From NCBI GenBank assembly GCA_003963305.1, contig RXJR01000022.1, positions 1-64,000 of the forward strand: DNA of 64,000 nucleotides, in the 5' to 3' direction. Made by a program: the position numbers and the translations under genes. The stretch comes from Candidatus Melainabacteria bacterium (GTDB lineage: Bacteria > Cyanobacteriota > Vampirovibrionia > Obscuribacterales > Obscuribacteraceae). The notes beneath the pieces were generated by a model that was not told the origin of the DNA, did no database searches, and worked only from the letters and a program-made list of their open reading frames with translations. How positions within the stretch are numbered: position 1 is the stretch's first letter; each line of letters opens with the position of its first letter. Shown piece after piece: positions 1 to 64,000 of the stretch.

Positions 1-157
1 CAATAACGTGTGTTGTGTTGGCAAGGCTGAAATGCCTTGTGGCGTGGTCATCTCGGGATGCCTGCCTCGGAAATGAAACATAATATACATTATCGGCCCC
101 AGTGGTGCCCTCTCACGCCTGGACATTTGGGATGGATTATCGAGGGCCGTTAGTTTG

Positions 158-991
158 CTACGCCAGGTTGGGTGATGCCAGGTTCGATTTTGCCAGGGTG
201 TCACCATGTGGGTTTACTGAGGCCGCCCCAGCCCATAGCTTAAACGCATCTGCTTCAGCGTTTCGATTCATAGCTCTCAAAAGATTGACGTAGTTTGCAT
301 AAAGCGTTTGAACCACAGGATTTGTTCTACCTAGTTCTCTGGTGCGGATGCGAATTGCCTGCAGATAGTATTTCTCGGCAAAGAGAAGCTTTTTCTGAGC
401 ATGGTAAAGCATGGCTAGATTATTAGCTGCCATACCGACGTCGCGATGATCGGGACCTTTCAGTTTTTCGTAAATGGTGAGTACTTCAACGCAAATTGGT
501 TCAGCTTGCTCGTATCTTTTCATGTTGTAGTAAATGCCGGCAAGGTTGTTCAGACAAGAAGCGACCTTTGTATTCTCACCGCCCCAGACGTTTACGACCA
601 CATCAAAAGCTCGTTTGCAGAACAATTCGGCTTGCTCATAGCGCCCGAGTGAATAGTAGAGGCTGGCAAGATTATCCAGAGTGAGAGCGAGACGCTCATC
701 ATCATTTTGAAAGTCTTTGCATTCGATTAGGGCCGCGAGCCACATCGCCTCGGCCTGGCTGTAATTGCCGTTCTTCGCGGCCAGTTCAGCGCTCTTTTTG
801 TAATGCCACCAATCGCGAGTTCCGAATGTCAGTTGCAAGGTCGTCTCACCGGCCTGTTGTGGTGGTCGTACTGTCTTGAACTGACCAGAATCTCTCGGGT
901 CAACATCACGTACTAATTGTCCAAAGCTCTGTTTGAATTCGATGGAATCTGTCACCGCGGTGCAAAGATTGGGGGTATATGCATTAACCAT
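158..991 (-). CDS. TPR protein, kinesin-light-chain type repeats
   Basis: A 277-residue soluble protein. The middle (about residues 65-240) is a run of tetratricopeptide repeats about 42 residues apart, each with the LA.LY...GRYEQAE-type pattern seen in kinesin-light-chain-like TPRs. The units around LASLYYSLGRYEQAE, LAGIYYNMKRYEQAE and LAMLYHAQKKLLFAE are clear. Such repeats form a superhelical protein-binding scaffold. No enzyme domain, signal peptide or membrane segment is visible, so the partner is unknown. The first 60 residues and the last 30 are not repeat-like. The ATG at 991 is preceded at nine bases by GGAG, which supports this start. It is followed upstream by a 478-bp gene-free stretch, so it probably has its own promoter. 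Confidence 0.8.
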   Translation of the reverse strand: MVNAYTPNLCTAVTDSIEFKQSFGQLVRDVDPRDSGQFKTVRPPQQAGETTLQLTFGTRDWWHYKKSAELAAKNGNYSQAEAMWLAALIECKDFQNDDERLALTLDNLASLYYSLGRYEQAELFCKRAFDVVVNVWGGENTKVASCLNNLAGIYYNMKRYEQAEPICVEVLTIYEKLKGPDHRDVGMAANNLAMLYHAQKKLLFAEKYYLQAIRIRTRELGRTNPVVQTLYANYVNLLRAMNRNAEADAFKLWAGAASVNPHGDTLAKSNLASPNLA

Positions 992-1469
992 CAGGCATGC
1001 TCCGTAGTAAAAGAAAATTGGGGGCGTGGGCTAGATTAGCAATCTATAATTTATTTGTGGCAAAAACGTGGCGGAATTCAAAGTAAGCCCCGGAAAAAAT
1101 CCTGTGCGCCAATGAGTTCCAGCCGCATCCTGGATGAGAAGCAAGTTTCCACTCGGTAGTGGCGAAATCAGATTAAGCTTTGGCGGTAGGTGCTCCTAGT
1201 CGCATAGAACTGTCGACAATACGACAAGTAGTACATTCGTGTATTTATAAATAACCAAAGTCGACATGTGTACAAGATCACTTGTTTACAAGACAAACAG
1301 TCAATCAATTGTCTGTTTAAATCTTCGATTAATCAAAAAGTTAAACAGTTGAATGTTCAGCCCGTTGTCCTGAGTACGATGGACCTTCCGGTTAACTGGA
1401 ACTTGCCCGACAAATGCGGACCCTTCCGCATGCCAAACTTCATATCAGAGTCCTTTTGGCAGGACAAGT
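992..1469. other. Intergenic region, no gene seen
   Basis: This is a 478-bp A+T-rich stretch between two genes that both read on the minus strand. It must hold the promoter of the downstream TPR gene. A TATAGAT-like minus-10 candidate lies near 1045 on the minus strand, but I see no convincing minus-35 at the right distance. Open frames on the plus strand have no ribosome-binding site and no recognisable protein pattern. Confidence 0.4.
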
Positions 1470-2993
1470 CTAGGGCGTCGATTCTGATGGTCTCGATGCG
1501 TTAGCGTCCGTCGCGCCCTCTTCTGCGGGCTTCTCGTCATTGGCAACGACGGTTATGATGACCGCATCTTTGTCGTCGATGTTGTTGGCAAATGGGTCAA
1601 AACTCAGTTGCGGTGCCAGGTCATCGAGATTCAGTGATTTCAAAAGCGCTTCCGCTGTGTCAATGGAAGTTGCTGCGGACGAAACTTCTGGCTGCTTCGA
1701 TTGTGTCGCCGCCAGTTCTTTCAATTGCTTTGTGAGCGGCTCCAGGACTAAGTTTGGCATGCTGAACTGATGGACACTTCCGTTCGATGAAAGTATTGAT
1801 AGTCTGCCACCACTCATGGTGCTATGCGATTCGACCTCAGAAACCTGATCTAATTCGATGCTGACACGAGTACTTCCAAACCAGGTAGAGAATGCCTCAG
1901 GTACAAAGACAAGTCGGCGAGAAGTGAGCACGAATCGTCCTGGCTTATCCTTATAAAAGGTGAGAAAAAAGGATTTGATCACAGACTCGCCTGGCTGCGG
2001 TTTAAAGCGCGAACCTGAGAAAACAACGGTAAAGAGAATGCCGAAAACAACGAATATTGCGGCCCAGGTCGTCAGGAATAGCTTGAGGAACTCACTCGAT
2101 GATTTTTGCAAACGTAGACCATTTGCAATAGAACCTTCACGCATGGCACCGCGCCAATCTCCAGTCTGAGACAACGCGTAACCGAGTCGCCCATGATTAG
2201 CAGGGTTGTTCGGAGCAATGGCTACAGCGTTCTTGTATGCCTCAACTTCTCCCTTGATGTCTCCCAGCTTTCCTAAAGCGGCACCCAGACCAAGATAGGC
2301 GTTTGGATTACTCTTGTTGATTTCAATTGCCCGCTTGTACATCGAAACTGCCTGAGGATAGTCCTTCTTGCGACCAAGTGCAGCGCCAAGGTTCATATAA
2401 GTGTTGAAATCATCGGGATCCAATGCAAGTGCCTTATTGAAGGCACTGATAGCAAGGTCATAATCTTCCAGGCTGGCAAGTGACAGACCTAAAATTGAAT
2501 AAGCCGAGCTGTTTGACGGATTGGACGCAATCGCCAGTTTCTCTTCTTCAATAGCTGCTCTGAAACGCTGCTGCAGACCAAAAATCCATCCGATATTGCA
2601 ATGTGCTTCGTCGTTATTTGGATCTAGATTCAGCGCTTTACGCTCTTCCTCAAGGGCGGCTGCAAGGTTTCCTCCCATCGAGAGAGCGTGACCTAATCGC
2701 TGATGGGCAGAGGGGTTTTGCGGATCTGATTTGACTGCTTCGGTGTAGGTTTCGATCGCTTTCGAAGTTTGATCCGCTTGAAGTAAATCATCACCGCGTT
2801 CTATTAGCTGGCTAACTGCTGAATTGGCATGCTTCGCTTCCGGAGCTCCGGGCTTGGTTCCTGGCCCTTGTTCGGACCCGGGAGAATCGTGCAAGTTCGG
2901 CGAATTTGCCGAGTTCGTTTGACTCCATGCGGGTGCACCACATGACACTAATGCCATGAGAGAGACTGATAAGGCTGGATGAAACAATTTCAT
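1470..2993 (-). CDS. Exported TPR protein with membrane segment and GRAM/PH-like domain
   Basis: A 507-residue protein with an N-terminal signal peptide (hydrophobic core LSVSLMALVSCGAPAWS). A low-complexity linker follows, then about seven canonical 34-residue TPRs (about residues 62-290) with typical NP.N..AY..LG patterns. Next comes one membrane helix (about 305-330, TTWAAIFVVFGILFTVVF). A domain of about 80 residues follows with the pattern GRFVLTSRRLVFVP...STRVSIELDQVSEV, which looks like a GRAM or bacterial PH fold. The acidic tail (about 430-507) is low complexity. By topology the TPRs would sit outside the cytoplasmic membrane and the PH-like domain inside. A role as an envelope scaffold is inferred. 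The combination of TPR and PH-like domain on opposite faces of one membrane is unusual. Confidence 0.75.
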   Translation of the reverse strand: MKLFHPALSVSLMALVSCGAPAWSQTNSANSPNLHDSPGSEQGPGTKPGAPEAKHANSAVSQLIERGDDLLQADQTSKAIETYTEAVKSDPQNPSAHQRLGHALSMGGNLAAALEEERKALNLDPNNDEAHCNIGWIFGLQQRFRAAIEEEKLAIASNPSNSSAYSILGLSLASLEDYDLAISAFNKALALDPDDFNTYMNLGAALGRKKDYPQAVSMYKRAIEINKSNPNAYLGLGAALGKLGDIKGEVEAYKNAVAIAPNNPANHGRLGYALSQTGDWRGAMREGSIANGLRLQKSSSEFLKLFLTTWAAIFVVFGILFTVVFSGSRFKPQPGESVIKSFFLTFYKDKPGRFVLTSRRLVFVPEAFSTWFGSTRVSIELDQVSEVESHSTMSGGRLSILSSNGSVHQFSMPNLVLEPLTKQLKELAATQSKQPEVSSAATSIDTAEALLKSLNLDDLAPQLSFDPFANNIDDKDAVIITVVANDEKPAEEGATDANASRPSESTP

Positions 2994-3142
2994 TTAGTAA
3001 GTAAATGGTGGCGTAGCCAGTATCTAAAGCTAGAGTAGCTTAAGCGGGGCGACTACGCAACAAGGCGTCACTGATTGTCAGGTATTGCTCAGGTGTGCTT
3101 GTGTTCACCTGCTAAACTAGTTGAATCAAATTGGCGACATGT

Positions 3143-4300
3143 ATGGCACCACTAGACGGAATCAAGGTAATCGACTTTACTCATCTTTTGCCGGGAGAGT
3201 TGTGTTCAACCGCCCTGAGTGACCTTGGTTGCGCTGTTCTTCGCATTGAGCCCTTGACCGCAACCCTTGGGCAAATGTTGCCACCTATCATCGACGGTCA
3301 CAGTCTGTACTTTTGGAGTCTACATCGAAACAAACAGCGCATTTCGGTGGACTTGAAAAAGGCAGACGGCGTCAAAATCGCAAGGCGCGTGATAAAGGAT
3401 GCTGACGTTCTGATTGAGAATTTTCGCCCCGGTGTTATGGACAGACTCGGGCTTGGCTACGAGGCGATGAGCGCGCTCAATCCAGGTCTCATTTATTGCT
3501 CAATATCTGGATACGGTCAGTCTGGCTCCTGGAGCGAGAAGCCTGGGCACGATCTGAATTTGATTGCCGAATCAGGCGTACTGGCAATGAATGCAAGAGA
3601 CGGTGAAAAACCGATACTGCCTTCGGTGCTCGTTTCTGACTATACTTCCGCCATGTACGCTGCAATCCGCATAGCAAGCCAGCTCTATGAGAGACAGCGC
3701 ACAAATGCGGGTATTCACATTGATGTCAGTATGTTCGAGTCCGCTCTCTCAACGATGGGCATTATGGGCACAGCTTTGCTGTATGAAGAACTTCATCCGG
3801 AAGTTGGACACTATGAGTATCCCAGAGAACTGCCTAACTATACCGTTTACGAATGCAGCGACCAGAGATACCTGGCGGTAGCGGCGCTGGAAGCACCATT
3901 CTGGAAGACCTTTTGCGAGAAGGCCGGCATTCCTGAATTAGCGGACAAAGTGGTCAAAAGTGTTGATCAGGAAATCTCTAACAAGATTGCTGCTGTAATT
4001 CGTCAAAAGCCGCTTAGTGATTGGATTTCAATATTTGAAAATACGAACTGTTGTGTATCTCCGGTAAGCACGATCGAGGAGGCACTGCGGCACCCGCCTG
4101 TACAAGAGCATGGTGTTGTTCACCACATGTCTCACCCCATATTGGGAGACGTTCCACAGGTCTCATCACCGTTGTCCGAATCAATGGCAGCCAGCACTGC
4201 CTACGATGACAGAGCTGAGCAGAGCGCCAGTGTCTTGAGCGAACTCGGCTACTCGATTGAGCAAATCAGTCAACTCAAGCTGGAAAAGGTCATTCTCTAA
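3143..4300 (+). CDS. CoA-transferase family III, alpha-methylacyl-CoA racemase-like
   Basis: A 385-residue CaiB/BaiF (type III CoA-transferase) family protein. It begins with the family's LDGIKVIDFTHLLPGELC segment and carries RNKQRISVDLK and ENFRPGVMDRLGLGYE. Three residues that do acid-base chemistry in alpha-methylacyl-CoA racemase appear conserved: His in KPGHDLN, Asp in LVSDYTSAM and Glu in VAALEAPFW. A 2-methylacyl-CoA epimerase role in branched-chain lipid breakdown is therefore more likely than formyl- or carnitine-CoA transfer. An in-frame TTG lies 12 bases upstream, but the ATG at 3143 gives the normal family N-terminus. It converges on an acyl-CoA synthetase 16 bp away, and an acyl-CoA dehydrogenase lies at the other end of the window. 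Confidence 0.8.
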   Translation: MAPLDGIKVIDFTHLLPGELCSTALSDLGCAVLRIEPLTATLGQMLPPIIDGHSLYFWSLHRNKQRISVDLKKADGVKIARRVIKDADVLIENFRPGVMDRLGLGYEAMSALNPGLIYCSISGYGQSGSWSEKPGHDLNLIAESGVLAMNARDGEKPILPSVLVSDYTSAMYAAIRIASQLYERQRTNAGIHIDVSMFESALSTMGIMGTALLYEELHPEVGHYEYPRELPNYTVYECSDQRYLAVAALEAPFWKTFCEKAGIPELADKVVKSVDQEISNKIAAVIRQKPLSDWISIFENTNCCVSPVSTIEEALRHPPVQEHGVVHHMSHPILGDVPQVSSPLSESMAASTAYDDRAEQSASVLSELGYSIEQISQLKLEKVIL

Positions 4301-4316
4301 TCTCCGCGATAGGTCA

Positions 4317-5900
4317 CTAGTTGACCTTCCTGGCGCTTGCGGCCCAATACTTTTCGCGCAAGCCTTTTTTGAAGATTTTCCCACTGCCGGTTTTCGGCAA
4401 CTCTTTCTCGAATTCCACCGTGCGTGGTGCCTTGAAGCGACCCAGTCTTTCATGGACAAATTCGATCAATTCAGACTCACTGGCTGTTTGCCCCTCTTTG
4501 AGAACGACGATGGCTTTCACCGACTCTCCCCATTTCTCGTCGGGAACACCGAGGACAGCACACTCCAGTACAGCACTATGTTCATAAAGTGCGTACTCTA
4601 CTTCTGTGGAGTAGACATTCTCACCGCCAGTAATGATCATGTCTTTCTTTCTGTCGCAGATATTGATGTAGCCTTCGCTGTCTACCACGGCCATGTCGCC
4701 TGTATGAATCCAGCCATCGATCAGGGTCTGGGCTGTGGTGTCTGGTTGTTTCCAGTATCCTGAAAATACAACAGGACCGCGGGCGATAATCTCACCAACT
4801 TCTGTGTTGTCTTTTTTCACCTCCACTCCGTCTTCGTTCACGACCTTTACTTCAACTGCAATAAAAGGTCTGCCGGTTTTGCTTTTTAGCTCTAACAATT
4901 TTTCTTCCGGCAAGGAGCGAAGATGCGCTTTGGGAGCACTTATTGTAAGGAAAGGGCTGGTTTCGGTCATCCCATAAAACTGCATATAATCGCAACTGAA
5001 TTCCTGAACTATTCCCTTCACCTGCTCAGGTGCAATAGGCGAGCCTGCAGTCAGGATTAAGCGGAGTTTCGGAAATTTATAGTGTTTCAGTTTCGGGCTG
5101 TGCATTAACGCATTCACCATGGTCGGTACCATGGCTGTAAGTGTGACTTCTTCATCGGCAAGAGTTTTTAGAACCTCCTCGGCTTTGAAATACGGCGCAA
5201 ACGTGTGTTTACCACCAGCCCAGGTGACTGCCCAGATCGACCAGGCATCCGCCAGGTGAAACATTGGGCCGATGTGCATCCAGGTATCTTCGTCGGTTAG
5301 ACTCAATTCCGTTACTGCACCAAGTGCATTTAAGCAAACGTTTTTGTGGGAGAGCATCACTCCCTTGGCTTTGCCGGTTGTGCCGCTCGTGTAGTAGAGT
5401 TGGGCCAGATCTTCCAGGCCTACGTCTGCCACCGGCATTGGCTTCTTCAAATGCTGTTTCAGAGCAGTCTCATAGTCGATTGTCTTATGACTGAAATTTT
5501 GCCAATCCCTAGCACCGAATGTGATGACCTGCTCGACTGCGGGCGCATCGGGTAGACTCTTGCCTGCACATTCCTTGAAATCAGCGTGGAGGAATAGAGC
5601 GCGGGCTTCGGAGTCGTTGAGAATAATTGCTACTTCGTGCGGGGAGAGGCGAAAATTGATCGGGTTTAGAATCACACCGGTGATCGCGCAAGCATAGTAG
5701 ATTTCCATGAGCTCGTGCCCGTTGGGGCAGAGCACGGCTACGACAGAACCCTTTTCGTAACCAGACTCGATTAAGAAATTTGCTAGAGCAGAGACGCGCT
5801 GCGCGAACTGTTCGTAAGTAAAACGTTTATCGCCATCGACAATTGCTTCTTTTTGAGGCCACAGGGTAATTGCTTTATTCAATGTCAGGTATAGGTTCAT
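4317..5900 (-). CDS. Long-chain acyl-CoA synthetase (AMP-forming)
   Basis: A 527-residue ANL-superfamily adenylate-forming enzyme that activates a carboxylic acid, probably a fatty acid, to its CoA thioester using ATP. The phosphate-binding motif YTSGTTGKAKGV (about residue 170) is intact. So are the hinge segment GWIHTGDMAVVDSEGY, the adenylate-binding DRKKDMIITGGENV and the C-terminal catalytic lysine region PKTGSGKI. Length and motif order match the FadD/medium-chain ligase group, and the substrate cannot be told from sequence. It is cytoplasmic with no signal peptide. It is transcribed toward the racemase-like gene; together they suggest uptake of methyl-branched or ordinary fatty acids into beta-oxidation. 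Confidence 0.88.
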   Translation of the reverse strand: MNLYLTLNKAITLWPQKEAIVDGDKRFTYEQFAQRVSALANFLIESGYEKGSVVAVLCPNGHELMEIYYACAITGVILNPINFRLSPHEVAIILNDSEARALFLHADFKECAGKSLPDAPAVEQVITFGARDWQNFSHKTIDYETALKQHLKKPMPVADVGLEDLAQLYYTSGTTGKAKGVMLSHKNVCLNALGAVTELSLTDEDTWMHIGPMFHLADAWSIWAVTWAGGKHTFAPYFKAEEVLKTLADEEVTLTAMVPTMVNALMHSPKLKHYKFPKLRLILTAGSPIAPEQVKGIVQEFSCDYMQFYGMTETSPFLTISAPKAHLRSLPEEKLLELKSKTGRPFIAVEVKVVNEDGVEVKKDNTEVGEIIARGPVVFSGYWKQPDTTAQTLIDGWIHTGDMAVVDSEGYINICDRKKDMIITGGENVYSTEVEYALYEHSAVLECAVLGVPDEKWGESVKAIVVLKEGQTASESELIEFVHERLGRFKAPRTVEFEKELPKTGSGKIFKKGLREKYWAASARKVN

Positions 5901-6045
5901 TTTCTACTGCCGTTAATGACTGCGAGGGACCTTATGTAGGCGCGCTCAAGTATCCTTATGACTCCGCTTATATCCTACTAGACAGAGGGCTGAAAAGGTC
6001 GCAGATGAAGCGTCTTTAGCTTATTGCCCGAGTGGACAGAAAGGA

Positions 6046-6071
6046 AAGAGCGCATCCTGCGACGCGCTCTT
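6046..6071 (-). terminator. Hairpin downstream of icd
   Basis: An 8-bp perfect stem (AAGAGCGC with GCGCTCTT) and 10-nt loop lie 31 bp past the icd stop on the minus strand, followed by a moderately T-rich TCCTTTCTG. This is a plausible intrinsic terminator, though the U tract is broken. Confidence 0.5.
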
Positions 6072-6101
6072 GCTGAATTTCATCACTGCAAATGCAGATG
6101 A

Positions 6102-7358
6102 TTACATGTTTTCGATGATGTGACTTGCGAATTCGCTTGTTTTCACTTTCTTCGCGCCTTCCATCAATCTTTCCAAATCGTAGGTCACCGTCTTCTTCTG
6201 AATCGATGTGGCAATGCCCTTCTCGATCAGTCTGGCAGCTTCGGTCCAGCCCATGAAGTCAAACATCATTACGCCGGAGAGAATTACCGAGCCAGGGTTG
6301 ATCACGTCTTTGTCAGCGTACTTGGGAGCAGTACCGTGAGTCGCTTCGAAGATAGCGCAGTTGTCGCCGATATTGGCGCCAGGAGCGATTCCCAGTCCGC
6401 CTACTTGTGCTGCACAAGCATCAGACAGATAGTCGCCGTTCAAGTTGGTAGTGGCGAGCACTGAGTATTCGTCAGGTCTTGTCAATACTTGTTGGAACAT
6501 CGAGTCGGCAATGCGATCGTTGATCAAGATTTTGCCGGCAGGTGTTTTGCCGTCATGGTCGGCCCAGAGTTTTTCTTCGCTAATCGTTTGAGCAGCGAAC
6601 TCTTCTTCAGCCAACATGTATCCCCAGTCTCTGAAAGCGCCTTCAGTGAATTTCTGAATGTTGCCTTTGTGCACCAGCGTGACCGACTTCAAATTGTGAC
6701 GGATGGCATGTTCGATCGCTCTGCGAACCAATCTCTGCGAACCAAATTTCGAAATCGGTTTGATACCGATACCTGAATCGGGGCGGATTGTATTCTTGCC
6801 GAATGATTCGATCAATTCGATCAGTTTTTTGGCTTCAGGTGAGCCTGCAACGTATTCGATACCGGAGTAAACGTCTTCTGTGTTCTCGCGGTAGATAACA
6901 ACGTTCAATTTTTCAGGGTGCTTAACTGGTGTAGGCACGCCTTCGAAGTAGCGGACTGGGCGAACGCAGCAGTAGAGGTCGAAAATCTGTCTCAAAGCTA
7001 CGTTCAAGCTGCGGATACCACCGCCAATGGGTGTCGTCAAAGGTCCTTTGATGCCAACACCAAATTCTTTCAAAGCTTCGATAGTATCGTTTGGCAACCA
7101 TTCTTTAGTTTCGTTGTTGGCTTTCTCGCCGGCCAGAACTTCAAACCAGGCAATCTTCTTCTCATCACCATATGCTTTCTGAACAGCAGCGTCGAACACG
7201 CGCTGTGAAGCCTTCCAGATGTCTCTGCCAGTGCCGTCGCCTTCGATGAAAGGAATGATCGGCTTGTTAGGTACAACTGGCTTGCCATCTTTGAATGTGA
7301 TCTTTTCCCCTTGAGGAACTTTCAAGCCGTTATACGTTTTGTCAATTACTTGTCCCAT
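6102..7358 (-). CDS. icd: Isocitrate dehydrogenase, NADP-dependent
   Basis: A 418-residue TCA-cycle enzyme converting isocitrate to 2-oxoglutarate and CO2. The length matches the bacterial homodimeric type I family. The substrate loop [13 protein letters not shown] carries the serine that is phosphorylated in enterobacteria. The block after HGTAP keeps Lys-Tyr (APKYADKD), which is typical of NADP rather than NAD specificity. [12 protein letters not shown] and [13 protein letters not shown] are also present. The ATG at 7358 has AAGGTG eight bases upstream. It is a single gene with a hairpin after it. Isocitrate lyase is not in the window, although a malate synthase is (around 44 kb). Confidence 0.95.
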
Positions 7359-7553
7359 GTGTTTTCACCTTTTTAGATCGGGTCGCCCCACCCAAATTTA
7401 TCTAAAGACGAGGAGTCAGACGATGATTCCTCCGTCACGCTAGCCATTAAGATTAACAGTTCAGGGGGCAGTCTTAGCAAATGATCAGCTTTTACTAATA
7501 ACGGTGGGGAGCAAGCGCCTGTGCGGCAATGCAAAGGGGAGAGAGACGTCTAA

Positions 7554-8243
7554 ATGGTGAAAACGCAGAATTTGAGCCGGGAAACGCTGGAGCGCAGATA
7601 CCGCTTGCCTGTTCGAATGGACCCGGTCGTGCTCACACACTCGGCTGTGAGGCTGACTCCTCTGGATGTCAGTCGAGACTGCGACGTTCTCTATGAAGTG
7701 TCGAACGGGTCGGCCATAACTAACGAGCTTGGCGCTTTTGCTGCGTACGACGCCGATCAGCTAATCTGGGTCTACATGAACTCTGGTCCATTTGCTGATA
7801 GGCAGAGCTTTGTTCAGTACCTTAAGGCACTTGAGTCTGCTCCAAACGGGCTTGCAATGAGTGTGTTCGACAACAAGACAGGCTTGCCGGTAGGCATAGC
7901 CACGTTCATGAATAATGTGCCGGAACATCTCAAGATCGAGCTGGGAAGCATCTGGTACAGTCCACTCGTGCAGGGCAAAGGTTACAACTTGATTGCCACC
8001 TACTTGATGCTTAAACACGCTTTTGATCTTGGTTACCGTCGAGTTGAGTGGAAGTGTAACGCCTTAAATGAGCGTTCACGAAAGGCGGCGTTGCGCATGG
8101 GGTTTATTTTTGAAGGTGTGCAAGAATCACACTTCATTGTCAAAGATCAAAATCGAGACACAGCCTGGTTCCGCATGCTCGACAGGGAGTGGCCTGAAAA
8201 ACGATTGTTACTGGAGAACTTAATTGCCAGCCTGTCTCAATGA
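7554..8243 (+). CDS. GNAT-family N-acetyltransferase (RimJ/RimL type)
   Basis: A 229-residue protein. Residues about 40-210 follow the RimJ/RimL acetyltransferase pattern: a VRLTPLDV start, GIATFMNNVPEHLKIELGSIWYSP in the central strands, a LVQGKGYNLIATYLMLKHAF acetyl-CoA helix, and WKCNALNERSRKAALRMGFIFEG, which is diagnostic of this subfamily. It would move an acetyl group from acetyl-CoA to an amine such as a protein N-terminus or small molecule; the acceptor is unknown. It is divergent from icd, so the 195-bp gap probably carries both promoters. GGGGAGAGA about ten bases before the ATG is an acceptable ribosome-binding site. Confidence 0.82.
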   Translation: MVKTQNLSRETLERRYRLPVRMDPVVLTHSAVRLTPLDVSRDCDVLYEVSNGSAITNELGAFAAYDADQLIWVYMNSGPFADRQSFVQYLKALESAPNGLAMSVFDNKTGLPVGIATFMNNVPEHLKIELGSIWYSPLVQGKGYNLIATYLMLKHAFDLGYRRVEWKCNALNERSRKAALRMGFIFEGVQESHFIVKDQNRDTAWFRMLDREWPEKRLLLENLIASLSQ

Positions 8244-8339
8244 TACCATCTGTAGTACCAGAATTACCAGGTCTCGATTGGCTGGACAATCGTCGTCAGT
8301 TGCACTAACATTTTTACCCATTGCCACAGTGAGGGTCAT

Positions 8340-8882
8340 ATGCCAAACATCATCGAAATAGCCAAAACCGGAAGAGCAGGGTGTCGCACTTGCAAGCAGC
8401 CGATTGGCAAAGGTGAGCTGCGATTTGGCGAAGAAGTACCGAACGCATTTTCGGCTGGAGATATGACGTACAACTGGCACCATCTGGCATGCGCAGCCAA
8501 GAAAAAACCGTCTGCGCTCAAGCAGGCTCTTGATGATACAGATCAGGAAGTGCCTGACAAAGAAGAGTTGTTAAAGGCGATCGAAGCTAATGCCAAGAAT
8601 GAAAAGCCTACCGTGCTTCCTTACGCGGAATACGCACCAACAGCGCGTGCGGCTTGCATCGGTTGTACTGAAAAGATAGAGAAAGGTCACCTGCGCGTGG
8701 CGATCGAGAGCGAAGACGACGGCTCACCGTTTCCTCGTAGTGGACCGCGGTACCTGCATGTGGCTTGCGTTGCTGAACACGCCGGTGATGACCCGGATGA
8801 GTTTTTCAACAGAGTCAAAGCAAACAGCAAGAATGTCGAGACAAAAGACATGCAAGAGCTGGAATCAGCTCTGCAAGCCTAG
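8340..8882 (+). CDS. Protein with two PARP-type zinc fingers
   Basis: A 180-residue protein built from two copies of a zinc finger that matches the PARP type. Copy 1 has Cys15, Cys18, His48 and Cys51; copy 2 has Cys106, Cys109, His140 and Cys143. Both are C-x2-C-x(29-30)-H-x2-C, the spacing of the DNA-nick-sensing fingers of eukaryotic poly(ADP-ribose) polymerase 1. Each also has the family's I.KG.LR motif after the CxxC (IGKGELRFG and IEKGHLRVA) and an aromatic shortly before the His (W46, Y138). No catalytic ADP-ribosyltransferase domain is fused. A DNA-end or DNA-break-binding role is inferred. The ATG has GAGG six bases before it. It is convergent with the START-like gene, and no DNA repair gene is adjacent. 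Confidence 0.72.
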   Translation: MPNIIEIAKTGRAGCRTCKQPIGKGELRFGEEVPNAFSAGDMTYNWHHLACAAKKKPSALKQALDDTDQEVPDKEELLKAIEANAKNEKPTVLPYAEYAPTARAACIGCTEKIEKGHLRVAIESEDDGSPFPRSGPRYLHVACVAEHAGDDPDEFFNRVKANSKNVETKDMQELESALQA

Positions 8883-8937
8883 ATCACCAACAGTCCTCAG
8901 CTAATAAGCCAGGAGCACTCAGCTAGCAGCTAGAGGC

Positions 8938-9573
8938 TCAATCGACTCGTTCAGCTCTAGCCTTATCTTCTGCAATCTGTACTTGAGCGAACTCTGAGTT
9001 TTTCTTGACGTTGGCCAGGCGCTTTTCCAGTTTCTTGACTGTGATACCATCGCGAATCGGTCGCGGCAACGGAATACCGATATCGCAGTAGGAAGAGAGC
9101 TCCAGATAGGTAGATTTTTTGTTTGGTCCAGGATTGAGAACCCAACTACCTTCCAGCGCCTTGAAACGATCAGACTTGACCATTTCGTAGTCGATTCGCT
9201 TGAGAGGCACTTCGGTAGTATGCATCGTGCTCACCGCCGTGCCAATAATTGGCAGGTGGTGCAGTTTTTGTTCGGAGACCACATCATTGACGCCTTTACT
9301 GATTATCTTGCGATAGACCAGGTCTTGATCTGCATTTTGCTCATTATGAATCGATTGCCAGACGATATCTGGTGTTGCCTGAATAAGCATCTGAGCTTTC
9401 ACCCAACGGTGACCGTTTGGTTGTTTCTCGGTCCACCATTTGAACTCAGTAGGAGTTTCAGCAGCAAACGTTGCTGACGCGCTCAGAAGTGTCAGCGCAA
9501 GGAGCAGAAATGAAAACGTGTGACGTTTTCGGTTTCCGCATATCAGGCTTTTCTTGTAAGGCATCATGAACAA
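8938..9573 (-). CDS. Exported START/SRPBCC-like protein
   Basis: A 211-residue protein with a basic N-terminus, hydrophobic core FSFLLLALTLLSASATFAA and an Ala-X-Ala cleavage site near residue 38, hence periplasmic or secreted. The mature part resembles the START/SRPBCC lipid-binding fold: an opening strand and ATPDIVWQSIHNEQ helix, then ending strands and a long C-terminal helix beginning RPIRDGITVKKLEKRL. This family binds hydrophobic ligands in a deep pocket; the ligand here is unknown. The TTG at 9573 sits seven bases after GAGGG, but ATGs at 9567 and 9564 are in frame and could be used instead. Similarity is at fold level only, so the call is moderate. Confidence 0.62.
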   Translation of the reverse strand: MFMMPYKKSLICGNRKRHTFSFLLLALTLLSASATFAAETPTEFKWWTEKQPNGHRWVKAQMLIQATPDIVWQSIHNEQNADQDLVYRKIISKGVNDVVSEQKLHHLPIIGTAVSTMHTTEVPLKRIDYEMVKSDRFKALEGSWVLNPGPNKKSTYLELSSYCDIGIPLPRPIRDGITVKKLEKRLANVKKNSEFAQVQIAEDKARAERVD

Positions 9574-9922
9574 ATTTCATCCCTCATCGACTGCTGTCGG
9601 GAAGAAGTAATCTCGAAGCGCTTACGTCCGATTGGACTGCTTCACTAGTCTATCTCTTGACGGCACGGAAGTGGATTGCCAGCAGATAAACATCCGCTAA
9701 GTATCGGATATCGTTTAGCTGTTGAAGCGATATCTAATCTGTTGTCGCAGGAGCGAACCAGTATCAACTCCAAGATTTTTATGCCCATTTTGGTCAGAAC
9801 TTTTCGGGCTGTTTTTTGCGTTATTTGAGTGTTTCGGCTCTCCCCGCCGTGGCTGAAGTAAACAGGCACCATATATGGTGGATTCTGTTTCCAGGCACGC
9901 TGCCTGTTGCGGTGGAACTTGC
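9574..9922. other. Intergenic region, no gene seen
   Basis: A 349-bp stretch between two minus-strand genes. It holds a short run TGTTTTTTG near 9810 but no good stem before it on either strand. One minus-strand open frame inside it lacks a ribosome-binding site and has no protein-like pattern. I see no RNA gene. Confidence 0.35.
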
Positions 9923-11281
9923 CTACTCGCCCGGTTTTTTAACTTTCGACCAGAGTTTACCGAGCCAGCCAGAATTTTGTTGCAAGACCGGATCGACAGT
10001 ATCCGCTGGTGGCGTATACGCCACCTCCTTTAGTGCCGAAGGAAAGTCGACGCCGGTTTTCTGGCAGTAATGAAGAACGGCTACAGCGTGACTATTGGTG
10101 AGAATATCGTCGTCTACAAATCCCTGTGCCTGCACCGCAGCTTGCAGTAGTTTTTTATCGATTACGCCGGTTGAAAGCATTACCTCGCCAAGGCTCACAT
10201 TGAGTTGGCGGCTGACACCTTCTGCTTTTGCCATCTCTTGCGGTGTCAGGCAACCTGCTTGCTGCAAAATTTCGATGACTGAGTTTGCCCGCGCAATTTC
10301 GTCTTCTTTGCTGCTTCTCTCAGAAAGAATGGTTTCGATTGGGCAGTTGCGTGCGTTGGCAGCGCGCAGAATGTCAGCTGCCTGGGCTCCTGTCAGATTA
10401 CCTTTGGCGACCATATCCTGCAGTTTCAGACTTTCCTTGAGCATGGTCTCTGAGATCATGCCGTTTTGCACGAGTATCTGCCCGACGGGCTGCTGCTGAA
10501 CCAGTCCCATCTCAATTGCTGAAATTTTGTCGCCTTCTGTGACCAGACCAGCAGACATGAGCAAGTCACCGACCCGGATATTGGCCTGCGACGGCTTGTA
10601 GGCACCTACTTCCTGTAGCGAGACTTCTATCGTCTGGTGTTTACGAGCAGCAGCACGCATGCCGCTGACCGCCTGCTCTTTGGTGATCTTTCCATCGCGG
10701 AGAAGCACCTGGGCTGTCAATGCGGAGGCGAGCAGGGTAGATGGAAGGGCCCGAGCCAGGACAAGGCATCGCCCCAGAGGCAGATTGTTTTCCTGGCTTT
10801 GAGTCATCGCTTCTTCGAGATTCTCTCTCGTCACCGCGCCTGCCTCGAGAAGCAGTTCGCCAAGCTCGCTGCCGGGCATAGATTCACGCTGGGGCGCTTT
10901 CCATCCCAGTCTCGTGAACGCCTCTTCCAGAGGGATACAACCCTTGATGGCCACGTTCAGAGCGCGTATGCCAAACTCGGCTGAGATAACCCCTTCACGC
11001 AGCAAAGATTGTATTTCGATAGCTGTCTGTAAATCGCGTTCGGTCAACTCTCCGATGCCCATAAGCACCCGCCCGAGGGGAGTCGCCGACTTCTTAGCGA
11101 CCTGAAGCGCTTCGAGTAAGACCTCGGGTTTGATTACGTTTGCTGCTACCAGCAATTCGCCGATACGCTTTGGTCCGGCCCGTCGTTCCCTTGCAATCTC
11201 CAAACTCTTAAAACCCTTTGTAGTGCCAACCACTGCCAACAACAATCGAACGCCAACTATGCGCCCTGCGGCTCTGAGCAA
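9923..11281 (-). CDS. Four tandem GspE/MshE N-terminal-type modules, no ATPase
   Basis: A 452-residue protein that is almost entirely four copies of a unit of about 90 residues, starting near residues 40, 140, 232 and 330. Each unit opens with (I/L/V)G(E/D)LL..AG.(I/V)T...L..A, then PLG..L...G, then a second helical half around Q.L...G.(I/L)....A...L..A. The opening half resembles the N-terminal domain of type II secretion/type IV pilus ATPases (GspE_N/MshEN), which in some members binds cyclic di-GMP. The ATPase domain that normally follows is absent. A free-standing nucleotide-binding scaffold is inferred. The first codon is TTG; a later start is possible because the first 30 residues do not belong to a module. 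Confidence 0.65.
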   Translation of the reverse strand: MLRAAGRIVGVRLLLAVVGTTKGFKSLEIARERRAGPKRIGELLVAANVIKPEVLLEALQVAKKSATPLGRVLMGIGELTERDLQTAIEIQSLLREGVISAEFGIRALNVAIKGCIPLEEAFTRLGWKAPQRESMPGSELGELLLEAGAVTRENLEEAMTQSQENNLPLGRCLVLARALPSTLLASALTAQVLLRDGKITKEQAVSGMRAAARKHQTIEVSLQEVGAYKPSQANIRVGDLLMSAGLVTEGDKISAIEMGLVQQQPVGQILVQNGMISETMLKESLKLQDMVAKGNLTGAQAADILRAANARNCPIETILSERSSKEDEIARANSVIEILQQAGCLTPQEMAKAEGVSRQLNVSLGEVMLSTGVIDKKLLQAAVQAQGFVDDDILTNSHAVAVLHYCQKTGVDFPSALKEVAYTPPADTVDPVLQQNSGWLGKLWSKVKKPGE

Positions 11282-11388
11282 CGTTTCGCTGACTATTAGT
11301 CTATCAGGGTGGGTGATTTCGGACTAGCAATAGCGAAGCGGCAATCGAGCTACTTCCATCTTATGCCCCGAAAAAAAGAAAACAGAAA

Positions 11389-11417
11389 GATATTGGCCCC
11401 AAATTTGGGCCAATATC
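11389..11417 (-). terminator. Strong intrinsic terminator closing the secreted-paralog cluster
   Basis: An 11-bp perfect stem (GATATTGGCCC with GGGCCAATATC) and 7-nt loop, followed on the minus strand by TTTCTGTTTTC and then seven T. It lies 39 bp past the stop of the last paralog. Confidence 0.85.
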
Positions 11418-11455
11418 TCTCAAGAGCCAAACTAATTTCCCTAGGTCAAGACTTG

Positions 11456-11902
11456 TTAGTAGTTGTCGTCGTAAGGAACAACAAAGCCTTTGCCCTGGAA
11501 GATCATGCTGTGGCTGCCGCTGTGTGGGCTTGGGTAGCCTACGAAACCATGGTGGATGCCATAAGCAGCACCATGGAGAGCGCCATAAGCGCCACCGGCA
11601 GCGAATCCAACCGGTCCGCCGGTCAATCCGCCAGCGATCAACTCGTACACGCCATCTTCGTTACCGAGGTTGCGTGCAACCATTTTCGTTCCACCGATTG
11701 AGCCTTTGATAGCGTCCTGGAACATAGCTGTCGGGATATCCCAAGCTGTTGTGACTGCCATCGAAACTAAACGGCAAGGAAAATATTCAATTTCATACCA
11801 GACGCGTGCTGATTCAGGACGCTCTGGATACGCAAAACTTGGAACTGACAAACCGACAGTTAAGCCGACAGCAGCAAGCAGCGTGGAGAGTACTTTCTTC
11901 AT
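11456..11902 (-). CDS. Small secreted Gly-rich paralog 1 (family unrecognised)
   Basis: A 148-residue protein, the most divergent of four tandem paralogs between 11.4 and 13.3 kb. The signal peptide ends at VPSFA. The mature part has two glycine-rich hydrophobic stretches (IKGSIGGTKMVARN and GGLTGGPVGFAAGGAYGALHG) around the family's GNEDG motif. These stretches look like glycine-zipper segments that could pack in or against a membrane. Unlike its three neighbours it lacks the C-terminal KPFS motif and instead ends in a His/Ser/Gly-rich tail. The ATG at 11902 with GGAG seven bases before it is preferred over the upstream in-frame TTG. I do not recognise a named family; an envelope role is inferred from export and composition only. 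Confidence 0.75.
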   Translation of the reverse strand: MKKVLSTLLAAVGLTVGLSVPSFAYPERPESARVWYEIEYFPCRLVSMAVTTAWDIPTAMFQDAIKGSIGGTKMVARNLGNEDGVYELIAGGLTGGPVGFAAGGAYGALHGAAYGIHHGFVGYPSPHSGSHSMIFQGKGFVVPYDDNY

Positions 11903-11939
11903 TTTTAACTCCAATCTTCCTAGTTTTTAAAAGCCAGCC

Positions 11940-12344
11940 TTATTTCTCTTCCATGGTGATGTAGGACCAGCGGCTGAATGGTTTTTCCCAGCCGAGCTTC
12001 CAACCATGTTTAGCGCCCTTGACACCGCTTTCAGCGCCACCAAGCACCATGCCTACTCCGCCACCGAGTGGGAAGGCTGCAATCTGCTGGGAAACACCCT
12101 TTTCGTCGCCGAATTTGCCGGCTACGTGGTGCATACCGCGGTGTGAACCGTGATAACCACCTTCGATAGGACCACTTACTAATCCGCTAACAGCAGCGCC
12201 ACTCAAGGCACCTGCGGTTCTAAAAGGCGCCATCAGCACCCAATGTATTGGTTTGGCTTCGTAGTCGAGGGCAAAGGCTGGAGCCGCTGCACCGACCAAC
12301 ATCATTGCTGAGCAAACAATACGACCTAGAGATTTCATCTTCAT
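11940..12344 (-). CDS. Small secreted Gly-rich paralog 2 (family unrecognised)
   Basis: A 134-residue protein with a signal peptide ending at APAFA. The mature region repeats the cluster's architecture: an opening hydrophobic segment, glycine-rich SGPIEGGYHGSHRGMHH, the GDEKG motif, a second glycine-rich segment (GGGVGMVLGGAESGVKGAKHG) and the C-terminal signature GWEKPFSRWSYITMEEK. The final block is nearly the same in paralog 3 and recognisable in paralog 4, so it is under selection. It is rich in His in the first glycine segment. Function is unknown. It lies between two hairpins and 37 bp from paralog 1, so they could be one transcript. GGTGG precedes the ATG. Confidence 0.76.
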   Translation of the reverse strand: MKMKSLGRIVCSAMMLVGAAAPAFALDYEAKPIHWVLMAPFRTAGALSGAAVSGLVSGPIEGGYHGSHRGMHHVAGKFGDEKGVSQQIAAFPLGGGVGMVLGGAESGVKGAKHGWKLGWEKPFSRWSYITMEEK

Positions 12345-12368
12345 TTACCACCGTCTTTCCAGTTAAAT

Positions 12369-12401
12369 ACGGCCCGAGGGTTTGGCTCGACCTCGGGCCG
12401 T
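12369..12401 (-). terminator. Hairpin between secreted paralogs 3 and 2
   Basis: An 11-bp perfect stem (ACGGCCCGAGG with CCTCGGGCCGT) and 11-nt loop, directly after the paralog 3 stop on the minus strand. No clear U tract follows in that direction (ATTTAACTGG). It may be an RNA-stability or partial-termination element that sets the ratio of the paralogs. Confidence 0.55.
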
Positions 12402-12408
12402 CAGTTTT

Positions 12409-12786
12409 CTACTTTTCTTCAGTAACGATGTACGATTCGGTGCTGAATGGTTTTTCCCATCCAGTATTAGCGCCATGGTAGAGACCATGAACGGCACCGT
12501 ATGGAACACCAAAGACCATTCCGATAGGAATGCCCATCACTGCTCCAACAATGTTCTGTTTCCAGCCATTTTCATCGCCGAAAGCAGAGGCAAGTCCATG
12601 CCAGCAATGCTTAGGACCAGAATAGACGCCACCGATGATAGCGCCTTGTGGCGTATCAATGATGACGGCTGTGGTCGCGCCGAGCAAGCTTGCGCCTGAG
12701 CTGAGCGGACCATCTGCAAATGAGGGTGCGGCTGTTCCGATCGAAACAACTGCAGCACTCAACAACATCAACATTTTGTTTTTCAT
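12409..12786 (-). CDS. Small secreted Gly-rich paralog 3 (family unrecognised)
   Basis: A 125-residue protein with signal peptide LMLLSAAVVSIGTAAPSFA. The mature protein has a glycine-rich hydrophobic stretch (TPQGAIIGGVYSG), the GDENG motif, a second stretch (VMGIPIGMVFGVPYGAVHG) and the C-terminal block GWEKPFSTESYIVTEEK shared with paralog 2. A single mature Cys (in KHCWHG) has no conserved partner in the others. The ATG at 12786 has AGGTGA at the correct distance; an in-frame TTG 18 bases upstream is less likely. Function unknown. Divergence between the copies is high in sequence but their spacing and motifs are kept, which points to an old tandem duplication rather than a recent one. Confidence 0.76.
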   Translation of the reverse strand: MKNKMLMLLSAAVVSIGTAAPSFADGPLSSGASLLGATTAVIIDTPQGAIIGGVYSGPKHCWHGLASAFGDENGWKQNIVGAVMGIPIGMVFGVPYGAVHGLYHGANTGWEKPFSTESYIVTEEK

Positions 12787-12803
12787 TTGATATTCACCTG
12801 ACA

Positions 12804-12832
12804 AGGAGGATGGTTCGGTGAACCACCCTCTT
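12804..12832 (-). terminator. Hairpin between secreted paralogs 4 and 3
   Basis: A stem of about 11 bp (GAGGaTGGTTC with GAACCAcCCTC, one mismatch) and 3-nt loop, 40 bp past the paralog 4 stop. There is no long U tract on the minus strand. It overlaps the leader of paralog 3 and so could also affect its translation. Confidence 0.5.
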
Positions 12833-12872
12833 AATCCTCACAACAACTTAGTACTTAGAGTTCATTAGTTGA

Positions 12873-13262
12873 CTATTCATCTTTGAAAGTGAATGTGTCC
12901 TTGCTGAACGGTTTTGAATAACCTTCTTTGGCACCATGTACGGCACCATCAAACATACCGTAAGCACCGCCGCCGACAAAACCAAATGGTCCGCCGAGTA
13001 CTTGACCGAAGAACTGGCATCCGCCGTTATCTTCGTTGCCAAGCTTACCAGCCGTAGCTTTCGAGGCTTTTATGTAGCCTTTAACACTGTCTTTGAAAGC
13101 ACCCAAAGGTACTCCAGCAGCCATACCAACTCCAGTCCCGACTACACGCACTGGGAAAACCACAATGCTTTTGAAAGTGTCATCGTCAGCGAACGAAGGT
13201 GCTACCAACGAGCCGACTAGAGCCGAGGCTAGAATGAAAGAGGACGCTAACTTCTTAAGCAT
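12873..13262 (-). CDS. Small secreted Gly-rich paralog 4 (family unrecognised)
   Basis: A 129-residue protein, first in transcription order of the four paralogs. The signal peptide ends at APSFA. The mature part shows the same layout: hydrophobic glycine segment (VGTGVGMAAGVPLGAF), GNEDN motif, second glycine segment (VLGGPFGFVGGGAYGMFDGAVHG) and the C-terminal motif GYSKPFSKDTFTFKDE, a looser version of the KPFS block. It is closest to paralog 1 in the GGGAYG...HGA segment and to 2 and 3 at the C-terminus, so it may represent the ancestral form. The ATG at 13262 follows GGAG by six bases. Its promoter must lie in the long gene-free stretch upstream. Confidence 0.76.
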   Translation of the reverse strand: MLKKLASSFILASALVGSLVAPSFADDDTFKSIVVFPVRVVGTGVGMAAGVPLGAFKDSVKGYIKASKATAGKLGNEDNGGCQFFGQVLGGPFGFVGGGAYGMFDGAVHGAKEGYSKPFSKDTFTFKDE

Positions 13263-13851
13263 GCAAATCTCCATCTCTTAGCAATCACTACCACCAATCC
13301 TGGACCAACTCGGCCACAAGACATGCACCATTGTACCCATTTTCTTGTGAAGGTCCATCTTTGTGGCTGTTGAAATTTATAGTAGGTATGCGAAGACGTA
13401 CTACAGCGCCTTTTCTTGCGCGTTTTTTATCCTTGTAAAATGTTTGTTTGAATTCGTCATCACTTTGCAAGTCGTATATGCGCTGATACGTCGCTCGCTA
13501 ATACATAAAGCCGGTCGCCAAGCGCTTCTTGCCGAATTTCCTGGCACCACAGGTGATTCCAAGAGATGATCTGGTGGTAGATCGAAGAGTCCGAAGCGTG
13601 GTGTTGGCGAAGCGGCAGATAATCTACTTGCAAAGAGATGAGGTCCGGTGCTTGGAAACACCGCCGATGATACCAAGAGTATTTGACTGCAAATCTCTTG
13701 CGATTGTTCCCGGCAATAAGACCTGTGGCTTTTTGCAAGCGATCTAACGTCAATGCACAACCTGGCAAAAGACAAAGTCGCTCCTGGAAGCCACGTGAGA
13801 GCTCAGGTTTTGGCGCGACCTGCGCCTGCTGGACGATGAAGGTTTTGTCGA
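13263..13851. other. Intergenic region of about 590 bp, no gene supported
   Basis: This stretch lies between the first secreted paralog and the end of the glycosyltransferase gene. It should contain the promoter of the paralog cluster. Two overlapping minus-strand frames of just over 100 codons lie here, but their composition (many Ser, Arg, Cys, no domain pattern) and lack of ribosome-binding sites argue against coding. A decayed gene or an RNA is possible; I can show neither. Confidence 0.35.
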
Positions 13852-15222
13852 CTATGTTGCGTCAGTAAGTGAATGAGCTACGCCGACGTGCTCTGTCGGA
13901 TGCCATGTCGATGCACTCTTGCCGAAAATAATCTGACAGAAGGAGACGAAAATTACAGGTACCCAGTGTGCGAAAACATATGTACCGACCTGGAAGCTAT
14001 GCCAGAGTGTGCGCCAGATCGACATCTTGTTTCGATAAAGGCGAATCGCCACGAACAGATTCAACTGACTGACGATGAACACTGCCAGTGATATCAGCGC
14101 GAAAAACTTGCCGTATGTGGGAACGCCCATCGACAGTCTGGTTATCTCGCTTGTCACTTCAAGAAACATCAGTGCGGGCACAACGAAATAGACGGTAAAT
14201 GCGATCGTATCGAGTCTCTCAACAAGAGAAAGTCTGGTGGGTGAATTAAGCGGAAAGATGTAATCGAGATAGCGTCGAATGCTGCCCTCCGCCCATCTTC
14301 TGCGCTGCCTCAACAAGCCCTTGATAGTAGGAACGCCTTCTTCCCAGACATACGCATGCGGGCAGAATCTGACGTCCCAATTGCTGACGAGTAAACGCAT
14401 GCTCAAGTCGAGATCGTCTGTGAGCGACTTATTGTTCCAACCGCCGACGTCAATCAACGCGGCTCGCTTTATGAGCTGACCGTTGCCACGCAATTCCACG
14501 GCACCACCGATGAGGTCACGCCCCATCTGGAAGTGAGTATCCATGGCGTATTCTGAAGCCTGGCATTCGACCAGAGTGCCAGTCTGGTGCTCAAAAATTC
14601 GTTTTTGTGCTTGCACCGCACCGACTCCCTCTTGATCGAGAACAGGCAGAGTCAGTGCAAAAAAGTTAGGTGCCACGTAAGCATCTGCATCGAAAACTGC
14701 CACCACTTCGCCCTTAGCACGCGGCAGTGCTTCGTTCAAAGCTGCAGATTTACCCGGGCAGCTTCCATAAGTGCGATTGATGACACGTAAGCGAGGAAAT
14801 TCTTTCTTTAAACGTTCGAGAATGAAAGGTGTCTCATCAGTTGAGCAATCGTCGATGATCCAGAGATAGAAATTCTCGTAATCGAGCTTGAAGAAATTGC
14901 GGATCGTATTTTCTATTACGCGCTGCTCATTTTTGGCGGCGATGAAAATGTCAATCCAGGGCTTCCACGCATCGTCTGGGTCGGTGTCTTTGCCGGTTAC
15001 TGCCAGATAGCTGCCGTCGGGCTGTTTGACCAATCCTGCCTTGCGAGCTTTCCGGCGCCACCTTCCCTGCGCGGCCATGAGCCAGACGCTGTGCGTCACC
15101 ATAACGACGACCGCTACAGAAAGCAAAATCAGAACCTCCGGACCGGTGACGAAATCATCGATTGACTTCAGTCCGATCCAGACGGCGAGCGTTAATGCAG
15201 CTAGGATTATTCGATCTCTCAT
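13852..15222 (-). CDS. Processive family 2 glycosyltransferase, membrane-bound
   Basis: A protein of about 456 residues with two N-terminal membrane helices, a cytoplasmic GT-A domain and about three C-terminal helices. It is laid out like PgaC/IcaA or hyaluronan/cellulose synthases. The catalytic series is complete: IDDCSTDET for nucleotide sugar, FDADAY (DxD metal site), the TDDLD acceptor-site aspartates and QRRRW for processive chain growth. It would polymerise a beta-linked polysaccharide from a UDP- or GDP-sugar at the cytoplasmic membrane; the sugar cannot be told. No PilZ domain or partner export gene is adjacent. The ATG at 15222 is used; an in-frame TTG lies 21 bases upstream. It is followed in the same direction by nothing for about 590 bp. 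Confidence 0.85.
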   Translation of the reverse strand: MRDRIILAALTLAVWIGLKSIDDFVTGPEVLILLSVAVVVMVTHSVWLMAAQGRWRRKARKAGLVKQPDGSYLAVTGKDTDPDDAWKPWIDIFIAAKNEQRVIENTIRNFFKLDYENFYLWIIDDCSTDETPFILERLKKEFPRLRVINRTYGSCPGKSAALNEALPRAKGEVVAVFDADAYVAPNFFALTLPVLDQEGVGAVQAQKRIFEHQTGTLVECQASEYAMDTHFQMGRDLIGGAVELRGNGQLIKRAALIDVGGWNNKSLTDDLDLSMRLLVSNWDVRFCPHAYVWEEGVPTIKGLLRQRRRWAEGSIRRYLDYIFPLNSPTRLSLVERLDTIAFTVYFVVPALMFLEVTSEITRLSMGVPTYGKFFALISLAVFIVSQLNLFVAIRLYRNKMSIWRTLWHSFQVGTYVFAHWVPVIFVSFCQIIFGKSASTWHPTEHVGVAHSLTDAT

Positions 15223-15322
15223 TGCCCGATAATTTTTACACAAACCCGGACATATATCTACTTACCACGAAGGAAGGTTGTCAAATCGTGCTAAGCCAAC
15301 AGCAGCAAGCGTACAGCAGCTT

Positions 15323-16660
15323 TTACGCCGGCTTTGCTTCCTCTCGTTTTGTCTCACTGAAGTGATGCAATCCGGCGACAAAAGTCGGTATTCCCAGAAT
15401 CAAAAGAGTCGTCGAAACGCCGCCTGGTAGGTTATCTGCGAACACGCCCGTGAGTATCACAGGGATAGTCGATGCAGCCGACATCGCCGTGTTTTGAGCG
15501 GCGAAGACCTTACCGCGCAGATCTTCGGGCACTGCAGCCTGAAGCGCCGCCTGGGTGGGCACTGCCACGCATGCGCATGAAATTCCGATCAGAACAGAAA
15601 AAAGTAAAGGAATTGTCATGAGCCAGCCACTGAAGTAAACGTTATGCCAGCCGAGATGCGGAAACAGGAATAGTTGCATATAACCCAGACTGGCCAGACC
15701 GCACATAAACAGTCCAAGGGCCGTGAAACCGCCGTAAGCGAGAAGGGGAGGATTTATGTGTCGCGCATAATGGCTGACTCCAAAATTTCCGATTCCCATT
15801 CCCAAACCGGCGGCGGCAATAATGTAGCCGAATTGGAATGCTTCTATGTGCATGACTTGTTCGGCCAGACCGACTGCGATGATGTTCAGAGTAATGATTG
15901 TGCTGAACAAGAGAGTAATTTTGACTATCGCTCTGAAGACGAGTGGATTGTTGACGATGTAGGCGATGCCGAATCTCAATTCCTCCCACCAGGCTTCTCG
16001 CCTGGTTTCCGAGCGCTTATTATCCTTAATAGAGCAGACCAGAATGGCGGCAATCAAAAATCCGGCTGCCACTACCCACGGAGCACCTTTGGTGCCTGAT
16101 TGCTCGATGATCGGTTCGCCTATGGCAAAACCGAATCCGAGTGCGATCATCATAGTCGTGAAAAAGAGTGAATTGGCGGCATAAAGTTCTTCGCTTTTTA
16201 CAATGCGAGGAATAGATGACGTCTCGGCCGGTCCAAAAAACTGCGATCCGATAGAAAGAAGAAACGCCAGTGCGAAGGTAGCCATCGGTGAATTTGTAAT
16301 CCACGGTACCGCCACCAGGGCTACGCAAACGCAACGTGCGAGGTTGGAGAAAACCAGCACCGATCGATTCGACCACCGATCAACATATACGCCTGCCACC
16401 GGACTTAACACCACGGCAGGAATTGTAAAAGCAACATAGAGTATGCTCGTCATCTGGGCCGCGCCGATTTCATGGCCGGCAACGCGGGTTACTTGTTTTG
16501 CCGTCAAGACGGCAACGAACAAGACGAAGACTGCCCGGTCGGCAAACTGTGAAAATACCTGCGCAATCCAGAGCTGCATGAACTGACGATTGCGAAAAAG
16601 AGATCCGTAACCGCTTGTTCTGGATGGAGTGGTTGGAGGATCTGTGGTTTGAGATGACAC
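15323..16660 (-). CDS. MFS transporter, EntS-like drug/siderophore exporter type
   Basis: A 445-residue protein with twelve predicted membrane helices. The family pattern appears as FRNRQFMQLWIAQVFSQFADRA at the start and AGVYVDRWSNRSVLVFSNLARC after helix 2 (the MFS loop motif with DR..NR). This is the layout of the EntS/MefA group of the major facilitator superfamily. These proteins are proton-driven exporters of siderophores, macrolides or other amphiphiles; the substrate is not predictable here. The start codon is GTG at 16660 without an obvious ribosome-binding site. It lies between a glycosyltransferase and lpxA on the same strand, with about 80 and 155 bp gaps, so co-transcription is uncertain. 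Confidence 0.82.
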   Translation of the reverse strand: MSSQTTDPPTTPSRTSGYGSLFRNRQFMQLWIAQVFSQFADRAVFVLFVAVLTAKQVTRVAGHEIGAAQMTSILYVAFTIPAVVLSPVAGVYVDRWSNRSVLVFSNLARCVCVALVAVPWITNSPMATFALAFLLSIGSQFFGPAETSSIPRIVKSEELYAANSLFFTTMMIALGFGFAIGEPIIEQSGTKGAPWVVAAGFLIAAILVCSIKDNKRSETRREAWWEELRFGIAYIVNNPLVFRAIVKITLLFSTIITLNIIAVGLAEQVMHIEAFQFGYIIAAAGLGMGIGNFGVSHYARHINPPLLAYGGFTALGLFMCGLASLGYMQLFLFPHLGWHNVYFSGWLMTIPLLFSVLIGISCACVAVPTQAALQAAVPEDLRGKVFAAQNTAMSAASTIPVILTGVFADNLPGGVSTTLLILGIPTFVAGLHHFSETKREEAKPA

Positions 16661-16815
16661 AGCGGATACCAGGAGTCAGTGAGAATACTTTACCACCAGG
16701 CGGCTGGGCGGTGCCGGGTTGCCAACACTTCAGCAAATGAAGGCTTTTTGAAGGTTTGAGCGAGTTCAGGGCGGTTGACGCTCAGCCGCTGTTTTGAACT
16801 TGATCTGTAATCAGG

Positions 16816-17628
16816 CTATTCGAATGATTCGCCTTCATCGTCTTCGTCGGAACGTCTGGAAATAACCCCGCGTTTCGAAGTTCTATAGAATTCGACAATT
16901 TCAGCTACTTCGGGGAACGGCTCGATCTCTTTCTCGATTTTCTCCAGGGCAGCGCTCAGGTTGAGTTCGGCCCGATAAATCAGTCGGTACGCTTCTTTGA
17001 TAGCCTTTCGGTTAGCCGGTCCAATTTTGTTGCGTTTCAGTCCGACCGCATTAATACCGCGAACCGTGACCGGACGACCGTCGCACATCGCAAATGGTGG
17101 CATGTCCTGCCTGGTGGCGGAAAGGCCGCTCATCATCAACATGCGACCCAGTCGGCAGTGCTGGTGAATCACACAGTAGCCCGCCAGGATGGCATTGTCA
17201 CCGACCTGAACATGTCCGCCCAATGTCGAGTTATTAGCGAAGATCACACCATTGCCTACTTTACAGTCGTGGGCGATGTGCACATAGTTCATGAAGAAGC
17301 AGTCGTCACCAACCACTGTGACACCCTCTTTGGTGCCCCTGTGTATCGTGCAATATTCGCGGATCGTTGTGCGATTTCCGATTTGAACGCCGGTCGGTTC
17401 GCCTTTATAACCAAGATCTTGCGGGTCTAAACCGATTGCGGCTCCGGCATAAATATTGCAATCGTCACCAATAGTGGTGTGACCATCAATCACTACATGA
17501 GGTCCGATTTTAGTGCCCTTGCCGATTTTGACGTTTGGTCCAATTACGGCATAAGGTCCTATTTCGACAGTCTCGTGTAACTGAGCACCATCTGCGATTA
17601 CAGCTGATTTGTGTACTGTCAAATTCAT
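16816..17628 (-). CDS. lpxA: Acyl-ACP--UDP-N-acetylglucosamine O-acyltransferase
   Basis: A 270-residue enzyme that starts lipid A synthesis by moving a 3-hydroxyacyl chain from ACP to UDP-GlcNAc. The N-terminal two thirds are left-handed beta-helix hexapeptide repeats, seen as VEIGPYAVIGPNVKIGKGT and many similar turns. LpxA-specific features are GEPTGVQIGNRTTIREYCTIHRGT in short form (GEPT...IRE...IHRGT) and the catalytic His in VHIAHDCKVG. The C-terminal helical domain follows, then an extra acidic tail of about 15 residues. It overlaps fabZ by four bases (ATGA), so the two are translationally coupled. Its presence shows a lipid-A-bearing outer membrane. Confidence 0.95.
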   Translation of the reverse strand: MNLTVHKSAVIADGAQLHETVEIGPYAVIGPNVKIGKGTKIGPHVVIDGHTTIGDDCNIYAGAAIGLDPQDLGYKGEPTGVQIGNRTTIREYCTIHRGTKEGVTVVGDDCFFMNYVHIAHDCKVGNGVIFANNSTLGGHVQVGDNAILAGYCVIHQHCRLGRMLMMSGLSATRQDMPPFAMCDGRPVTVRGINAVGLKRNKIGPANRKAIKEAYRLIYRAELNLSAALEKIEKEIEPFPEVAEIVEFYRTSKRGVISRRSDEDDEGESFE

Positions 17629-18101
17629 ACTTGTGATGTTGATTCCTCTGGCTTGGTGATTGCGAAAGTAATCTCGCCCTCAACTGCGATTTTGTCGCCG
17701 ACCTTAGCCAGGACTTTAGCTTTGCCCAGCGGGCCGCGACGCTTGGTCAATTCCACTTCCATGTCCAGTCGATCGCCGGGAACAACCATGGTGCGGAACT
17801 TTACACCATCAATGCCCGTGAACACAGCCAGATGACCTTTGAATTCTTCTTCCATCAAAACGCAGATGCAGCCGAGCTGTGCGAGAGCTTCGATCATTAA
17901 AACACCAGGCATAATTGGCTTGAAAGGGAAATGTCCGTTGAAGAAATCTTCGTTGGCGGTGAGGTTCTTGAAGCCCACTGCTTTCTGTCCCGGTATCACT
18001 TGTGTGACCCGGTCCACAAGCAGAAAAGGATAACGATGAGGCAAAATCGCCTTGATCTGGGTGATGTCCAGGGTAATTTCTGACGTCGTAGCGGTGCTCA
18101 T
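17625..18101 (-). CDS. fabZ: 3-hydroxyacyl-ACP dehydratase
   Basis: A 158-residue hot-dog-fold enzyme that removes water from 3-hydroxyacyl-ACP in fatty acid elongation. The active site His and Glu are in the standard contexts GHFPFKPIMPGV and MIEALAQLG, and the start has the family's LPHRYPFLLVDRV. It is paired with lpxA, as in many Gram-negatives where both enzymes compete for or share 3-hydroxyacyl-ACP. An N-terminal extension of about ten residues is normal. The gene upstream is divergent (folE), so the promoter of this operon lies in 18102-18349. LpxC, often joined to fabZ in this operon, is not in the window. Confidence 0.95.
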   Translation of the reverse strand: MSTATTSEITLDITQIKAILPHRYPFLLVDRVTQVIPGQKAVGFKNLTANEDFFNGHFPFKPIMPGVLMIEALAQLGCICVLMEEEFKGHLAVFTGIDGVKFRTMVVPGDRLDMEVELTKRRGPLGKAKVLAKVGDKIAVEGEITFAITKPEESTSQV

Positions 18102-18349
18102 CGATTGCTCCTGTTTGCAAGTGTCTTTTGATAGAGCTGCTTAATCAGCTCTGGGCGCCGTTTCAGGCGAAGCATAGTATACATGGCGATTTAACGAGCG
18201 CTTGTGACAAGATTGTTCCTATTTCGCGAACTTAATAGAATACAGGGGCTCGGCAGGCTAAAATATGGATAATCTCACCGTTTTTGGCAGCGGTTAAGAT
18301 TGCCGTCATCTGTGTGTCGTCACACAGCAGGTGTGTTCGGTTTGACCAA

Positions 18350-19009
18350 ATGGAGACCATCTTGCCCAAGGCTAATCAGCTCAAACCAAAAGGTTCAAGC
18401 GCGACGCGTGCAAGCGCAGTTGGCGAATCAACGCATGCTGCCTTGAAGATGGACCTTGAAAAAATTGCCGAGGGCGTGCGTCTTATTCTTGAAGGCGTGG
18501 GCGAAGATCCTTCTCGACCGGAGCTTCTGGAAACTCCAGCGCGCGTCGCCCGCATGTATCGCGAGCTCTTGTACGGCACGGGAATCGACGCCGGTGCTGA
18601 GATCACTTGCACCTTCAACGAAGAAAATGATGATCTGGTGCTCGTCAAAGACATTCCGTTTTCAAGTGTTTGTGAGCATCATCTTGTTCCTTTTATAGGG
18701 ATCGCTCACGTCGCCTATATACCGAACCAGGGCAAAATCACCGGGCTCTCCAAATTAGCTCGGGTTGTCGAGCTAGCATCACGGAAGTTGCAAGTGCAAG
18801 AACGCATGACCGGTCAAATCGCCGATGCAATCATGCGCAGATTAGACCCTCTTGGTGTCATCGTAGTGCTCGAAGCCGAACACTTTTGCATGAGCATTCG
18901 AGGCGTTCGCAAGGCTGGTACGAGAACCGTAACTAGCGCCGCGCGTGGTGCCTTGCAAGAAGACAAGAGTGCGCGTGCGGAAGTAATGGCTTTTATTCAT
19001 AACAAGTAG
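18350..19009 (+). CDS. folE: GTP cyclohydrolase I
   Basis: A 219-residue enzyme converting GTP to 7,8-dihydroneopterin triphosphate, the first step of folate (and biopterin) synthesis. Zinc and catalytic residues are in [10 protein letters not shown] and [12 protein letters not shown]. The signatures [12 protein letters not shown] and [11 protein letters not shown] are complete. The frame is open 66 bases upstream to a TTG, but the ATG at 18350 gives the usual family length. The first 35 residues are a variable tail. It is followed 23 bp later by a phosphoesterase gene and then tryptophan dioxygenase. The phosphoesterase is exported, so it is unlikely to be the missing dihydroneopterin phosphatase. 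Confidence 0.93.
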
Positions 19010-19032
19010 AATCGTCGTATTCCCGAAAGAGA

Positions 19033-20697
19033 TTGAATTTCAAAGTGGCAGACAATTTTTCTGATCATCTTGTCAGTCGAAGAACCTTTCTGTTCACACT
19101 TGCAGCAGTAACCTGCTTGCCCTTTTTACCGGAGGCGAAAGCGGCCCACAGCTTTGCGCCATTTTCGTTTGGGTATGTCACCGACACGCACGTTGTTCAT
19201 GGCAAACCAGATTCTTACTTGTTATTGCAAGAGAGTCAGCTGTTTCTTCAGGACTGCGTCAAGCAGCTAAACAGCGAGAAATTAGACTTCGTCATTTTTG
19301 GCGGCGATCAAGTAGAAAATCCCGGTGTCGATGATGCAAACTGGCAGCTATTCGTTGATTGCGCACAGATATTGTCATGCCCCTGGTCTTTCGTACTGGG
19401 CGAGAAAGACGTATCCGGAAATCCTCCCGTCGACAAAATGAAATTGTATGGTCCGGACTGGAAGCAAAAAGGGATACAGACGGACAAGCCCTACTGGTCT
19501 CAGTCTCCGCTTCCCGGTGTCCATATTGTCGGGCTCGATACGAGTCGGCCAGAGAGCACCGCAGGCGATGTCTCTAACGAACAGCTGGAATGGCTGAAGA
19601 AAGATCTCAGCAGCAACGCCGGCAAATTTACCATTGTATTCAGTCATCATCCCTTATTGGCGCCGCCACCGTTTGATGGCGGTCCTCCCTGGGATGACTA
19701 CGTCACCGCAAATGGTGCTTCTGTGCGAGAGATTCTGGCCGGTTCGAAGGACGTGCGTCTGGCCATCAACGGACACATTCACGTAAACAAAGTGCAGCAA
19801 GAAGCAGCCATCTGGTACGTTTCCAGCGCCAGTCTGGATGTTTATCCGTGCAGTTACAGAATTTTCCGGGTAACGCCGCAGACGATTCAGATGGAGAGTT
19901 ACCAGGTCAGTTATCCGGCCCTGGTTAAGAAGGCGAAGCAGCAGTTGGATGGTTCCACAATTGCATTTCAATATAACGAGCAAAAGCCGGCGTTGTTTGC
20001 CGAAGTCGCTGTTGGCAACCGCATCGATAACATGGCGCTTCTGCCGTTGTCACCCGGGCAGCCCGCTCAGCAGATCGATGAGAAAAAGTTGAAGAAGGCG
20101 AAGGAAGAGCAGGCGAGAAAAGAGCAAGAGGAAGTAGCCAAGGGAGACAAAAAGAAAGGCAAAGGCGAAGACAAGAAGAGCCAGGATAAAAAGGGTCAGA
20201 ACAAAAAGGGCGACGACAAGAAGGCCGAAGACAAGCAGCCCGAAACCAAGTCCAACAAGAAAGAGCAGTCAAAATCAAGCAGTACTGAAGAGAAGGCTGC
20301 GTCCAAGAGCGAGAAGAAATCGAAGTCGAAATCCGACAAAAAGAAGACAGACGATTCAACGACGAAAGAAGATACCAACCCGGCCGAAAGCAATAAGCCA
20401 AAGTCGAGCAGTGACGCGGAAGCTAAGCCCGCTGATGGTGACAAGCCCGAGCCGAGCAGTGAAGCTGAACCTAAGCCCGCCAATGGCGACAAGCCAGTGT
20501 CGAGCAGCGATGCTGAAGCTAAGCCCGATAGTATCCAAACGCCAAAATCTGATAGCTTAGAAAGTCCGCCATCTGAAAAGCCCGAAACACCCAAAATTGA
20601 CAACATGGCAAGCCCGGAAAAATCCGGAGCCGCTTCGTCCGAAACCAAGAAACCCGATTCTTCGCCTCAATCAAAGGCACAGCCGTCTCCCAACTAA
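19033..20697 (+). CDS. Tat-exported metallophosphoesterase with long charged C-terminal tail
   Basis: A 554-residue protein. The N-terminus carries a twin-arginine signal (SRRTFLFTLAAVTCLPFL). Residues about 45-290 form a calcineurin-type phosphoesterase: YVTDTHV (DxH), FGGDQVENP, LGEKD in place of the usual GNHD, FSHHPLL and NGHIHVNK. The metal ligands are present except that the GNH(D/E) motif is altered. From about residue 345 to the end it is a disordered Lys/Glu/Ser/Pro-rich tail with imperfect repeats of KP.SSSDAEAKPADGDKPE type. The substrate is unknown. No ATG is available: TTG at 19033 or GTG at 19045 must start it. It lies between folE and kynA with small gaps, so possibly one operon. 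Confidence 0.75.
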   Translation: MNFKVADNFSDHLVSRRTFLFTLAAVTCLPFLPEAKAAHSFAPFSFGYVTDTHVVHGKPDSYLLLQESQLFLQDCVKQLNSEKLDFVIFGGDQVENPGVDDANWQLFVDCAQILSCPWSFVLGEKDVSGNPPVDKMKLYGPDWKQKGIQTDKPYWSQSPLPGVHIVGLDTSRPESTAGDVSNEQLEWLKKDLSSNAGKFTIVFSHHPLLAPPPFDGGPPWDDYVTANGASVREILAGSKDVRLAINGHIHVNKVQQEAAIWYVSSASLDVYPCSYRIFRVTPQTIQMESYQVSYPALVKKAKQQLDGSTIAFQYNEQKPALFAEVAVGNRIDNMALLPLSPGQPAQQIDEKKLKKAKEEQARKEQEEVAKGDKKKGKGEDKKSQDKKGQNKKGDDKKAEDKQPETKSNKKEQSKSSSTEEKAASKSEKKSKSKSDKKKTDDSTTKEDTNPAESNKPKSSSDAEAKPADGDKPEPSSEAEPKPANGDKPVSSSDAEAKPDSIQTPKSDSLESPPSEKPETPKIDNMASPEKSGAASSETKKPDSSPQSKAQPSPN

Positions 20698-20718
20698 GCC
20701 ACCACATACGGGGTTAAT

Positions 20719-21594
20719 ATGACCTGCCCAATATCCAGCAATGAAAATGAGAAAGGCAAACAATACGGCCATACTTCTTTGAGCTACAACAGCTATCTCA
20801 AAGTTCCAGAGTTGAAGAAGTTGCAGATTTGTCAGTCGAATCCCGCTCACCATGACGAACCGTTGTTCATAGTGATTCACCAGACTTATGAGCTCTGGTT
20901 CAAGCTTGTTTTGCACGAAATCGACGAAGCGATGAAACTGTTGTCTGAAAATCGTGTCAAGCGAGCCACCCATTTTTTGCGGCGCGTCGTAGCCATAATG
21001 AAGGTGCTCGTCAATCAGATTCATATTCTCGAGACAATGTCTCCTCAAGATTTTTTGGGATTTCGCAATAACCTCAATCCGGCCAGCGGTTTTCAGTCAA
21101 CCCAATTTCGTGAGATCGAAATGACCTGCGGTTTGAAGGATCTGAGACTTCTCGAACACTTCAAAGACGACAGCATTGCTCATCCCGAGCTGATGAAGCG
21201 CTATGAGTCAAAGACGCTTCAGGACGCTTATTATGAGATTTTGCGCAAGCAAGGGTTTGACCTTCCGGGTCCATACGAAGTCGACGAAAATGATCCGGAG
21301 TCATTGAAGAGAGAAAACATCCGCATTCAATCTCTGCGGAAGCTCTACGAAAACTTGGAAGAGTATGCCGATTTGAATGATCTGGCTGAGGTGATGATCG
21401 ATATAGACGAACAGATCGCTCTCTGGCGCACAAATCATGCCATCGTTGTAGAACGCGTGATTGGCTTCAAACGAGGCACCGGCGGCAGCGAAGGCGTTGG
21501 TTATCTGCGCTCTACTTTGACCAAGAGATGCTTCGCAGACCTGTGGAAAGTGCGTACAGTTCTAGATGTTCCTGCGATCGCATGTGGTCCCTGA
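20719..21594 (+). CDS. kynA: Tryptophan 2,3-dioxygenase
   Basis: A 291-residue heme enzyme that opens the indole ring of L-tryptophan with O2 to N-formylkynurenine, the first step of the kynurenine pathway. The substrate-binding His is in IVIHQTYELWFK, the PASGFQSTQFREIE motif is intact, the axial heme His is in WRTNHAIVVERVIG, and the GTGGSEGVGYLR loop binds substrate. Length is normal for bacterial TDO. GGGGTT at a good distance precedes the ATG. Kynurenine formamidase and kynureninase are not in the window, so the product's fate (catabolism, or NAD synthesis through quinolinate) is open. The phosphoesterase stop is 21 bp upstream. Confidence 0.93.
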   Translation: MTCPISSNENEKGKQYGHTSLSYNSYLKVPELKKLQICQSNPAHHDEPLFIVIHQTYELWFKLVLHEIDEAMKLLSENRVKRATHFLRRVVAIMKVLVNQIHILETMSPQDFLGFRNNLNPASGFQSTQFREIEMTCGLKDLRLLEHFKDDSIAHPELMKRYESKTLQDAYYEILRKQGFDLPGPYEVDENDPESLKRENIRIQSLRKLYENLEEYADLNDLAEVMIDIDEQIALWRTNHAIVVERVIGFKRGTGGSEGVGYLRSTLTKRCFADLWKVRTVLDVPAIACGP

Positions 21595-21669
21595 GAAGTC
21601 CACTCTCTGTTGTTAGGGTCAAGCAAAATAGTTCATCAGATGCTTAAATGGCGTCTTAAAGGGGACAAA

Positions 21670-24600
21670 ATGCTTGTGATTCGCCAGAAGCATCTTCGCA
21701 GTCTGATACTAGCCGCTGGTTGTGCTCTCGCGCCTCTCACGGCCGCATGGTCGTATGACTTGCTTGCCTCGGATATGGCGGCGTATCGAGCTGACGTGGT
21801 TCGCAGGGTATTTGACGCTGTGAAAAACTCGCCAGCGTACGCCAGAGTAATTATTGAACTGCACATCACCGCCCTGGGCAAGATCAAATCTTGCAAGGTC
21901 ATCAAAGGCTCGGGCAACTCGGAACTGGATGCTTCAATGATGAAAGCGCTCAGCGAAGTCGATTTGAAACCGATGAAATTCGCCAGTTCAGCTAACGATA
22001 CCGTTGAAATTCAGATCTATTTCGGCAATCCAGTGCCTGACTCTAACAACTTGTATCTTCGACCTGATGAAGCGTTCACCTTTCGAAGTTTCGGTACGTT
22101 CATGCAGGTTGCCGGTCCCAACAGCAAAAGTTCTCCTGGTGCAGAGAAGTCAGATCGAAGTGTCAGACCAGAGGCAGCACGAACGATGCCTGCGCAGATC
22201 GGCGCTCAAGCACCATTCCAGCAAAGCGAGCCAGACAGATTGTACGACGAGGAGATTCGCAAACTGCTCGCAGATTCGCCCCCGGAGTTGACTTTCGATA
22301 CGCTTCAATACGGTCTCAATCAGGTTCCTGATTCTGCCGCGCAGCTTAAGAAAGCAGATAGTTTGATAAACGATAAACGTTTTCTGGCAGCAGCACACGC
22401 ATACATGTTGGCTCTGCCGGAACAATTCAAGAAGGGTGATTCTGAAGCCGTCAAAACACTACTCAGTAGCCTTTCTAAGCTTGTGCCGCAGTTGCAGGGT
22501 AATGAACGTTTCAATATTGGCATGTCACTGGTCAACTTTTGCGATCGCATCGGATCTCGCATGCCAATCGGCCCCGCCAATTCGAAAGTTAATAGCGCCG
22601 TGTCGATAAACGCAATTTTGGCCACGGCGCAGCAGTTTGTCGATCAGTCTTCGTCGAAGCGTTTGGGGCGTCTTGCTTACTTCTATCAGAAAAAAGGAAA
22701 GGCGCTGCAAGAGATCGGTAATGTGGACAAAGCAAAACTGGCGTATCAACGATGCTTATCTATAATGCTCGAAAATGAAGATGCTCTCCCTGCTGACGTC
22801 GAACAGGCTTTCGATTCAACAGTGACTTTCCTTGCCTCGCAAGAGGATTGGACTGCTCTCAGTCAGGTGGAAAATCAAAGAAGTGTCTGGCAGACCAAGC
22901 ACCCTGACCCTACAAATTTGTTCGCCATCAATAGCCTCGGTAAGCAGCTTGAGCTCGCCTTGAACAAACCCGAGGGGAGCGCTGCCGACTCTTTAGTTGA
23001 GCGATTGTTGATACTGATCCGCACCTCCAGTTTGAACAAGCAAGATGCAAGTGACAGATTCAGTCTTTTGACAGAGCAATCCGGTCCTTTTGCCAGTCGA
23101 AACGACATACAGAACAGGGTCTTTCAAGAACTTGATCGCGTCAGCCGCATTCTGGAGCATCGAGATTCAGTTTCTGCATCTGCCGAGCCGCTTTTGAGGG
23201 AGATCTTCAAATTTGCAATTTGCACCAACAGCAATCTGCAACAACGGCTATTTCAAACATTAGGTGATTATCTGGTGGCAAAGGGGAAGGCTCAGGAAGC
23301 GCTTCTGCTGTGCGATCTCGTTGATAATCTTGACACGGAAGATTACCTGTTGCTTCAGCGAGCTCGTGCAAATCCTCAACAGCAGCTGCGTTTGAAAGCA
23401 CTGAAAGCACTAGGGAGAACGGAAGAGGCTGACCAGTTACAAACCCAGATCAAGGACCAGATGCAGTCGCTCATTACTGCCAATATCCTTCGCAATATTG
23501 CCGTCGCAGAGAGCAGGCTCGCTAAAGCCCCGCCTTACAGCGCTGAGCGCATTCAGGCCAGAACACTGCTTGTCACCAGTTTATTGTCTCAAAAGCAACC
23601 TGACATGCAGAAAGTAAGATCTATTTTTATGGAGAGTTTGCAAGAACTGGCATCGGAGAAGTTCACGAGCGCGTCCATGAGCGAGTATTGGGATTTGTCC
23701 AATCAGCTCATCTCAATCCTGAATAAAGCCGAACCTGATCTCGAATTTACTACAAATGCGGTGGAAGGTCTTCTGCGCATACAGTACAAAAGAACGGCGC
23801 ATAGCCGACTTAGTGCTTCCCAGCTTAGTCGAGCCATGCCTTTGACCACCATCCTGGATAATGCCTCATTGAAAAAACATCCTCAAGTTCATCTTGCCTT
23901 GATTGGCAATTTGATCAAATTTTGCGATAAACAGCCGCTTGACGATGACACGAACAAGCGTATTTTGTTGCGCCAGCAAGCCGTTTTGCAAAACAAGATG
24001 GGTGATACCAGGGGTGCTACCAAAAGCAACCTGGAACTGCTCGCGCTGCTAGAACAACAAAAGATAGTGAGCAAGTCTGAACTGGTGAATCAGTTACTGG
24101 AGTTGGCTCGAGCAGAAGCTGCATCTAACGATACAGCGCAGGCCCGCCGGCACGAGAAACGTGCAGCTCAGCTCGGTTTTGAAAGTGTTGATACCGTTGT
24201 TACACGACGAAGCTTAGTTGAGCTGAGCAAGACTTACGCTGCCGGTGGGGCTTTGAAGGAAGCCTCAGATGCGCTCCTGGAGGCTGTAAAACTGCCGCAG
24301 AGTGCCTCCAGTGCACCGCAACATGTTTCAACGAGTGAACTAGTGCGTGCCTGCGAGAAGGCGCAACAGTTTGCGATAGCAGGCGAATTCTTTAAGGGAG
24401 CGATAGAGTTCGAGAAGGCGCAAGTACGGCAATCAACAACAGTTTTAAACTCGTATCGCATGGAGTATTCGAATCTGTTGTTGACTGAGGCTTTCAGCGG
24501 CAGGTCTGAGCAGACAAAAGACAGTCTTTTGAAACAATCAGAGCAGTTATTTACAGAAGCCGCTGACGATCTGATTCACAATGAAGGACCAGATTCGAAA

Positions 24601-24777
24601 ACCCTGGGTGGCGAAGTTCGTCGCAGAGCATTCGTTTTTAGTTTGAACAACATGTCAGAGCAAAGCGAGAATCTTATGGAGCGTTACAAGACAGCGGTTG
24701 CAAACGCTGCTGGAGGAACGCTGAAGATTGACGTAAATGTCGGTGCACCGCCAAAAGAGACGTCGGACCAGCGTTGA
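21670..24777 (+). CDS. Large exported protein, TonB_C-like domain then TPR-like repeats
   Basis: A protein of about 1035 residues. A signal peptide (SLILAAGCALAPLTAAWS) leads into a domain of about 90 residues resembling the TonB C-terminal fold: VRRVFDAVKNSPAYARVIIELHITALGKIKSCKVIKGSG...LDASMMKAL. A Ser/Pro-rich linker follows. From about residue 210 to the end lies a helical solenoid with degenerate TPR patterns (for example AYFYQKKGKALQEIGNVDKAKLAYQRCLSI around 350). The TonB_C module is at the N-terminus, the reverse of TonB, and no membrane anchor is seen beyond the signal. An envelope scaffold is inferred. The ATG at 21670 with AAAGGGGAC upstream is preferred over earlier TTG and ATG codons. 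Confidence 0.7.
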   Translation: MLVIRQKHLRSLILAAGCALAPLTAAWSYDLLASDMAAYRADVVRRVFDAVKNSPAYARVIIELHITALGKIKSCKVIKGSGNSELDASMMKALSEVDLKPMKFASSANDTVEIQIYFGNPVPDSNNLYLRPDEAFTFRSFGTFMQVAGPNSKSSPGAEKSDRSVRPEAARTMPAQIGAQAPFQQSEPDRLYDEEIRKLLADSPPELTFDTLQYGLNQVPDSAAQLKKADSLINDKRFLAAAHAYMLALPEQFKKGDSEAVKTLLSSLSKLVPQLQGNERFNIGMSLVNFCDRIGSRMPIGPANSKVNSAVSINAILATAQQFVDQSSSKRLGRLAYFYQKKGKALQEIGNVDKAKLAYQRCLSIMLENEDALPADVEQAFDSTVTFLASQEDWTALSQVENQRSVWQTKHPDPTNLFAINSLGKQLELALNKPEGSAADSLVERLLILIRTSSLNKQDASDRFSLLTEQSGPFASRNDIQNRVFQELDRVSRILEHRDSVSASAEPLLREIFKFAICTNSNLQQRLFQTLGDYLVAKGKAQEALLLCDLVDNLDTEDYLLLQRARANPQQQLRLKALKALGRTEEADQLQTQIKDQMQSLITANILRNIAVAESRLAKAPPYSAERIQARTLLVTSLLSQKQPDMQKVRSIFMESLQELASEKFTSASMSEYWDLSNQLISILNKAEPDLEFTTNAVEGLLRIQYKRTAHSRLSASQLSRAMPLTTILDNASLKKHPQVHLALIGNLIKFCDKQPLDDDTNKRILLRQQAVLQNKMGDTRGATKSNLELLALLEQQKIVSKSELVNQLLELARAEAASNDTAQARRHEKRAAQLGFESVDTVVTRRSLVELSKTYAAGGALKEASDALLEAVKLPQSASSAPQHVSTSELVRACEKAQQFAIAGEFFKGAIEFEKAQVRQSTTVLNSYRMEYSNLLLTEAFSGRSEQTKDSLLKQSEQLFTEAADDLIHNEGPDSKTLGGEVRRRAFVFSLNNMSEQSENLMERYKTAVANAAGGTLKIDVNVGAPPKETSDQR

Positions 24778-24793
24778 AGAAAAGCCCTGAGCT

Positions 24794-26326
24794 CTAAGTG
24801 CCGGCCGCAGAAAGTTTCGAGCTGAGCTGTGGCACCGCTGCTAGTTTCGGTCCTTCAACCGTTTTGTAGCCGCTGGCTCTGGCTATTCCTTCGAGCATGC
24901 CGTTGAAAACAACATTGTGCAGCGGCATCACGGCATACCAGTAAGCAATGCCAAGCAGACCCTTGGGCAGAAACCTGGCGATTTGCAGCACTTCAGTTCT
25001 GGTCGCATCGAGTTTCTTTATTCGAAATTCGAGCACAGCCTGCCCTGGCAGCTTCATTTCAGCTACCAGAACGAGCCTCTCATCTGGAATTACACTCGAG
25101 ACCCGCCAGAAATCGAGCGCGTCACCAGGTGACAGTTCATATGGATGCCTGCGACCGCGTTTGAGACCGACGCCGCCAACTACACGGTCCATCAGACCGC
25201 GCAGTCGCCATAACCAGTTCCCGTAGTACCAGCCGGTCGTTCCACCCAACCGGACCACTGGCTTCCATATATCGCTCGGTTGCGCTTCGACAACCACCCG
25301 GCGGCAGTCACTGTATACGGTGCCGCCCGCCCAGTGTGGCTCTTCCGGGCTCGCCCACTCAGGATGACGAAGCAGTCCGGCATCAGTCCAGTGGCTTTCC
25401 ACCTGCTGATGTTGCACTTTATCGAGAGCCAACTTTATGGCTGCCCTGCAAGTCATCAACTCCTGGGGGATGATGTCTCGAATCCGATTCTCCTGACAGA
25501 CCACAGGCGTGCGCAATCCCTCAGCGAGAGGGCGAGCGATGTAGGCGGGTACTGGCGTGACCAGGTGAATCCACAGTGAACTCAACCTTGGAGTGAATAC
25601 CGGCACCGAAATTATCTTGCGTGGAGGTAGTTCCGCCTCTTCGGCGTAGGTCGTCATCAAATCGCGATAAGTGAGAATTTCTTCTCCACCGATGTCGAAG
25701 GTCTGCCCTATGGTTTTTTCGTTATCAAGACAACCGATCAAGTAAGTAAGAACATTCTTTATAGCGATAGGCTGGTTCGGAGTGGTGACCCAGCGTGGCG
25801 TGATCATGACCGGCAGCCTCTCGACAAGGTAGCGGAGGATTTCAAACGAGACGCTGCCGGAGCCAATGATCATCGCCGCGCGGAGTACCGTCACTGGTAC
25901 CTGACCAGTCTGGAGAATCTCGGCAACTTCGTTGCGAGATTTTAAATGCTTGCTTATGTCCTGGTTGTCTTCGCCGAGACCGCCGAGATAGATGATCTGC
26001 TCAAGATGTGCCGACTCTGCGGCAGCCACCATGTTCAGGGCTGCTTCTCGGTCTCGTTCCTCAAACTCTCTCGATGCGCCATCCATCGAGTGTACGAAGT
26101 AATAGGCAGCGAAACATCCTTGCGCTGCGGCCATCACAGAATCTCTGTCGAAGAAGTCAGCGGTCACTAACTCGACAGCCGGGTGCTTAGCCCATGCTTT
26201 GCTGCGCAGTTTCTCGATACTGCGACCACAAGCGCGCACTCTGAACCCTGCCTCGAGTAATCTCGGTACGAGCCGATTTCCCACGTATCCTGTGGCACCA
26301 GTCACTAAAACAGGCTCTTTTCTCAT
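24794..26326 (-). CDS. SDR-family NAD(P)-binding protein fused to DUF2867
   Basis: A 510-residue two-part protein. Residues 1 to about 300 are an atypical extended SDR Rossmann domain with the nucleotide motif VTGATGYVGNRL and RVRACGRS after strand 2, similar to NmrA/UbiE-like epimerase relatives. The rest (about 320-490) matches the DUF2867 domain: GWYYGNWLWRLRGLMDRVVGGVGLKRGRR, DALDFWRVS, LKRGRRHP and GIAYWYAVMPLHNVVFNGML. The reaction is unknown. It diverges from the photolyase gene with a 131-bp shared promoter region, an arrangement often seen around bacterial photolyases in light or oxidative stress regulons. That association is from general knowledge; no regulator is seen here. Confidence 0.82.
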   Translation of the reverse strand: MRKEPVLVTGATGYVGNRLVPRLLEAGFRVRACGRSIEKLRSKAWAKHPAVELVTADFFDRDSVMAAAQGCFAAYYFVHSMDGASREFEERDREAALNMVAAAESAHLEQIIYLGGLGEDNQDISKHLKSRNEVAEILQTGQVPVTVLRAAMIIGSGSVSFEILRYLVERLPVMITPRWVTTPNQPIAIKNVLTYLIGCLDNEKTIGQTFDIGGEEILTYRDLMTTYAEEAELPPRKIISVPVFTPRLSSLWIHLVTPVPAYIARPLAEGLRTPVVCQENRIRDIIPQELMTCRAAIKLALDKVQHQQVESHWTDAGLLRHPEWASPEEPHWAGGTVYSDCRRVVVEAQPSDIWKPVVRLGGTTGWYYGNWLWRLRGLMDRVVGGVGLKRGRRHPYELSPGDALDFWRVSSVIPDERLVLVAEMKLPGQAVLEFRIKKLDATRTEVLQIARFLPKGLLGIAYWYAVMPLHNVVFNGMLEGIARASGYKTVEGPKLAAVPQLSSKLSAAGT

Positions 26327-26457
26327 CTACACCTCAACGCCGAAACCCTTCTGAATTCTGGCTTTTCCGGATTTGGGAAAGTCAAAAATTCAGTGCTTTT
26401 TTCAACAGATTTGCTCTAATATCATCTGTGTAGTCAGTGAACACAAGGTGAACGGAA

Positions 26458-27921
26458 ATGAGTTCTGTCGCATTGGTCTGGTTTCGACAAGACCTCCGCC
26501 TGACCGACAACCCCGCTCTGGTCGAAGCTCTGGAGAGGGGTTACGCGGTCGTACCTGTCTACATATACGCGCCGTCTGAAGAAGCGAAGTGGCCGCCAGG
26601 AGGTGCCTCGCGCTTCTGGCTTCATCAGTCACTGAAGAGCTTGTCCAGTGACTTGGACAAATTCAACTCGAAACTTGTGTTGCGCAGTGGGCGCTCGAGT
26701 CTCGACGAACTGCGTTCCCTCGTAAAGGAAACCGGAGCTAAGGCGGTGTTCTGGAATCGCCGTTATGAACCGGCTGCCATCGAGCGTGATACCAGGATCA
26801 AAGAAGCCCTGCTTCAAGACAAGATTGAGGTGCGATCGCATAACGCTTCCCTGTTGTTCGAACCATGGACTATATTGAACAAGTCTGACAAACCCTTCCG
26901 TGTCTATACGCCCTTCTGGAGGCACTGCATCTCACTACCAGAGCCACCTGTGCCTCTCGCCCGTCCAGCATCGATACCGTCACCGGCACAATTTCCAGAA
27001 AGCATGAACCTTGAGGATCTACATCTGGAACCTCAGATCAAATGGGCTGAAGGGATCCGGCAAGCCTGGACACCTGGTGAGGTCGGCGCGCAAGCGCAAG
27101 TAGAGAAGCTTCTTTCCGGTGTACTCGAGCAATATGCTGAAGGGCGCAACCGGCCTGATCGGGTCGGCGTTTCCAGACTCTCTCCCTATCTCCATTTTGG
27201 AGAGATCGGACCGCGGCAGATCTGGCACAGTGTTAAAGATGAAGTCAGCACCAAATCTGGTGCACGCAGTAAAGAAGGAGCGCAGGTCTATTTAAAAGAA
27301 GTGATCTGGAGAGAGTTTGCTTATCACCTTCTTTACCATTTTCCTCATACTGAGAGTGTTCCGCTCGACGAAAAGTATAAACAGTTTCCGTATCAGCGTG
27401 ATGGTCTAGCTCTGAAGCGCTGGCAGAAAGGGTTGACTGGTTACCCACTTGTAGATGCCGGCATGCGCGAGTTGTGGACTACGGGTTGGATGCACAATCG
27501 TGTACGCATGGTCGTCGGGTCCTTCTTAGTCAAGGATCTCCTCTTGCCCTGGCAGTCTGGTGCGAAGTGGTTCTGGGACACGCTTGTCGATGCCGACCTG
27601 GCCAGCAACACCATGGGCTGGCAGTGGGTAGCTGGCTGCGGAGCCGACGCCGCGCCGTATTACCGTGTCTTCAACCCTGTATTGCAGGGCAAGAAGTTCG
27701 ATCCTGACGGCGATTATGTACGCAAGTGGGTGCCCGAGCTAGCAGCCCTGGATGGTGACAAAATCCACACACCATGGCTTTTATCCGAAGAAGAACTCAT
27801 GCAAGCGGGTATCGTACTTGGTGATACTTATCCAAGACCGATTGTTGACCACTCGGTAGCAAGACTTCGAGCCCTGGACGCGTTGAAGTCAATTAAAGAG
27901 GATACAATCCTCAAGCGATGA
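26458..27921 (+). CDS. phr: Deoxyribodipyrimidine photolyase
   Basis: A 487-residue class I cryptochrome/photolyase that uses blue light and reduced FAD to split pyrimidine dimers in DNA. The N-terminal antenna domain starts VALVWFRQDLRLTDNPAL. The C-terminal FAD domain carries SRLSPYLHFGEI, WREFAYHLLYHFP, GMRELWTTGWMHNRVRM and the NTMGWQWVAGCGADAAPYYR block with the electron-transfer Trp region. All are in the usual order, and the protein is full length, so a CPD photolyase is most likely. It leads an operon with a VOC protein nine bases and an FAD enzyme further on. It implies a lifestyle with light exposure or at least retention of UV repair. Confidence 0.94.
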   Translation: MSSVALVWFRQDLRLTDNPALVEALERGYAVVPVYIYAPSEEAKWPPGGASRFWLHQSLKSLSSDLDKFNSKLVLRSGRSSLDELRSLVKETGAKAVFWNRRYEPAAIERDTRIKEALLQDKIEVRSHNASLLFEPWTILNKSDKPFRVYTPFWRHCISLPEPPVPLARPASIPSPAQFPESMNLEDLHLEPQIKWAEGIRQAWTPGEVGAQAQVEKLLSGVLEQYAEGRNRPDRVGVSRLSPYLHFGEIGPRQIWHSVKDEVSTKSGARSKEGAQVYLKEVIWREFAYHLLYHFPHTESVPLDEKYKQFPYQRDGLALKRWQKGLTGYPLVDAGMRELWTTGWMHNRVRMVVGSFLVKDLLLPWQSGAKWFWDTLVDADLASNTMGWQWVAGCGADAAPYYRVFNPVLQGKKFDPDGDYVRKWVPELAALDGDKIHTPWLLSEEELMQAGIVLGDTYPRPIVDHSVARLRALDALKSIKEDTILKR

Positions 27922-27930
27922 GGAAAACTT

Positions 27931-28272
27931 ATGACTGACACCGTTTCCAAAACAAAGCCGGCAGCTATAGATCACATTGCTATTCCCGTGACTGATGTTG
28001 ATGCGTCGGTCAAATGGTACACATCGGAATTTGGCTGCACGATTGAATATCAGGATGATACCTGGGCATTTCTGAAGTTCGAAAATATAAAACTGGCGCT
28101 CGTGGTCAAGCATCAGCATCCGCCGCATCTGGCATTTGTCAGCCCAAGGGCTGAGAGCTATGGCGAATTGAAGACACATCGCGATGGAACGCGCTCAGTT
28201 TACATAAAGGATCCGGCTGGTAACGCCGTCGAAATCGTTGCAGAAGACTCCCTTCCCAAATCTGGTGGCTAA
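27931..28272 (+). CDS. VOC-family (glyoxalase/dioxygenase fold) protein
   Basis: A 113-residue single-module protein of the vicinal oxygen chelate fold. It has the two beta-alpha-beta-beta-beta motifs of the family. Likely metal ligands are His in IDHIAIPV, His in PPHLAFV and Glu in GNAVEIVAE, the usual His-His-Glu arrangement. DPAGNAVEI near the end is characteristic. The reaction cannot be told: lyases, isomerases, dioxygenases and resistance proteins share this fold. GAGGAAAAC precedes the ATG, and the gene sits 9 bp after phr and 2 bp before the next gene, so the three are co-transcribed. Confidence 0.82.
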   Translation: MTDTVSKTKPAAIDHIAIPVTDVDASVKWYTSEFGCTIEYQDDTWAFLKFENIKLALVVKHQHPPHLAFVSPRAESYGELKTHRDGTRSVYIKDPAGNAVEIVAEDSLPKSGG

Positions 28273-28274
28273 TC

Positions 28275-29552
28275 TTGGCAGAAAAAAATTCTGAGGTGAT
28301 CATCGTCGGCGGTGGGTTAGCTGGTTTGACCTGCGCCTTGAAGCTGCATGAAGTCGGCGTGCCCTTCGTGTTACTCGAAGCGTCCGATCGAACCGGAGGC
28401 CGTGTGGCCTCTGACCACTATGAGAATTTCATCCTGGATAGAGGTTTTCAGGTCTATTTAACGGCCTATCCTGAAGGTCGAAAAATTCTAGACTATTCCA
28501 AACTGAGTTTTCACGCCTTTTATCCAGGCGCTCTTGTCTATCGGGACGGAAAGTTGCACAAGCTTGCCGATCCCTTCAGGCATCCGATAGACGCAGTTTC
28601 TCACGCATTTTCGCCGATCGGCTCACTGTCCGATAAGGTACAGGTGGGCAAACTGAGACAAGCGCTCGTGGGCACAACGCTCAAGAAGCTCTTTGAGAGA
28701 CCTGAAACCACCACAGAAGAGGCTTTGCGTGACCAGGGCTTTTCTAGTGAAATGATTGACAGCTTCTTTAGACCCTTCCTTGGAGGAATTTTCCTCGATA
28801 GAAGCCTGAAAACATCAAGTCGAATGTTCGAGTTTGTTTTTAAGATGTTCGCAGAAGGAGATACCTCCCTTCCAGCTCGAGGTATGAGCGCGATTGCAGA
28901 CCAGTTGGCCGCTAAGTTGCCCAGAGAGTCAGTGCGCTTGAACTGCCATGCTCGCAGCGTTCAAGACGGTGTTGTCATCCTGGAAAACGGAGATAAGCTG
29001 ACAGCTCCAACAATTGTTGTCGCCACAGAGGGTCCAGAGGCAGCCAGGCTACTTGGTGATCAAATTCAGGTGACGCCCGCCAGGTCGGTCATCTGCGTTT
29101 ATTATGCAGCCCAAACTGCTCCAGTTGATGAACCAATACTCGTCCTCAATGGTGAGGGAAAGGGCTGTGTCAACAACGTCTGCGTGCCAAGCAACGTCTC
29201 TCGCGCTTATGCGCCGGAGGGGCAACACCTGATATCTGTATCGATTCTTGGTGACAGAGAGGGCGTTCAAGACAGCCAACTAGACGAAGAGGTGCGCGCC
29301 GAGTTGAAATCATGGTTTGGCGAGCAGGTCCGGTCGTGGCGTTTCCTGCGAGCTTACAGAATCAAATATGCCTTACCCGATCAAAGTCCGCCCCAATTGG
29401 CAACCGCCGAAAAACCGGTCAAGCTCAAACCGGGAATTTATGTCTGCGGCGACCATCGAGACAACGCTTCCATAAACGGAGCCCTGGTCTCAGGGCGCAG
29501 GACAGCCGAGTCAATCTTGCACGATCTCAAGCAAATCGACAAAACTGCGTGA
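28275..29552 (+). CDS. FAD-dependent amine oxidase/phytoene desaturase-like oxidoreductase
   Basis: A 425-residue flavoprotein. The dinucleotide motif VIIVGGGLAGLTCALKL with EASDRTGGRV after it defines the amine oxidase/protoporphyrinogen oxidase/carotenoid desaturase superfamily. The C-terminal FAD contact is GIYVCGDHRDNASINGALVSGR. ILDRGFQVYLTAYPEG near residue 55 is typical of a group of uncharacterised bacterial members that often lie near photolyases. The substrate is unknown. The start codon is TTG at 28275, two bases after the VOC stop, so translation is probably coupled. There is no signal peptide. Confidence 0.82.
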   Translation: MAEKNSEVIIVGGGLAGLTCALKLHEVGVPFVLLEASDRTGGRVASDHYENFILDRGFQVYLTAYPEGRKILDYSKLSFHAFYPGALVYRDGKLHKLADPFRHPIDAVSHAFSPIGSLSDKVQVGKLRQALVGTTLKKLFERPETTTEEALRDQGFSSEMIDSFFRPFLGGIFLDRSLKTSSRMFEFVFKMFAEGDTSLPARGMSAIADQLAAKLPRESVRLNCHARSVQDGVVILENGDKLTAPTIVVATEGPEAARLLGDQIQVTPARSVICVYYAAQTAPVDEPILVLNGEGKGCVNNVCVPSNVSRAYAPEGQHLISVSILGDREGVQDSQLDEEVRAELKSWFGEQVRSWRFLRAYRIKYALPDQSPPQLATAEKPVKLKPGIYVCGDHRDNASINGALVSGRRTAESILHDLKQIDKTA

Positions 29553-29689
29553 TCCATTTTGAAATTTGCTTGAACGGGGAATACCCAAGAGAGCAGGGTG
29601 CGCTTGCTATTATGTGTGGAGCAAACTCTGCCATGTTTCTTAAATGCAAAGAGCTTATGAGCAGCTGACTCTCGGTTTAGAGAAGGATT

Positions 29690-31084
29690 GTGAACCCCGA
29701 AGCGCAAAAATCTTTAGAGAAACGCAAAAAGTGCCCGGCGTGCAGTCGTGAATTTACAGGCACTCTGGTCGTTTGTAAGCATGACGGCACGCTGTTGATT
29801 CCGGTCAAAGAAGACTTGATGATCGGCACTACGCTTGCTGATAAATATCGAATTGAGACCGAAATCGGTCGAGGCGGCATGAGTGTCGTCTACAAAGGAC
29901 GTCACGAGATGATGGACCGCATGGTTGCCATCAAAATGCTCCAGGCTCAACTGGTAAACGACCAGACCAGCATCAAGAGATTCAAGCAGGAAGCAAAAGC
30001 GGCCAGCTGTTTGACTCATCCCAATGTGATTACAGTCTATGACTGCGATGTCACACCAGGCGGGCAACCTTACCTGGTTATGGACTATCTGGTGGGCGAA
30101 AGCCTGGCCGATATTATCAAACGCGAAAATCATGTCGAGCAGATGCGCGCTTTGAACATTTTTATTCAGGCGTGCGATGCCCTGGAACACGCCCACCTGA
30201 AAGGCGTATTGCATCGAGATTTGAAGAGCAGCAACATCATGTTGGTCGATTTCGAAGGCAAGACCGACGTCGTCAAAGTCGTGGATTTCGGTATCGCCAA
30301 ATTGATGCCGAACTCTGGTAAACAGTCTCAGAATCTTACTCAAACCGGTGAGATCTTTGGCAGCCCTATCTATATGAGCCCTGAGCAATGCCTTGGGTCG
30401 CATCTCGATGCCCGGTCAGATATCTATTCGATGGGCGCTATGTTGTATGAGTCCTTGATGGGGATGCCGCCACTCATGGGTGATACCATCATCGATACCA
30501 TGCAGATGCATGTTTCTACGATGCCGGCCAGCTTCGCCGATATGCGCCATGATTTGCAGATTCATCCGCAGTTTGAGGCTGTTGTTTTCAAGGCGCTTGA
30601 AAAGAAACCTGAAGACCGCTATGCCTCAATGGAGCAATTCCGCGATGCTCTTGCTCATGTCGCTCGTATTATCGAGATGGACAAGTTCGAGCCGCGCCCC
30701 GTTTCGACTCAGCCGCGCTCAACCAAGCAAAACCTGACTCCACAGCGGAACACAAACGCCGGAGCTTTGCCTAAACCGCAGATTTCATCGATCTCGGCTT
30801 CACAGAAGATTGAATCGTCAAGCCCGAAAACTCCCGTACTCAATACACCTATGGGCTCACTTAATCGCGTCAGTCAGACCGGTATGAAGGCGGCCTACAA
30901 TCCACACAGCAAAGCTAATGATCCGACCAGAATCAATAAGGACAAGCTCGGCGATCTAAAGAATGCTGAAACGAAGGCATCGAAAAGCAAGTTGTTGATA
31001 GGCGCGGGCATAATGCTTGCCGTCACAATTGTTTTGATCATATGCATGGTCTTGTGGATGATGAATCGCCACGTTCCCACTTGA
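29690..31084 (+). CDS. Membrane-anchored Ser/Thr protein kinase with N-terminal zinc ribbon
   Basis: A 464-residue Hanks-type kinase. Residues 8-35 hold CPAC...VCKHDGT, a likely short zinc ribbon. The kinase domain (about 45-315) is complete: the glycine loop GRGGMSVVYKG, VAIKML lysine, catalytic HRDLKSSNIML with Asp177, DFG, and SPIYMSPEQ in the activation segment. A Ser/Pro/Lys-rich juxtamembrane stretch of about 110 residues leads to one C-terminal membrane helix (about 436-458) with only a few residues outside, so it has no extracellular sensor. GTG at 29690 with AGAAGGA before it is the start; TATTAT near 29609 could be its minus-10 box. No phosphatase or target is adjacent. Confidence 0.9.
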   Translation: MNPEAQKSLEKRKKCPACSREFTGTLVVCKHDGTLLIPVKEDLMIGTTLADKYRIETEIGRGGMSVVYKGRHEMMDRMVAIKMLQAQLVNDQTSIKRFKQEAKAASCLTHPNVITVYDCDVTPGGQPYLVMDYLVGESLADIIKRENHVEQMRALNIFIQACDALEHAHLKGVLHRDLKSSNIMLVDFEGKTDVVKVVDFGIAKLMPNSGKQSQNLTQTGEIFGSPIYMSPEQCLGSHLDARSDIYSMGAMLYESLMGMPPLMGDTIIDTMQMHVSTMPASFADMRHDLQIHPQFEAVVFKALEKKPEDRYASMEQFRDALAHVARIIEMDKFEPRPVSTQPRSTKQNLTPQRNTNAGALPKPQISSISASQKIESSSPKTPVLNTPMGSLNRVSQTGMKAAYNPHSKANDPTRINKDKLGDLKNAETKASKSKLLIGAGIMLAVTIVLIICMVLWMMNRHVPT

Positions 31085-31104
31085 TTTTTTCAGCCAATCT
31101 CAAG

Positions 31105-32799
31105 CTACTTGTCGAAGTTTGGATTCTTCAGAATTGGGCGCTTAGTGCTTGTTTTGTCGGGCTTCTGAATTTCTACTTCGCTGATCAGAACAGAGGGGCA
31201 AACGATGCTTGTGATTTCGCGAGAATTTTGCACAGCGTAAGGTTTGACATCATTGCCGGTGGCATCAATATCGCGCAGTATTCGCATTGAAATATTCGAG
31301 AAATTACCACCTCTAACGAGTTGCTCGCTGCCGTCGGCAACTGACACTTTGTAAAGCAGAACGGGTGGATAGAGCGATACACCGGAGCTACCAGACATGA
31401 AGGCTTTGAAGAAGGCCTGCAAATTGGAAAAGTCCAGATCGCTTGCACTGCCGGTAATTCTGCGCACAATGTAGACTTCCTTCAGTCCCTCTTCCTTTCC
31501 CAGTTCAAGGAGCCTGGATTTCAATGCCTCAGGCGAGAGCTTGTGCTCCGAATTGATGAATATGTTGCTTGTGGCACTTCCACCTCTCTTGCCATGACCA
31601 TTGCTGTGAGCGATGGTGCGAGTCGGAATGCGAGACATGCAGATCGTCTTGAGAATGCCCTTTTCAACGAGCGTGACTTTCTGCCCTTTCAGTCCTTCGT
31701 CGTCAACTTCGTAGTAGCCGAAAAGTGGCTTGCCATCGTAACTTTTCAAGCCCGGTTCATCAACCACGTCGATGAACTTCGGCAAAATGCGCTGACCGAG
31801 TTTCTCGCTCATGTCTGTGCCGAGCATTCTGCGCATATCGCTGGCTGAGCGAGCCAGTTTAGGCTCCAGAATTTGATGGAAAAGTTGTGCTCCGGCTTGC
31901 CCCTCGAATAGAACAGGACCGCGGTAATCATCCACTTTCGGCGCGGCAGCCAGTTTCTCCAGCCGATCGCACAGTTCAGCAGCGCGTTTTTTTAACTCAT
32001 CCGGCTTAGGCAGTTCTTTTTCAGAGTAAGCCGGAAACATCTCCTGATCTGAAAAGTTCATGCCATCTGTAGCTTGAGCCTGAGCGCTAATTATGATCAT
32101 GTAGGCTTTCTCGCCGATGCGGTTTTTAAAACCTTCCGAGTTCATAAACCAGTGATTGTCTGCCATCGCGGCCAAACTGGCTTGTGAACTGCGAATCAAA
32201 GGTCTTCCCTTGAAGGATGCTGTCAGTTCTCGAAGGATGCGACTCCATTTATCTTTATCGAGTTCGAGAGTCTCGACCGGTTGAACAACAGTGACTGGAG
32301 TTTCGCGCGAGAACGAGTCTGGACGATCTTCGACGGTGTTCTGCTTCAAGTATGTCTTTTTGCTCTCCAGCCCCTCGATTGCCTGCTTGTAAGCAGAATC
32401 GGTGCGCAGCCATAGCTCACGTCGTAACGCATCATAGTCATTATCAACACTGATTGAAGAAGCTCCTGCCGAATGTCCTGCTCCGAACAGGTCTCCTATT
32501 TCTGAAGAACCTGATGCACTGTCTAGCTTGTAGTCACCGATGCGCACGTCTACTGTCAGCGTGCGTGAGTGCTCACGAGTGTCGTCGCTCAGTGCACCAA
32601 ATGTGGCACCAAGTCCGAGCTGGTCGGTATCGTGCACGGTGTAGCCGATATAGTAGGGCGCCTGGTGACCTTCTAGTTTCAGTCGCGCAATCGACCTGGC
32701 CATCTCGTCTTTCATAGCAGGAAAGGTGATTTCGTTCTGTGTGGCGACTGGTACGACAGCAGCCGATAGAGCCAGCAAACTGCTGATCAAAGTTTTCAT
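31105..32799 (-). CDS. Exported TldD/PmbA-family protein with lost metal site
   Basis: A 564-residue protein homologous throughout to the neighbouring TldD. The signal peptide is LISSLLALSAAVVPVA. Where the neighbour has the HExxxH zinc motif, this protein reads HQILEP (about residues 308-313), so the catalytic Glu and second His are gone. The Cys ligand region near the C-terminus (TCGAESG in the neighbour) is replaced by VQNSREI. It is therefore probably non-catalytic and may act as the partner of the active subunit, as TldE/PmbA does for TldD. The gene begins inside the stop of the upstream tldD (four-base ATGA overlap), so the two are made together. It converges on the kinase 20 bp away. 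Confidence 0.8.
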   Translation of the reverse strand: MKTLISSLLALSAAVVPVATQNEITFPAMKDEMARSIARLKLEGHQAPYYIGYTVHDTDQLGLGATFGALSDDTREHSRTLTVDVRIGDYKLDSASGSSEIGDLFGAGHSAGASSISVDNDYDALRRELWLRTDSAYKQAIEGLESKKTYLKQNTVEDRPDSFSRETPVTVVQPVETLELDKDKWSRILRELTASFKGRPLIRSSQASLAAMADNHWFMNSEGFKNRIGEKAYMIIISAQAQATDGMNFSDQEMFPAYSEKELPKPDELKKRAAELCDRLEKLAAAPKVDDYRGPVLFEGQAGAQLFHQILEPKLARSASDMRRMLGTDMSEKLGQRILPKFIDVVDEPGLKSYDGKPLFGYYEVDDEGLKGQKVTLVEKGILKTICMSRIPTRTIAHSNGHGKRGGSATSNIFINSEHKLSPEALKSRLLELGKEEGLKEVYIVRRITGSASDLDFSNLQAFFKAFMSGSSGVSLYPPVLLYKVSVADGSEQLVRGGNFSNISMRILRDIDATGNDVKPYAVQNSREITSIVCPSVLISEVEIQKPDKTSTKRPILKNPNFDK

Positions 32800-34553
32800 T
32801 TGCTCGACTCCTCTGAAGGCGGCTCAGGTTCGATCGAGCGCTTGCTATCCTTGTCGCGATCTGGAGGAGGCAGCACAGGCGGTTTATCCTGCTCTTTTAT
32901 GTTTCTCTCTACCTCTATGGTCTGAACCAGAAGGCTCGGTGCGATGGCGGAGACCGGTACCCAGCCTGATTCGGCGCCGCAAGTGCCGTTGAAAACATCA
33001 TCGTCATCGGCGGCACCGAGAATGCGCTCTAGCGAAGTCAATGGAGTGCCTACGAGGTCTACACCGCGCAGCAGTTCGTCGGGACGCCCATCGGGATAGA
33101 CACGCCAAACACGCAATGGTTTCAGCTTGAAGACCTGTGGCATGTACGCTTGCGTCATCGTAAATCCACCGGCAATTTCGTCGAAGACCAGCCCATATGG
33201 CTTACCTTGCCGTTTTACTTCTGCTATTAGTTGCTGGCGCAAAGTTTCGTATGGAACACGCTTAGATGATTCGACGATCAGATTTCCCTGCCTGGCTACT
33301 GGCTTGCTGCCTGGAGAACCGCGCCCGTGCCCGTTTGAATTTGGGAATCCTTTGACTGGGGAGCGCTCCATCAGATAGTTGCGGAGAATTCCTTTGTCGA
33401 CGAGCACTACCCTCTGCGCAGGCACACCTTCGTCGTCGTACCGGTAGAACCCGTTCAAAGCCGTGTTCTCCAGCCTTTCTTTAAGTGGATCGTCGATCAC
33501 GCTGATGAATGTCGGCATAACTTCTTTGCCGATCAATTTAGTGAAAGTTCGTCCTTCACCTTCGTCTTTTTGTCGATGCCCCTCGATGCGGTGACCAAAA
33601 ATCTCGTGAAAGTAGACACCGGCAGATTTGGCTTGCAAAATGGCTGGACCAGCATAGGGTTCTGCCGCTTTGGCCACCCTCAGTGCCTCTACAGATGATG
33701 CTACTTTGCGTACCATCGCCTCGAGTTTTTCCTGATCGGGCAGATCGCTACTGGTAGGTGCCTCAACACCGTCATAAAGCCAGACTCGCATACCATCATC
33801 AGCTGTGGCGTCAGCGATTGTATAGATTCGGTATTGAAGGTGGTCGTCTTCAATCGTCGTGCCTTCACTGTTGACCAGATAGCGGCGTGTTTTGATGGCC
33901 GAGAAGCGCACCATCGAACTCTTTATGTTGGGAAAGCTCCTGTAGATTGCCGACAAGTTTCGCAGGCGCTCTTCCCAGACGCGGCGATCGATTTCCATGT
34001 CAATCGGTTTGCCGATGTAGACCGAGGGCTTTTCCTGAGAAAAATCGTCTGAGTTATCTTCTTCGGCGATGCGTACGTCGCGATTCGTGAGTACTTTTTG
34101 GTAGTCAGCCTGCGCGGCTTTATAAGCGGCATCTGTGCGCTCCCACAACGCCGTTCTGAGGGCTGCTTCATCGTCATCGATTGGTATCGGCGTGCGTGCA
34201 CTGAGAAAGTCACTGGAGCGCATCGAGCCGCCTCTAGTTTGATGCGTGTTATCGATTTTGGGAGAGCCAACCCTCACCTCGATATCAAGAACGCGCTTGT
34301 GACTTTCTGGTTTGTCGCTTGTAAGACCGCCGTATTCGGCAGAAATTTCGATCGAACGGGTGTCGTAAAGCCGATAAGCAAGGAAATACAAGTTTGCTTC
34401 AGCTTCGCTGGCTTTCAGTTTGGTAAATGAGCGGGTCAGTTCCTTTTGCATGGCACTGAGCACGACGTCGTCAACTGAGAAAGCCGGGGCGATTGTTGTT
34501 GAAGTGAGCGCGGTTAAAGCAGAAAATATTATGCAGAGGCGCTTAACTGACAT
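32796..34553 (-). CDS. Exported TldD-family metalloprotease (U62)
   Basis: A 585-residue TldD homolog with a signal peptide (LCIIFSALTALTSTTIAPAFS). Known TldD/E proteases are cytoplasmic heterodimers that digest unfolded peptides or mature microcin-like peptides. The active-site motif HEIFGHRIEGH is at about residues 316-326, and the third ligand Cys in NGTCGAESGW is present. SNGHGRG and GFTMTQAYMPQVFKLKPL are other family blocks. The N-terminal 200 residues and a Pro/Glu/Ser tail are extended compared with E. coli TldD. The ATG at 34553 with AAAGGAGA is clearly the start; the frame continues upstream without one. Export of a TldD is the odd feature here. Confidence 0.86.
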   Translation of the reverse strand: MSVKRLCIIFSALTALTSTTIAPAFSVDDVVLSAMQKELTRSFTKLKASEAEANLYFLAYRLYDTRSIEISAEYGGLTSDKPESHKRVLDIEVRVGSPKIDNTHQTRGGSMRSSDFLSARTPIPIDDDEAALRTALWERTDAAYKAAQADYQKVLTNRDVRIAEEDNSDDFSQEKPSVYIGKPIDMEIDRRVWEERLRNLSAIYRSFPNIKSSMVRFSAIKTRRYLVNSEGTTIEDDHLQYRIYTIADATADDGMRVWLYDGVEAPTSSDLPDQEKLEAMVRKVASSVEALRVAKAAEPYAGPAILQAKSAGVYFHEIFGHRIEGHRQKDEGEGRTFTKLIGKEVMPTFISVIDDPLKERLENTALNGFYRYDDEGVPAQRVVLVDKGILRNYLMERSPVKGFPNSNGHGRGSPGSKPVARQGNLIVESSKRVPYETLRQQLIAEVKRQGKPYGLVFDEIAGGFTMTQAYMPQVFKLKPLRVWRVYPDGRPDELLRGVDLVGTPLTSLERILGAADDDDVFNGTCGAESGWVPVSAIAPSLLVQTIEVERNIKEQDKPPVLPPPDRDKDSKRSIEPEPPSEESSK

Positions 34554-34671
34554 CCGGTTCTCCTTTCGGCTCAAGCATTCATTCAACCATGCCGGCTCAC
34601 CAAAGCGCCATCCCGATGGCCCGAAATCTTTAATTGGACCCCGCTTGGTAAGGGCGGGCAGACAAGCTATC

Positions 34672-35499
34672 ATGACCGTGGGTTTGGTGATTTGTATGAC
34701 TAACGACTCTTACATCGGCGGCTTCATGATTATTACGGCCAGCACCGCGGTGGCCGTATTCGGGCAGCTTCTGGTTCGGCAATATGTCGAAAACCATAAG
34801 CTCAAAGAATGTCATGACGTCAGCGGTCAGTTTCTGGCTGTGATTGGCACTATGTATGCGGTTTTGCTGGGGCTCATCGTTGTAGACGCCATGAGCAAAT
34901 TCCAGGATGCTACCCGCACGGTGGAACAGGAGGCAAATTCACTGGCGGATATCTTCCTCTTGTCCGAGCGTATGCCTCCTCAGCACAGAGACAGAATTCA
35001 AAACTTTTGCATTCAGTATGCCAATCAGGTTGTCGATGAAGAATGGAAAACAATGGACGAAGGCAAGGTATATCTCCCTGCCCGCCGTACTGCAATCGGC
35101 TTGATGAAAGCAGCCATGGACTACGAGCCGGTCAAAGAAAGCGAAAAAGCCGTTTACCCGATTATGGTGCAAGAGGTGTGCCAGCTGTGGGATAACCGGC
35201 GCGCTCGCACCAATATGGCTACCAACGGAATGCCGTGGATTGAATGGGTAGTCTTGATCGTTGGCGGCGTGATCACGCTTGTGTTCACTTATTTCTTTTA
35301 CGTTGAATCGATTACTTTGCAGGTAATGATGACTGCGATGGTAACAGTAATCATCGGTTTGAATCTTTTCCTGGTGCTTCTTTTCGGTTATCCGTTCTCG
35401 GGCGATTTGATAGTCAAACCCGAGGCTTTTAAGCTCGACCAGCTGATTTTCGAAGATAAGATCAGCATGCGAAGCACCGGTCACTTCGCGGATCAGTAG
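34672..35499 (+). CDS. DUF4239 (bestrophin-like) membrane protein
   Basis: A 275-residue protein with two N-terminal helices (GGFMIITASTAVAVFGQLLV and AVIGTMYAVLLGLIVVDAM) and two C-terminal ones (WIEWVVLIVGGVITLVFTYF and MMTAMVTVIIGLNLFLVLLFG), separated by about 110 helical residues. The segment GTMYAVLLGLIVVDAMSKFQDA and the ending LFGYPFSGDL are diagnostic of DUF4239, which resembles bestrophin anion channels in topology. Function is unproven; channel activity is an inference. The frame is open far upstream into the divergent tldD, but ATG 34672 (or 34696) gives the family start. Confidence 0.8.
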   Translation: MTVGLVICMTNDSYIGGFMIITASTAVAVFGQLLVRQYVENHKLKECHDVSGQFLAVIGTMYAVLLGLIVVDAMSKFQDATRTVEQEANSLADIFLLSERMPPQHRDRIQNFCIQYANQVVDEEWKTMDEGKVYLPARRTAIGLMKAAMDYEPVKESEKAVYPIMVQEVCQLWDNRRARTNMATNGMPWIEWVVLIVGGVITLVFTYFFYVESITLQVMMTAMVTVIIGLNLFLVLLFGYPFSGDLIVKPEAFKLDQLIFEDKISMRSTGHFADQ

Positions 35500-35528
35500 T
35501 TGGCGCCATGGTCGCTGACAAATGGAAC

Positions 35529-35545
35529 GCCCGCGTCTCGCGGGC
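35529..35545. terminator. Short GC hairpin between convergent genes
   Basis: A 7-bp perfect stem GCCCGCG/CGCGGGC with 3-nt loop between the convergent DUF4239 and cytochrome genes. There is no T run on either side, so termination is possible but unproven. Confidence 0.35.
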
Positions 35546-35600
35546 ATGATTGACTCCAGCACTCCAAGTGCAAACGCTGCTACCAGTACTGAATATGGTA

Positions 35601-36095
35601 TCACTGCGGTGCAGGCAAAGTCATCAAATAATCAGTTATCTTCTTAGCCTGTGCCGGTGTTATGGCGTACTTAGGCATAGACGTGGGAACCAACTCAAAG
35701 AATCGATCTTTCTTAACCGCTTCTGCCTGTGGATTATTTATATGCGCATTAACGTAGTCGCGTCCATTTGCACCCACGCCGTCTAGAGATGGGCCGGCAT
35801 ATCCACCCTTATGGCTGATTTGATGGCACTGGGCACATTTGAATGTTTCGTACAAGCGATGCCCTTCTTTGGAATCGTTAGTTTCCGAATCCGGTTCGAA
35901 CTTCTTTTCGCTGCTGAGCTTTGGAACGTGAATATCGCCGTGATAAGTCTTCTCTTTGTCCTGAACTTTTGGCGATTCCGTTTTCACCGCGTTTTTCTGC
36001 TCACCCGCATCGCAAGAAACAACAGTAGACAACAACGAGAGAGTAAAACAGCTGATTATGCCGACTGCGCTGAATGGGAAGCGCTTTTTAAACAT
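35601..36095 (-). CDS. Monoheme cytochrome c, probable lipoprotein
   Basis: A protein of about 164 residues. The signal peptide ends with VVSC, a fair lipobox, so the mature Cys may be lipidated. A charged linker of about 50 residues leads to a class I cytochrome c domain with CAQCH at residues 87-91 and a Met axial ligand probably in TSMPKYAITPAQAKKITDYL. Such proteins carry electrons in the periplasm. The ATG at 36095 is chosen because it gives a proper signal peptide; an in-frame TTG lies 33 bases upstream. It is not adjacent to an oxidase; the cbb3-type oxidase is 14 kb away. A donor role for that enzyme is possible only by inference. Confidence 0.84.
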   Translation of the reverse strand: MFKKRFPFSAVGIISCFTLSLLSTVVSCDAGEQKNAVKTESPKVQDKEKTYHGDIHVPKLSSEKKFEPDSETNDSKEGHRLYETFKCAQCHQISHKGGYAGPSLDGVGANGRDYVNAHINNPQAEAVKKDRFFELVPTSMPKYAITPAQAKKITDYLMTLPAPQ

Positions 36096-36246
36096 ACTTT
36101 GCCACCATTGACGCCAATACACGTTCAATAGTAGAGGATAGTTAAGATCAATGCATCAGTCAAAAGTACTATCCGAGCTTTTCCGGATAGAGTCGACAAG
36201 CATACTGATAAGCGCTAAATCTGATGCGCGCTGATACTGCTTAGAC

Positions 36247-36274
36247 CTGCTCCGACTCCGATCTGCTCCGACTC
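36247..36274. repeat. 12-bp direct repeat, two copies
   Basis: CTGCTCCGACTC occurs twice with a CGAT spacer, just past the stop of the 61-aa membrane protein gene. Too short to classify. Confidence 0.55.
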
Positions 36275-36282
36275 GAATATTT

Positions 36283-36468
36283 CTACGATTCGGACTTTGA
36301 AGGAATCAAGCTGAGACAAAGGGAGACAACCGCCAGAATGGCTTCAAAAACTTCTACGAAGAACGAACGAATACTAAGCAATAGGACGAACCCGACGAAC
36401 AACATCATTTGCCCATTGGATTCAGTACTGAGGGATGCCTCCGAGTCGGTATGTGTGTCAAAAAGCAT
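36283..36468 (-). CDS. Small single-helix membrane protein (61 aa)
   Basis: The ATG at 36468 is preceded by AAGGAGGA seven bases upstream, one of the best Shine-Dalgarno sequences in the window, which is the main reason to accept this gene. The protein has an acidic N-terminus of about 20 residues, a hydrophobic region from about residue 20 to 55 (MMLFVGFVLLLSIRSFF and AILAVVSLCLSLI, one long or two short helices) and a short Ser/Lys tail. I do not recognise a family. It lies alone between a cytochrome c gene and a secreted helical protein gene, all on the minus strand. Confidence 0.6.
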   Translation of the reverse strand: MLFDTHTDSEASLSTESNGQMMLFVGFVLLLSIRSFFVEVFEAILAVVSLCLSLIPSKSES

Positions 36469-36688
36469 CTAAAATCCTCCTTCGATTGCTCGAATGAGTG
36501 TAATCATCATTTTGTCGGTCAGTGGTAAACCGTGATCTTGCGGTACTGGTGGACTTCTACAAAGAGGACATCATTGCCTCAGCATAATCATGCATCCTAA
36601 CTGTGTCCGAAGTGTAACCGCTGAAGCGTTACCATGGTGTTACCAAACGTCGATCGACGCCGATTTAGTCGGTATTTCGCACAACCGA

Positions 36689-37339
36689 TTACTGGTCAAC
36701 ACCAGACTGCAGAGCTGCAGGCTTCTTGCTCAACACTTTGGCGTGAACGTTTTCTTCGGCAGGTTTAGCCACGCGAGCAATGAACTTATCGTTTGTCTCC
36801 CAACGTTTCGGTTCCTCACCAGTCAGCTCTTTCAAGTGTTGGCGCGCCATACCGGCCGTTTGCTCGTCTTCCCACTTCTTATTGTTTGTTGGGCTGAGAC
36901 CGTTCTTGAAGGTCAAACCTTTTTCAGCACCTTTGGTGTTGCGCAAAACAACGAGCCACTCCTTGACACATTCTTTGAACATGCCTGGATCGCGATCGAC
37001 TTGCTCTTCCATCTGCTTTTCCAGACAGATAGCCAGATACTTGTGGGTATCGATATCGTCGTCGTTCCCGCGCATTGATTTGCGCAAATATTTGACAGCC
37101 TGACCCCATTGCTGCCGATTGATGGCAACTTCGGCGCGAAACAGATAAGTCTCAGGAGTGTTGTGAGCCAATCCTAAGAAGTCTTCGTTTTGAATCGGTC
37201 TATAGCCGTTCGAGTAGTAGCCGGCACTGCTCTCGTCCTGGGCGTGCGACGGAGTTGGTTGAAACAAACAAGTAACACTGAGACAAGAGATTGTTGCTGC
37301 AATCAGCCGGAACATTCTTGAATTTCTTGCACTGATCAT
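36689..37339 (-). CDS. Secreted TPR-like protein
   Basis: A 216-residue protein with a signal peptide (LIAATISCLSVTCLFQPTPSHA). Residues about 55-110 hold at least one TPR-like pair (TYLFRAEVAINRQQWGQAVKYLRKSMRGN followed by THKYLAICLEKQM). The remainder is helical and charged with no recognised domain; RWETNDKFIARVAKP near the end is not familiar. It is probably periplasmic; role unknown. The upstream 430 bp are free of genes, so it is transcribed alone on the minus strand. Confidence 0.65.
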   Translation of the reverse strand: MISARNSRMFRLIAATISCLSVTCLFQPTPSHAQDESSAGYYSNGYRPIQNEDFLGLAHNTPETYLFRAEVAINRQQWGQAVKYLRKSMRGNDDDIDTHKYLAICLEKQMEEQVDRDPGMFKECVKEWLVVLRNTKGAEKGLTFKNGLSPTNNKKWEDEQTAGMARQHLKELTGEEPKRWETNDKFIARVAKPAEENVHAKVLSKKPAALQSGVDQ

Positions 37340-37771
37340 CGATTTGTCGTTTCCTTGTTTTCAGCCGCCGAGCACCATACTGGTTGATGAGTCGGTCACG
37401 CTATTGATGATGGCGAAACCAACAATGACTGAGTTTTCAATAATAGGTCTTTTGTCCCTAATCAGCCAGTAAGATGTCCTAATTCCAACAGTTCTGAGCT
37501 TTATTTAAGTATTCAAGTAGTGAGACCAGGTGACATTTGCACCGCACACAGTGTCATCTTTCTGCATGCTAACCAGGTGAAATGGTCCAGCTGCCTGGAG
37601 AGTTAAAAATCATTCATGGATTTAGGTGCGGGAAAAAAGTCCGGGTGGTTGTAAAGATACTAAAACCTTCCCCAGAATTTGACGCAACACTCATCCTCTT
37701 CTTTCCTGCCCTCATATGGAAGAATAGACGACGCTGTTGCGATATCAGCAACAAGTAAGGTGGGGAACATT
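37340..37771. other. Divergent intergenic region, no gene seen
   Basis: These 432 bp lie between the divergent secreted TPR-like gene and the MFS gene and must hold both promoters. An imperfect inverted repeat (GGTGACA with TGTCATC, near 37530-37552) and CCAGG/CCTGG near 37570-37600 could be regulatory. I matched no known riboswitch class. Confidence 0.35.
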
Positions 37772-39106
37772 TTGTTGTCGCAAACAGAACAATCAGAAAA
37801 GTCCGGTGTCGTAACTCCAAAGCAATCTTTTGGAAACTACCGCTATGTAATTCTCGGTCTTGCCTTTCTAATCACTCTCGTTAATTACATGGATCGCGCA
37901 TCAATTTCGTACGCGATTGGACCGATCAAGAAAGAATTTGGCCTGGATGATAGCCAGTTTGGTGCTGTACTGGCAGCTTTTGGAATCGGGTATGCCGTTA
38001 TGACTCTGGTTGGAGGCATTATTGTAGACCGCTGGGGCGCGAGGAAAGTCTGGCCGGTTGCGGCAATAGCCTGGTCTGGATTTACTGCTTTGATGGGTTG
38101 TGTTAGCGGCTTTCCAGCACTTCTGTCGCTGCGTGTTTTGCTTGGACTTTCGGAGGGTCCGCACTTTCCAGCACTCACACGAGTGGTGGCAGATTGGTTG
38201 CCGCAATCGGAGCGAGTGAGAGCAACTGGTCTGGGACTGTGTGCTGTCCCTCTTGCATCGGCAATCGGGGCGCCACTGATTTCAACGCTGATCATTACTG
38301 TCGGTTGGAAAGCGATGTTTCTGGTCATGGCATCAGCCGGGGTAGTTTGGGCAGGCATCTGGTATCTGATGTTCAGAGACTATCCGCACTCGAGTAAGTT
38401 TGTCAGTGAGGCCGAACTCAACCACATCAGAGAAGGGCAGAGCAGTGACCGTTCGGTTAGTGATGCCGATCGGCGCGATCAGGAGCGCAGCGATGGTGGC
38501 ACAACCTGGCGCGACATGCTCACAAACCCTTCCTTCATCTCCAACAACATTGCATATTTTGCCTTCGGTTATTCACTCTTTTTCGCCCTGACCTGGCTGC
38601 CTGGTTATCTCGAACACGCACATGAAGTAAAGCTGGAGGATGCGAGATTTATCCTGATCGCTCCGTGGCTCACCGCCGCAATTCTTTTGCCGGTGGCAGG
38701 TTATCTATCAGATTGGTTGTGGATAAAGACAGGAAGCAAACAGATTTCCCGCTCTTACTTGATCTGCATCTGCCAGCTGATCTCCGGACTTGCGTACGTG
38801 CCACTGCTATTCAATCCGCCTTTGCTCACATCGATGATTTTTATCTCGCTGGGAGTCGGTTTCGGCATGATGCCCAATGCCGCCTTTTATGCTATCAACT
38901 GCGATCTCGCGAAAGATCGTGCTGCTACCAGTCAGGGTCTAATGAATTGCTGCTCGGCAATCGCTTCGATTATGGCGCCTGCGATAACCGGATTGATCGC
39001 GGCAAAGACCGGCAATTTTGCAGGTGCCTTCGCTCTTTTGATCTTCTTTACTCTTGTTTCAGTCGTTAGCGTTGGTCTCGTGCAGCGCCTGGACGGGCAG
39101 AAGTAA
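37772..39106 (+). CDS. MFS transporter, anion:cation symporter (ACS) type
   Basis: A protein of about 444 residues with twelve membrane helices. The ACS subfamily pattern is clear: NYMDRASISYAIGPIKKEFGLDDSQFG, GGIIVDRWGARKVW after helix 2 and LLGLSEGPHFPALTRVVADWLP in helices 4-5. Members bring in organic anions such as hexuronates, glucarate, phthalate or, in yeast Dal5p, allantoate, with a cation. It lies next to the urate-degradation cluster and ends 41 bp inside a convergent gene, so uptake of urate or allantoate is an attractive but untested idea. The start is TTG at 37772, six bases after AAGGTGGGG; the frame is open further upstream. Confidence 0.8.
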   Translation: MLSQTEQSEKSGVVTPKQSFGNYRYVILGLAFLITLVNYMDRASISYAIGPIKKEFGLDDSQFGAVLAAFGIGYAVMTLVGGIIVDRWGARKVWPVAAIAWSGFTALMGCVSGFPALLSLRVLLGLSEGPHFPALTRVVADWLPQSERVRATGLGLCAVPLASAIGAPLISTLIITVGWKAMFLVMASAGVVWAGIWYLMFRDYPHSSKFVSEAELNHIREGQSSDRSVSDADRRDQERSDGGTTWRDMLTNPSFISNNIAYFAFGYSLFFALTWLPGYLEHAHEVKLEDARFILIAPWLTAAILLPVAGYLSDWLWIKTGSKQISRSYLICICQLISGLAYVPLLFNPPLLTSMIFISLGVGFGMMPNAAFYAINCDLAKDRAATSQGLMNCCSAIASIMAPAITGLIAAKTGNFAGAFALLIFFTLVSVVSVGLVQRLDGQK

Positions 39107-39491
39107 TTTTTTTCTTCTGTGGTTTCGCAGCCGATTTCTTCCGTTGTTCGGTTTTCGGTAGCGATGCACTGCGGAAACTTTCGTTTGCCAATCTGATCAA
39201 ATAATCCGACTCTTCCAACGCTGCTTCAGGCGCTTTGAAATAGCCCAGGTTAACGGTTTTACCATTGCGATCGTATTCGAAATACTCTTTCTCGAATTCG
39301 GTTTTCACAGGAACGCCATCTGCGTCTTTAGAATCTTTCAGGTAAAGAACATCATCGATGATGATGGCAAACATCCGTCCGTGCGCAAACAAGCCGATGC
39401 CGCCAAACATTCGTTTGGCGACAACTTCAGACCATGGCGCAAGCAAATCTAAAACATGCGCAGTAAACCCGTCATCCTCGCGCCGCTTCAT
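39066..39491 (-). CDS. TfoX N-terminal-domain protein
   Basis: A 141-residue protein. Residues 5-105 match the TfoX/Sxy N-terminal domain: a leading helix, then VVAKRMFGGIGLFAHGRMFAIIIDDVLYLK, in which KRMFGG.GLF is diagnostic, and YFEYDRNGK. The C-terminal 35 residues are a basic Lys/Ala tail. TfoX in Haemophilus activates competence, but single-domain proteins of this family are widespread and mostly uncharacterised. The start is seven bases from the stop of the uricase gene, so it is probably the last gene of the urate operon. Its 3' end overlaps the convergent MFS gene. Confidence 0.82.
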   Translation of the reverse strand: MKRREDDGFTAHVLDLLAPWSEVVAKRMFGGIGLFAHGRMFAIIIDDVLYLKDSKDADGVPVKTEFEKEYFEYDRNGKTVNLGYFKAPEAALEESDYLIRLANESFRSASLPKTEQRKKSAAKPQKKKITSARPGAARDQR

Positions 39492-39498
39492 TATTCAA

Positions 39499-40386
39499 TC
39501 AAGCACGTTTCAAAGTCGCCGAAATTAAGCCGTAGGGCTCATCTGTGGTTACGAAAATTTCGCTTTTGTTCTCCAGATTGAACGGCTGCAAGTTAAAAGG
39601 CAGCCGATGCTCATTTGGCATCATGATCGTGATTTCGCTGACTTCAGGAGCACGCTGAAGAGCAACCTGCCCAATTTCGTTGATCGTATGTTGTACCGCG
39701 AGGCTGTGGTGAGTGGCAAAGCACTCGAGTATAGTGGCTCTGACGGTATCATAAGTCTTTTGGAAATCAGGATTTGCGGACAGATAGTGCCAGTGGCATG
39801 ACACACTTGTGCCGAATATCCGATCTTTTACGTCCGGCAAGGTTGTGTGCTCGTCGCGGACGAATCCCCAGAATTCAGAATCAGTAGTTTTAACCAGTTT
39901 CAATCCTTCAATGCCGGATTTGAACGTCATTGAATCTCTGGTTCCTTTTATCTCGGCGACATGCTTTTCCGCACCTGCACCGAAGAATGAATGGGCGTGC
40001 TCTTTTCCGTCGACAACAATGCGTTGCCACAATTCTTCGGCCAGACGAACTTTGACGCTGCTTACTTGTTTGTAAGTCTTCAGATAGTGCTCAATCATAA
40101 ACTTGCCGAAGGACTCGATCGTGTCGAGAGGATGTTGACTGGCTAGAACATAGACCATATTTTTCATCGAATCGGTCGCCACAACCTGACTGTTGTCGCC
40201 GACTGTATAGGTGCGTTCAAAATCTCCTTGCAGTTGGATGTCTACGCATACTTCCTTGAAAACATGACGGTCTTTGAGACGCGTCAATTTGCTCAGACGC
40301 ACTCTCGACTTACCGTATGCATTTTCTACCAGAACGCCTGCAACGCGGGTTTCCTTTGCTATCGTGCTTTGCTCCGAACCGCTCAT
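39499..40386 (-). CDS. uox: Urate oxidase
   Basis: A 295-residue cofactor-free oxidase that adds O2 to urate to give 5-hydroxyisourate and H2O2. The N-terminal YGKSRVRLSKL and ATDSMKNMVYVLA blocks carry the Lys-Thr dyad used in catalysis. IEHYLKTYKQVSSVKV and the duplicated T-fold pattern in the second half fit. The ATG has AGGGAG at eight bases. It is the fifth step-encoding gene in transcription order but the first enzyme of the pathway that follows. A catalase to remove the H2O2 is not in the window. Confidence 0.92.
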   Translation of the reverse strand: MSGSEQSTIAKETRVAGVLVENAYGKSRVRLSKLTRLKDRHVFKEVCVDIQLQGDFERTYTVGDNSQVVATDSMKNMVYVLASQHPLDTIESFGKFMIEHYLKTYKQVSSVKVRLAEELWQRIVVDGKEHAHSFFGAGAEKHVAEIKGTRDSMTFKSGIEGLKLVKTTDSEFWGFVRDEHTTLPDVKDRIFGTSVSCHWHYLSANPDFQKTYDTVRATILECFATHHSLAVQHTINEIGQVALQRAPEVSEITIMMPNEHRLPFNLQPFNLENKSEIFVTTDEPYGLISATLKRA

Positions 40387-40459
40387 CTCGGCATCTCCCT
40401 GCAGCTATTGAGCAGAAAATTATACGACTTTCTTAAGCGATGTGCCTTAATCTTGAGGC

Positions 40460-40801
40460 TCAACTGCCTCGGTAAGTCGAATAGCCAAATGGGCTGAGCA
40501 AGAGGGGTACATGATAGTGCTGGCTGGGATCTTTCACCTCGAATACAATGCTCACCGTTGGGTAAAAGCCATGCTCGTTTTGTGATTCATAGTAGCTGTG
40601 AGTGTCGAAAGTGAGGCGGTAGATACCTTCAAGCAGGTGGAAACCGTCTTTGATCAGGTCAGGCAAACGACCGTCGAAATTTGTTTGTCCTGAGGCAATT
40701 TCCTTCCATTCCTCATCGTTTTTGAATTCAAGAACGACCTTTATACCGCTGCCAGGGCGGCCTTTTGCAGTATCCAGAACATGTGTTGTGATTGCGCTCA
40801 T
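40460..40801 (-). CDS. uraH: 5-hydroxyisourate hydrolase (transthyretin-like)
   Basis: A 113-residue enzyme hydrolysing 5-hydroxyisourate to OHCU. It has the N-terminal ITTHVLDTAKGRPGSG motif with the catalytic His and ends in YRGS, the C-terminal tetrapeptide that distinguishes HIU hydrolases from true transthyretins. The start codon overlaps the uraD stop by four bases (ATGA), so the second and third pathway enzymes are translated together. No signal sequence, so the step is cytoplasmic. Confidence 0.94.
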   Translation of the reverse strand: MSAITTHVLDTAKGRPGSGIKVVLEFKNDEEWKEIASGQTNFDGRLPDLIKDGFHLLEGIYRLTFDTHSYYESQNEHGFYPTVSIVFEVKDPSQHYHVPLLLSPFGYSTYRGS

Positions 40802-41295
40802 AATTTTTCCAGTCGTAGTTTGGTGATTTTTACTTGTTCGGCTGCCGCTATGGGCAACTCGCTCGATGGGTCATTTCCGAGACGTTGCTTGAGCAGTGTC
40901 AGCATCTCCTGCGCAGATTTACCGGTGGCGCAGACGATGAAGATGTAGCCGAACTTCTGAAAATAAAGCTCGTTAGAAGCGGCGAGATCGGCAGCAACTT
41001 CATCTGAAATTCCGCGCGCCCCAGCCTGTTCGTTCTGAGCCCAGTTTTTGGTGTCGCCATACTTTTCTTTCAGGCTTTTGATGTCGCCGATTTTTGGATG
41101 GGCTGCGAATGCGTCCATCCAATCAGCTTCAGTCAATATTCTGAAAGCTTGCTCGCAGTTTTCGAAAACGGCGTCAAGAGCGGCGTATGGTCTCGACTCA
41201 ACCATCTTTCTGACCCAGGTTTCACTGCCGCAGCACTTGCGAAAAATCTGGGCAGCTTCGCCGTCACTAAGTTCGTTGATACTCTTTACGTCCAT
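40798..41295 (-). CDS. uraD: OHCU decarboxylase
   Basis: A 165-residue enzyme that decarboxylates 2-oxo-4-hydroxy-4-carboxy-5-ureidoimidazoline to S-allantoin. The family signature is in FAAHPKIGD (catalytic His) and NEQAGARG further on; FGYIFIVCATGKSAQEML near the C-terminus is also typical. The ATG at 41295 has AAGAAAAGAG before it and gives the family length; the frame is open 78 bases further upstream inside the allantoicase gene. As used, it overlaps the allantoicase 3' end by 29 bases. Confidence 0.92.
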   Translation of the reverse strand: MDVKSINELSDGEAAQIFRKCCGSETWVRKMVESRPYAALDAVFENCEQAFRILTEADWMDAFAAHPKIGDIKSLKEKYGDTKNWAQNEQAGARGISDEVAADLAASNELYFQKFGYIFIVCATGKSAQEMLTLLKQRLGNDPSSELPIAAAEQVKITKLRLEKL

Positions 41296-42343
41296 CGCTC
41301 TTTTCTTGCTTCGCGTCTCTGGTGGCAGTCGCAGGCAGTGTACACCATACTCTGAAGCGACTGATGCCGCCATCAGGAACGATGTTCAAACGCAGATGCG
41401 TCCACGGACCCTGAGCCAGAATCTCCTTTTCAAAAAAGTGTCGATGATCTGCTTGCAGCTTCGTTTGAGCAACGACTTTTGTCCATTCGAAACTGGCAGC
41501 AGTAAGATTGTTCATCTCCGCCCCCGGGGCATAGCAGGCATCGATCCAGCAGGAGTCGGGGAAATTGCCCTTATAGTGTTTGGTATCGACTTCGATTTTC
41601 TTGAGAATTCCAGGTTGAGCCAGCTCGACGATCGACCAATCATGTCCCTGATCTCTGCGTCTTCTGGTTTCCCAGCCATCGCCCATGTTTACACCGGAGC
41701 CCGGCATGATCATGTTGTTTTTATTGCCGAAGAACATGTCGTTGCACGCCACCACACTGCCACCATTTTCGACAGCGGCAAGGTCTATTTGCTCATCTGG
41801 CTTAATGGCAGCCCAGTGCTTCGAAACCGTTCCGTAGACCTTTAGCCTGGCCACACCGCCATCGGGATAGATGTTCAAACGTATGTGTGTCCAGCGGTTC
41901 GAGTCTGAAACTGCAAAAATATTTTGCGATCCTTGCTTCAATGGAGACTTGGGCAAAATTTCGGTCCACTTTGCCTCAGGAAGCTTATCGTCCGCCATAT
42001 CTTCTTCCAGATAGAGTGCGTCTATGGAAGCATAGGGTGGGTGATTACCGAGGAAGTTGTTGGTGTCGATGTCTACACCCTCTATGACCCCGGCTGTGCC
42101 CAGTTTAAGTATGCACCAGTCGTAACCAGGAACGCGCTTCCGGCGGGTTTCCCAGCCGTCCATCCATTTGCCGCGGTCTGTGTATTTGTCGGCGATCCAG
42201 ACTCCTCGACCGGGCTTGATCAGGTTTTCTTTCTCAGCGAAAAACTCGTCGTTGGCGAGCAGCACTTTGCCACCCAGTTTCTCCGAGGCAAGATCAATGA
42301 ATCCGCTAAATACTGCCGCTGTAAAGTCGGAGTTTCTTTCCAT
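41267..42343 (-). CDS. alc: Allantoicase
   Basis: A 358-residue enzyme hydrolysing allantoate to (S)-ureidoglycolate and urea. It is built of two homologous allantoicase repeats. Each opens with a beta-sandwich motif: GGKVLLANDEFFAEKENLIKPG in shortened form (LANDEFFAEKENL) and ACNDMFFGNKNNMIMPG. Each also contains a GWETRR.R.(P/Q)G.DW block and a WTHLRLNI.PDGG block. All key motifs are present twice. It starts one base after the allantoinase stop. Urea is a product, yet no urease is in this window. Confidence 0.94.
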   Translation of the reverse strand: MERNSDFTAAVFSGFIDLASEKLGGKVLLANDEFFAEKENLIKPGRGVWIADKYTDRGKWMDGWETRRKRVPGYDWCILKLGTAGVIEGVDIDTNNFLGNHPPYASIDALYLEEDMADDKLPEAKWTEILPKSPLKQGSQNIFAVSDSNRWTHIRLNIYPDGGVARLKVYGTVSKHWAAIKPDEQIDLAAVENGGSVVACNDMFFGNKNNMIMPGSGVNMGDGWETRRRRDQGHDWSIVELAQPGILKKIEVDTKHYKGNFPDSCWIDACYAPGAEMNNLTAASFEWTKVVAQTKLQADHRHFFEKEILAQGPWTHLRLNIVPDGGISRFRVWCTLPATATRDAKQEKSDGRKEYQRT

Positions 42344-42344
42344 T

Positions 42345-43712
42345 TTATGTTTTACTCTCCACGCGTTCTCTCAACAAAAACTGTCCTACAGGCTCAGAGG
42401 AAAATTGACCATTGTTATAGACCAACTGCCCTCGAACAAATGTTTTTTCAACTTTGCCAAATAGTTCCATGCCATCGTAAGGAGTGACCTTGTGGCGGTG
42501 GTGAATGATCGACGCATCGATTTTGGTTTTCGCCTCAGGATCCCAGACAACGATATCAGCGTCGTAACCCGGCTTCAGGTGCCCCTTAGTTTGAGTCAGT
42601 GCCAAAAACTTCGCCTGACCGTGAGTCAGCAATTTCGACAACTGGTCGACTGTTACACCACGCTCCCTCGCCTGCGTCCACACAGTCGGCAGAACGAATT
42701 GCAAGCCGGATATGCCGCCCCATGCCTTTTGCAAGTTACCCTCGTCGAGGAACTTGAGACTGGGTGAACAAGGAGAGTGGTCCGAGACGACAAAGTCGAT
42801 AGTGCCATCCAGAAGAGCAGCCCAGAGTTTTTCACGATTCTCGCGTTCGCGAATAGGCGGTGCGCATTTGAATCTCGGGTCACCGTCGGCGATTTCCTCT
42901 GCGGCGAAGGTAAGGTAGTGTGGGCAGGTTTCGACGGTAAGTTTCACGCCCGCGGCTTTAGCCTTTTTTATTGCTTCGATAGCATCTGATGACGAGAGAT
43001 GTACGATGTGAACTGGGCAATCGTGCTTGCGCCCCACTTTGATCATCAAATCAATGGCGTCGTTTTCCCAGCGTCGTGGGCGAGAGTGAAGGAAGGCATG
43101 ATATGAGGAACTGTGCTCGCTCCAGTCGTCGCAACGAGAATCGTCACATTCCATCTCGGCGTGCACAAGCAGTGGCACCCGGCGACGTGCCAGAACCGGC
43201 ATGGAAGAGTCAAGATCCTTTTCAGTCACGTTCGGGAAATCGTCAATGCCTGAGTGAATCAAGAAACATTTGAAACCACGCACGCCTGCATCGATTAAAG
43301 GCTCGAGGGAAAGAGTATTTCCCGGCACAACGCCACCATAGAAGGCACAGTCGACAGTGAGTTTACCTTTGGCCGCTGCCAGTTTTTCTTCCAGCGCGGT
43401 CAACGAAGTCGTAACCGGGTTGGAATTGAGAGGCATATCAGCAATTGTTGTTATGCCGCCCGCTGCTGCCGCTATCGTCGCCGTTTCAAACCCTTCCCAC
43501 TCGGTTCGTCCCGGCTCATTGACGTGCACATGAGAGTCGATCAGCCCCGGCATGACGACGGAATTACCCGCTTCATGGATGTGGTCGAGACCGTGACCAT
43601 CAGGAACGTCAACTATTTTAGAGATGCGCCCATCTTCTACGATCAGACAACCTTTTTTAATACCATCGGCGGTGATGATGCGGTTGCTGGAAATACCAAA
43701 TTTCGAAGCCAT
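42345..43712 (-). CDS. allB: Allantoinase
   Basis: A 455-residue amidohydrolase-superfamily enzyme opening the hydantoin ring of allantoin to allantoate. Metal ligands are in DSHVHVNEPGRTEWEGF, the carboxylated Lys is in GFKCFLIHSG, further His ligands are in LVHAEME and IVHLSS, and the last Asp is in VSDHSPC. MPLNSNPVTT is characteristic of allantoinase over dihydroorotase or dihydropyrimidinase. It lies 32 bp after malate synthase and one base before allantoicase, the second gene in the operon. Confidence 0.94.
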   Translation of the reverse strand: MASKFGISSNRIITADGIKKGCLIVEDGRISKIVDVPDGHGLDHIHEAGNSVVMPGLIDSHVHVNEPGRTEWEGFETATIAAAAGGITTIADMPLNSNPVTTSLTALEEKLAAAKGKLTVDCAFYGGVVPGNTLSLEPLIDAGVRGFKCFLIHSGIDDFPNVTEKDLDSSMPVLARRRVPLLVHAEMECDDSRCDDWSEHSSSYHAFLHSRPRRWENDAIDLMIKVGRKHDCPVHIVHLSSSDAIEAIKKAKAAGVKLTVETCPHYLTFAAEEIADGDPRFKCAPPIRERENREKLWAALLDGTIDFVVSDHSPCSPSLKFLDEGNLQKAWGGISGLQFVLPTVWTQARERGVTVDQLSKLLTHGQAKFLALTQTKGHLKPGYDADIVVWDPEAKTKIDASIIHHRHKVTPYDGMELFGKVEKTFVRGQLVYNNGQFSSEPVGQFLLRERVESKT

Positions 43713-43744
43713 ATTGAGACCTGCTAATTCAAGTATCTACACTG

Positions 43745-45322
<1,578 letters not shown>

Positions 45323-45380
45323 TTCATTCCCCCTGAGTGGCTCGGAGCGTTTTCAACGAATTGAAGTGCACGGTGATGTA

Positions 45381-45454
45381 TTGTCAGTTGCGGATTTGTG
45401 TAGAGCCTGTCTGCGGCTGCCCGACGACCGGCAGCATGAGCCGCAACTGTACAA
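45381..45454. promoter_or_regulatory. Structured element between aceB and allA
   Basis: In the 244-bp divergent region, CAGTTGCGG at 45385-45393 is the exact inverse of CCGCAACTG at 45441-45449, and the match extends to about 13 bp with one bulged base. The inside holds GCTGCC/GGCAGC (45416-45421 with 45430-45435). The right arm can also pair with TGCGGC at 45412-45417, so two structures exclude each other. It could be a bipartite operator for a repressor of both transcripts, or a switching RNA leader. Confidence 0.45.
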
Positions 45455-45566
45455 CCATGTAAGTGCCAGGTTATATTACACTCTATTCGCTTTGGATATA
45501 TTACCGAGCTGAGTCTTGCTCAAAATCGGACCAGCACAGAATTTGGCACGAGAGGAGCAGCTTGAC

Positions 45567-46091
45567 ATGTCCGAGAAATCAGCTATCCAAGCTGTGCCAA
45601 TAACGCGCGAAGCGTACGCGCCGTACGGTTCACTGATTTCCGCGGACGACTCGCTACCTTTTAGATATGCCAATATGCGCACTGCCAAGCGATTTGACCA
45701 TCTGGCGGAAGTGGTTAATCTGCGCAGCGAGACGGCCAGGCTGAATCTTTGTGTGTTCAGTTGCAGCCCCCTTGCCGAAGCGCCTCTGCAAATGAAACTA
45801 CTGGAGAAGCATCAATATTCCACGCAAGTGTTCCTGCCAATGACGAACAAGGCAAGGTTTCTGGTTATCGTCTGTCTTGGTGGTGATGAACCTGATTTGA
45901 ACACGTTGAGTTGCTTCGAGGCGACAAACGGTCAGGGAATCAGTTATAGACCGGGTGTGTGGCACTATCCGATGACAGCGATCGGCGAACCTATTGATTT
46001 TGCCTGCCTGGTTTGTGAGGACGGCTCGAAGGAAGATTGCGAGGTGCACACTTTCAAGTCACCTATTGAAATTTTTCCTGCTGACTTGTAA
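45567..46091 (+). CDS. allA: Ureidoglycolate lyase
   Basis: A 174-residue cupin-like enzyme splitting ureidoglycolate to glyoxylate and urea. Family blocks include ITREAYAPYGSLI at the start, LLEKHQYSTQVFLPM (substrate site region), FLVIVCLGGDEPDL and the histidine in GVWHYPMTAIGEPIDFACL. It is transcribed divergently from the other six genes of the pathway. The ATG at 45567 follows GAGAGGAG by nine bases; an upstream in-frame ATG would add 17 residues not seen in the family. It completes the route from urate to glyoxylate. Confidence 0.92.
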   Translation: MSEKSAIQAVPITREAYAPYGSLISADDSLPFRYANMRTAKRFDHLAEVVNLRSETARLNLCVFSCSPLAEAPLQMKLLEKHQYSTQVFLPMTNKARFLVIVCLGGDEPDLNTLSCFEATNGQGISYRPGVWHYPMTAIGEPIDFACLVCEDGSKEDCEVHTFKSPIEIFPADL

Positions 46092-46215
46092 TTTCGACCG
46101 ACTGTGTGAAATCAGTTATTTATTCAGAAAACCAGTTCAGATCAACAATCTGGAGTTGTCAGGCTTATAAACTTACTCTGTTGCACAGGATGTGCCCAAC
46201 TGTGGAGGAATGCGC

Positions 46216-47802
46216 GTGCGTAGTTTTGTACGTTTGGCTTTGAGTGTGGTCGCACTGGGAGCACTTGGGCAGCCCTTTTTGCCGCCGGCTTTCGGCGAAG
46301 TTAGCTGCGTAGCGGAAGTGAAATCGGCGCCTGCCCACCCCGGCATAATTTTTCATCAGTACTATCTTGGATGTTTGTCGCACGCTTCTTACCTGATTGG
46401 CGACGAAGCCACGAAAACTGCAGTGATAGTCGATCCCCAGAGAGACATCGACCAGTACATAGCAGACGCCGAGAAGAACGGGCTCAAAATCACCCATGTA
46501 TTTTTGACGCATGTTCACGCTGATTTCGTAGCTGGGCATCTTGAGCTTCAACGCAAGACCGGTGCAAAAATTTGCCTCGGTGCTAAAACAAGCGCCACCT
46601 ACAAATTTACGGGCTTCAAAGACGGCGATACGCTTGATGTAGGCAACGTGCGATTCAAAGTTCTGGAGACCCCCGGACACACACCTGAGGCTATCTCTAT
46701 TCTTGTTTTCGACACGAAGAAGGACACGGCTAGGCCTTATGCGGTCTTGAGCGGCGACAGTCTTTTCATAGGCGATGTCGGTCGCCCTGACCTTTTGTCT
46801 TCAAAAGGCATCAGCGCTAAAGAGCTGGCCGAGATGGAATATGATTCTCTGCACAACAAACTCATGACCCTGCCCGACGAAACTCTCGTGTATCCAGCAC
46901 ATGGTGCCGGCTCTCTTTGCGGAAAAAATATGAGCAAAGAGACCGTCTCTACAATCGGCGAGCAGAAGCGCACAAATTACGCGCTGCAGCCGATGAGCAA
47001 AGAGAAGTTGGTGGAGCTGCTCACTAAAGATTTGCCGCCGGCGCCGAAATATTTCGCTTATGACGCAGCATTCAATTGCCAGGCGCATCCGTCCCTGGAT
47101 GAACTTTTGAAGAACCTCAAGCCTCTCAGCGTCGACGAAGCACTGAAGTTGAAGAACTCGGGCGCCTATTTGTTAGACGGACGTGAGTCAGATTCATACG
47201 CCCGGCAACATGTAGTCGACAGCGTCAACATTCCCCTCAAGGGAAGATATGCGACGTGGGCCGGCACATTCATCGATCACGAGAAACCAGTCGTAATCAT
47301 TTGTGATCCTGGTCAGGAAAAGGAAGCTGTCATGCGACTTGGGCGCATCGGACTGGACTCTGTCGCTGGTTACGTCGGCGGCGGTATCAAAGCATTCGAT
47401 GGACGAGTTGATCTCGTTAGAAATAACGAGCGTGTCACTGCACAGCAACTAGCAAAGCTTTTGCAATCAGAGAAACCACCTTATGTACTGGATGTACGCA
47501 GCCAGGGTGAGTGGCAGGCTGCTCATATAGAGAACACACATCTTTTGCCGCTTAGCGACATCCTCGAGCACGTCGACACTCTGCCGAAGGACAAAGAAAT
47601 AATCATCATGTGTGCCTCCGGAAATCGCTCTTCCACTGCAGCGAGTCTGTTGAGTCAGCATGGTGTCACACACCTCACCGATCTGCGCGGCGGCATTGAA
47701 GGCTGGCAAGTTGAGAAGCTGCCTGTGATCTCACAAACTTCAACTGACGGCAATGATAAGTCGGGCAACTTGAAGCCAAATTGCAGTGTGAAGACTCAGT
47801 GA
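46216..47802 (+). CDS. Exported persulfide dioxygenase-rhodanese fusion (CstB-like)
   Basis: A protein of about 528 residues with a signal peptide (FVRLALSVVALGALGQPFLPPAFG). A metallo-beta-lactamase domain (about 45-290) has THVHADFVAGH (His99, His101, Asp103), TPGHTPEA, SGDSLFIGDVGRPDL and YPAHGAG, the set of iron ligands found in ETHE1/persulfide dioxygenases. Two rhodanese domains follow. The first has Cys363 in an altered loop (CDPGQE); the second has Cys466 in a normal loop (CASGNRS). This MBL-rhodanese-rhodanese order is that of staphylococcal CstB, which oxidises low-molecular-weight persulfides to sulfite or thiosulfate. The export signal is unusual. GTG at 46216 has GGAGG seven bases before it. 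It leads the sulfite dehydrogenase-oxidase gene set. Confidence 0.85.
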   Translation: MRSFVRLALSVVALGALGQPFLPPAFGEVSCVAEVKSAPAHPGIIFHQYYLGCLSHASYLIGDEATKTAVIVDPQRDIDQYIADAEKNGLKITHVFLTHVHADFVAGHLELQRKTGAKICLGAKTSATYKFTGFKDGDTLDVGNVRFKVLETPGHTPEAISILVFDTKKDTARPYAVLSGDSLFIGDVGRPDLLSSKGISAKELAEMEYDSLHNKLMTLPDETLVYPAHGAGSLCGKNMSKETVSTIGEQKRTNYALQPMSKEKLVELLTKDLPPAPKYFAYDAAFNCQAHPSLDELLKNLKPLSVDEALKLKNSGAYLLDGRESDSYARQHVVDSVNIPLKGRYATWAGTFIDHEKPVVIICDPGQEKEAVMRLGRIGLDSVAGYVGGGIKAFDGRVDLVRNNERVTAQQLAKLLQSEKPPYVLDVRSQGEWQAAHIENTHLLPLSDILEHVDTLPKDKEIIIMCASGNRSSTAASLLSQHGVTHLTDLRGGIEGWQVEKLPVISQTSTDGNDKSGNLKPNCSVKTQ

Positions 47803-47810
47803 TTTAGTCG

Positions 47811-49064
47811 ATGATTTTCAATCCGAAAGAGTTGCCACCCTCGCATGAACTAAATGATCCCGTCAGTCGCAGGCGTTTTTTGCAATTCGCTTCGGCTGCC
47901 GCTCTGTCTGGTCTTCTAGGAGCCTGTCACAGACAAGATCAAAGTGAAAACTTCATTACCCTGCCGCCTGGTCAGACTGTAGCTCGTTTTCCTGAAAAGA
48001 CCGAGCTCATTCTGTTGACCGATCGACCGCCCCAGCTCGAAACGCCCCTGCACTACTTTCGGGAGGACCTGACCCCGAATGATGCCTTCTTCGTGCGATG
48101 GCACTATGAAGGTATCCCGACTTTCATCGATCTGCGTCAGTTCAGGTTAGAAGTGGGCGGACACGTAAATAAACCGCTCACTCTCAGTTTGACCGACTTG
48201 AAAAAGCAGTACGAGCCGGCCACTGTTGTAGCAGTGAATCAGTGTTCAGGCAATTCTCGCAGTTCGTTTCAGCCGCGCGTGCCGGGCGGGCAGTGGCGCA
48301 ATGGTGCAATGGGGAACGCTCGATGGACAGGTATCCGCCTTAAAGACCTTTTGCAAGCTGCCGGTATTAAGGGTGGTGCAGTAGAAGTCAGCTTCGCCGG
48401 TCTCGACGAAGCACCGCTCTTCAATATGCACAAATTCGTCAAAGCACTATCCATCGACCACGCAATGAGCGACGAGGTCCTGGTTGCTTACGAGATGAAT
48501 GAGAAACCACTGCCCATGCTGAATGGATTTCCGCTGCGACTGGTGGTGCCTGGATGGTATGCCACTTACTGGGTAAAGTCTTTGAAATCAATACAGGTCT
48601 TGCCCCAGAAATTTCAGGGCTTCTGGATGGACAAGGCATACAGAATTCCAAAAAACGAAGACGCTGTCGAAACGCCGGAGAACCTGGCCAAGGATACCGT
48701 ACCAATCAACAAAATGAATGTGCGCTCCTTGATCGTCAGCCCTGATGTGAATGAGGTGGTGCGTGTGGGAAGACCTTGCGAAGTGCAGGGAATCGCATTC
48801 GATTCCGGCTCAGGGATAAAGAAAGTGGAAGTCTCAACAGACGAAGGTAAAACTTGGCAGACAGCTCAGCTGGATTCGGATAAGCTGGGCAACTTTTCAT
48901 TCAGACGGTTTCGCATGAGCTGGACACCGCCAGGACCGGGGACTCATGCACTGATGTCACGGGCCTACAGCAACGATGGAAAATTTCAGCGCTCATTCGA
49001 CCAGTGGAATAAGAGCGGCTATATGCGTAATGTCATTGAACGCTGGGAGGTCGCTGTTATCTAA
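47811..49064 (+). CDS. sorA: Sulfite dehydrogenase, molybdopterin subunit (SorA-type)
   Basis: A 417-residue member of the sulfite oxidase family that oxidises sulfite to sulfate at a molybdenum cofactor. It has a twin-arginine signal (SRRRFLQFASAAALSGLLGAC) ending in a possible lipobox, so it is exported folded and may be lipid-anchored. The Mo-binding Cys145 is in NQCSGNSRS. NARWTGIRLKDLL and PLPMLNGFPLRLVVPGWYATYWVKSL are family blocks. A C-terminal Ig-like dimerisation domain (about 300-410) follows. There is no heme b5 domain, so electrons must go to an external cytochrome, encoded directly downstream with no gap. It starts eight bases after the CstB-like gene. Confidence 0.88.
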   Translation: MIFNPKELPPSHELNDPVSRRRFLQFASAAALSGLLGACHRQDQSENFITLPPGQTVARFPEKTELILLTDRPPQLETPLHYFREDLTPNDAFFVRWHYEGIPTFIDLRQFRLEVGGHVNKPLTLSLTDLKKQYEPATVVAVNQCSGNSRSSFQPRVPGGQWRNGAMGNARWTGIRLKDLLQAAGIKGGAVEVSFAGLDEAPLFNMHKFVKALSIDHAMSDEVLVAYEMNEKPLPMLNGFPLRLVVPGWYATYWVKSLKSIQVLPQKFQGFWMDKAYRIPKNEDAVETPENLAKDTVPINKMNVRSLIVSPDVNEVVRVGRPCEVQGIAFDSGSGIKKVEVSTDEGKTWQTAQLDSDKLGNFSFRRFRMSWTPPGPGTHALMSRAYSNDGKFQRSFDQWNKSGYMRNVIERWEVAVI

Positions 49065-49457
49065 GTGCCGACACCCAAGCAGATAATGTTATTAATGGGC
49101 TTTGTCCTTGTCGGTGCGCTCGTGCTCTGGCTCGGACGCGATGACTCAAAAGTGACCAATGCGTCTGACAGCGGAAAACCGACGACCTTATCTCAATCAG
49201 AAATTCACCAGATTGCCTTGCCGCACGATGATCCTGAATTTCCTGCCGCACCCGGGCGTCAGATTTTTCTATCAAGATGCACTGTTTGCCACACTCTTCG
49301 CTATGTGACGATGCAGCCTGACTTTCCCAAAAAAGTTTGGGCAAAAGAAGTTGCGAAAATGATCAACACATATGGTGCTCATATCTCAGGTGAGGAAGCC
49401 CGACAGATTACGGACTACCTGGCTGCTGTAAAAGGCTCTGAGGGAGCGAGCAAGTGA
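49065..49457 (+). CDS. sorB: Monoheme cytochrome c subunit of sulfite dehydrogenase (SorB-like)
   Basis: A 130-residue protein with an N-terminal membrane anchor or uncleaved signal (IMLLMGFVLVGALVLWLG) and one heme-binding motif CTVCH at residues 72-76. The C-terminal helix region EEARQITDYLAAV is typical of small class I cytochromes; Met76-region ligands cannot be assigned with certainty. GTG directly follows the sorA stop and its own stop overlaps the oxidase gene start by four bases (GTGA). That packing makes it the likely electron carrier between the two. SorB is the general family name for such partners; overall similarity is low beyond the heme motif. Confidence 0.8.
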   Translation: MPTPKQIMLLMGFVLVGALVLWLGRDDSKVTNASDSGKPTTLSQSEIHQIALPHDDPEFPAAPGRQIFLSRCTVCHTLRYVTMQPDFPKKVWAKEVAKMINTYGAHISGEEARQITDYLAAVKGSEGASK

Positions 49458-52111
49458 CTGAGAACGCGCAAACCAAAGCAGATAGCAGCGCTCCACAATT
49501 GTGTGGCGGATTGATCAGGGCACATGCCTTCGCAGCCCTGATTACACTCGTTCTGTCAGCGCTTTTCGGGCTCTTTGTTTCAATCAAAATGCACCACCCT
49601 GATTTTGCCGGCAACGATGCCTGGCTTACATGGGGCAGACTGCGTTACAACCACACCCAGGGAATCTTTTTTGGTTGGCTCGGAAACGCTTTCCTGATGT
49701 TTCTTTATTACGCGGTGCCCAAACTGGCATTCCGGCCCATTACCAGCAGGCACCTGGGCTGGTGCCTGTTTGCACTATGGAATTTTGCTGTTGTTTTGCC
49801 TGGCTGGCTGCTTGTGCTTGCTGGATTCAGCCAATCGATAGAGTGGGGAGAGTTTCCGCTTGTAGTCGATGCCTTCGTTGTCATCGCTTTTGTGCTGATG
49901 ATCATTCAATTCGCGTTGCCGCTCCTGAGAGCAAAACTCTCGCATCTGTATGTATCAGGCTGGTACATTCTAGGTTCGCTCATCTTCACTGCCCTTGCCT
50001 ATCCAGTGGGAAATATAGCTCCACAGCTCTTGCCCGGCGCCCAAGGCGCCGCTTTCAGCGGCTTATGGATTCACGATGCAGTCGGACTTTACGTGACTCC
50101 GCTGGCTCTTGCTATTGCCTATCTGGTAATCCCTTTGTCGACAAAAAAGCCAATTCACAGCCATTTTCTTTCAATGATCGGGTTCTGGATTCTCTTTTTC
50201 GTTTATCCACTCAACGGCACGCACCATTACATATATTCGGCAATCCCTATGGATGCTCAGAAAGGTGCCATCGCCGCTTCGGTCTACCTGGGGCTGGATG
50301 TGATTATTGTGGTCACGAATCTGCTTTTGTCACTGAAAGGTTCCGGGCAAACAATCAAAGAGAATTTGCCCCTGCGATTCGTCTGGATGGGCACCATCCT
50401 TTATCTGATTGTCAGTCTGCAAGGCTCACTGCAAGCCTTGATGCCCTTGAACAAGCTGCTGCATTTCAGCGACTGGGTAATTGGACATTCGCATCTGGCA
50501 ATGCTCGGCTTCGCTTCATTCACCGCAATTGGTGGCATCGCTCATGTCTGGCAGCGTCTGCCGGGCGTACGATTCAACAACGGTGCGCTGGTCTGGTGTT
50601 ACTGGTCACTGCTTGCCGGTCTGGTGGGCATGTTCTCGATCCTGACCGTGGCTGGTCTGGTTGAATCTCATATCTGGCAGAGTTCGCTGCCATGGCTCGA
50701 TTCGATAAGAACCGTGCGCAGTTACTGGGTGGCTCGATCTATAGCGTCGATTCCTGTATTTCTGGCTTTCGCTCTCTTGTTGGCGGCCATGACGACAGGC
50801 GAAGTGGTACAGGAATCGCAGTCGACCGACGGCAGTGCGCCCTCTTTCAAAGATGGCGAGAGCTCAGAACGCGGCAGTAAGGCACTCAATATGGCTTATC
50901 TCTCTGCGTCGCTGGCCGGATTTGGCTTCTTTATCTTCTCCTTTGCTGTGCTGGGCATCCTTCCCGGTGCGGCTCTCGATAAAGAAGTGGCTCGCACTAA
51001 ACCGCAGACGATGATGCCGCCCACGAAGTCGGAAGAGAATGGACGGCTGGTCTATGCGCGTGAAGGCTGCGCTTACTGTCATACGCAACAGGTCAGGGTC
51101 GTAGAGTCAGACATCCAACGTTTCGGAGCACCTACCAAAGCCTGGGAAACCCATTATGACTATCCGCACCTCTGGGGCACCAGACGTGTCGGACCTGACC
51201 TCGCCCGCGAGTCTGGTATCAGATCGGATGACTGGCAGCTAACACATCTCTACAACCCGCGACTGGTCGTGGCAGATTCAGTAATGCCCGGCTATCCATG
51301 GTTGTTTGAGGGTAGTGCCGACAAACCTGGCAAAGAGGCAGAAGACCTTTTGCGCTATGTCAAATCGCTCGGCAGAGCCAGACAGTTGACCGGTGCAGAT
51401 AGCAATCAATTTACTTTGGCTGTGAATTGTGCCTGTCCTGACGATGTAAAGAAACTGGAGACTGATGTAACTTCGACTGATGCCAGCCCTTCTCGGGCGC
51501 GACGATCAAGCTCCAGACTGGCTATTGTTTTGCCGTCCAATCCCGAACAGCTGACCACTTACATCCGACAGGGCAAAGGCGTCTACGCTCAAAATTGCGC
51601 CACCTGTCACGGCGAACGGGGCGAAGGAAATGGTCCGGCAGCAGCGATTCTTCTGCCTCGCCCCTCCGATTTAACCGCTAGCCGTATCTCGACATCCACT
51701 CTTAGCTCGATCATCATGAACGGACTGCCGGGAACTTCCATGCCGGCCTGGCGAGACATGCCCCAGCGCGACGTAGAAAGTCTTATAGCCTTTCTTTCCA
51801 CCCTGCCTCAAAATGAGAAACCGTCTCTGACGGCGACTGCGGCCGAATTGGAGGCTGGAAAAGCATTGTTTGCCAAACAGTGCGTCTCTTGCCATGGTAG
51901 CGCCGGTGATGGCACAGGACCAGCAGCCGGAGCCATGGCACGTTGCCCGACCAATTTTCATGAGGTGCAACCTACTTTCGCTGATGCCATGAAAGACATC
52001 GAGGCAGGTGTCGCGGGAACCGGCATGCCTTCATGGGGAAAACAATTGACTGAAACGGAGCGGCTCTATCTGGCTCACTATGTTCGCTCCCTCTATGACG
52101 GAGGTCAGTGA
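49454..52111 (+). CDS. Fused cbb3-type cytochrome c oxidase CcoN-CcoO-CcoP-like
   Basis: An 885-residue single polypeptide. Residues 1 to about 455 are a CcoN-type heme-copper core. Heme b ligand His67 (RYNHTQG) is present, as are CuB ligands His207 (IHDAVG) and His257/His258 (GTHHY), the cross-linking Tyr261 characteristic of C-type oxidases, and His345/His347 (IGHSHL). A further membrane helix (about 480-510) leads to a CcoO domain with CAYCH at 539 and the YDYPHLWGTRRVGPDLAR and SVMPGYPWL blocks. After a Ser/Arg linker come two CcoP-like hemes, CATCH at 715 and CVSCH at 810. It reduces O2 to water with electrons from cytochrome c. Separate ccoN, ccoO and ccoP are the rule, so this triple fusion is the notable feature. 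The start is GTG. Confidence 0.88.
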   Translation: MTENAQTKADSSAPQLCGGLIRAHAFAALITLVLSALFGLFVSIKMHHPDFAGNDAWLTWGRLRYNHTQGIFFGWLGNAFLMFLYYAVPKLAFRPITSRHLGWCLFALWNFAVVLPGWLLVLAGFSQSIEWGEFPLVVDAFVVIAFVLMIIQFALPLLRAKLSHLYVSGWYILGSLIFTALAYPVGNIAPQLLPGAQGAAFSGLWIHDAVGLYVTPLALAIAYLVIPLSTKKPIHSHFLSMIGFWILFFVYPLNGTHHYIYSAIPMDAQKGAIAASVYLGLDVIIVVTNLLLSLKGSGQTIKENLPLRFVWMGTILYLIVSLQGSLQALMPLNKLLHFSDWVIGHSHLAMLGFASFTAIGGIAHVWQRLPGVRFNNGALVWCYWSLLAGLVGMFSILTVAGLVESHIWQSSLPWLDSIRTVRSYWVARSIASIPVFLAFALLLAAMTTGEVVQESQSTDGSAPSFKDGESSERGSKALNMAYLSASLAGFGFFIFSFAVLGILPGAALDKEVARTKPQTMMPPTKSEENGRLVYAREGCAYCHTQQVRVVESDIQRFGAPTKAWETHYDYPHLWGTRRVGPDLARESGIRSDDWQLTHLYNPRLVVADSVMPGYPWLFEGSADKPGKEAEDLLRYVKSLGRARQLTGADSNQFTLAVNCACPDDVKKLETDVTSTDASPSRARRSSSRLAIVLPSNPEQLTTYIRQGKGVYAQNCATCHGERGEGNGPAAAILLPRPSDLTASRISTSTLSSIIMNGLPGTSMPAWRDMPQRDVESLIAFLSTLPQNEKPSLTATAAELEAGKALFAKQCVSCHGSAGDGTGPAAGAMARCPTNFHEVQPTFADAMKDIEAGVAGTGMPSWGKQLTETERLYLAHYVRSLYDGGQ

Positions 52112-52114
52112 GTA

Positions 52115-52261
52115 ATGTTATTGCAATTCGCACTGATCGTCATGACTGGAATAGTGGCACTGTTCGTATTCGCCTGGGCACGCTCCCCTGCGTTGCGGCG
52201 AGCCCTGGAGGAACCCAAATACAGCATTCTGGAAAACGAGACTAGATCAGACGACCACTGA
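52115..52261 (+). CDS. ccoS: CcoS-like cbb3 oxidase maturation protein (48 aa)
   Basis: A short gene three bases after the oxidase stop. GGAGGT sits nine bases before its ATG, inside the end of the oxidase gene. The product has one membrane helix (residues 2-20, LLQFALIVMTGIVALFVFA), then WARS, and then ALEEPKYSILENE. That matches the CcoS/FixS pattern of one helix, (F)W...SG.(F/Y)DDLEGPA..IL.(D/E)(D/E). CcoS is needed for copper and heme b insertion into CcoN. The identification rests on size, topology, motif and position. No CcoG, CcoH or CcoI is in the window. A 160-bp gap without a gene follows. Confidence 0.78.
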   Translation: MLLQFALIVMTGIVALFVFAWARSPALRRALEEPKYSILENETRSDDH

Positions 52262-52421
52262 TTTCCTGACTCAGCATTATTGTGATGTTGACTTTTGCGC
52301 ACGCACTCTGTGAGCGAATCTGCGAGCCCTTGCCCATTGCGCCATTTCACCCGACTGAGCAATTGCATTTCTTCTCCTTTGCGGATAGCAACTGGGTCGA
52401 CGGCGGGAGTATGATCTAGAA

Positions 52422-54257
52422 ATGAATCTGAAAATTTGGCAGAAAATCCTGCTGATCGTATCCCTGCCGGTAATCTTCGAAATCGTCTTCGTTGCCACAT
52501 TGGCGACTTTACTTTTACAGACTGAGCAACTGTCGGATCGTTTTGAGACGTCAAAGTCCGCTCTTGTCAAGTTTCATGCCGCGCAGGAAGCGTTGATTCA
52601 AGCGACTTTTTCGCTGACTAACATCAATAAGCTCACAGAGCAGGAGTTCTCAAGAGAGTTTGATGATCTGCGTGAGAATTTGCGCAATTTCCATAAATCA
52701 TTAGATATGACTTTCGGAGTTCGCCCCGAACTCAAAGATGCACTCGAACCAGTTCCTGATTTGATTCATGGTGGCGAGAATCTCATCGATCGCATCAAGA
52801 AAATGCTGCGCGGTTCGCCCGATGAACGAGCGGATATGCGCAGACAGCTTGAAGCGTCCATGATCATTCTTGTGCTCAACATGAAACCGGTCTCGGATCG
52901 AGTCGCTCAAGCTGAGTATTCAATGCATGTGAACGCTCCAGCAGAGCTTGCCGCTCAGCGTAACGCCGTAATGATTGCAATTGGAATGGGACTGATCGTC
53001 AGTCTCATTATTTCAACAGGAGCGGGAGCACTCTTTTTTCGCAACGTCGCCAGGCGATTTCGTATTATTGAAGAAAATGCGCAGCGAGTCGCACTTGGGC
53101 AGCAGCTACAAGCACCACTCAACGATGATGACGAAATTGGAGAACTTGATGCTGCTTTGCACGAAGCAGCTAATTTGATCGAAGATGCGAGGAAAAAGGA
53201 GTTTGCCATCTTAGAGCAATCTGTCGACGTGCTCTGCTCGCTCGATAGAAGGCTGCGCATTGTCGATGTTGGAGCTTCTGTCTCCCGAGCCTGGAAATAC
53301 ACGCCCGATGAATTGATCGGTCGGTCTGTGCTGACGCTTGTGCCTGAGCTGGAGCGCACGAGACTGACCACGCTTTTGCTGGAGAACATGGCTTCAGAGA
53401 AAGAATTTGAGTTCGAATGCCCGCTGCGCACTGGTAATGGCAACATCAGAGACATTCTCTGGAAAACTAGTTGGATTCAAGCTGACAAAATCTTTTATTG
53501 CGTCGCTCATGATGTCACTGAAAGGCGAGCACTGGCCAGGCAGAAACAACAGCTCATCTCTGTGGCCGGGCACGATTTGAGAACGCCGCTGACATCGGTT
53601 TCGAGCACTTTTTCTTTGATTACGGAAGGAGCGCGGGGCGAAATTAGCGAAAAGGCGCAAAAGGAGCTGACCAAGGCCAGCCAGAGCCTGGAGCGACTGA
53701 TGGAACTGGTAAGAGATCTGCTGGATCTCGAGAAACTGGACGCCGGAAAAATGGTGCTGGAATTTAAGAGCGTGAGCGCGCTCGATGTTTGCAGCGCTGC
53801 AATCGATTCACTCAATACTCTGGCGCAGAAACTCAATGTAAAAATTCAACCACCGTGGCAAGACGCTCTTATGCTCGGCGATGAACGGCGTCTTGTGCAA
53901 ATCATGATCAATTTCCTTTCCAACGCAGTCAAGTTTTCGCCGCGTGGCGGCACAGTCACAGTTGCCATCAAAGGCGGTGACGATTTTGTCGAGATGAGTG
54001 TAGCCGACCAGGGTCCCGGCATTCCCGCAGCCGACAGAGAGATGATTTTCGAGAAGTTCCATCAATCGAAAGCCGTAACATCAGCGGCGCCTATCAAGAG
54101 CACCGGATTGGGACTGGCAATTGCAAAGGTATTGACCGAAGGGCACAACGGCACTATCGGCGTCGAAAGCGAAGTCGGCAAAGGAACGAGATTTTTCGTC
54201 AGGATTCCAACCTTCAGAGAGAATTACAGCTCAATGGAGATAGAAGAAGGGTCATGA
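52422..54257 (+). CDS. Membrane sensor histidine kinase, copy 1 (HAMP-PAS-HisKA)
   Basis: A 611-residue kinase. The first helix is at about 5-30, with a periplasmic helical domain of about 145 residues and a second helix at about 180-208. A HAMP linker (about 208-258), a PAS domain (about 260-370, VLCSLDRRLRIVDVG...) and the catalytic part follow. The phosphoacceptor is His384 in AGHDLRTPLTS. The ATP domain has NFLSNAVKFSP, DQGPGIP and GLGLAI. The periplasmic part is coiled-coil like and holds no known ligand domain. It overlaps copy 2 by four bases and follows the oxidase gene set by 160 bp, so regulation of, or response to, respiration is conceivable. No response regulator is adjacent. Confidence 0.92.
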   Translation: MNLKIWQKILLIVSLPVIFEIVFVATLATLLLQTEQLSDRFETSKSALVKFHAAQEALIQATFSLTNINKLTEQEFSREFDDLRENLRNFHKSLDMTFGVRPELKDALEPVPDLIHGGENLIDRIKKMLRGSPDERADMRRQLEASMIILVLNMKPVSDRVAQAEYSMHVNAPAELAAQRNAVMIAIGMGLIVSLIISTGAGALFFRNVARRFRIIEENAQRVALGQQLQAPLNDDDEIGELDAALHEAANLIEDARKKEFAILEQSVDVLCSLDRRLRIVDVGASVSRAWKYTPDELIGRSVLTLVPELERTRLTTLLLENMASEKEFEFECPLRTGNGNIRDILWKTSWIQADKIFYCVAHDVTERRALARQKQQLISVAGHDLRTPLTSVSSTFSLITEGARGEISEKAQKELTKASQSLERLMELVRDLLDLEKLDAGKMVLEFKSVSALDVCSAAIDSLNTLAQKLNVKIQPPWQDALMLGDERRLVQIMINFLSNAVKFSPRGGTVTVAIKGGDDFVEMSVADQGPGIPAADREMIFEKFHQSKAVTSAAPIKSTGLGLAIAKVLTEGHNGTIGVESEVGKGTRFFVRIPTFRENYSSMEIEEGS

Positions 54258-56017
54258 AACTTACCACACAAGCTTTCATCGTCATCTTCTGCCCGGTGGC
54301 TTTTCAGCTGCTCCTCGTGGCTACATTACTGATTCTCATCGCGCAAGCACAGCAAGATGCTGAACGCAACATTCACTCGGAATCAGTCATGAATGAATGC
54401 AATCTGATCGTCATGCGCGTATTCGAAGGTGTCGGTGCCCTGGCTATGCTGCATAAACAGCAAGCGTCACTCCTCACGCCTTCAGTAGGCGAGGCCAAAG
54501 ATGCTTTTCAAGCACAGGTTGATAAAGTGCACGATCTGATCGTGAACGATCCCCTGCAAGCCGACAATGACGCGCTCTTTATTCGAGAAGCTCAAGGTGT
54601 AGCTGACCTGACCGAAAAGATTCATCCCCACGGCACATACGATAGCTCAACAGCAGCCAGGCATCTGCTTGTCGCAATATCGCGCATTATCCAGACCGAA
54701 GGTCAAAAGATGCAGGTGGCTACAAAAGTAAAGGAAGATAGACGCAATCTGGCAAAAGTAGTGCTTATTTCTTTTGCGGCCTTTGGCATCGTCGTAAGCG
54801 CTGTAGTGGCGATTGTTTGCGCTCTCAGATTGAAGAGAATGATTGCCCACATGACCGAAAACGCAGGGCGCTTCGCTCGTCGCGAACCGCTCGAGCCGCC
54901 GCTTGAGGGATCCGACGAGGTAGCGCGGGTCGATCAGAACATTCATGCAATGGATGTTGCCATCGAAGAAATTTTGACAAAGGCACGCAACTTGATCGAT
55001 AACGCTGCCGACCTGGTGTGCTCGGTAGACAGAGATGGATACTTCCTGCGCGTCAATCGTTTCTGCCGCCGATTGCTCGGGCGGGAGCCTGAAACCCTGA
55101 TAGACACACCAGTAATCGACCTTGTTATCAACGAAGACTGCGCGCTTGCCGACGAACAGATCAACAAGTCATTCGAGAGCATCCTGGGCAACCAGTTCGA
55201 ACTCAGACTCAAGTTTCTTGAAGATAGAATCGTGGACACATCGTGGTCGACATTCTATTCACGACAGGACAAAAGCTTGTTCTGTGTGGTTGCTGACGTG
55301 ACTGAGCGCAAAAACATCGAACGTTTAAAGCAAGACTTCATCGGCATGATCAGCCACGACCTGAGAACTCCGCTTATGTCTATCGCCAGTTCCATTGCAC
55401 TGGTGCAGAGCGGCGCCCTGGGCAACTGTTCCGAATCGGTGATGCGAGATCTAAATGGTGCCGAAAAAACAGTCGACAGATTAATCGCAATGATCAACGA
55501 CTTGCTTGACTTTGAAAAGATGGAAGCCGGAAAGATGCAGTTCAATATGGCTCCTGTGGAAATGGATGAGGTCATAGAGGAAGCTTTTAGAGAAGTCGAA
55601 ACTCTTGCCGGCAGCAAACGAATACGGCTGGAAACCGATGGAAGTGGTGTTGCTGTTTCAGGTGATAGAGAGAAGTTGATACAACTGCTGGTCAATTTAC
55701 TTGGCAACGCCATCCGCTACTCGCCTGAAGGCGCACCAGTGACGGTGCAGTGCCGGCAGACAAATCAGACGGCCGAGATATCCGTTAGAGATGAAGGCCC
55801 GGGTGTACCGGAAGGTTTCCACGAAAGTGTCTTTGCTCCATTCGAGAGCGCGCCCGGCAGTAAACAGACGAGCGAAGGCGGCACGGGGCTTGGTCTGGCC
55901 ATCTGTAAGCTCATTACGGAAGGGCACAATGGCGAAATCGGTGTGCGCAATCGCAAAGAACGCGGCAGCGAATTCTGGTTCAAACTTACAGCGACAAAGA
56001 AAAATGCGGCCCGTTAG
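54254..56017 (+). CDS. Membrane sensor histidine kinase, copy 2 (HAMP-PAS-HisKA)
   Basis: A 587-residue paralog of the preceding kinase with the same layout: helix at 5-30, periplasmic helical domain, helix at about 168-192, HAMP, PAS (VCSVDRDGYFLRVNRFCRRLLG) and HisKA with His368 in ISHDLRTPLMS. The ATPase boxes are NLLGNAIRYSP, DEGPGVP and GTGLGLAI. Similarity is highest in the HAMP to ATPase part, and the periplasmic regions have diverged, which suggests two sensors feeding a common or related output. ATG overlaps the stop of copy 1. Its last codons lie inside the terminator hairpin of the oppositely read tRNA gene. Confidence 0.92.
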   Translation: MKLTTQAFIVIFCPVAFQLLLVATLLILIAQAQQDAERNIHSESVMNECNLIVMRVFEGVGALAMLHKQQASLLTPSVGEAKDAFQAQVDKVHDLIVNDPLQADNDALFIREAQGVADLTEKIHPHGTYDSSTAARHLLVAISRIIQTEGQKMQVATKVKEDRRNLAKVVLISFAAFGIVVSAVVAIVCALRLKRMIAHMTENAGRFARREPLEPPLEGSDEVARVDQNIHAMDVAIEEILTKARNLIDNAADLVCSVDRDGYFLRVNRFCRRLLGREPETLIDTPVIDLVINEDCALADEQINKSFESILGNQFELRLKFLEDRIVDTSWSTFYSRQDKSLFCVVADVTERKNIERLKQDFIGMISHDLRTPLMSIASSIALVQSGALGNCSESVMRDLNGAEKTVDRLIAMINDLLDFEKMEAGKMQFNMAPVEMDEVIEEAFREVETLAGSKRIRLETDGSGVAVSGDREKLIQLLVNLLGNAIRYSPEGAPVTVQCRQTNQTAEISVRDEGPGVPEGFHESVFAPFESAPGSKQTSEGGTGLGLAICKLITEGHNGEIGVRNRKERGSEFWFKLTATKKNAAR

Positions 56018-56026
56018 GACCGCATT
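56003..56026 (-). terminator. Terminator of tRNA-Asn, inside a kinase 3' end
   Basis: A stem AATGCGG/CCGCATT with 10-nt loop, followed on the minus strand by TTTTTCTTTG. It lies nine bases past the tRNA and includes the stop codon of the convergent kinase gene. Confidence 0.75.
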
Positions 56027-56034
56027 CTGGAATT

Positions 56035-56106
56035 CTCCCGAGGCTGGATTCGAACCAGCGACCAATTGATTAACAGTCAACTGCGCTACCGCTGCGCTAC
56101 TCGGGA
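56035..56106 (-). tRNA. tRNA-Asn (anticodon GTT)
   Basis: The minus strand folds to a full cloverleaf of 72 nt. The acceptor stem is TCCCGAG/CTCGGGA. The D stem GCGC/GCGC carries loop AGCGGTA. The anticodon stem GTTGA/TCAAT has loop CTGTTAA, giving anticodon GTT. The T stem is GCTGG/CCAGC with loop TTCGAAT. The discriminator base is G, as expected for tRNA-Asn. The 3' CCA is not encoded. Confidence 0.96.
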
Positions 56107-56435
56107 ATAGGCGCGTTCAGGTATCTTATCATGCTCCTCCCGTGTATTTAACCGGGGGTGCATATCTTCCGTTGCAAAAAAATTACACAGGCTAAAAGCT
56201 GACTATTTCGGTCATCAAAGGTCGTAAAGCGCCCGGGGCTATGCTTAATCGCACTTAATCATAGATTCGAAGGGGGCCCTGCCGCCATCCAGTAAGCGTA
56301 TGTCGCAATAGATGGCACTTTAACGCCAATCAGAAAGATTAGACCCGATTGCTAAATTAGACAGCCCTAGCCATCGAAACGGGCAATGTCGTTATACTTT
56401 CTCAACGACGCTCATTTATATAGAAGGATTTGCAC
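56107..56435 (+). promoter_or_regulatory. Intergenic region with probable minus-10 box for the ybjN operon
   Basis: This is a 329-bp stretch without a gene. TATACT at 56393-56398 is a good minus-10 about 40 bp before the YbjN start; the minus-35 position (GCCATC) is poor, so an activator may be needed. The left end must also hold the tRNA-Asn promoter on the minus strand. Nothing else was recognised. Confidence 0.4.
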
Positions 56436-56930
56436 ATGGGACTGTTTGGCACGCAGAAAGTCAGCAAAGGGCTGGCAGACGAAGCAGTCACAATGGTCGA
56501 AGCTTACTACCAGCGCCGGGGGCTTGATGTCCAAGACCATCAGCTGACCGGATCGGACGGCTTTGGCTGGTGGCTGACCGAGGGCAGCGCCAAAATCTAT
56601 ATTTTTGTGCAAGATGCTTCAAATGGGGCCGTGCTGAGAATCACAAGTCCGCTTGTGTTCGTTCCCGACCATAATAGAGAAGAATTTTTCCATCGTTGTC
56701 TGGATATCAACACGAATCTCACGAGTTGCGCTCTGGCTACACATGGCGACATAGTTCTGGTTGTCTGCCAGCGACCGACTCTGGGTCTGGTACAGGAAGA
56801 ACTGGACGAGTTAGTGTGGAACGTGGCCTATGTCGCAGATCTCCTGGATAACAAGCTGGCAGATGAGTTCAAGGCTCGCATGTATTCCGAAGATGCTGAT
56901 GCGAACCAGAAAGCATCGCGAAAAAAATAG
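56436..56930 (+). CDS. YbjN-domain protein
   Basis: A 164-residue protein matching the YbjN/type III secretion chaperone-like fold: an opening helix with DEAVTMVEAYYQRRGLDV, strands with GFGWWLTEGSAKIYIFVQ, LRITSPLVFVPDHNREEFFHRCLDINTNLTSCALA and a closing two-helix part with LDELVWNVAYVADLLDNKLA. Many cyanobacterial proteins of this type are known, mostly of unknown role; E. coli YbjN affects stress and motility when overproduced. AAGGA seven bases before the ATG at 56436 sets the start. It is followed 11 bp later by a phosphatase gene. Confidence 0.82.
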   Translation: MGLFGTQKVSKGLADEAVTMVEAYYQRRGLDVQDHQLTGSDGFGWWLTEGSAKIYIFVQDASNGAVLRITSPLVFVPDHNREEFFHRCLDINTNLTSCALATHGDIVLVVCQRPTLGLVQEELDELVWNVAYVADLLDNKLADEFKARMYSEDADANQKASRKK

Positions 56931-56941
56931 ACAGAATACGA

Positions 56942-57793
56942 GTGAAATTGGTAACGGCAGTGACAGAATTGAACGGATTGACTCATGACGACATCGTGTT
57001 CGTCAATGAGTTGACGCAGGAAGCAGGCATTATTGCCGCAAAAATGCGTGATGGGGTTGAAATTCAAGAGAAGACAGGTCCGGAAGATCGTGTCACGGCA
57101 GCTGACTTTGAACTTTCCAGATTGCTCGTAAAGGCGCTGACGAATCGATTCCCGGAAGACACGATAGTTTCCGAGGAAGATGATGTTCACTCTTCGAGCG
57201 CGAAATCATCGAGAGTTTGGCTTATCGACCCAATAGACGGCACAGATAACTACATAAAGAACGATGGACAGTGGTCGGTCATGGTCGGGCTCGTAGTTGA
57301 TTTAAAGCCTGTTTTCGGCTGGGTTTTTGCACCCGCCAACATGACCATCTACTACGGTGGCCCCGGATATGGTGCCTGGAAAAAGCAACTCAATAACGAC
57401 CCTATAAGGTTTGAGCCATTGCCGCATTTGGACCAGGAAGATCAAGCCCGAGTGATTATGGGTTATCGCGACCGCACCTCACATCCGTGGGTGAAAGAGC
57501 ATCCGAAGGTTGTTCTTGTAAAAGGCGGAAGCATTGGGCTGAAAGTGGCCAAGGTTCTGGAAGGCAGCGCGGATATCTTCGTTCACCTCTCCGGCAAGCT
57601 GAAAACATGGGATACAGCGGGTCCTGCAGCAGTAGCACTGGGTAACGTACTGGACGTCGGCACTCTCGATCACGATGTGCTGGCTTTTCCTGAGGATACG
57701 GTCTTGCATGCGGTGCCTGTAGTCATGGGCAGACCCGGCTCTCTTCACTGGTGCAGAAAATATTTGCGAGCACAGGCTCAAGGCGCTCGCTAA
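56942..57793 (+). CDS. Inositol monophosphatase/CysQ-family phosphatase
   Basis: A 283-residue Mg-dependent, lithium-sensitive phosphatase family member. The metal ligands are in VSEEDD, WLIDPIDGTDNYIK and WDTAGPAAV; GGSIGLKVAKVLEGSADIFVH is also typical. The short motif HLSGKLKTWDTAGP and the length fit the CysQ/3'(2'),5'-bisphosphate nucleotidase side of the family, which removes PAP left by sulfate assimilation. Inositol or fructose bisphosphate cannot be excluded. The start codon GTG has only a weak ribosome-binding site. It sits in a row with ybjN-like and rnd genes, with 11 and 5 bp gaps. Confidence 0.82.
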   Translation: MKLVTAVTELNGLTHDDIVFVNELTQEAGIIAAKMRDGVEIQEKTGPEDRVTAADFELSRLLVKALTNRFPEDTIVSEEDDVHSSSAKSSRVWLIDPIDGTDNYIKNDGQWSVMVGLVVDLKPVFGWVFAPANMTIYYGGPGYGAWKKQLNNDPIRFEPLPHLDQEDQARVIMGYRDRTSHPWVKEHPKVVLVKGGSIGLKVAKVLEGSADIFVHLSGKLKTWDTAGPAAVALGNVLDVGTLDHDVLAFPEDTVLHAVPVVMGRPGSLHWCRKYLRAQAQGAR

Positions 57794-57798
57794 CGAAA

Positions 57799-58971
57799 AT
57801 GTCCATCATCACCGATCGCTCCAAACTGGAAAAGCTCTGCCAGGAAATCGATACTAGCGGCAGATGTGCAATTGATCTGGAATTTATTCCGGAACGAACG
57901 TTCGAGCCTGTCCTCTGTCTTGTGCAGGTGGCGACCGATCAATCTGCCCATATCATCGACCCGCTCGCCCTGCCCGATTTGAGAATCCTCTGGGAACGTA
58001 TCTGCGATCCGGCCATCCTCGTTATCCTTCATGCCGCAAACCAGGACCTGGATCTTGTTTATGGTCTATCGGGGCTGATTCCTCAAAATATTTTCGACAC
58101 TCAAATTGGAGCTGGCTTTGGTGGTTTTGGTTATCCGATCGGTTATGGCAAATTACTCAATCAGCTTTTGGGTGTCACAATCGCCAAGACAGAGAGCTTC
58201 ACTGATTGGCTGGGTCGCCCGCTTACCGAATCACAGATAGAGTATGCGCTTGAAGACGTCTGTCATCTCTTGCCTATGTACGACAAGCTGTGCGGTGTGC
58301 TTCGCGATCAGGGCAGACTTTCATGGGCTGAAGAAGAGTGCAAGCGATACGTCACAGCCGAAAAGTATCAACGAGATCGCGGTAACGATTATTTGCGCAT
58401 TAAGGGGGCGAGCGGATTGAATCGCCGGGGGCTGGCGGTTTTACAGGCGCTTACCGACTGGCGAAACAAAGAAGCTGTGCGCACAAACAAACCGACAAAG
58501 TCGATCCTGGCTGACAACTCTCTTGTCGAAGTCAGTCGCAGACCACCACAAAGCATCGCTGACATTCAGAGAATTCGCGGAATCAGACCCGATCAGATTC
58601 GCATTTTTGGCCAGCCTATCTTGAAGGCCGTAGAAAAAGGCATGCAAGTGCCGGAGTCGGAACTGCCTTCCTGGCCGAGCTCTCGCATTCCCCCCAAAAG
58701 AGAAGTCCTACTTGCCGACTATTTGTTTGCCATCTTGAAAGTAATTGCCTACAACGCGGATATCGCCACTGAACTGGTTTGTACTCGTGATGACTTGCAA
58801 GCGCTTGTGCGTGCACACCGCGAGAAGGCGCTGAACAAATCACCTTTGCCCTTGCTTCAGGGTTGGAGGCGTGATATGGCTGGCGATAACTTGATCAAGC
58901 TGCTGGATGGTGAAGCCTTGACGGTAACCGTAGATAACAGCGCCGACCCGCCGATCCAGTTCAATCGTTAG
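57799..58971 (+). CDS. rnd: Ribonuclease D
   Basis: A protein of about 390 residues. The N-terminal DEDDy 3'-5' exonuclease domain has DLEFIPE (first Asp and Glu), HAANQDLDLVYG (Asp), TDWLGRPLTESQIEYALEDV (Tyr and last Asp). An HRDC domain follows (GLAVLQALTDWRNKEAVRTNKPTKSILADN), and a second helical HRDC-like part ends the protein. This is the full RNase D layout; it trims 3' ends of tRNA precursors and other RNAs. It lies two genes from tRNA-Asn, probably by chance. The ATG at 57799 avoids a long overlap with the phosphatase. Confidence 0.92.
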   Translation: MSIITDRSKLEKLCQEIDTSGRCAIDLEFIPERTFEPVLCLVQVATDQSAHIIDPLALPDLRILWERICDPAILVILHAANQDLDLVYGLSGLIPQNIFDTQIGAGFGGFGYPIGYGKLLNQLLGVTIAKTESFTDWLGRPLTESQIEYALEDVCHLLPMYDKLCGVLRDQGRLSWAEEECKRYVTAEKYQRDRGNDYLRIKGASGLNRRGLAVLQALTDWRNKEAVRTNKPTKSILADNSLVEVSRRPPQSIADIQRIRGIRPDQIRIFGQPILKAVEKGMQVPESELPSWPSSRIPPKREVLLADYLFAILKVIAYNADIATELVCTRDDLQALVRAHREKALNKSPLPLLQGWRRDMAGDNLIKLLDGEALTVTVDNSADPPIQFNR

Positions 58972-59008
58972 TTCAATTGACAGCTGGGCAGGTACTTCAA
59001 CCAGTCTC

Positions 59009-59036
59009 ATTCGAGCAGTCTTATTCGAGCAGTCTT
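59009..59036. repeat. Tandem 14-bp repeat, two copies
   Basis: ATTCGAGCAGTCTT is present twice head to tail in the gap between the convergent rnd and methyltransferase-like genes, with a partial CAGTCT copy before it. It is probably replication slippage. Confidence 0.7.
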
Positions 59037-59088
59037 ATTGGACCGGCGGTTCATTCAAGCACTGCTCAGCAAGATCAAGTAATCGAAT

Positions 59089-61284
59089 TTACTTCTTTAC
59101 TTTCGTATAGCACGTAAAGGCCAGTCCATAAAGGACCACCGCTAGCAGTACCAGATTATTGATTCCAATCATATTGGAAAAATACTCCAGCATCGCCCCG
59201 ACCACTGAACCGAAAAGATTGAATGCCAGTGCTCGGGCAGATAGCTGAATTCCGGCAAAGGCTATCGCAAAGATTAGTCCAGCACCGAAAATTGGCAAAA
59301 TCGTGACAAGAGTTACGGTGACTTGACCTAACCAGATCTGGTTGCCGAACATATGCAAAACAGTATCGATCGGCAATAAATAGCTAAGAAGAATCAGTGC
59401 GAAAAGCAAACCCCAAACCATCGACTCTTTTCGTTCGAGAAGAGATTTGTGCCGGGCCACGACAAAGTTGGCAAGCAAAATCATCAAAAGAACGCCATTG
59501 ATCACAATCGACGTAGTGATCCACGTTGCACCCCAAACCAGAGCCAAACGAGAGATCGATTGCAATTCAAGGAGCATAAAGGCAGCGCCTTGAAAAAACA
59601 GTTGCCACGAACGAGGCTCGAATGGAGCGAAAAGAAGCTTGCGCCCGCAATAAAGGCTGAGCAGCAAAATCTCAGCGACGACCAATATATAGGGCACGTC
59701 GATGCCTTCCGGATTCAAATATAGATACGGCCAATCATCGGTAAGGATGCGTCCGCACTTCACATTCTGCATCGAATCGATATAGAGTGACGACGGTAAC
59801 GTCGGCAATTTCAAGGTGCCGTCTTTTACCTCCTGACCGAAGATATAAGTAAAGCCATGGCGTCCCTGATAGTTGGATTCACGTCCGCGAATTACTATCG
59901 GCGCGTATCCAGCCGCTTCCTTAATAGTGCAGAAGAGCCGCTCGCCGAGGAAATCATAGGGCGCACCGAATGTCAGTACCACCAGACCGCCGGGTTTGAG
60001 TAAATTCAAAACTTTGGCGAAGCTCTGTTTGGTGTAGACGAAGTTGTCCACGCGAATGGACGAACCCATGCCTACTACAGTCTGAGAATCAAGCAGTCCG
60101 AAAACGATGAGGTCATACTTCTTGTTGCAAGTGTCGAAATAGTGCCTGGCGTCATCGCAAATCGGTCTGACGTTGGTAGACAGATATGGATGACCAGGAT
60201 TCATCGTCTTTCCAATTGAAAGAATGATGGGATCGATGTCGACAGCGTCCACATGTTCGGCGCCAAAATTGAGAGCCTGACAAACATCAGTCCCGGAACC
60301 GGCTCCTACTATCAAAGTGTCTTTCGGTTTACGAACCAGGAATGGTACGGAATATCGATCGTTTGCTGCAGCGAACAGTTTTAACTGCGCATCATTCATA
60401 CCAAGCTCTTTCAGCTTGCCAATATTCAGACCCAGCTGATATGAAAGCCAATTGGCTCGCACCTCCACTGCGTACAAAACCTGTTTAGTGACGCCATCTA
60501 CATCAACATTCACTTTGCAAGGAACAACATCGATCTTTTGATAAGGAGACCAGAAGGTTGTTGCTTCGGCGTTCTGGGGATCTTTGGGAATCCAAAAAGC
60601 CGCTGCCACAGCTATTACCAATGTGGCTAACAAACCGGTTTTAGCTCGTCCCGATGCATCGGGCAGCCTGAGCAGATAGTAGGCGATTATTGCCGCAGGC
60701 AAAATCCACAAGGCGCCTGGTGTGAACGAAAGATAGGAGCAGATTCCAAATAGAGTGCCACCGACAAGCGCACCCGCTACATTTATAGAATAGGCGGTAA
60801 GGGGTTTCATCGACCCGAAAAGTTGACCGAGGCGGTTGCCCAGGCACAGGCATATCGAAAACGGTCCCGCCAGATACAACATTAAAACCAGCATGAATGT
60901 GCCGACGAACAGCCATGTTGTGGCGGTGTTGGCTTCGAAATCGGCCCATTGATAAGTGGTCAGGGAAGGAAAAATATAACGGGCCAGGATTGCACCCCGA
61001 AACATAACAATCTGACTGATCCTGATAGTCAGCACTGTTTGCAAGATTGCCGCAGGGGTGAAGCGAAACCACTTGTCTGTTGGAATCGCCATACCGACAC
61101 CCAATCCGACGAAACAAGTGACCAGGGGAAAGGTTTTGAAGATTGTGAAAGCTCTGATGTCGGCGGAAATCCAGCGAATAATCAGCAATTCAACGAAGAG
61201 CGAGGTGAGGCTGAGCAAAAACAGTTCGGCATACGCAGGTTTGACCGGGCGTGCCTCCGGTACATCAGCTATGGTTGTCGTCAT
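59089..61284 (-). CDS. Membrane-embedded spermidine synthase-like methyltransferase-fold protein
   Basis: A 731-residue protein. Seven or so membrane helices (residues about 20-235) precede a soluble Rossmann domain (about 320-500) with the SAM/aminopropyl-binding motif LIVGAGSGTDVCQALNFGAEHVDAVDIDP in short form (GAGSGTD and VDAVDIDP), DDARHYFDTCNKKYDLIVFG and the LLKPGGLVVLTFG strand. Five to six more helices finish it. This is the architecture of the large bacterial spermidine-synthase-like membrane proteins, whose substrate is not known. The catalytic Asp pair of true spermidine synthases is not clearly present (DSQTV in place of D.(T/S)DP). GGGGA precedes the ATG by five bases. A single gene between convergent rnd and divergent acyl-CoA dehydrogenase. 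Confidence 0.82.
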   Translation of the reverse strand: MTTTIADVPEARPVKPAYAELFLLSLTSLFVELLIIRWISADIRAFTIFKTFPLVTCFVGLGVGMAIPTDKWFRFTPAAILQTVLTIRISQIVMFRGAILARYIFPSLTTYQWADFEANTATTWLFVGTFMLVLMLYLAGPFSICLCLGNRLGQLFGSMKPLTAYSINVAGALVGGTLFGICSYLSFTPGALWILPAAIIAYYLLRLPDASGRAKTGLLATLVIAVAAAFWIPKDPQNAEATTFWSPYQKIDVVPCKVNVDVDGVTKQVLYAVEVRANWLSYQLGLNIGKLKELGMNDAQLKLFAAANDRYSVPFLVRKPKDTLIVGAGSGTDVCQALNFGAEHVDAVDIDPIILSIGKTMNPGHPYLSTNVRPICDDARHYFDTCNKKYDLIVFGLLDSQTVVGMGSSIRVDNFVYTKQSFAKVLNLLKPGGLVVLTFGAPYDFLGERLFCTIKEAAGYAPIVIRGRESNYQGRHGFTYIFGQEVKDGTLKLPTLPSSLYIDSMQNVKCGRILTDDWPYLYLNPEGIDVPYILVVAEILLLSLYCGRKLLFAPFEPRSWQLFFQGAAFMLLELQSISRLALVWGATWITTSIVINGVLLMILLANFVVARHKSLLERKESMVWGLLFALILLSYLLPIDTVLHMFGNQIWLGQVTVTLVTILPIFGAGLIFAIAFAGIQLSARALAFNLFGSVVGAMLEYFSNMIGINNLVLLAVVLYGLAFTCYTKVKK

Positions 61285-61566
61285 ACGTCCCCAAGTTAAT
61301 TTATGCTAGCAACCCGGCAATAGACTAGCGCATTTGGAGGCGATCTGTTAGCTGCCGGGTTACCGGCGAATCAGGCGCAATGTACTGACCCAATTGCTCA
61401 GCCAGAGGTAGCACCATAGGTGGTGTGGTGGCAGTGCACTGTATATGGTTCCACGTATCAACAGGGGCATATGGGGTGAATCGATCCATTCTTTCGCTCG
61501 CTGAATACCTGAAAACGTATCAGGATGGGCTATGATGAATTTAGTCGGCTTAAGGAAGGCAATCAA

Positions 61567-63504
61567 ATGACAACGGATCCTAATAAAGACGTCAGTTTCG
61601 CCGAAACCGCACTACGGTTGGGCGGCAAGACCGAGGAAGAAGCGACAAAGACAGGCGCAATGGACCGCGCTGACGACCAGGTCGAGTCGATGTTCGCGGA
61701 GGAATACAAAACCGTCAATAGCCCTATCCACCGGGCAGTTTGGGACGATAATGTGCCGATAGACCTGTTCAGCACGCCGAAAGTGGAAGACGTCGATACT
61801 TCCATTCCGGCTATGCGCAAGTGCATTGAGGTGTTGCAGAAGCACCAGAAGAACAAAACTGTCTATGACGCAAACGGTAAGGTATCGGATCAGATTTTGC
61901 GAGACCTTGGTGAGGTCGGTTACTGGGGGATGCTTATCCCCAAGAAATATGGCGGACAGGGCGCGACGGTACGTCAATTTATGTCCTTCCTCTCCGAAGT
62001 TGCCACCATCGATCCGACCTGCGCGGGTCTGGCTTCGGTGCACGGATGTATCGGTGCAGTCGACCCGGTCAACTCATTCGGAACTGAAGAGCAGAAGAAG
62101 AGATTCCTGCCGCTTCTTGCCTCCGGCGAGACTCTGTCAGCTTTTGCGCTAACTGAGCCGTGGGCTGGGTCAGACTTGACGGCCCTTCGCACCACAGCCG
62201 TTCTCAAAGGTGACAATTATGTGGTCAATGGAGAGAAAGTCTTCATCACCAATGCCATACCAGGCAGAACCGTCGGAATCGTCTGCTTGATCGATGGTAA
62301 ACCAGCGGCCTTGATTGCAGATCTACCCAAACAAGAAAACGAGCATTTCAAAATTCACCACTACGGACTGCACGCTCTAAAACATGCATTCAATAATGGT
62401 CTCATCTTCAAAGACTTTCTCGTGCCAAAAGAAAATCTCTTAGTGCCTCCTATCGGCGATGGTTTGACGGTTGCTTATCATGGTCTAAACCTCGGTCGCT
62501 TGGCATTATGTGCCAATGCTGCGGGTGTGATGAAAGTAATGCTTGCAAACATGTTACCTTGGGCACATTTTCGCGAGACTTATGGTAATGCGATTGAAAC
62601 ACGCGAGCTGATTAAGCGAAGAATCGCACGCTGTGCGGCTTTGATCTGTGGCGCGACGGCAATGTACCAGTGGGGATCATGGCTGCTCGATAAGGGCTAT
62701 CGCGGCGAACTGGAATGCGTGATTGCAAAAATCTTCGGCAGTGAAGCAGAGAAGGAAGTCGCCATCGAGCTTTTCATGAAGACACACGGTGGCAGATCTT
62801 TCGTGCATGGTCATCTGTTCGGCGATAACGTGCACGACTTCCTGGCACCATGCATCTACGAAGGCGAAGGCGAAATTCTTGGCATGGCATTTTTCAAGTC
62901 TCTGGCCAAAAATCACGGACAGAAATATTTTGAGCCTGTAGGCAAAGCATTGCTGCGTGAAAAGATCAAGAGCTTCAATCCCATGAATCCTGCACATGCA
63001 TGGGCTTTGCGCAATGAGATGATTCCGTATGCGACGTGGCGGATGGGCAAGATGTTCACCGGCGCCGATCAGCATCAGATACCAGGCATTAATCCGAAGC
63101 TGCAGACGCATGTCGACTTTGCAATGGAAATGTTGAATTCAAGCCCTATCGAATTGAGCGAAGCTATGGTAAAGCATCAGCTGAAACTGGCTGACCGTCA
63201 GTGTCGCATCGCCGAGATGTCGCAAAGAGTACAAGACACGATAATTATTTTGGTGACATCTTTGTGGGCGCATCAACAGGGTGATGAGACGATAATCGCC
63301 GCAGCAGACATCTTATGTCAGGATCTGACTCGCAAGCTCACCGGTGAGCGTCCGTCAGATCAATATTTCCGCGCTTGCGGAAAACTCGCGGATATGATTA
63401 TCGCCGGCGGAATGCCTTCCTTGAATGGCATCCATCAAGACGAAATCATCTTCCCCTACACAAACAAAACAGAAACGAAAGAAAAGTCAAAGGTTGGTGC
63501 TTAG
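61567..63504 (+). CDS. Acyl-CoA dehydrogenase, long form
   Basis: A flavoprotein of about 645 residues that introduces the alpha-beta double bond in acyl-CoA. Residues about 100-480 are the conserved core: FALTEPWAGSDLTALRTTA (FAD and substrate signature), GEKVFITNA, GLNLGRLALCANAAGVMK and the C-terminal GGRSFVHGHLFGDNVHDFLAPCIYEGEGEI, where Glu in YEGEGEI is near the family's catalytic position. Both the 100-residue N-terminal lead and 160-residue C-terminal tail are longer than in short-chain enzymes and fit the very-long-chain/FadE-like group. AAGGAAGG eight bases before ATG 61567 sets the start. With the synthetase and racemase near 3-6 kb it indicates fatty acid use. Confidence 0.9.
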   Translation: MTTDPNKDVSFAETALRLGGKTEEEATKTGAMDRADDQVESMFAEEYKTVNSPIHRAVWDDNVPIDLFSTPKVEDVDTSIPAMRKCIEVLQKHQKNKTVYDANGKVSDQILRDLGEVGYWGMLIPKKYGGQGATVRQFMSFLSEVATIDPTCAGLASVHGCIGAVDPVNSFGTEEQKKRFLPLLASGETLSAFALTEPWAGSDLTALRTTAVLKGDNYVVNGEKVFITNAIPGRTVGIVCLIDGKPAALIADLPKQENEHFKIHHYGLHALKHAFNNGLIFKDFLVPKENLLVPPIGDGLTVAYHGLNLGRLALCANAAGVMKVMLANMLPWAHFRETYGNAIETRELIKRRIARCAALICGATAMYQWGSWLLDKGYRGELECVIAKIFGSEAEKEVAIELFMKTHGGRSFVHGHLFGDNVHDFLAPCIYEGEGEILGMAFFKSLAKNHGQKYFEPVGKALLREKIKSFNPMNPAHAWALRNEMIPYATWRMGKMFTGADQHQIPGINPKLQTHVDFAMEMLNSSPIELSEAMVKHQLKLADRQCRIAEMSQRVQDTIIILVTSLWAHQQGDETIIAAADILCQDLTRKLTGERPSDQYFRACGKLADMIIAGGMPSLNGIHQDEIIFPYTNKTETKEKSKVGA

Positions 63505-63569
63505 GAGCGCTCCACTAGACCAATTGGTCCAGACATAATAAGAGGGGCTCTGAGCCTCCTGAAAATTTT

Positions 63570-63603
63570 GCGACGGATGATATGACATTCGTCGCTTTTT
63601 TTT
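63570..63603 (+). terminator. Strong intrinsic terminator after acyl-CoA dehydrogenase
   Basis: A 10-bp stem GCGACGGATG/CATTCGTCGC (one G-T pair) with 6-nt loop, followed by eight T, 66 bp past the stop. Confidence 0.92.
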
Positions 63604-64000
63604 CGCCTTGTAGGTCAGATATCACTACGCTGCGTTATGCGGTCCTTAGGCTGATTATGCTCTCACCAGAGCATGACGCTGCGGAAATAACCAGGTTAAT
63701 GATGTGTACTGAATCTAGGTAAGGCAAAAGCACATCTCATCGACTCTCCATTGACTAGTTAGATCACCAGTCGCGAATTCTTTGTACACGTTCATGATCG
63801 GATGATCAGAATCTGTGCCACTACGATTACGACCCCTCTACGTAGAACTAGCAGTAGTAGCCAATCTTGATAAAGCCGCCTGGAAGCGATGAATTTTCGC
63901 GCTATCTCATTCGCTGCTGGCGCCAGGGTGGGTCTCTACCGCCTGGCGCCACCAATTGTGGTATCAGCTGAATTCCGAAAGTGCTTGTCGTTATTCCCGT
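63604..64000. other. Window end without a gene
   Basis: About 400 bp with stops in all frames at short spacing and no tRNA-like fold. The only structure I see is the hairpin at 63918-63951. The next gene must lie beyond the window. Confidence 0.4.
63918..63951. repeat. Palindromic hairpin with self-complementary arms
   Basis: TGGCGCCAGG and CCTGGCGCCA form a perfect 10-bp stem around a 14-nt loop that itself has GGT/ACC. Each arm contains the palindrome TGGCGCCA. No T run follows on either strand. It could be a REP-like element or part of an unseen RNA. Confidence 0.5.

Follow-up and report, generated by a model that had tools for sequence, protein, structure and literature searches.

Gene organization of the locus

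The window analysed here is a 64,000-nt stretch of DNA from the 7.48-Mb genome of a member of Obscuribacterales (Vampirovibrionia, Cyanobacteriota). It contains four adjacent minus-strand ORFs of 125–148 codons (hereafter, the tetrad), which span 11456–13262 and are numbered in the order of transcription as gene 1 (P0004), gene 2 (P0003), gene 3 (P0002) and gene 4 (P0001) (Table 1). The nearest named relatives of the encoded proteins are found in Obscuribacterales and Melainabacteria assemblies. An alternative start of gene 1 is possible four codons upstream, at 13274 (MEIC-MLKK). A stretch of approximately 20 nt ahead of gene 1 (window 13263–13290, GCTAAGAGATGGAGATTTGC) is almost identical across the four relatives compared and may either encode the MEIC extension or act as a translation signal.

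Table 1. Positions of the tetrad genes, the associated RNA elements and the upstream genes in the window
Feature	Position	Strand	Remarks
Intrinsic terminator of the operon	11385..11421	-	15-bp stem; z -7.1
3' UTR element GTTTGGCTC	11424..11432	-	Exact complement of loop 12380-12388
Gene 4 (P0001)	11456..11902	-	148 aa; predicted helical hairpin; near-invariant C-terminal tail replacing KPFS
Gene 3 (P0002)	11940..12344	-	134 aa
Hairpin between genes 2 and 3	12369..12401	-	11-bp stem; z -4.8; loop 12380-12390
GAGCCAAAC in the gene 2-3 hairpin loop	12380-12388	-	
Gene 2 (P0003)	12409..12786	-	125 aa
Hairpin between genes 1 and 2	12806..12830	-	Stem GAGGGTGGTTC/GAACCATCCTC; z -2.6
Gene 1 (P0004)	12873..13262	-	129 aa; signal peptide, two predicted helices, C-terminal KPFSKDTF
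Family 2 glycosyltransferase	13852..15243	-	At 24 of 29 named loci with 3 kb upstream
MFS transporter	15323..16660	-	At 27 of 29 named loci with 3 kb upstream
lpxA (lipid A synthesis)	16816..17628	-	TIGR01852, 336 bits, over the cut-off
fabZ-like gene	17625..18101	-	Putative, named from the sequence

By inspection, all four proteins carry Sec-type signal peptides, which end in VAPSFA (gene 1), AAPSFA (gene 2), AAPAFA (gene 3) and SVPSFA (gene 4). The centre of each protein is marked by GNEDNG, GDENG, GDEKG or GNEDG, respectively. In three of them a C-terminal KPFS block is followed by an aromatic residue (KPFSRWSY, KPFSTESY and KPFSKDTF), and the gene 4 protein contains GYPSPHSGSHSM in its place. 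The last 25 residues of the gene 4 protein (GYPSPHSGSHS...PYDDNY, window 11456–11530) are histidine-rich and almost invariant throughout the order. An earlier note on this DNA had described four tandem small-protein genes with (A/V)P(A/S)FA signal peptide ends, a central G(N/D)E motif in all four and KPFS plus an aromatic residue in three, and all of these features were found. Its description of large sequence divergence with kept motif spacing also agrees with our data, the other three proteins being 32, 31 and 38% identical to P0001; the spacing would be kept because the helical hairpin fold predicted below is conserved.

Comparison with protein family libraries

No NCBIfam family matched the four proteins at E-values up to 1. 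The best Pfam match was Romo1, in one of the four (E = 0.0012, 19.6 bits versus a cut-off of 27.6). Among 140 members of the family, Romo1 was matched in 33 (best E = 0.0012), C19orf12 in 15 (0.0024) and Tim17 in 14 (0.0023). Romo1/Mgr2 and Tim17/22/23 are mitochondrial inner-membrane proteins, and, judged by sequence, the Romo1 and Tim17 matches are too weak for filing the tetrad family there. Searches of the PHROG, PADLOC and PDB sequences yielded no convincing match to the tetrad proteins; a PDB match to a Veillonella S-layer protein was dismissed, as it covered chiefly the signal peptide. Therefore, the designation of the tetrad as an unrecognised family stands. Among the papers listed on glycine zippers in Obscuribacter/Melainabacteria or in cyanobacteria, none described this family in its title or abstract.

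Several families were considered individually. The proteins did not fall among the 17-kDa antigens or glycine-zipper lipoproteins, the placement that the earlier note had named as speaking against novelty: PF05433 did not match any of the four proteins, its match in the whole-genome search was on another contig and not at the tetrad, and the lipobox cysteine is absent from all four window proteins, which end their signal peptides in PSFA or PAFA. A simple lipobox pattern fits 4 of the 168 distinct family members. The YMGG profile reached 9.8 bits on P0003, under its cut-off of 28.9, and the TraT profile PF05818 matched 6 of the 140 members with a best E-value of 0.15, also under the cut-off. 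TIGR04073, a candidate family of exosortase-associated proteins, was rejected, because it exceeded the cut-off in none of 40 genomes, did not match at the tetrad and was not in the best 25 of 29 families.

Distribution, age and selection

A profile of the four proteins identified six places in their own genome, namely the tetrad and two distant paralogues, and matched 47 of 60 relative genomes. Within the same order, 34 of 39 genomes, counting the one analysed here, had matches of tetrad strength (E below 1e-38). A contig scan of the named genomes called 44 loci, 36 of which contain all four genes in the same order. The other eight comprise L072 (one gene at a contig end), six single distant relatives and L078 (Deltaproteobacteria), which was dropped as a false match lying on the strand opposite an RseP-like frame; L086 and L087 were set aside as weak matches. 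In a tree of 168 distinct sequences, genes 1–4 form four clades of 39 (including the contig-end copy L072), 39, 41 and 40 members. Therefore, the duplications predate the two families of the order that were sampled. The dN/dS values between the window and L038 are 0.09, 0.11, 0.08 and 0.06 (0.052/0.555, 0.060/0.549, 0.056/0.696 and 0.035/0.574), and the tetrad is thus under strong purifying selection. An old, selected family, as claimed earlier, is what these four orthologue clades and dN/dS values of approximately 0.06–0.11 indicate.

More distant relatives were found elsewhere in the phylum. Among 244 genomes sampled across it, eight match: the own genome, five genomes of one family outside the order, which includes a Caenarcanales assembly, and two weakly matching genomes. 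When 14 chosen genomes were re-searched, further weak relatives were detected in another family of the class; most of these end in a PFSxxS-type block, and some have an extra N-terminal stretch that reads like a coiled coil. One genome contains an extra gene 2-like copy outside the tetrad (L146, G015:C32:407878-408240). A full tetrad is also present in a record labelled Chloroflexi (L064). This tetrad groups with L062 (Obscuribacterales) in a tree of tetrads, and the record is therefore probably a mislabelled assembly.

Glycine register and predicted fold

The longest runs of glycine at a spacing of four in the mature proteins are 8, 5, 8 and 8 in P0001, P0002, P0003 and P0004, respectively. 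Of 20,000 shuffles of each mature part, 2 (0 in a repeat run), 238, 0 and 0 matched these runs. In the P0004 numbering, glycine occupies positions 90, 94, 98, 102, 106, 110 and 114 in 127–139 of the 140 aligned members and position 86 in 95. The longest run among the 140 members is eight in 76, seven in 32, six in 22 and five in 10.

AlphaFold modelled P0004 (140 aligned sequences; pLDDT 84.4, pTM 0.65) with helices at 27–74 and 80–116 and a turn at 75–79 that corresponds to the GNEDN motif. The model of P0001 (51 sequences; pLDDT 70.5, pTM 0.53) has helices at 31–79 and 85–121 and a turn at 80–84 (GNEDG), with low confidence in the last 25 residues. The tetrad proteins are thus predicted to be antiparallel helical hairpins with G(N/D)E(D/K/N)G as the turn, with the reservation that these are single-chain models and that glycine-rich helices can be over-predicted as hairpins. 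Helix 2 is the helix with glycine at every fourth residue, and very close packing on helix 1 is therefore possible. Oligomerisation is plausible. Foldseek returned no structure matches at E ≤ 0.001, and the best match among solved structures, Tim23 (chain 8e1m_B; Z 5.7, rmsd 4.5, 75 residues), lies within the noise seen for helical proteins. The mature chains are weakly hydrophobic, a 19-residue window with a mean hydropathy of 1.6 or more being present in 40 of 140. This weak hydropathy, together with helices of 48 and 37 residues that exceed the bilayer, makes simple membrane spanning doubtful.

Intercistronic hairpins and long-range complementarity

The claim that hairpins separate the genes was borne out in part. 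In mononucleotide shuffles, z was below -2 for the 1–2, 2–3 and 3–4 intergenic regions in 27, 19 and 3 of 36 named relatives, respectively; hairpins are thus present between genes 1 and 2 and between genes 2 and 3, and the one between genes 3 and 4 was not upheld. The strong terminator said to end the set was clearly identified, with z below -2 in 33 of the 36 relatives (mononucleotide shuffles). The core of the gene 1–2 stem is kept in 22 of the 36 by a strict simple pattern. A dispersed-repeat origin of this hairpin was rejected, since the pattern has a single site in the genome. The gene 2–3 stem covaries: across 11 hand-picked sequences, 7 of its 11 predicted pairs have both bases replaced in one sequence or more.

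The loop of the gene 2–3 hairpin holds (A/T)GCCAA, and TTGGC is located between gene 4 and the terminator, approximately 950 nt away. Among 39 distinct pairs of loop and 3' UTR regions, 25 contain both elements, 13 neither, one the loop element alone and none the UTR element alone. The two bases following GCCAA complement those preceding TTGGC in 23 of the 25 (AC/GT in 12 and GT/AC in 11; the exceptions are GC/GA and GC/AC). A 7-nt loop complement was found in all 265 pairings with UTRs of the same class and in none of 264 with UTRs of the other class. Perfect 8-mer complementarity was observed in 18 of the 25 versus 0.07 predicted by mononucleotide shuffles, and complementarity of 9 nt or more in 17 of the 39 versus 1.4 expected by the same shuffling, some cases reaching 15 nt. 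On the tree of tetrads, the switch looks like approximately one double change plus several joint losses; these are few independent events, and the 23 matching cases are therefore not independent. Between the gene 1 leader and the 3' UTR, 9-nt complementarity was seen in 8 of the 39 (2.45 expected), with differing sequences and no consistent pairing.

From these sequence comparisons, a conserved pairing between the loop and the 3' UTR appears to shape the operon mRNA. This RNA link was absent from the earlier note and is new here.

Gene neighbourhood

At all 29 named loci that extend 3 kb upstream, at least one of the glycosyltransferase and transporter genes is present; the glycosyltransferase is missing in 5. 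lpxA was found at 21 of 28 tetrad loci with 4.4 kb upstream and was not seen in the remaining 7. The downstream gene (9923–11281), present in 25 of 34 loci, shows only a sub-threshold Pfam match to DUF4388; it is built of repeated segments.

Paralogues lie in other contexts, as seen at the best-scoring loci, which are not a random sample. A gene for a class A penicillin-binding protein (PBP) adjoins the single-copy relatives at all 10 Caenarcanales-type loci examined (L074–L077 and L080–L085); one of these proteins scored 209 bits for Transgly and 121.9 bits for Transpeptidase, and the rest were matched to it by BLAST. Among the loci examined, 10 Obscuribacterales genomes and 5 of the Caenarcanales family have a second paralogue next to ispH, and several genomes have a third next to a hydrolase gene. 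The ispH-side paralogues from the two orders are L006 (G000:C30), L102, L113, L133–L135, L138–L140, L144, L145 and L088–L092. lpxA, class A PBPs and ispH have established roles in envelope building, and we therefore place the proteins in the envelope, although this evidence from neighbourhood is indirect.

Four Obscuribacterales genomes (G003, G020, G028 and G030) contain neither the tetrad nor its transporter neighbour, and all four are without lpxA over the cut-off. Joint loss of the tetrad and lipid A synthesis was rejected, because all four have lpxB and three of them have lpxC; G010 has the tetrad yet is without lpxC. The few genomes without the tetrad most likely lack this stretch through a missing contig or a local gap, and thus provide no evidence of function. 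In G005, one contig carries lpxA together with a partial transporter match, and we think that the tetrad lies past the contig end.

Possible role of the tetrad and alternatives

In our reading, the tetrad proteins are inherited vertically and form an oligomer of the cell envelope rather than a toxin or a pore, the location and the oligomeric state being what we infer. In full, we consider the tetrad to be an old chromosomal operon whose four paralogous products are Sec-exported envelope proteins forming a hetero-oligomer in a ratio tuned by the mRNA; we assign this view a probability of approximately 0.5. The mature proteins (about 100–125 aa) would each fold as an antiparallel helical hairpin, the glycine face of helix 2 packing very closely on helix 1 and possibly on neighbouring subunits. 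The conservation of four divergent subunits together in one order suggests a hetero-oligomer, which would have a fixed ratio and reside in or on the membrane side of the periplasm or the outer membrane, with the C-terminal KPFS tail (or that of gene 4) as a subunit contact site. The intercistronic hairpins and the long-range pairing may set the ratio or protect the gene 3–4 message. A broader version, which we put forward tentatively, is a class-specific envelope superfamily built on an unusually long zipper of eight glycines at an exact spacing of four, from which Obscuribacterales would have kept a four-subunit complex with subunit ratios fixed by the pairing of loop and 3' UTR over approximately 950 nt of mRNA.

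The most credible of the other views of the proteins, though doubtful, is that they are helical hairpins that stay soluble in the periplasm, without entering a membrane, and serve as chaperones or bind peptidoglycan or lipid carriers. It accords with the modest hydropathy, with paralogues adjoining class A PBP and ispH genes, and with the resemblance of the near-invariant gene 4 tail and the class-wide PFSxxS motif to binding sites; however, tight helix packing explains glycine-lined faces better than ligand binding does, and no fold matches to known binders were found. The earlier note had suggested pore-formers or envelope fibres, and neither fits well with the lack of adjacent immunity or secretion genes, vertical inheritance and one conserved chromosomal place. 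Zipper-driven envelope fibres or amyloid-like surface aggregates seem quite improbable: glycine zippers are known in aggregating and amyloid proteins (PMC5380434) and several paralogues occur per genome, whereas the helical hairpins are confidently modelled and the strict glycine register and strong purifying selection differ from a constraint on composition only. Pore-forming glycine-zipper bacteriocins, secreted or contact-dependent like Caulobacter CdzC/CdzD, would likewise be small exported proteins encoded by adjacent genes, and CdzC/D are outer-membrane associated (PMC5380434). We nevertheless regard this as very improbable, given that the tetrad proteins have Sec signal peptides, that the set includes neither a transporter nor an immunity gene and that it keeps a single conserved chromosomal place order-wide, with no PADLOC match and no matches in plasmid and phage searches (one member protein each).

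The complementarity of the loop and the 3' UTR might instead be a DNA inverted repeat, flanking a gene 3–4 segment that can invert or was once mobile. The same matched changes would then be expected, but no inverted gene 3–4 arrangement was found among the four-gene arrays listed, and the complementarity is mostly just 7–9 nt. Moreover, one copy is in the loop of a separately covarying stem and the other directly before the terminator, as expected for RNA, and we judge a DNA repeat unlikely.

Non-photosynthetic sister lineages of cyanobacteria have been studied mostly from genomes. An order-wide operon and class-wide paralogues adjoining cell-wall and lipid-carrier genes point to a major envelope structure that has no name in any family library searched. 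The exact eight-fold glycine register provides a clean natural test of glycine-zipper helical assembly. If true, the covarying connection of the 3' UTR with a loop between two cistrons would be a distinct bacterial control of a polycistronic message, and the tetrad would represent both a new envelope complex and a new kind of operon-level RNA control.

Comparison with known systems

Caulobacter CdzC and CdzD, as described in PMC5380434, resemble the tetrad in being small, adjacently encoded, exported glycine-zipper proteins. Association with the outer membrane, established for Cdz, is proposed for the tetrad. The Cdz proteins (84–86 aa) use type I secretion, are accompanied by an immunity protein, kill other cells and show a patchy, often horizontal spread in that text, whereas the tetrad has Sec signals, four paralogues, vertical inheritance, envelope-gene neighbours and no immunity gene. 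TraT (PMC11733297; PF05818), which has helices instead of a beta-barrel at the outer membrane, is a possible precedent for the location of the tetrad; however, it is a lipoprotein decamer with a beta-sandwich ring, and the window proteins have neither a lipobox nor a beta domain. The rickettsial 17-kDa antigen and glycine-zipper lipoproteins (PF05433, PF13441 and PF13436) are likewise exported and have a glycine-rich zipper, and differ in the two respects noted above, the lipobox and PF05433. In Romo1/Mgr2 (PF10247) and Tim17/22/23 (PF02466), glycine-zipper helices are packed as hairpins, an arrangement also predicted for the tetrad proteins.

For the RNA, the icaR mRNA of Staphylococcus aureus offers a parallel, since its 3' UTR pairs with a distant upstream part, as proposed here (PMC3868564). 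The partner in icaR is the Shine-Dalgarno region of a single gene, whereas in the tetrad mRNA it would be the loop of an intercistronic hairpin within a four-gene message.

Follow-up and report, generated by a model that had tools for sequence, protein, structure and literature searches.

The window analysed here, 64,000 nucleotides of contig RXJR01000022.1 from a Candidatus Melainabacteria bacterium, contains five consecutive open reading frames on the + strand (46216–47802, 47811–49064, 49065–49457, 49454–52111 and 52115–52261), with intergenic gaps of 8, 0, −4 and 3 bp. All frames and gaps were found as an earlier sequence-only reading had listed them, and four of the five gene identities it proposed held up: an exported CstB-type enzyme, SorA, a SorB cytochrome and a fused oxidase. 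The fifth, CcoS, had no profile match. For the first gene, an ATG at 46210 is a possible alternative to the GTG start at 46216, which is preceded by GGAGG at 7 nt. The −4 gap is a start/stop overlap between the SorB and oxidase frames; in genus g23 of the same family, the dioxygenase (PDO) and SorA frames also overlap (−35 to −41). Promoter-like and terminator-like signals inside the cluster did not exceed shuffled expectation, inverted repeats and promoter/terminator patterns at its borders gave nothing beyond chance, and a search for RNA elements returned a tRNA-Asn only. The source genome (7.48 Mb, 44 contigs, 4.7% contamination) has separate general aa3 and bc-cbb3 loci elsewhere. Two histidine kinases downstream (52422–56017) were considered as members of the module and rejected, as they do not adjoin it in the related genome G001.

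SorA and SorB proteins with membrane-tethering signals

The second gene (47811–49064, +) encodes a SorA-type sulfite dehydrogenase, the Mo subunit, with Oxidored_molyb and Mo-co dimer domains behind a TAT signal and a lipobox-like Cys (LGAC). Directly downstream, the third gene (49065–49457, +) encodes a SorB-type monohaem cytochrome c (CTVCH), whose hydropathy profile shows a hydrophobic segment at the N-terminus. The alignment of the window SorA to Starkeya novella SorA is end to end (2BLF, E 1.6e-111) and shows conservation of the Mo-Cys, FFVR-H and AYRIP Tyr, the position of the Tyr being confirmed by the Y236F mutant entry 2C9X; the window SorB matches chain B of 2BLF with E 3.4e-8. Scores against the curated NCBIfam families lie below the cut-offs (522 bits against NF052245 for SorA, cut-off 600; 75 bits against NF052246 for SorB, cut-off 93), these still being the best-scoring families, and the module SorAs of P. 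graminis and Pan216 likewise fall under the SorA cut-off, at 471 and 513. The pair thus resembles S. novella SorAB (2BLF/2BPB) in its catalytic and haem subunits, active-site residues and sorA-sorB order, and differs from it in having an oxidase of its own, membrane-tethering signals, a separate SorA clade and sub-cut-off NCBIfam scores.

The tethering signals recur in relatives. SorA copies of the family's modules carry a TAT motif followed by the lipobox-like Cys, where "lipobox" is our reading of the motif and not the output of a predictor. SorB proteins of the window's genus and of Planctomycetota have an uncleaved hydrophobic N-terminus, and those of several relatives a lipobox; the window SorB is probably membrane-anchored, since its hydrophobic N-terminus has no clear cleavage site. 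Two oxidase-less SorAB loci from genomes of the same order have neither the SorA lipobox-like Cys nor the SorB anchor. Genus g23 and Pseudomonas have an extra monohaem cytochrome, also membrane-anchored, encoded between SorB and the oxidase. Together with the signal peptides of the dioxygenases described below, the TAT and lipobox-like features of SorA and the anchored SorB agree with the earlier placement of the system on the outer face of the cytoplasmic membrane.

A fused cbb3-type oxidase and a small membrane protein

The fourth gene (49454–52111, +) encodes one chain of 885 residues that joins CcoN and CcoO to the dihaem part of CcoP, and is assigned to the C-family (cbb3-type) of haem-copper oxygen reductases by Pfam (COX1, FixO, Cytochrome_CBB3) and by the N, O and P chains of 3MK7. 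It comprises COX1, FixO and two cytochrome c domains, with 12 TM + 1 TM segments. The monohaem CcoO and dihaem CcoP parts are both represented, by the FixO domain and by three CXXCH motifs (539, 715 and 810). The haem and CuB ligands H67, H207, H257, H258, H345 and H347 and the helix VII tyrosine, Y251, are present; ligands and tyrosine are conserved throughout the clade except in a frameshifted P. khorasanensis copy (THRY for THHY). Across the clade, W203 is changed to G and E323 to Q (P. stutzeri CcoN numbering; the Q is also found in outgroups), at positions that are conserved in canonical C-family members and not known as strictly required. An AlphaFold model of the fusion, built with 11 sequences, has a pLDDT of 64.8, with a good CcoN part and poor haem linkers; it matches 3MK7 CcoN with a TMt of 0.85, and among solved structures its closest matches are oxygen reductases. 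Compared with CcoNOP of Pseudomonas stutzeri (3MK7), the window protein shares the CcoN fold, the haem/CuB ligands, the helix VII Tyr and one plus two haem c domains, but is a single chain with the changes at 203 and 323, has no adjoining CcoGHI and is accompanied by a new small protein. The closest oxidases elsewhere in the phylum are 33–37% identical, and in Pseudomonas and Paraburkholderia the protein is split as CcoN + CcoOP.

The changes at 203 and 323, and the existence of NO reductases of the same fold, could indicate an oxidase-like protein that no longer reduces O2 or that has a different substrate, for example NO. We consider this very unlikely: apart from one frameshifted copy, the whole clade retains Y251 and the CuB and haem histidines, the nearest structures are those of oxygen reductases, and the W-to-G change also occurs in the Nitrospina oxidase (PMC3578206). 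The helix VII Tyr and the ligands also led us to reject a reading as NO reductase specifically. The fused cbb3-type oxidase of Nitrospina gracilis, of 954 aa, has been assigned to nitrite oxidation (PMC3578206). Like the window protein it has CcoN-O-P in one gene and a glycine at 203; unlike it, it carries further CuB-site changes, H202 and Y208 (PMC3578206), where the window protein has S202 and D208. The N. gracilis genome also has a sulfite:cytochrome c oxidoreductase of SorAB type, for which the paper states no linkage to the oxidase (PMC3578206).

The fifth gene (52115–52261, +) encodes a 48-aa protein with a single TM segment and, in an alignment of relatives, the motif W..SP.LR...E.PK..L, in which R28, E32 and P34 are invariant. 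Its earlier assignment as CcoS was rejected: the CcoS profile matched neither the window protein nor any of 10 relatives (11 members), and hhalign of the family to Paracoccus CcoS gave a probability of 31%. A FixQ profile matched weakly in 2 of the 11. Most of the lineages examined have a relative of this protein after the oxidase (Obscuribacterales, Pseudomonas, Planctomycetota, Acidobacteria, Paraburkholderia and Acetobacter), and it is perhaps a CcoQ-like small subunit or an assembly factor.

SorA, SorB and the oxidase are inherited together

SorA of this kind was found in 11 of 50 family genomes, and the oxidase in the same 11, with one copy truncated at a contig end. The other 39 have no oxidase at comparable identity, except for one 50% partial match at a contig end (G030). 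With 10 of the 11 counted, the truncated copy being left aside, Fisher's test gives p = 1e-9, a value that is descriptive and not independent evidence, because the genomes are related and the genes physically linked. The same operon is present in at least 8 other family genomes at 57–83% protein identity, with gene order kept in G001, G002, G024, G035, G350 and G352–G354. The window's genus and two other genera keep the gene order, one of the two having the extra cytochrome before the oxidase; a divergent order in relatives had been named in advance as grounds for abandoning the proposal, and this check did not refute it. Because this order is kept across genera and the SorA-SorB-oxidase core recurs in other phyla, the cluster does not reflect chance. 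An assembly artefact or chimeric contig might be suspected in a metagenome-derived genome of 44 contigs with the contamination given above, but it is hardly credible and was rejected, as the operon is present in the relatives at the identities just cited.

When one genome per species was scanned, 6 records of Planctomycetota and 4 of Pseudomonas showed the SorA-SorB-oxidase order, two of the latter being identical in sequence. The type strains of Pseudomonas spelaei and P. graminis carry the module. In one Nocardioidaceae record, SorA and SorB follow a related oxidase. Full-length relatives of the oxidase without SorAB occur in two Acidobacteria, at contig edges, and in a Paraburkholderia/Acetobacter group. 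In a phylogenetic tree the module SorAs form one clade (100/99) and the stand-alone SorAs lie outside it; wherever groups are supported, the topologies for SorA and CcoN agree. Strict co-occurrence in the family, recurrence in other phyla, the SorA clade and the agreeing trees bear out the earlier proposal that the oxidase is tied to SorAB, and argue for one inherited unit. By this comparison the core is a conserved module, evidently passed on as a unit in three phyla.

Linkage of this kind could also arise if the oxidase were a general low-oxygen enzyme that is merely co-regulated with SorAB, with SorB feeding a common cytochrome pool that the oxidase taps. Ordinary SorAB has its oxidase elsewhere, and none was found beside stand-alone SorAB at 6 annotated plasmid loci; in Thermus, electrons from the sulfite dehydrogenase (SOR) reach the oxidases through a shared cytochrome c552 (PMC3561395). 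We nevertheless regard a general oxidase as unlikely, given that SorA and the oxidase are co-inherited as clades across phyla and occur strictly together in the family, and that the carriers are membrane-tethered.

A signal-peptide-bearing dioxygenase in front of SorA

The product of the first gene (46216–47802, +) is a persulfide dioxygenase-sulfurtransferase of the CstB type, in which a Sec-type signal peptide precedes a metallo-beta-lactamase domain and two rhodanese domains (PF00753 and PF00581). Its best solved relatives, similar over their full length, are 3TP9 and S. aureus 3R2U, the latter being CstB. The Fe(II) ligands, assigned by position, are H99 of the motif 99-HVHAD-103, H155 and D181, and C235 and C466 match both cysteines conserved in 3R2U and 3TP9, so that domains, metal site and cysteines all agree with the CstB type. 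An active-site Cys in the first rhodanese domain was not weighed, because only the window copy and one paralogue have it. Location sets the operon enzymes apart: by inspection, a Sec-type signal peptide is present in 9 of 9 operon dioxygenases and in 0 of about 20 family paralogues, which begin at the enzyme domain. The operon dioxygenase is accordingly not of the cytoplasmic kind in its N-terminus, and is predicted to be periplasmic. Export alone is not unprecedented: according to a review, some sulfur oxidisers have periplasmic PDOs (PMC9774590). Compared with CstB (3R2U) and Alicyclobacillus 3TP9, the enzyme is alike in its MBL and two rhodanese domains, Fe ligands and conserved cysteines, and unlike in being exported and in adjoining SorAB and an oxidase, not CstA/SQR. 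The source genome's own paralogue, at C1:454097, is clustered with ArsR-like and TauE-like genes.

The dioxygenase precedes SorA in 9 family genomes and is absent in G033, where the upstream contig is readable. It is confined to this Obscuribacterales-like family, and the Planctomycetota and Pseudomonas modules are without it. The persulfide step is therefore not essential to the module, and the dioxygenase, to judge from its distribution, is a lineage-specific addition. This does not sustain the sequence-only reading in its view of persulfide oxidation as an integral part of the chain; moreover, the enzyme is of the CstB type, and the reaction reported for CstB turns two persulfides into thiosulfate (PMC9774590). 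For that reason sulfite delivery by the first gene is our inference, and conversion of persulfide to sulfate by the operon is a plausible prediction. A role in sulfide detoxification, also suggested earlier, found no backing in the genome: a search with one query for SQR recovered no intact gene, only a C-terminal remnant after the C1:454097 paralogue.

The first enzyme may instead work mainly on thiosulfate, its rhodanese part yielding sulfite and an enzyme persulfide, its dioxygenase part a second sulfite, and SorA then sulfate; the operon would therefore be a Sox-independent route of thiosulfate or sulfane-sulfur oxidation. We hold this to be possible, if tentative. The complete CstB-type site, both conserved cysteines and the predicted periplasmic export are consistent with it, as are the reversibility of rhodanese and the behaviour of PDO-rhodanese fusions. 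The sister oxidase group in Paraburkholderia and Acetobacter also fits: it adjoins two cytochromes, one of them SoxA/TsdA-like (29.6 bits against PF21342, cut-off 27; 53–62 bits against TIGR04484, cut-off 110), and DsrE, with YeeE too in Paraburkholderia. Against it stands the reported direction of CstB itself, towards thiosulfate (PMC9774590). The question concerns the substrate of the first gene, and a thiosulfate substrate is compatible with the explanation favoured below.

Discussion

We interpret genes 2 to 5 as a hard-wired sulfite respiration module, upstream of which an exported CstB-type enzyme was added in this lineage; for this explanation as a whole we would put the probability at about two in three. 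Its central element, a dedicated sulfite-to-O2 respiration, is a prediction well supported by genomics. SorA, TAT-exported and probably lipid-anchored, would sit on the outer side of the cytoplasmic membrane and oxidise sulfite there to sulfate, and two electrons would pass through the anchored SorB to the haem c domains of the fused oxidase, in some relatives with help from the second anchored cytochrome. The oxidase would reduce O2 and probably pump protons. The SorA, SorB, haem c and O2 steps are known chemistry of the component families. That the electron path is dedicated is suggested by co-inheritance, translational coupling and membrane tethering; the genes presumably share one transcript, and SorB could pass electrons to a general cytochrome pool as well. 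In this lineage the signal-peptide-bearing dioxygenase-rhodanese, first in the operon, would produce sulfite from periplasmic persulfide or thiosulfate beside SorA, and the first gene thus probably supplies sulfite in the periplasm from one of these sources.

A bolder proposal, to which we give somewhat less than even odds, is that SorA, SorB and a dedicated cbb3-type subfamily with its new small subunit make up a single physical complex that pumps protons, an undescribed membrane "sulfite:oxygen oxidoreductase". Planctomycetota, Pseudomonadota and non-photosynthetic Cyanobacteriota would each have inherited it as a unit, and the last of these would have extended it to a periplasmic persulfide/thiosulfate-to-sulfate chain. 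The component families are known, as is a fused CcoNOP, from Nitrospina gracilis (PMC3578206); in the openly accessible literature we found no description of SorAB with a dedicated oxidase, of a SorAB and cbb3 operon, or of an exported CstB feeding it.

For several systems, the electron route from sulfite dehydrogenases to oxygen has been stated to be open (PMC3561395). With a conserved SorAB-oxidase unit, such a route becomes testable with one gene set, and sulfite respiration gains a genomic marker. For the non-photosynthetic relatives of cyanobacteria the unit would mean an additional energy route based on sulfur, in a little-studied lineage that has gained an exported enzyme that probably makes sulfite; a dioxygenase with cytoplasmic paralogues appears to have been relocated outside to feed the sulfite module.

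The sister oxidase group lies beside sulfur-oxidation-type genes, and the oxidase subfamily therefore seems to swap sulfur-oxidising partners. A plasmid of Paraburkholderia fungorum carries the cluster CcoN-CcoO-cyt c-CcoI-SorA-SorB (NZ_CP099624.1), in which SorAB likewise lies directly beside a cbb3 oxidase, but the oxidase is ~31% identical to that of the window, the SorA belongs to the stand-alone clade and the order is reversed. This is an independent pairing. A sulfur dehydrogenase thus seems to have been coupled to its own oxidase on at least two occasions, an indication of selection for such coupling.

Genomic surroundings of the module

In the window, the module adjoins a ureide (purine)-to-malate breakdown cluster, in which the genes for allantoinase, malate synthase A and ureidoglycolate lyase lie side by side (42345-46091). 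Directly downstream are two tandem PAS histidine kinase genes with a 4-bp overlap (52422-56017); this kinase pair was not found beside the module of G001, a relative of the same family. A second CstB-like dioxygenase of the window's genome, unexported, is encoded at G000:C1:454097-455807 (L180:6246-10085), where its gene is clustered with ArsR-like and TauE-like genes. Of the sulfide:quinone oxidoreductase (SQR) gene that follows it, only a short piece of the N-terminal start and a C-terminal remnant containing stops survive. On contig C20 of the same genome, Rieske, cytochrome b-like and cbb3 genes form one cluster (L038:5287-9494), apparently the organism's general quinol-to-O2 chain.

Related loci in other bacteria

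Two Pseudomonas loci, L043 and L044, lie on contigs labelled Pseudomonas poae and P. graminis. The sequence surrounding the module is 100% identical between them over 11,162 bp, reflecting either recent transfer or a mislabelled assembly. The P. khorasanensis oxidase (L053:5976-8671), with a frameshift and one CuB His lost (THRY), is a decaying copy. A LysR regulator and a SLAC1/TDT family transporter, the latter with a possible role in sulfite efflux, recur next to SorAB in Pseudomonas, Sphingobium, Sulfitobacter and Paraburkholderia (L044:451-3783, L191:2377-4397, L193:558-2676 and L196:163-2332).

Plasmids of Paraburkholderia and Acetobacter (L090:6176-10860 and L091:3855-10842) encode oxidases of the module's subfamily, at about 50% identity, adjoining genes for a SoxA/TsdA-like cytochrome, DsrE and YeeE; these clusters may represent a thiosulfate dehydrogenase with its own oxidase. 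Paraburkholderia fungorum plasmid NZ_CP099624.1 carries a single run of CcoN-CcoO-cytochrome c-P-type ATPase-SorA-SorB (L196:8273-15138), a pairing of SorAB with cbb3 that is independent of the module. On Mycobacterium adipatum plasmid pMYC1 (L094), the gene of a CstB-like dioxygenase has a sulfite oxidase gene, TauE genes, one SQR-like gene and one ctaD oxidase gene in its vicinity.
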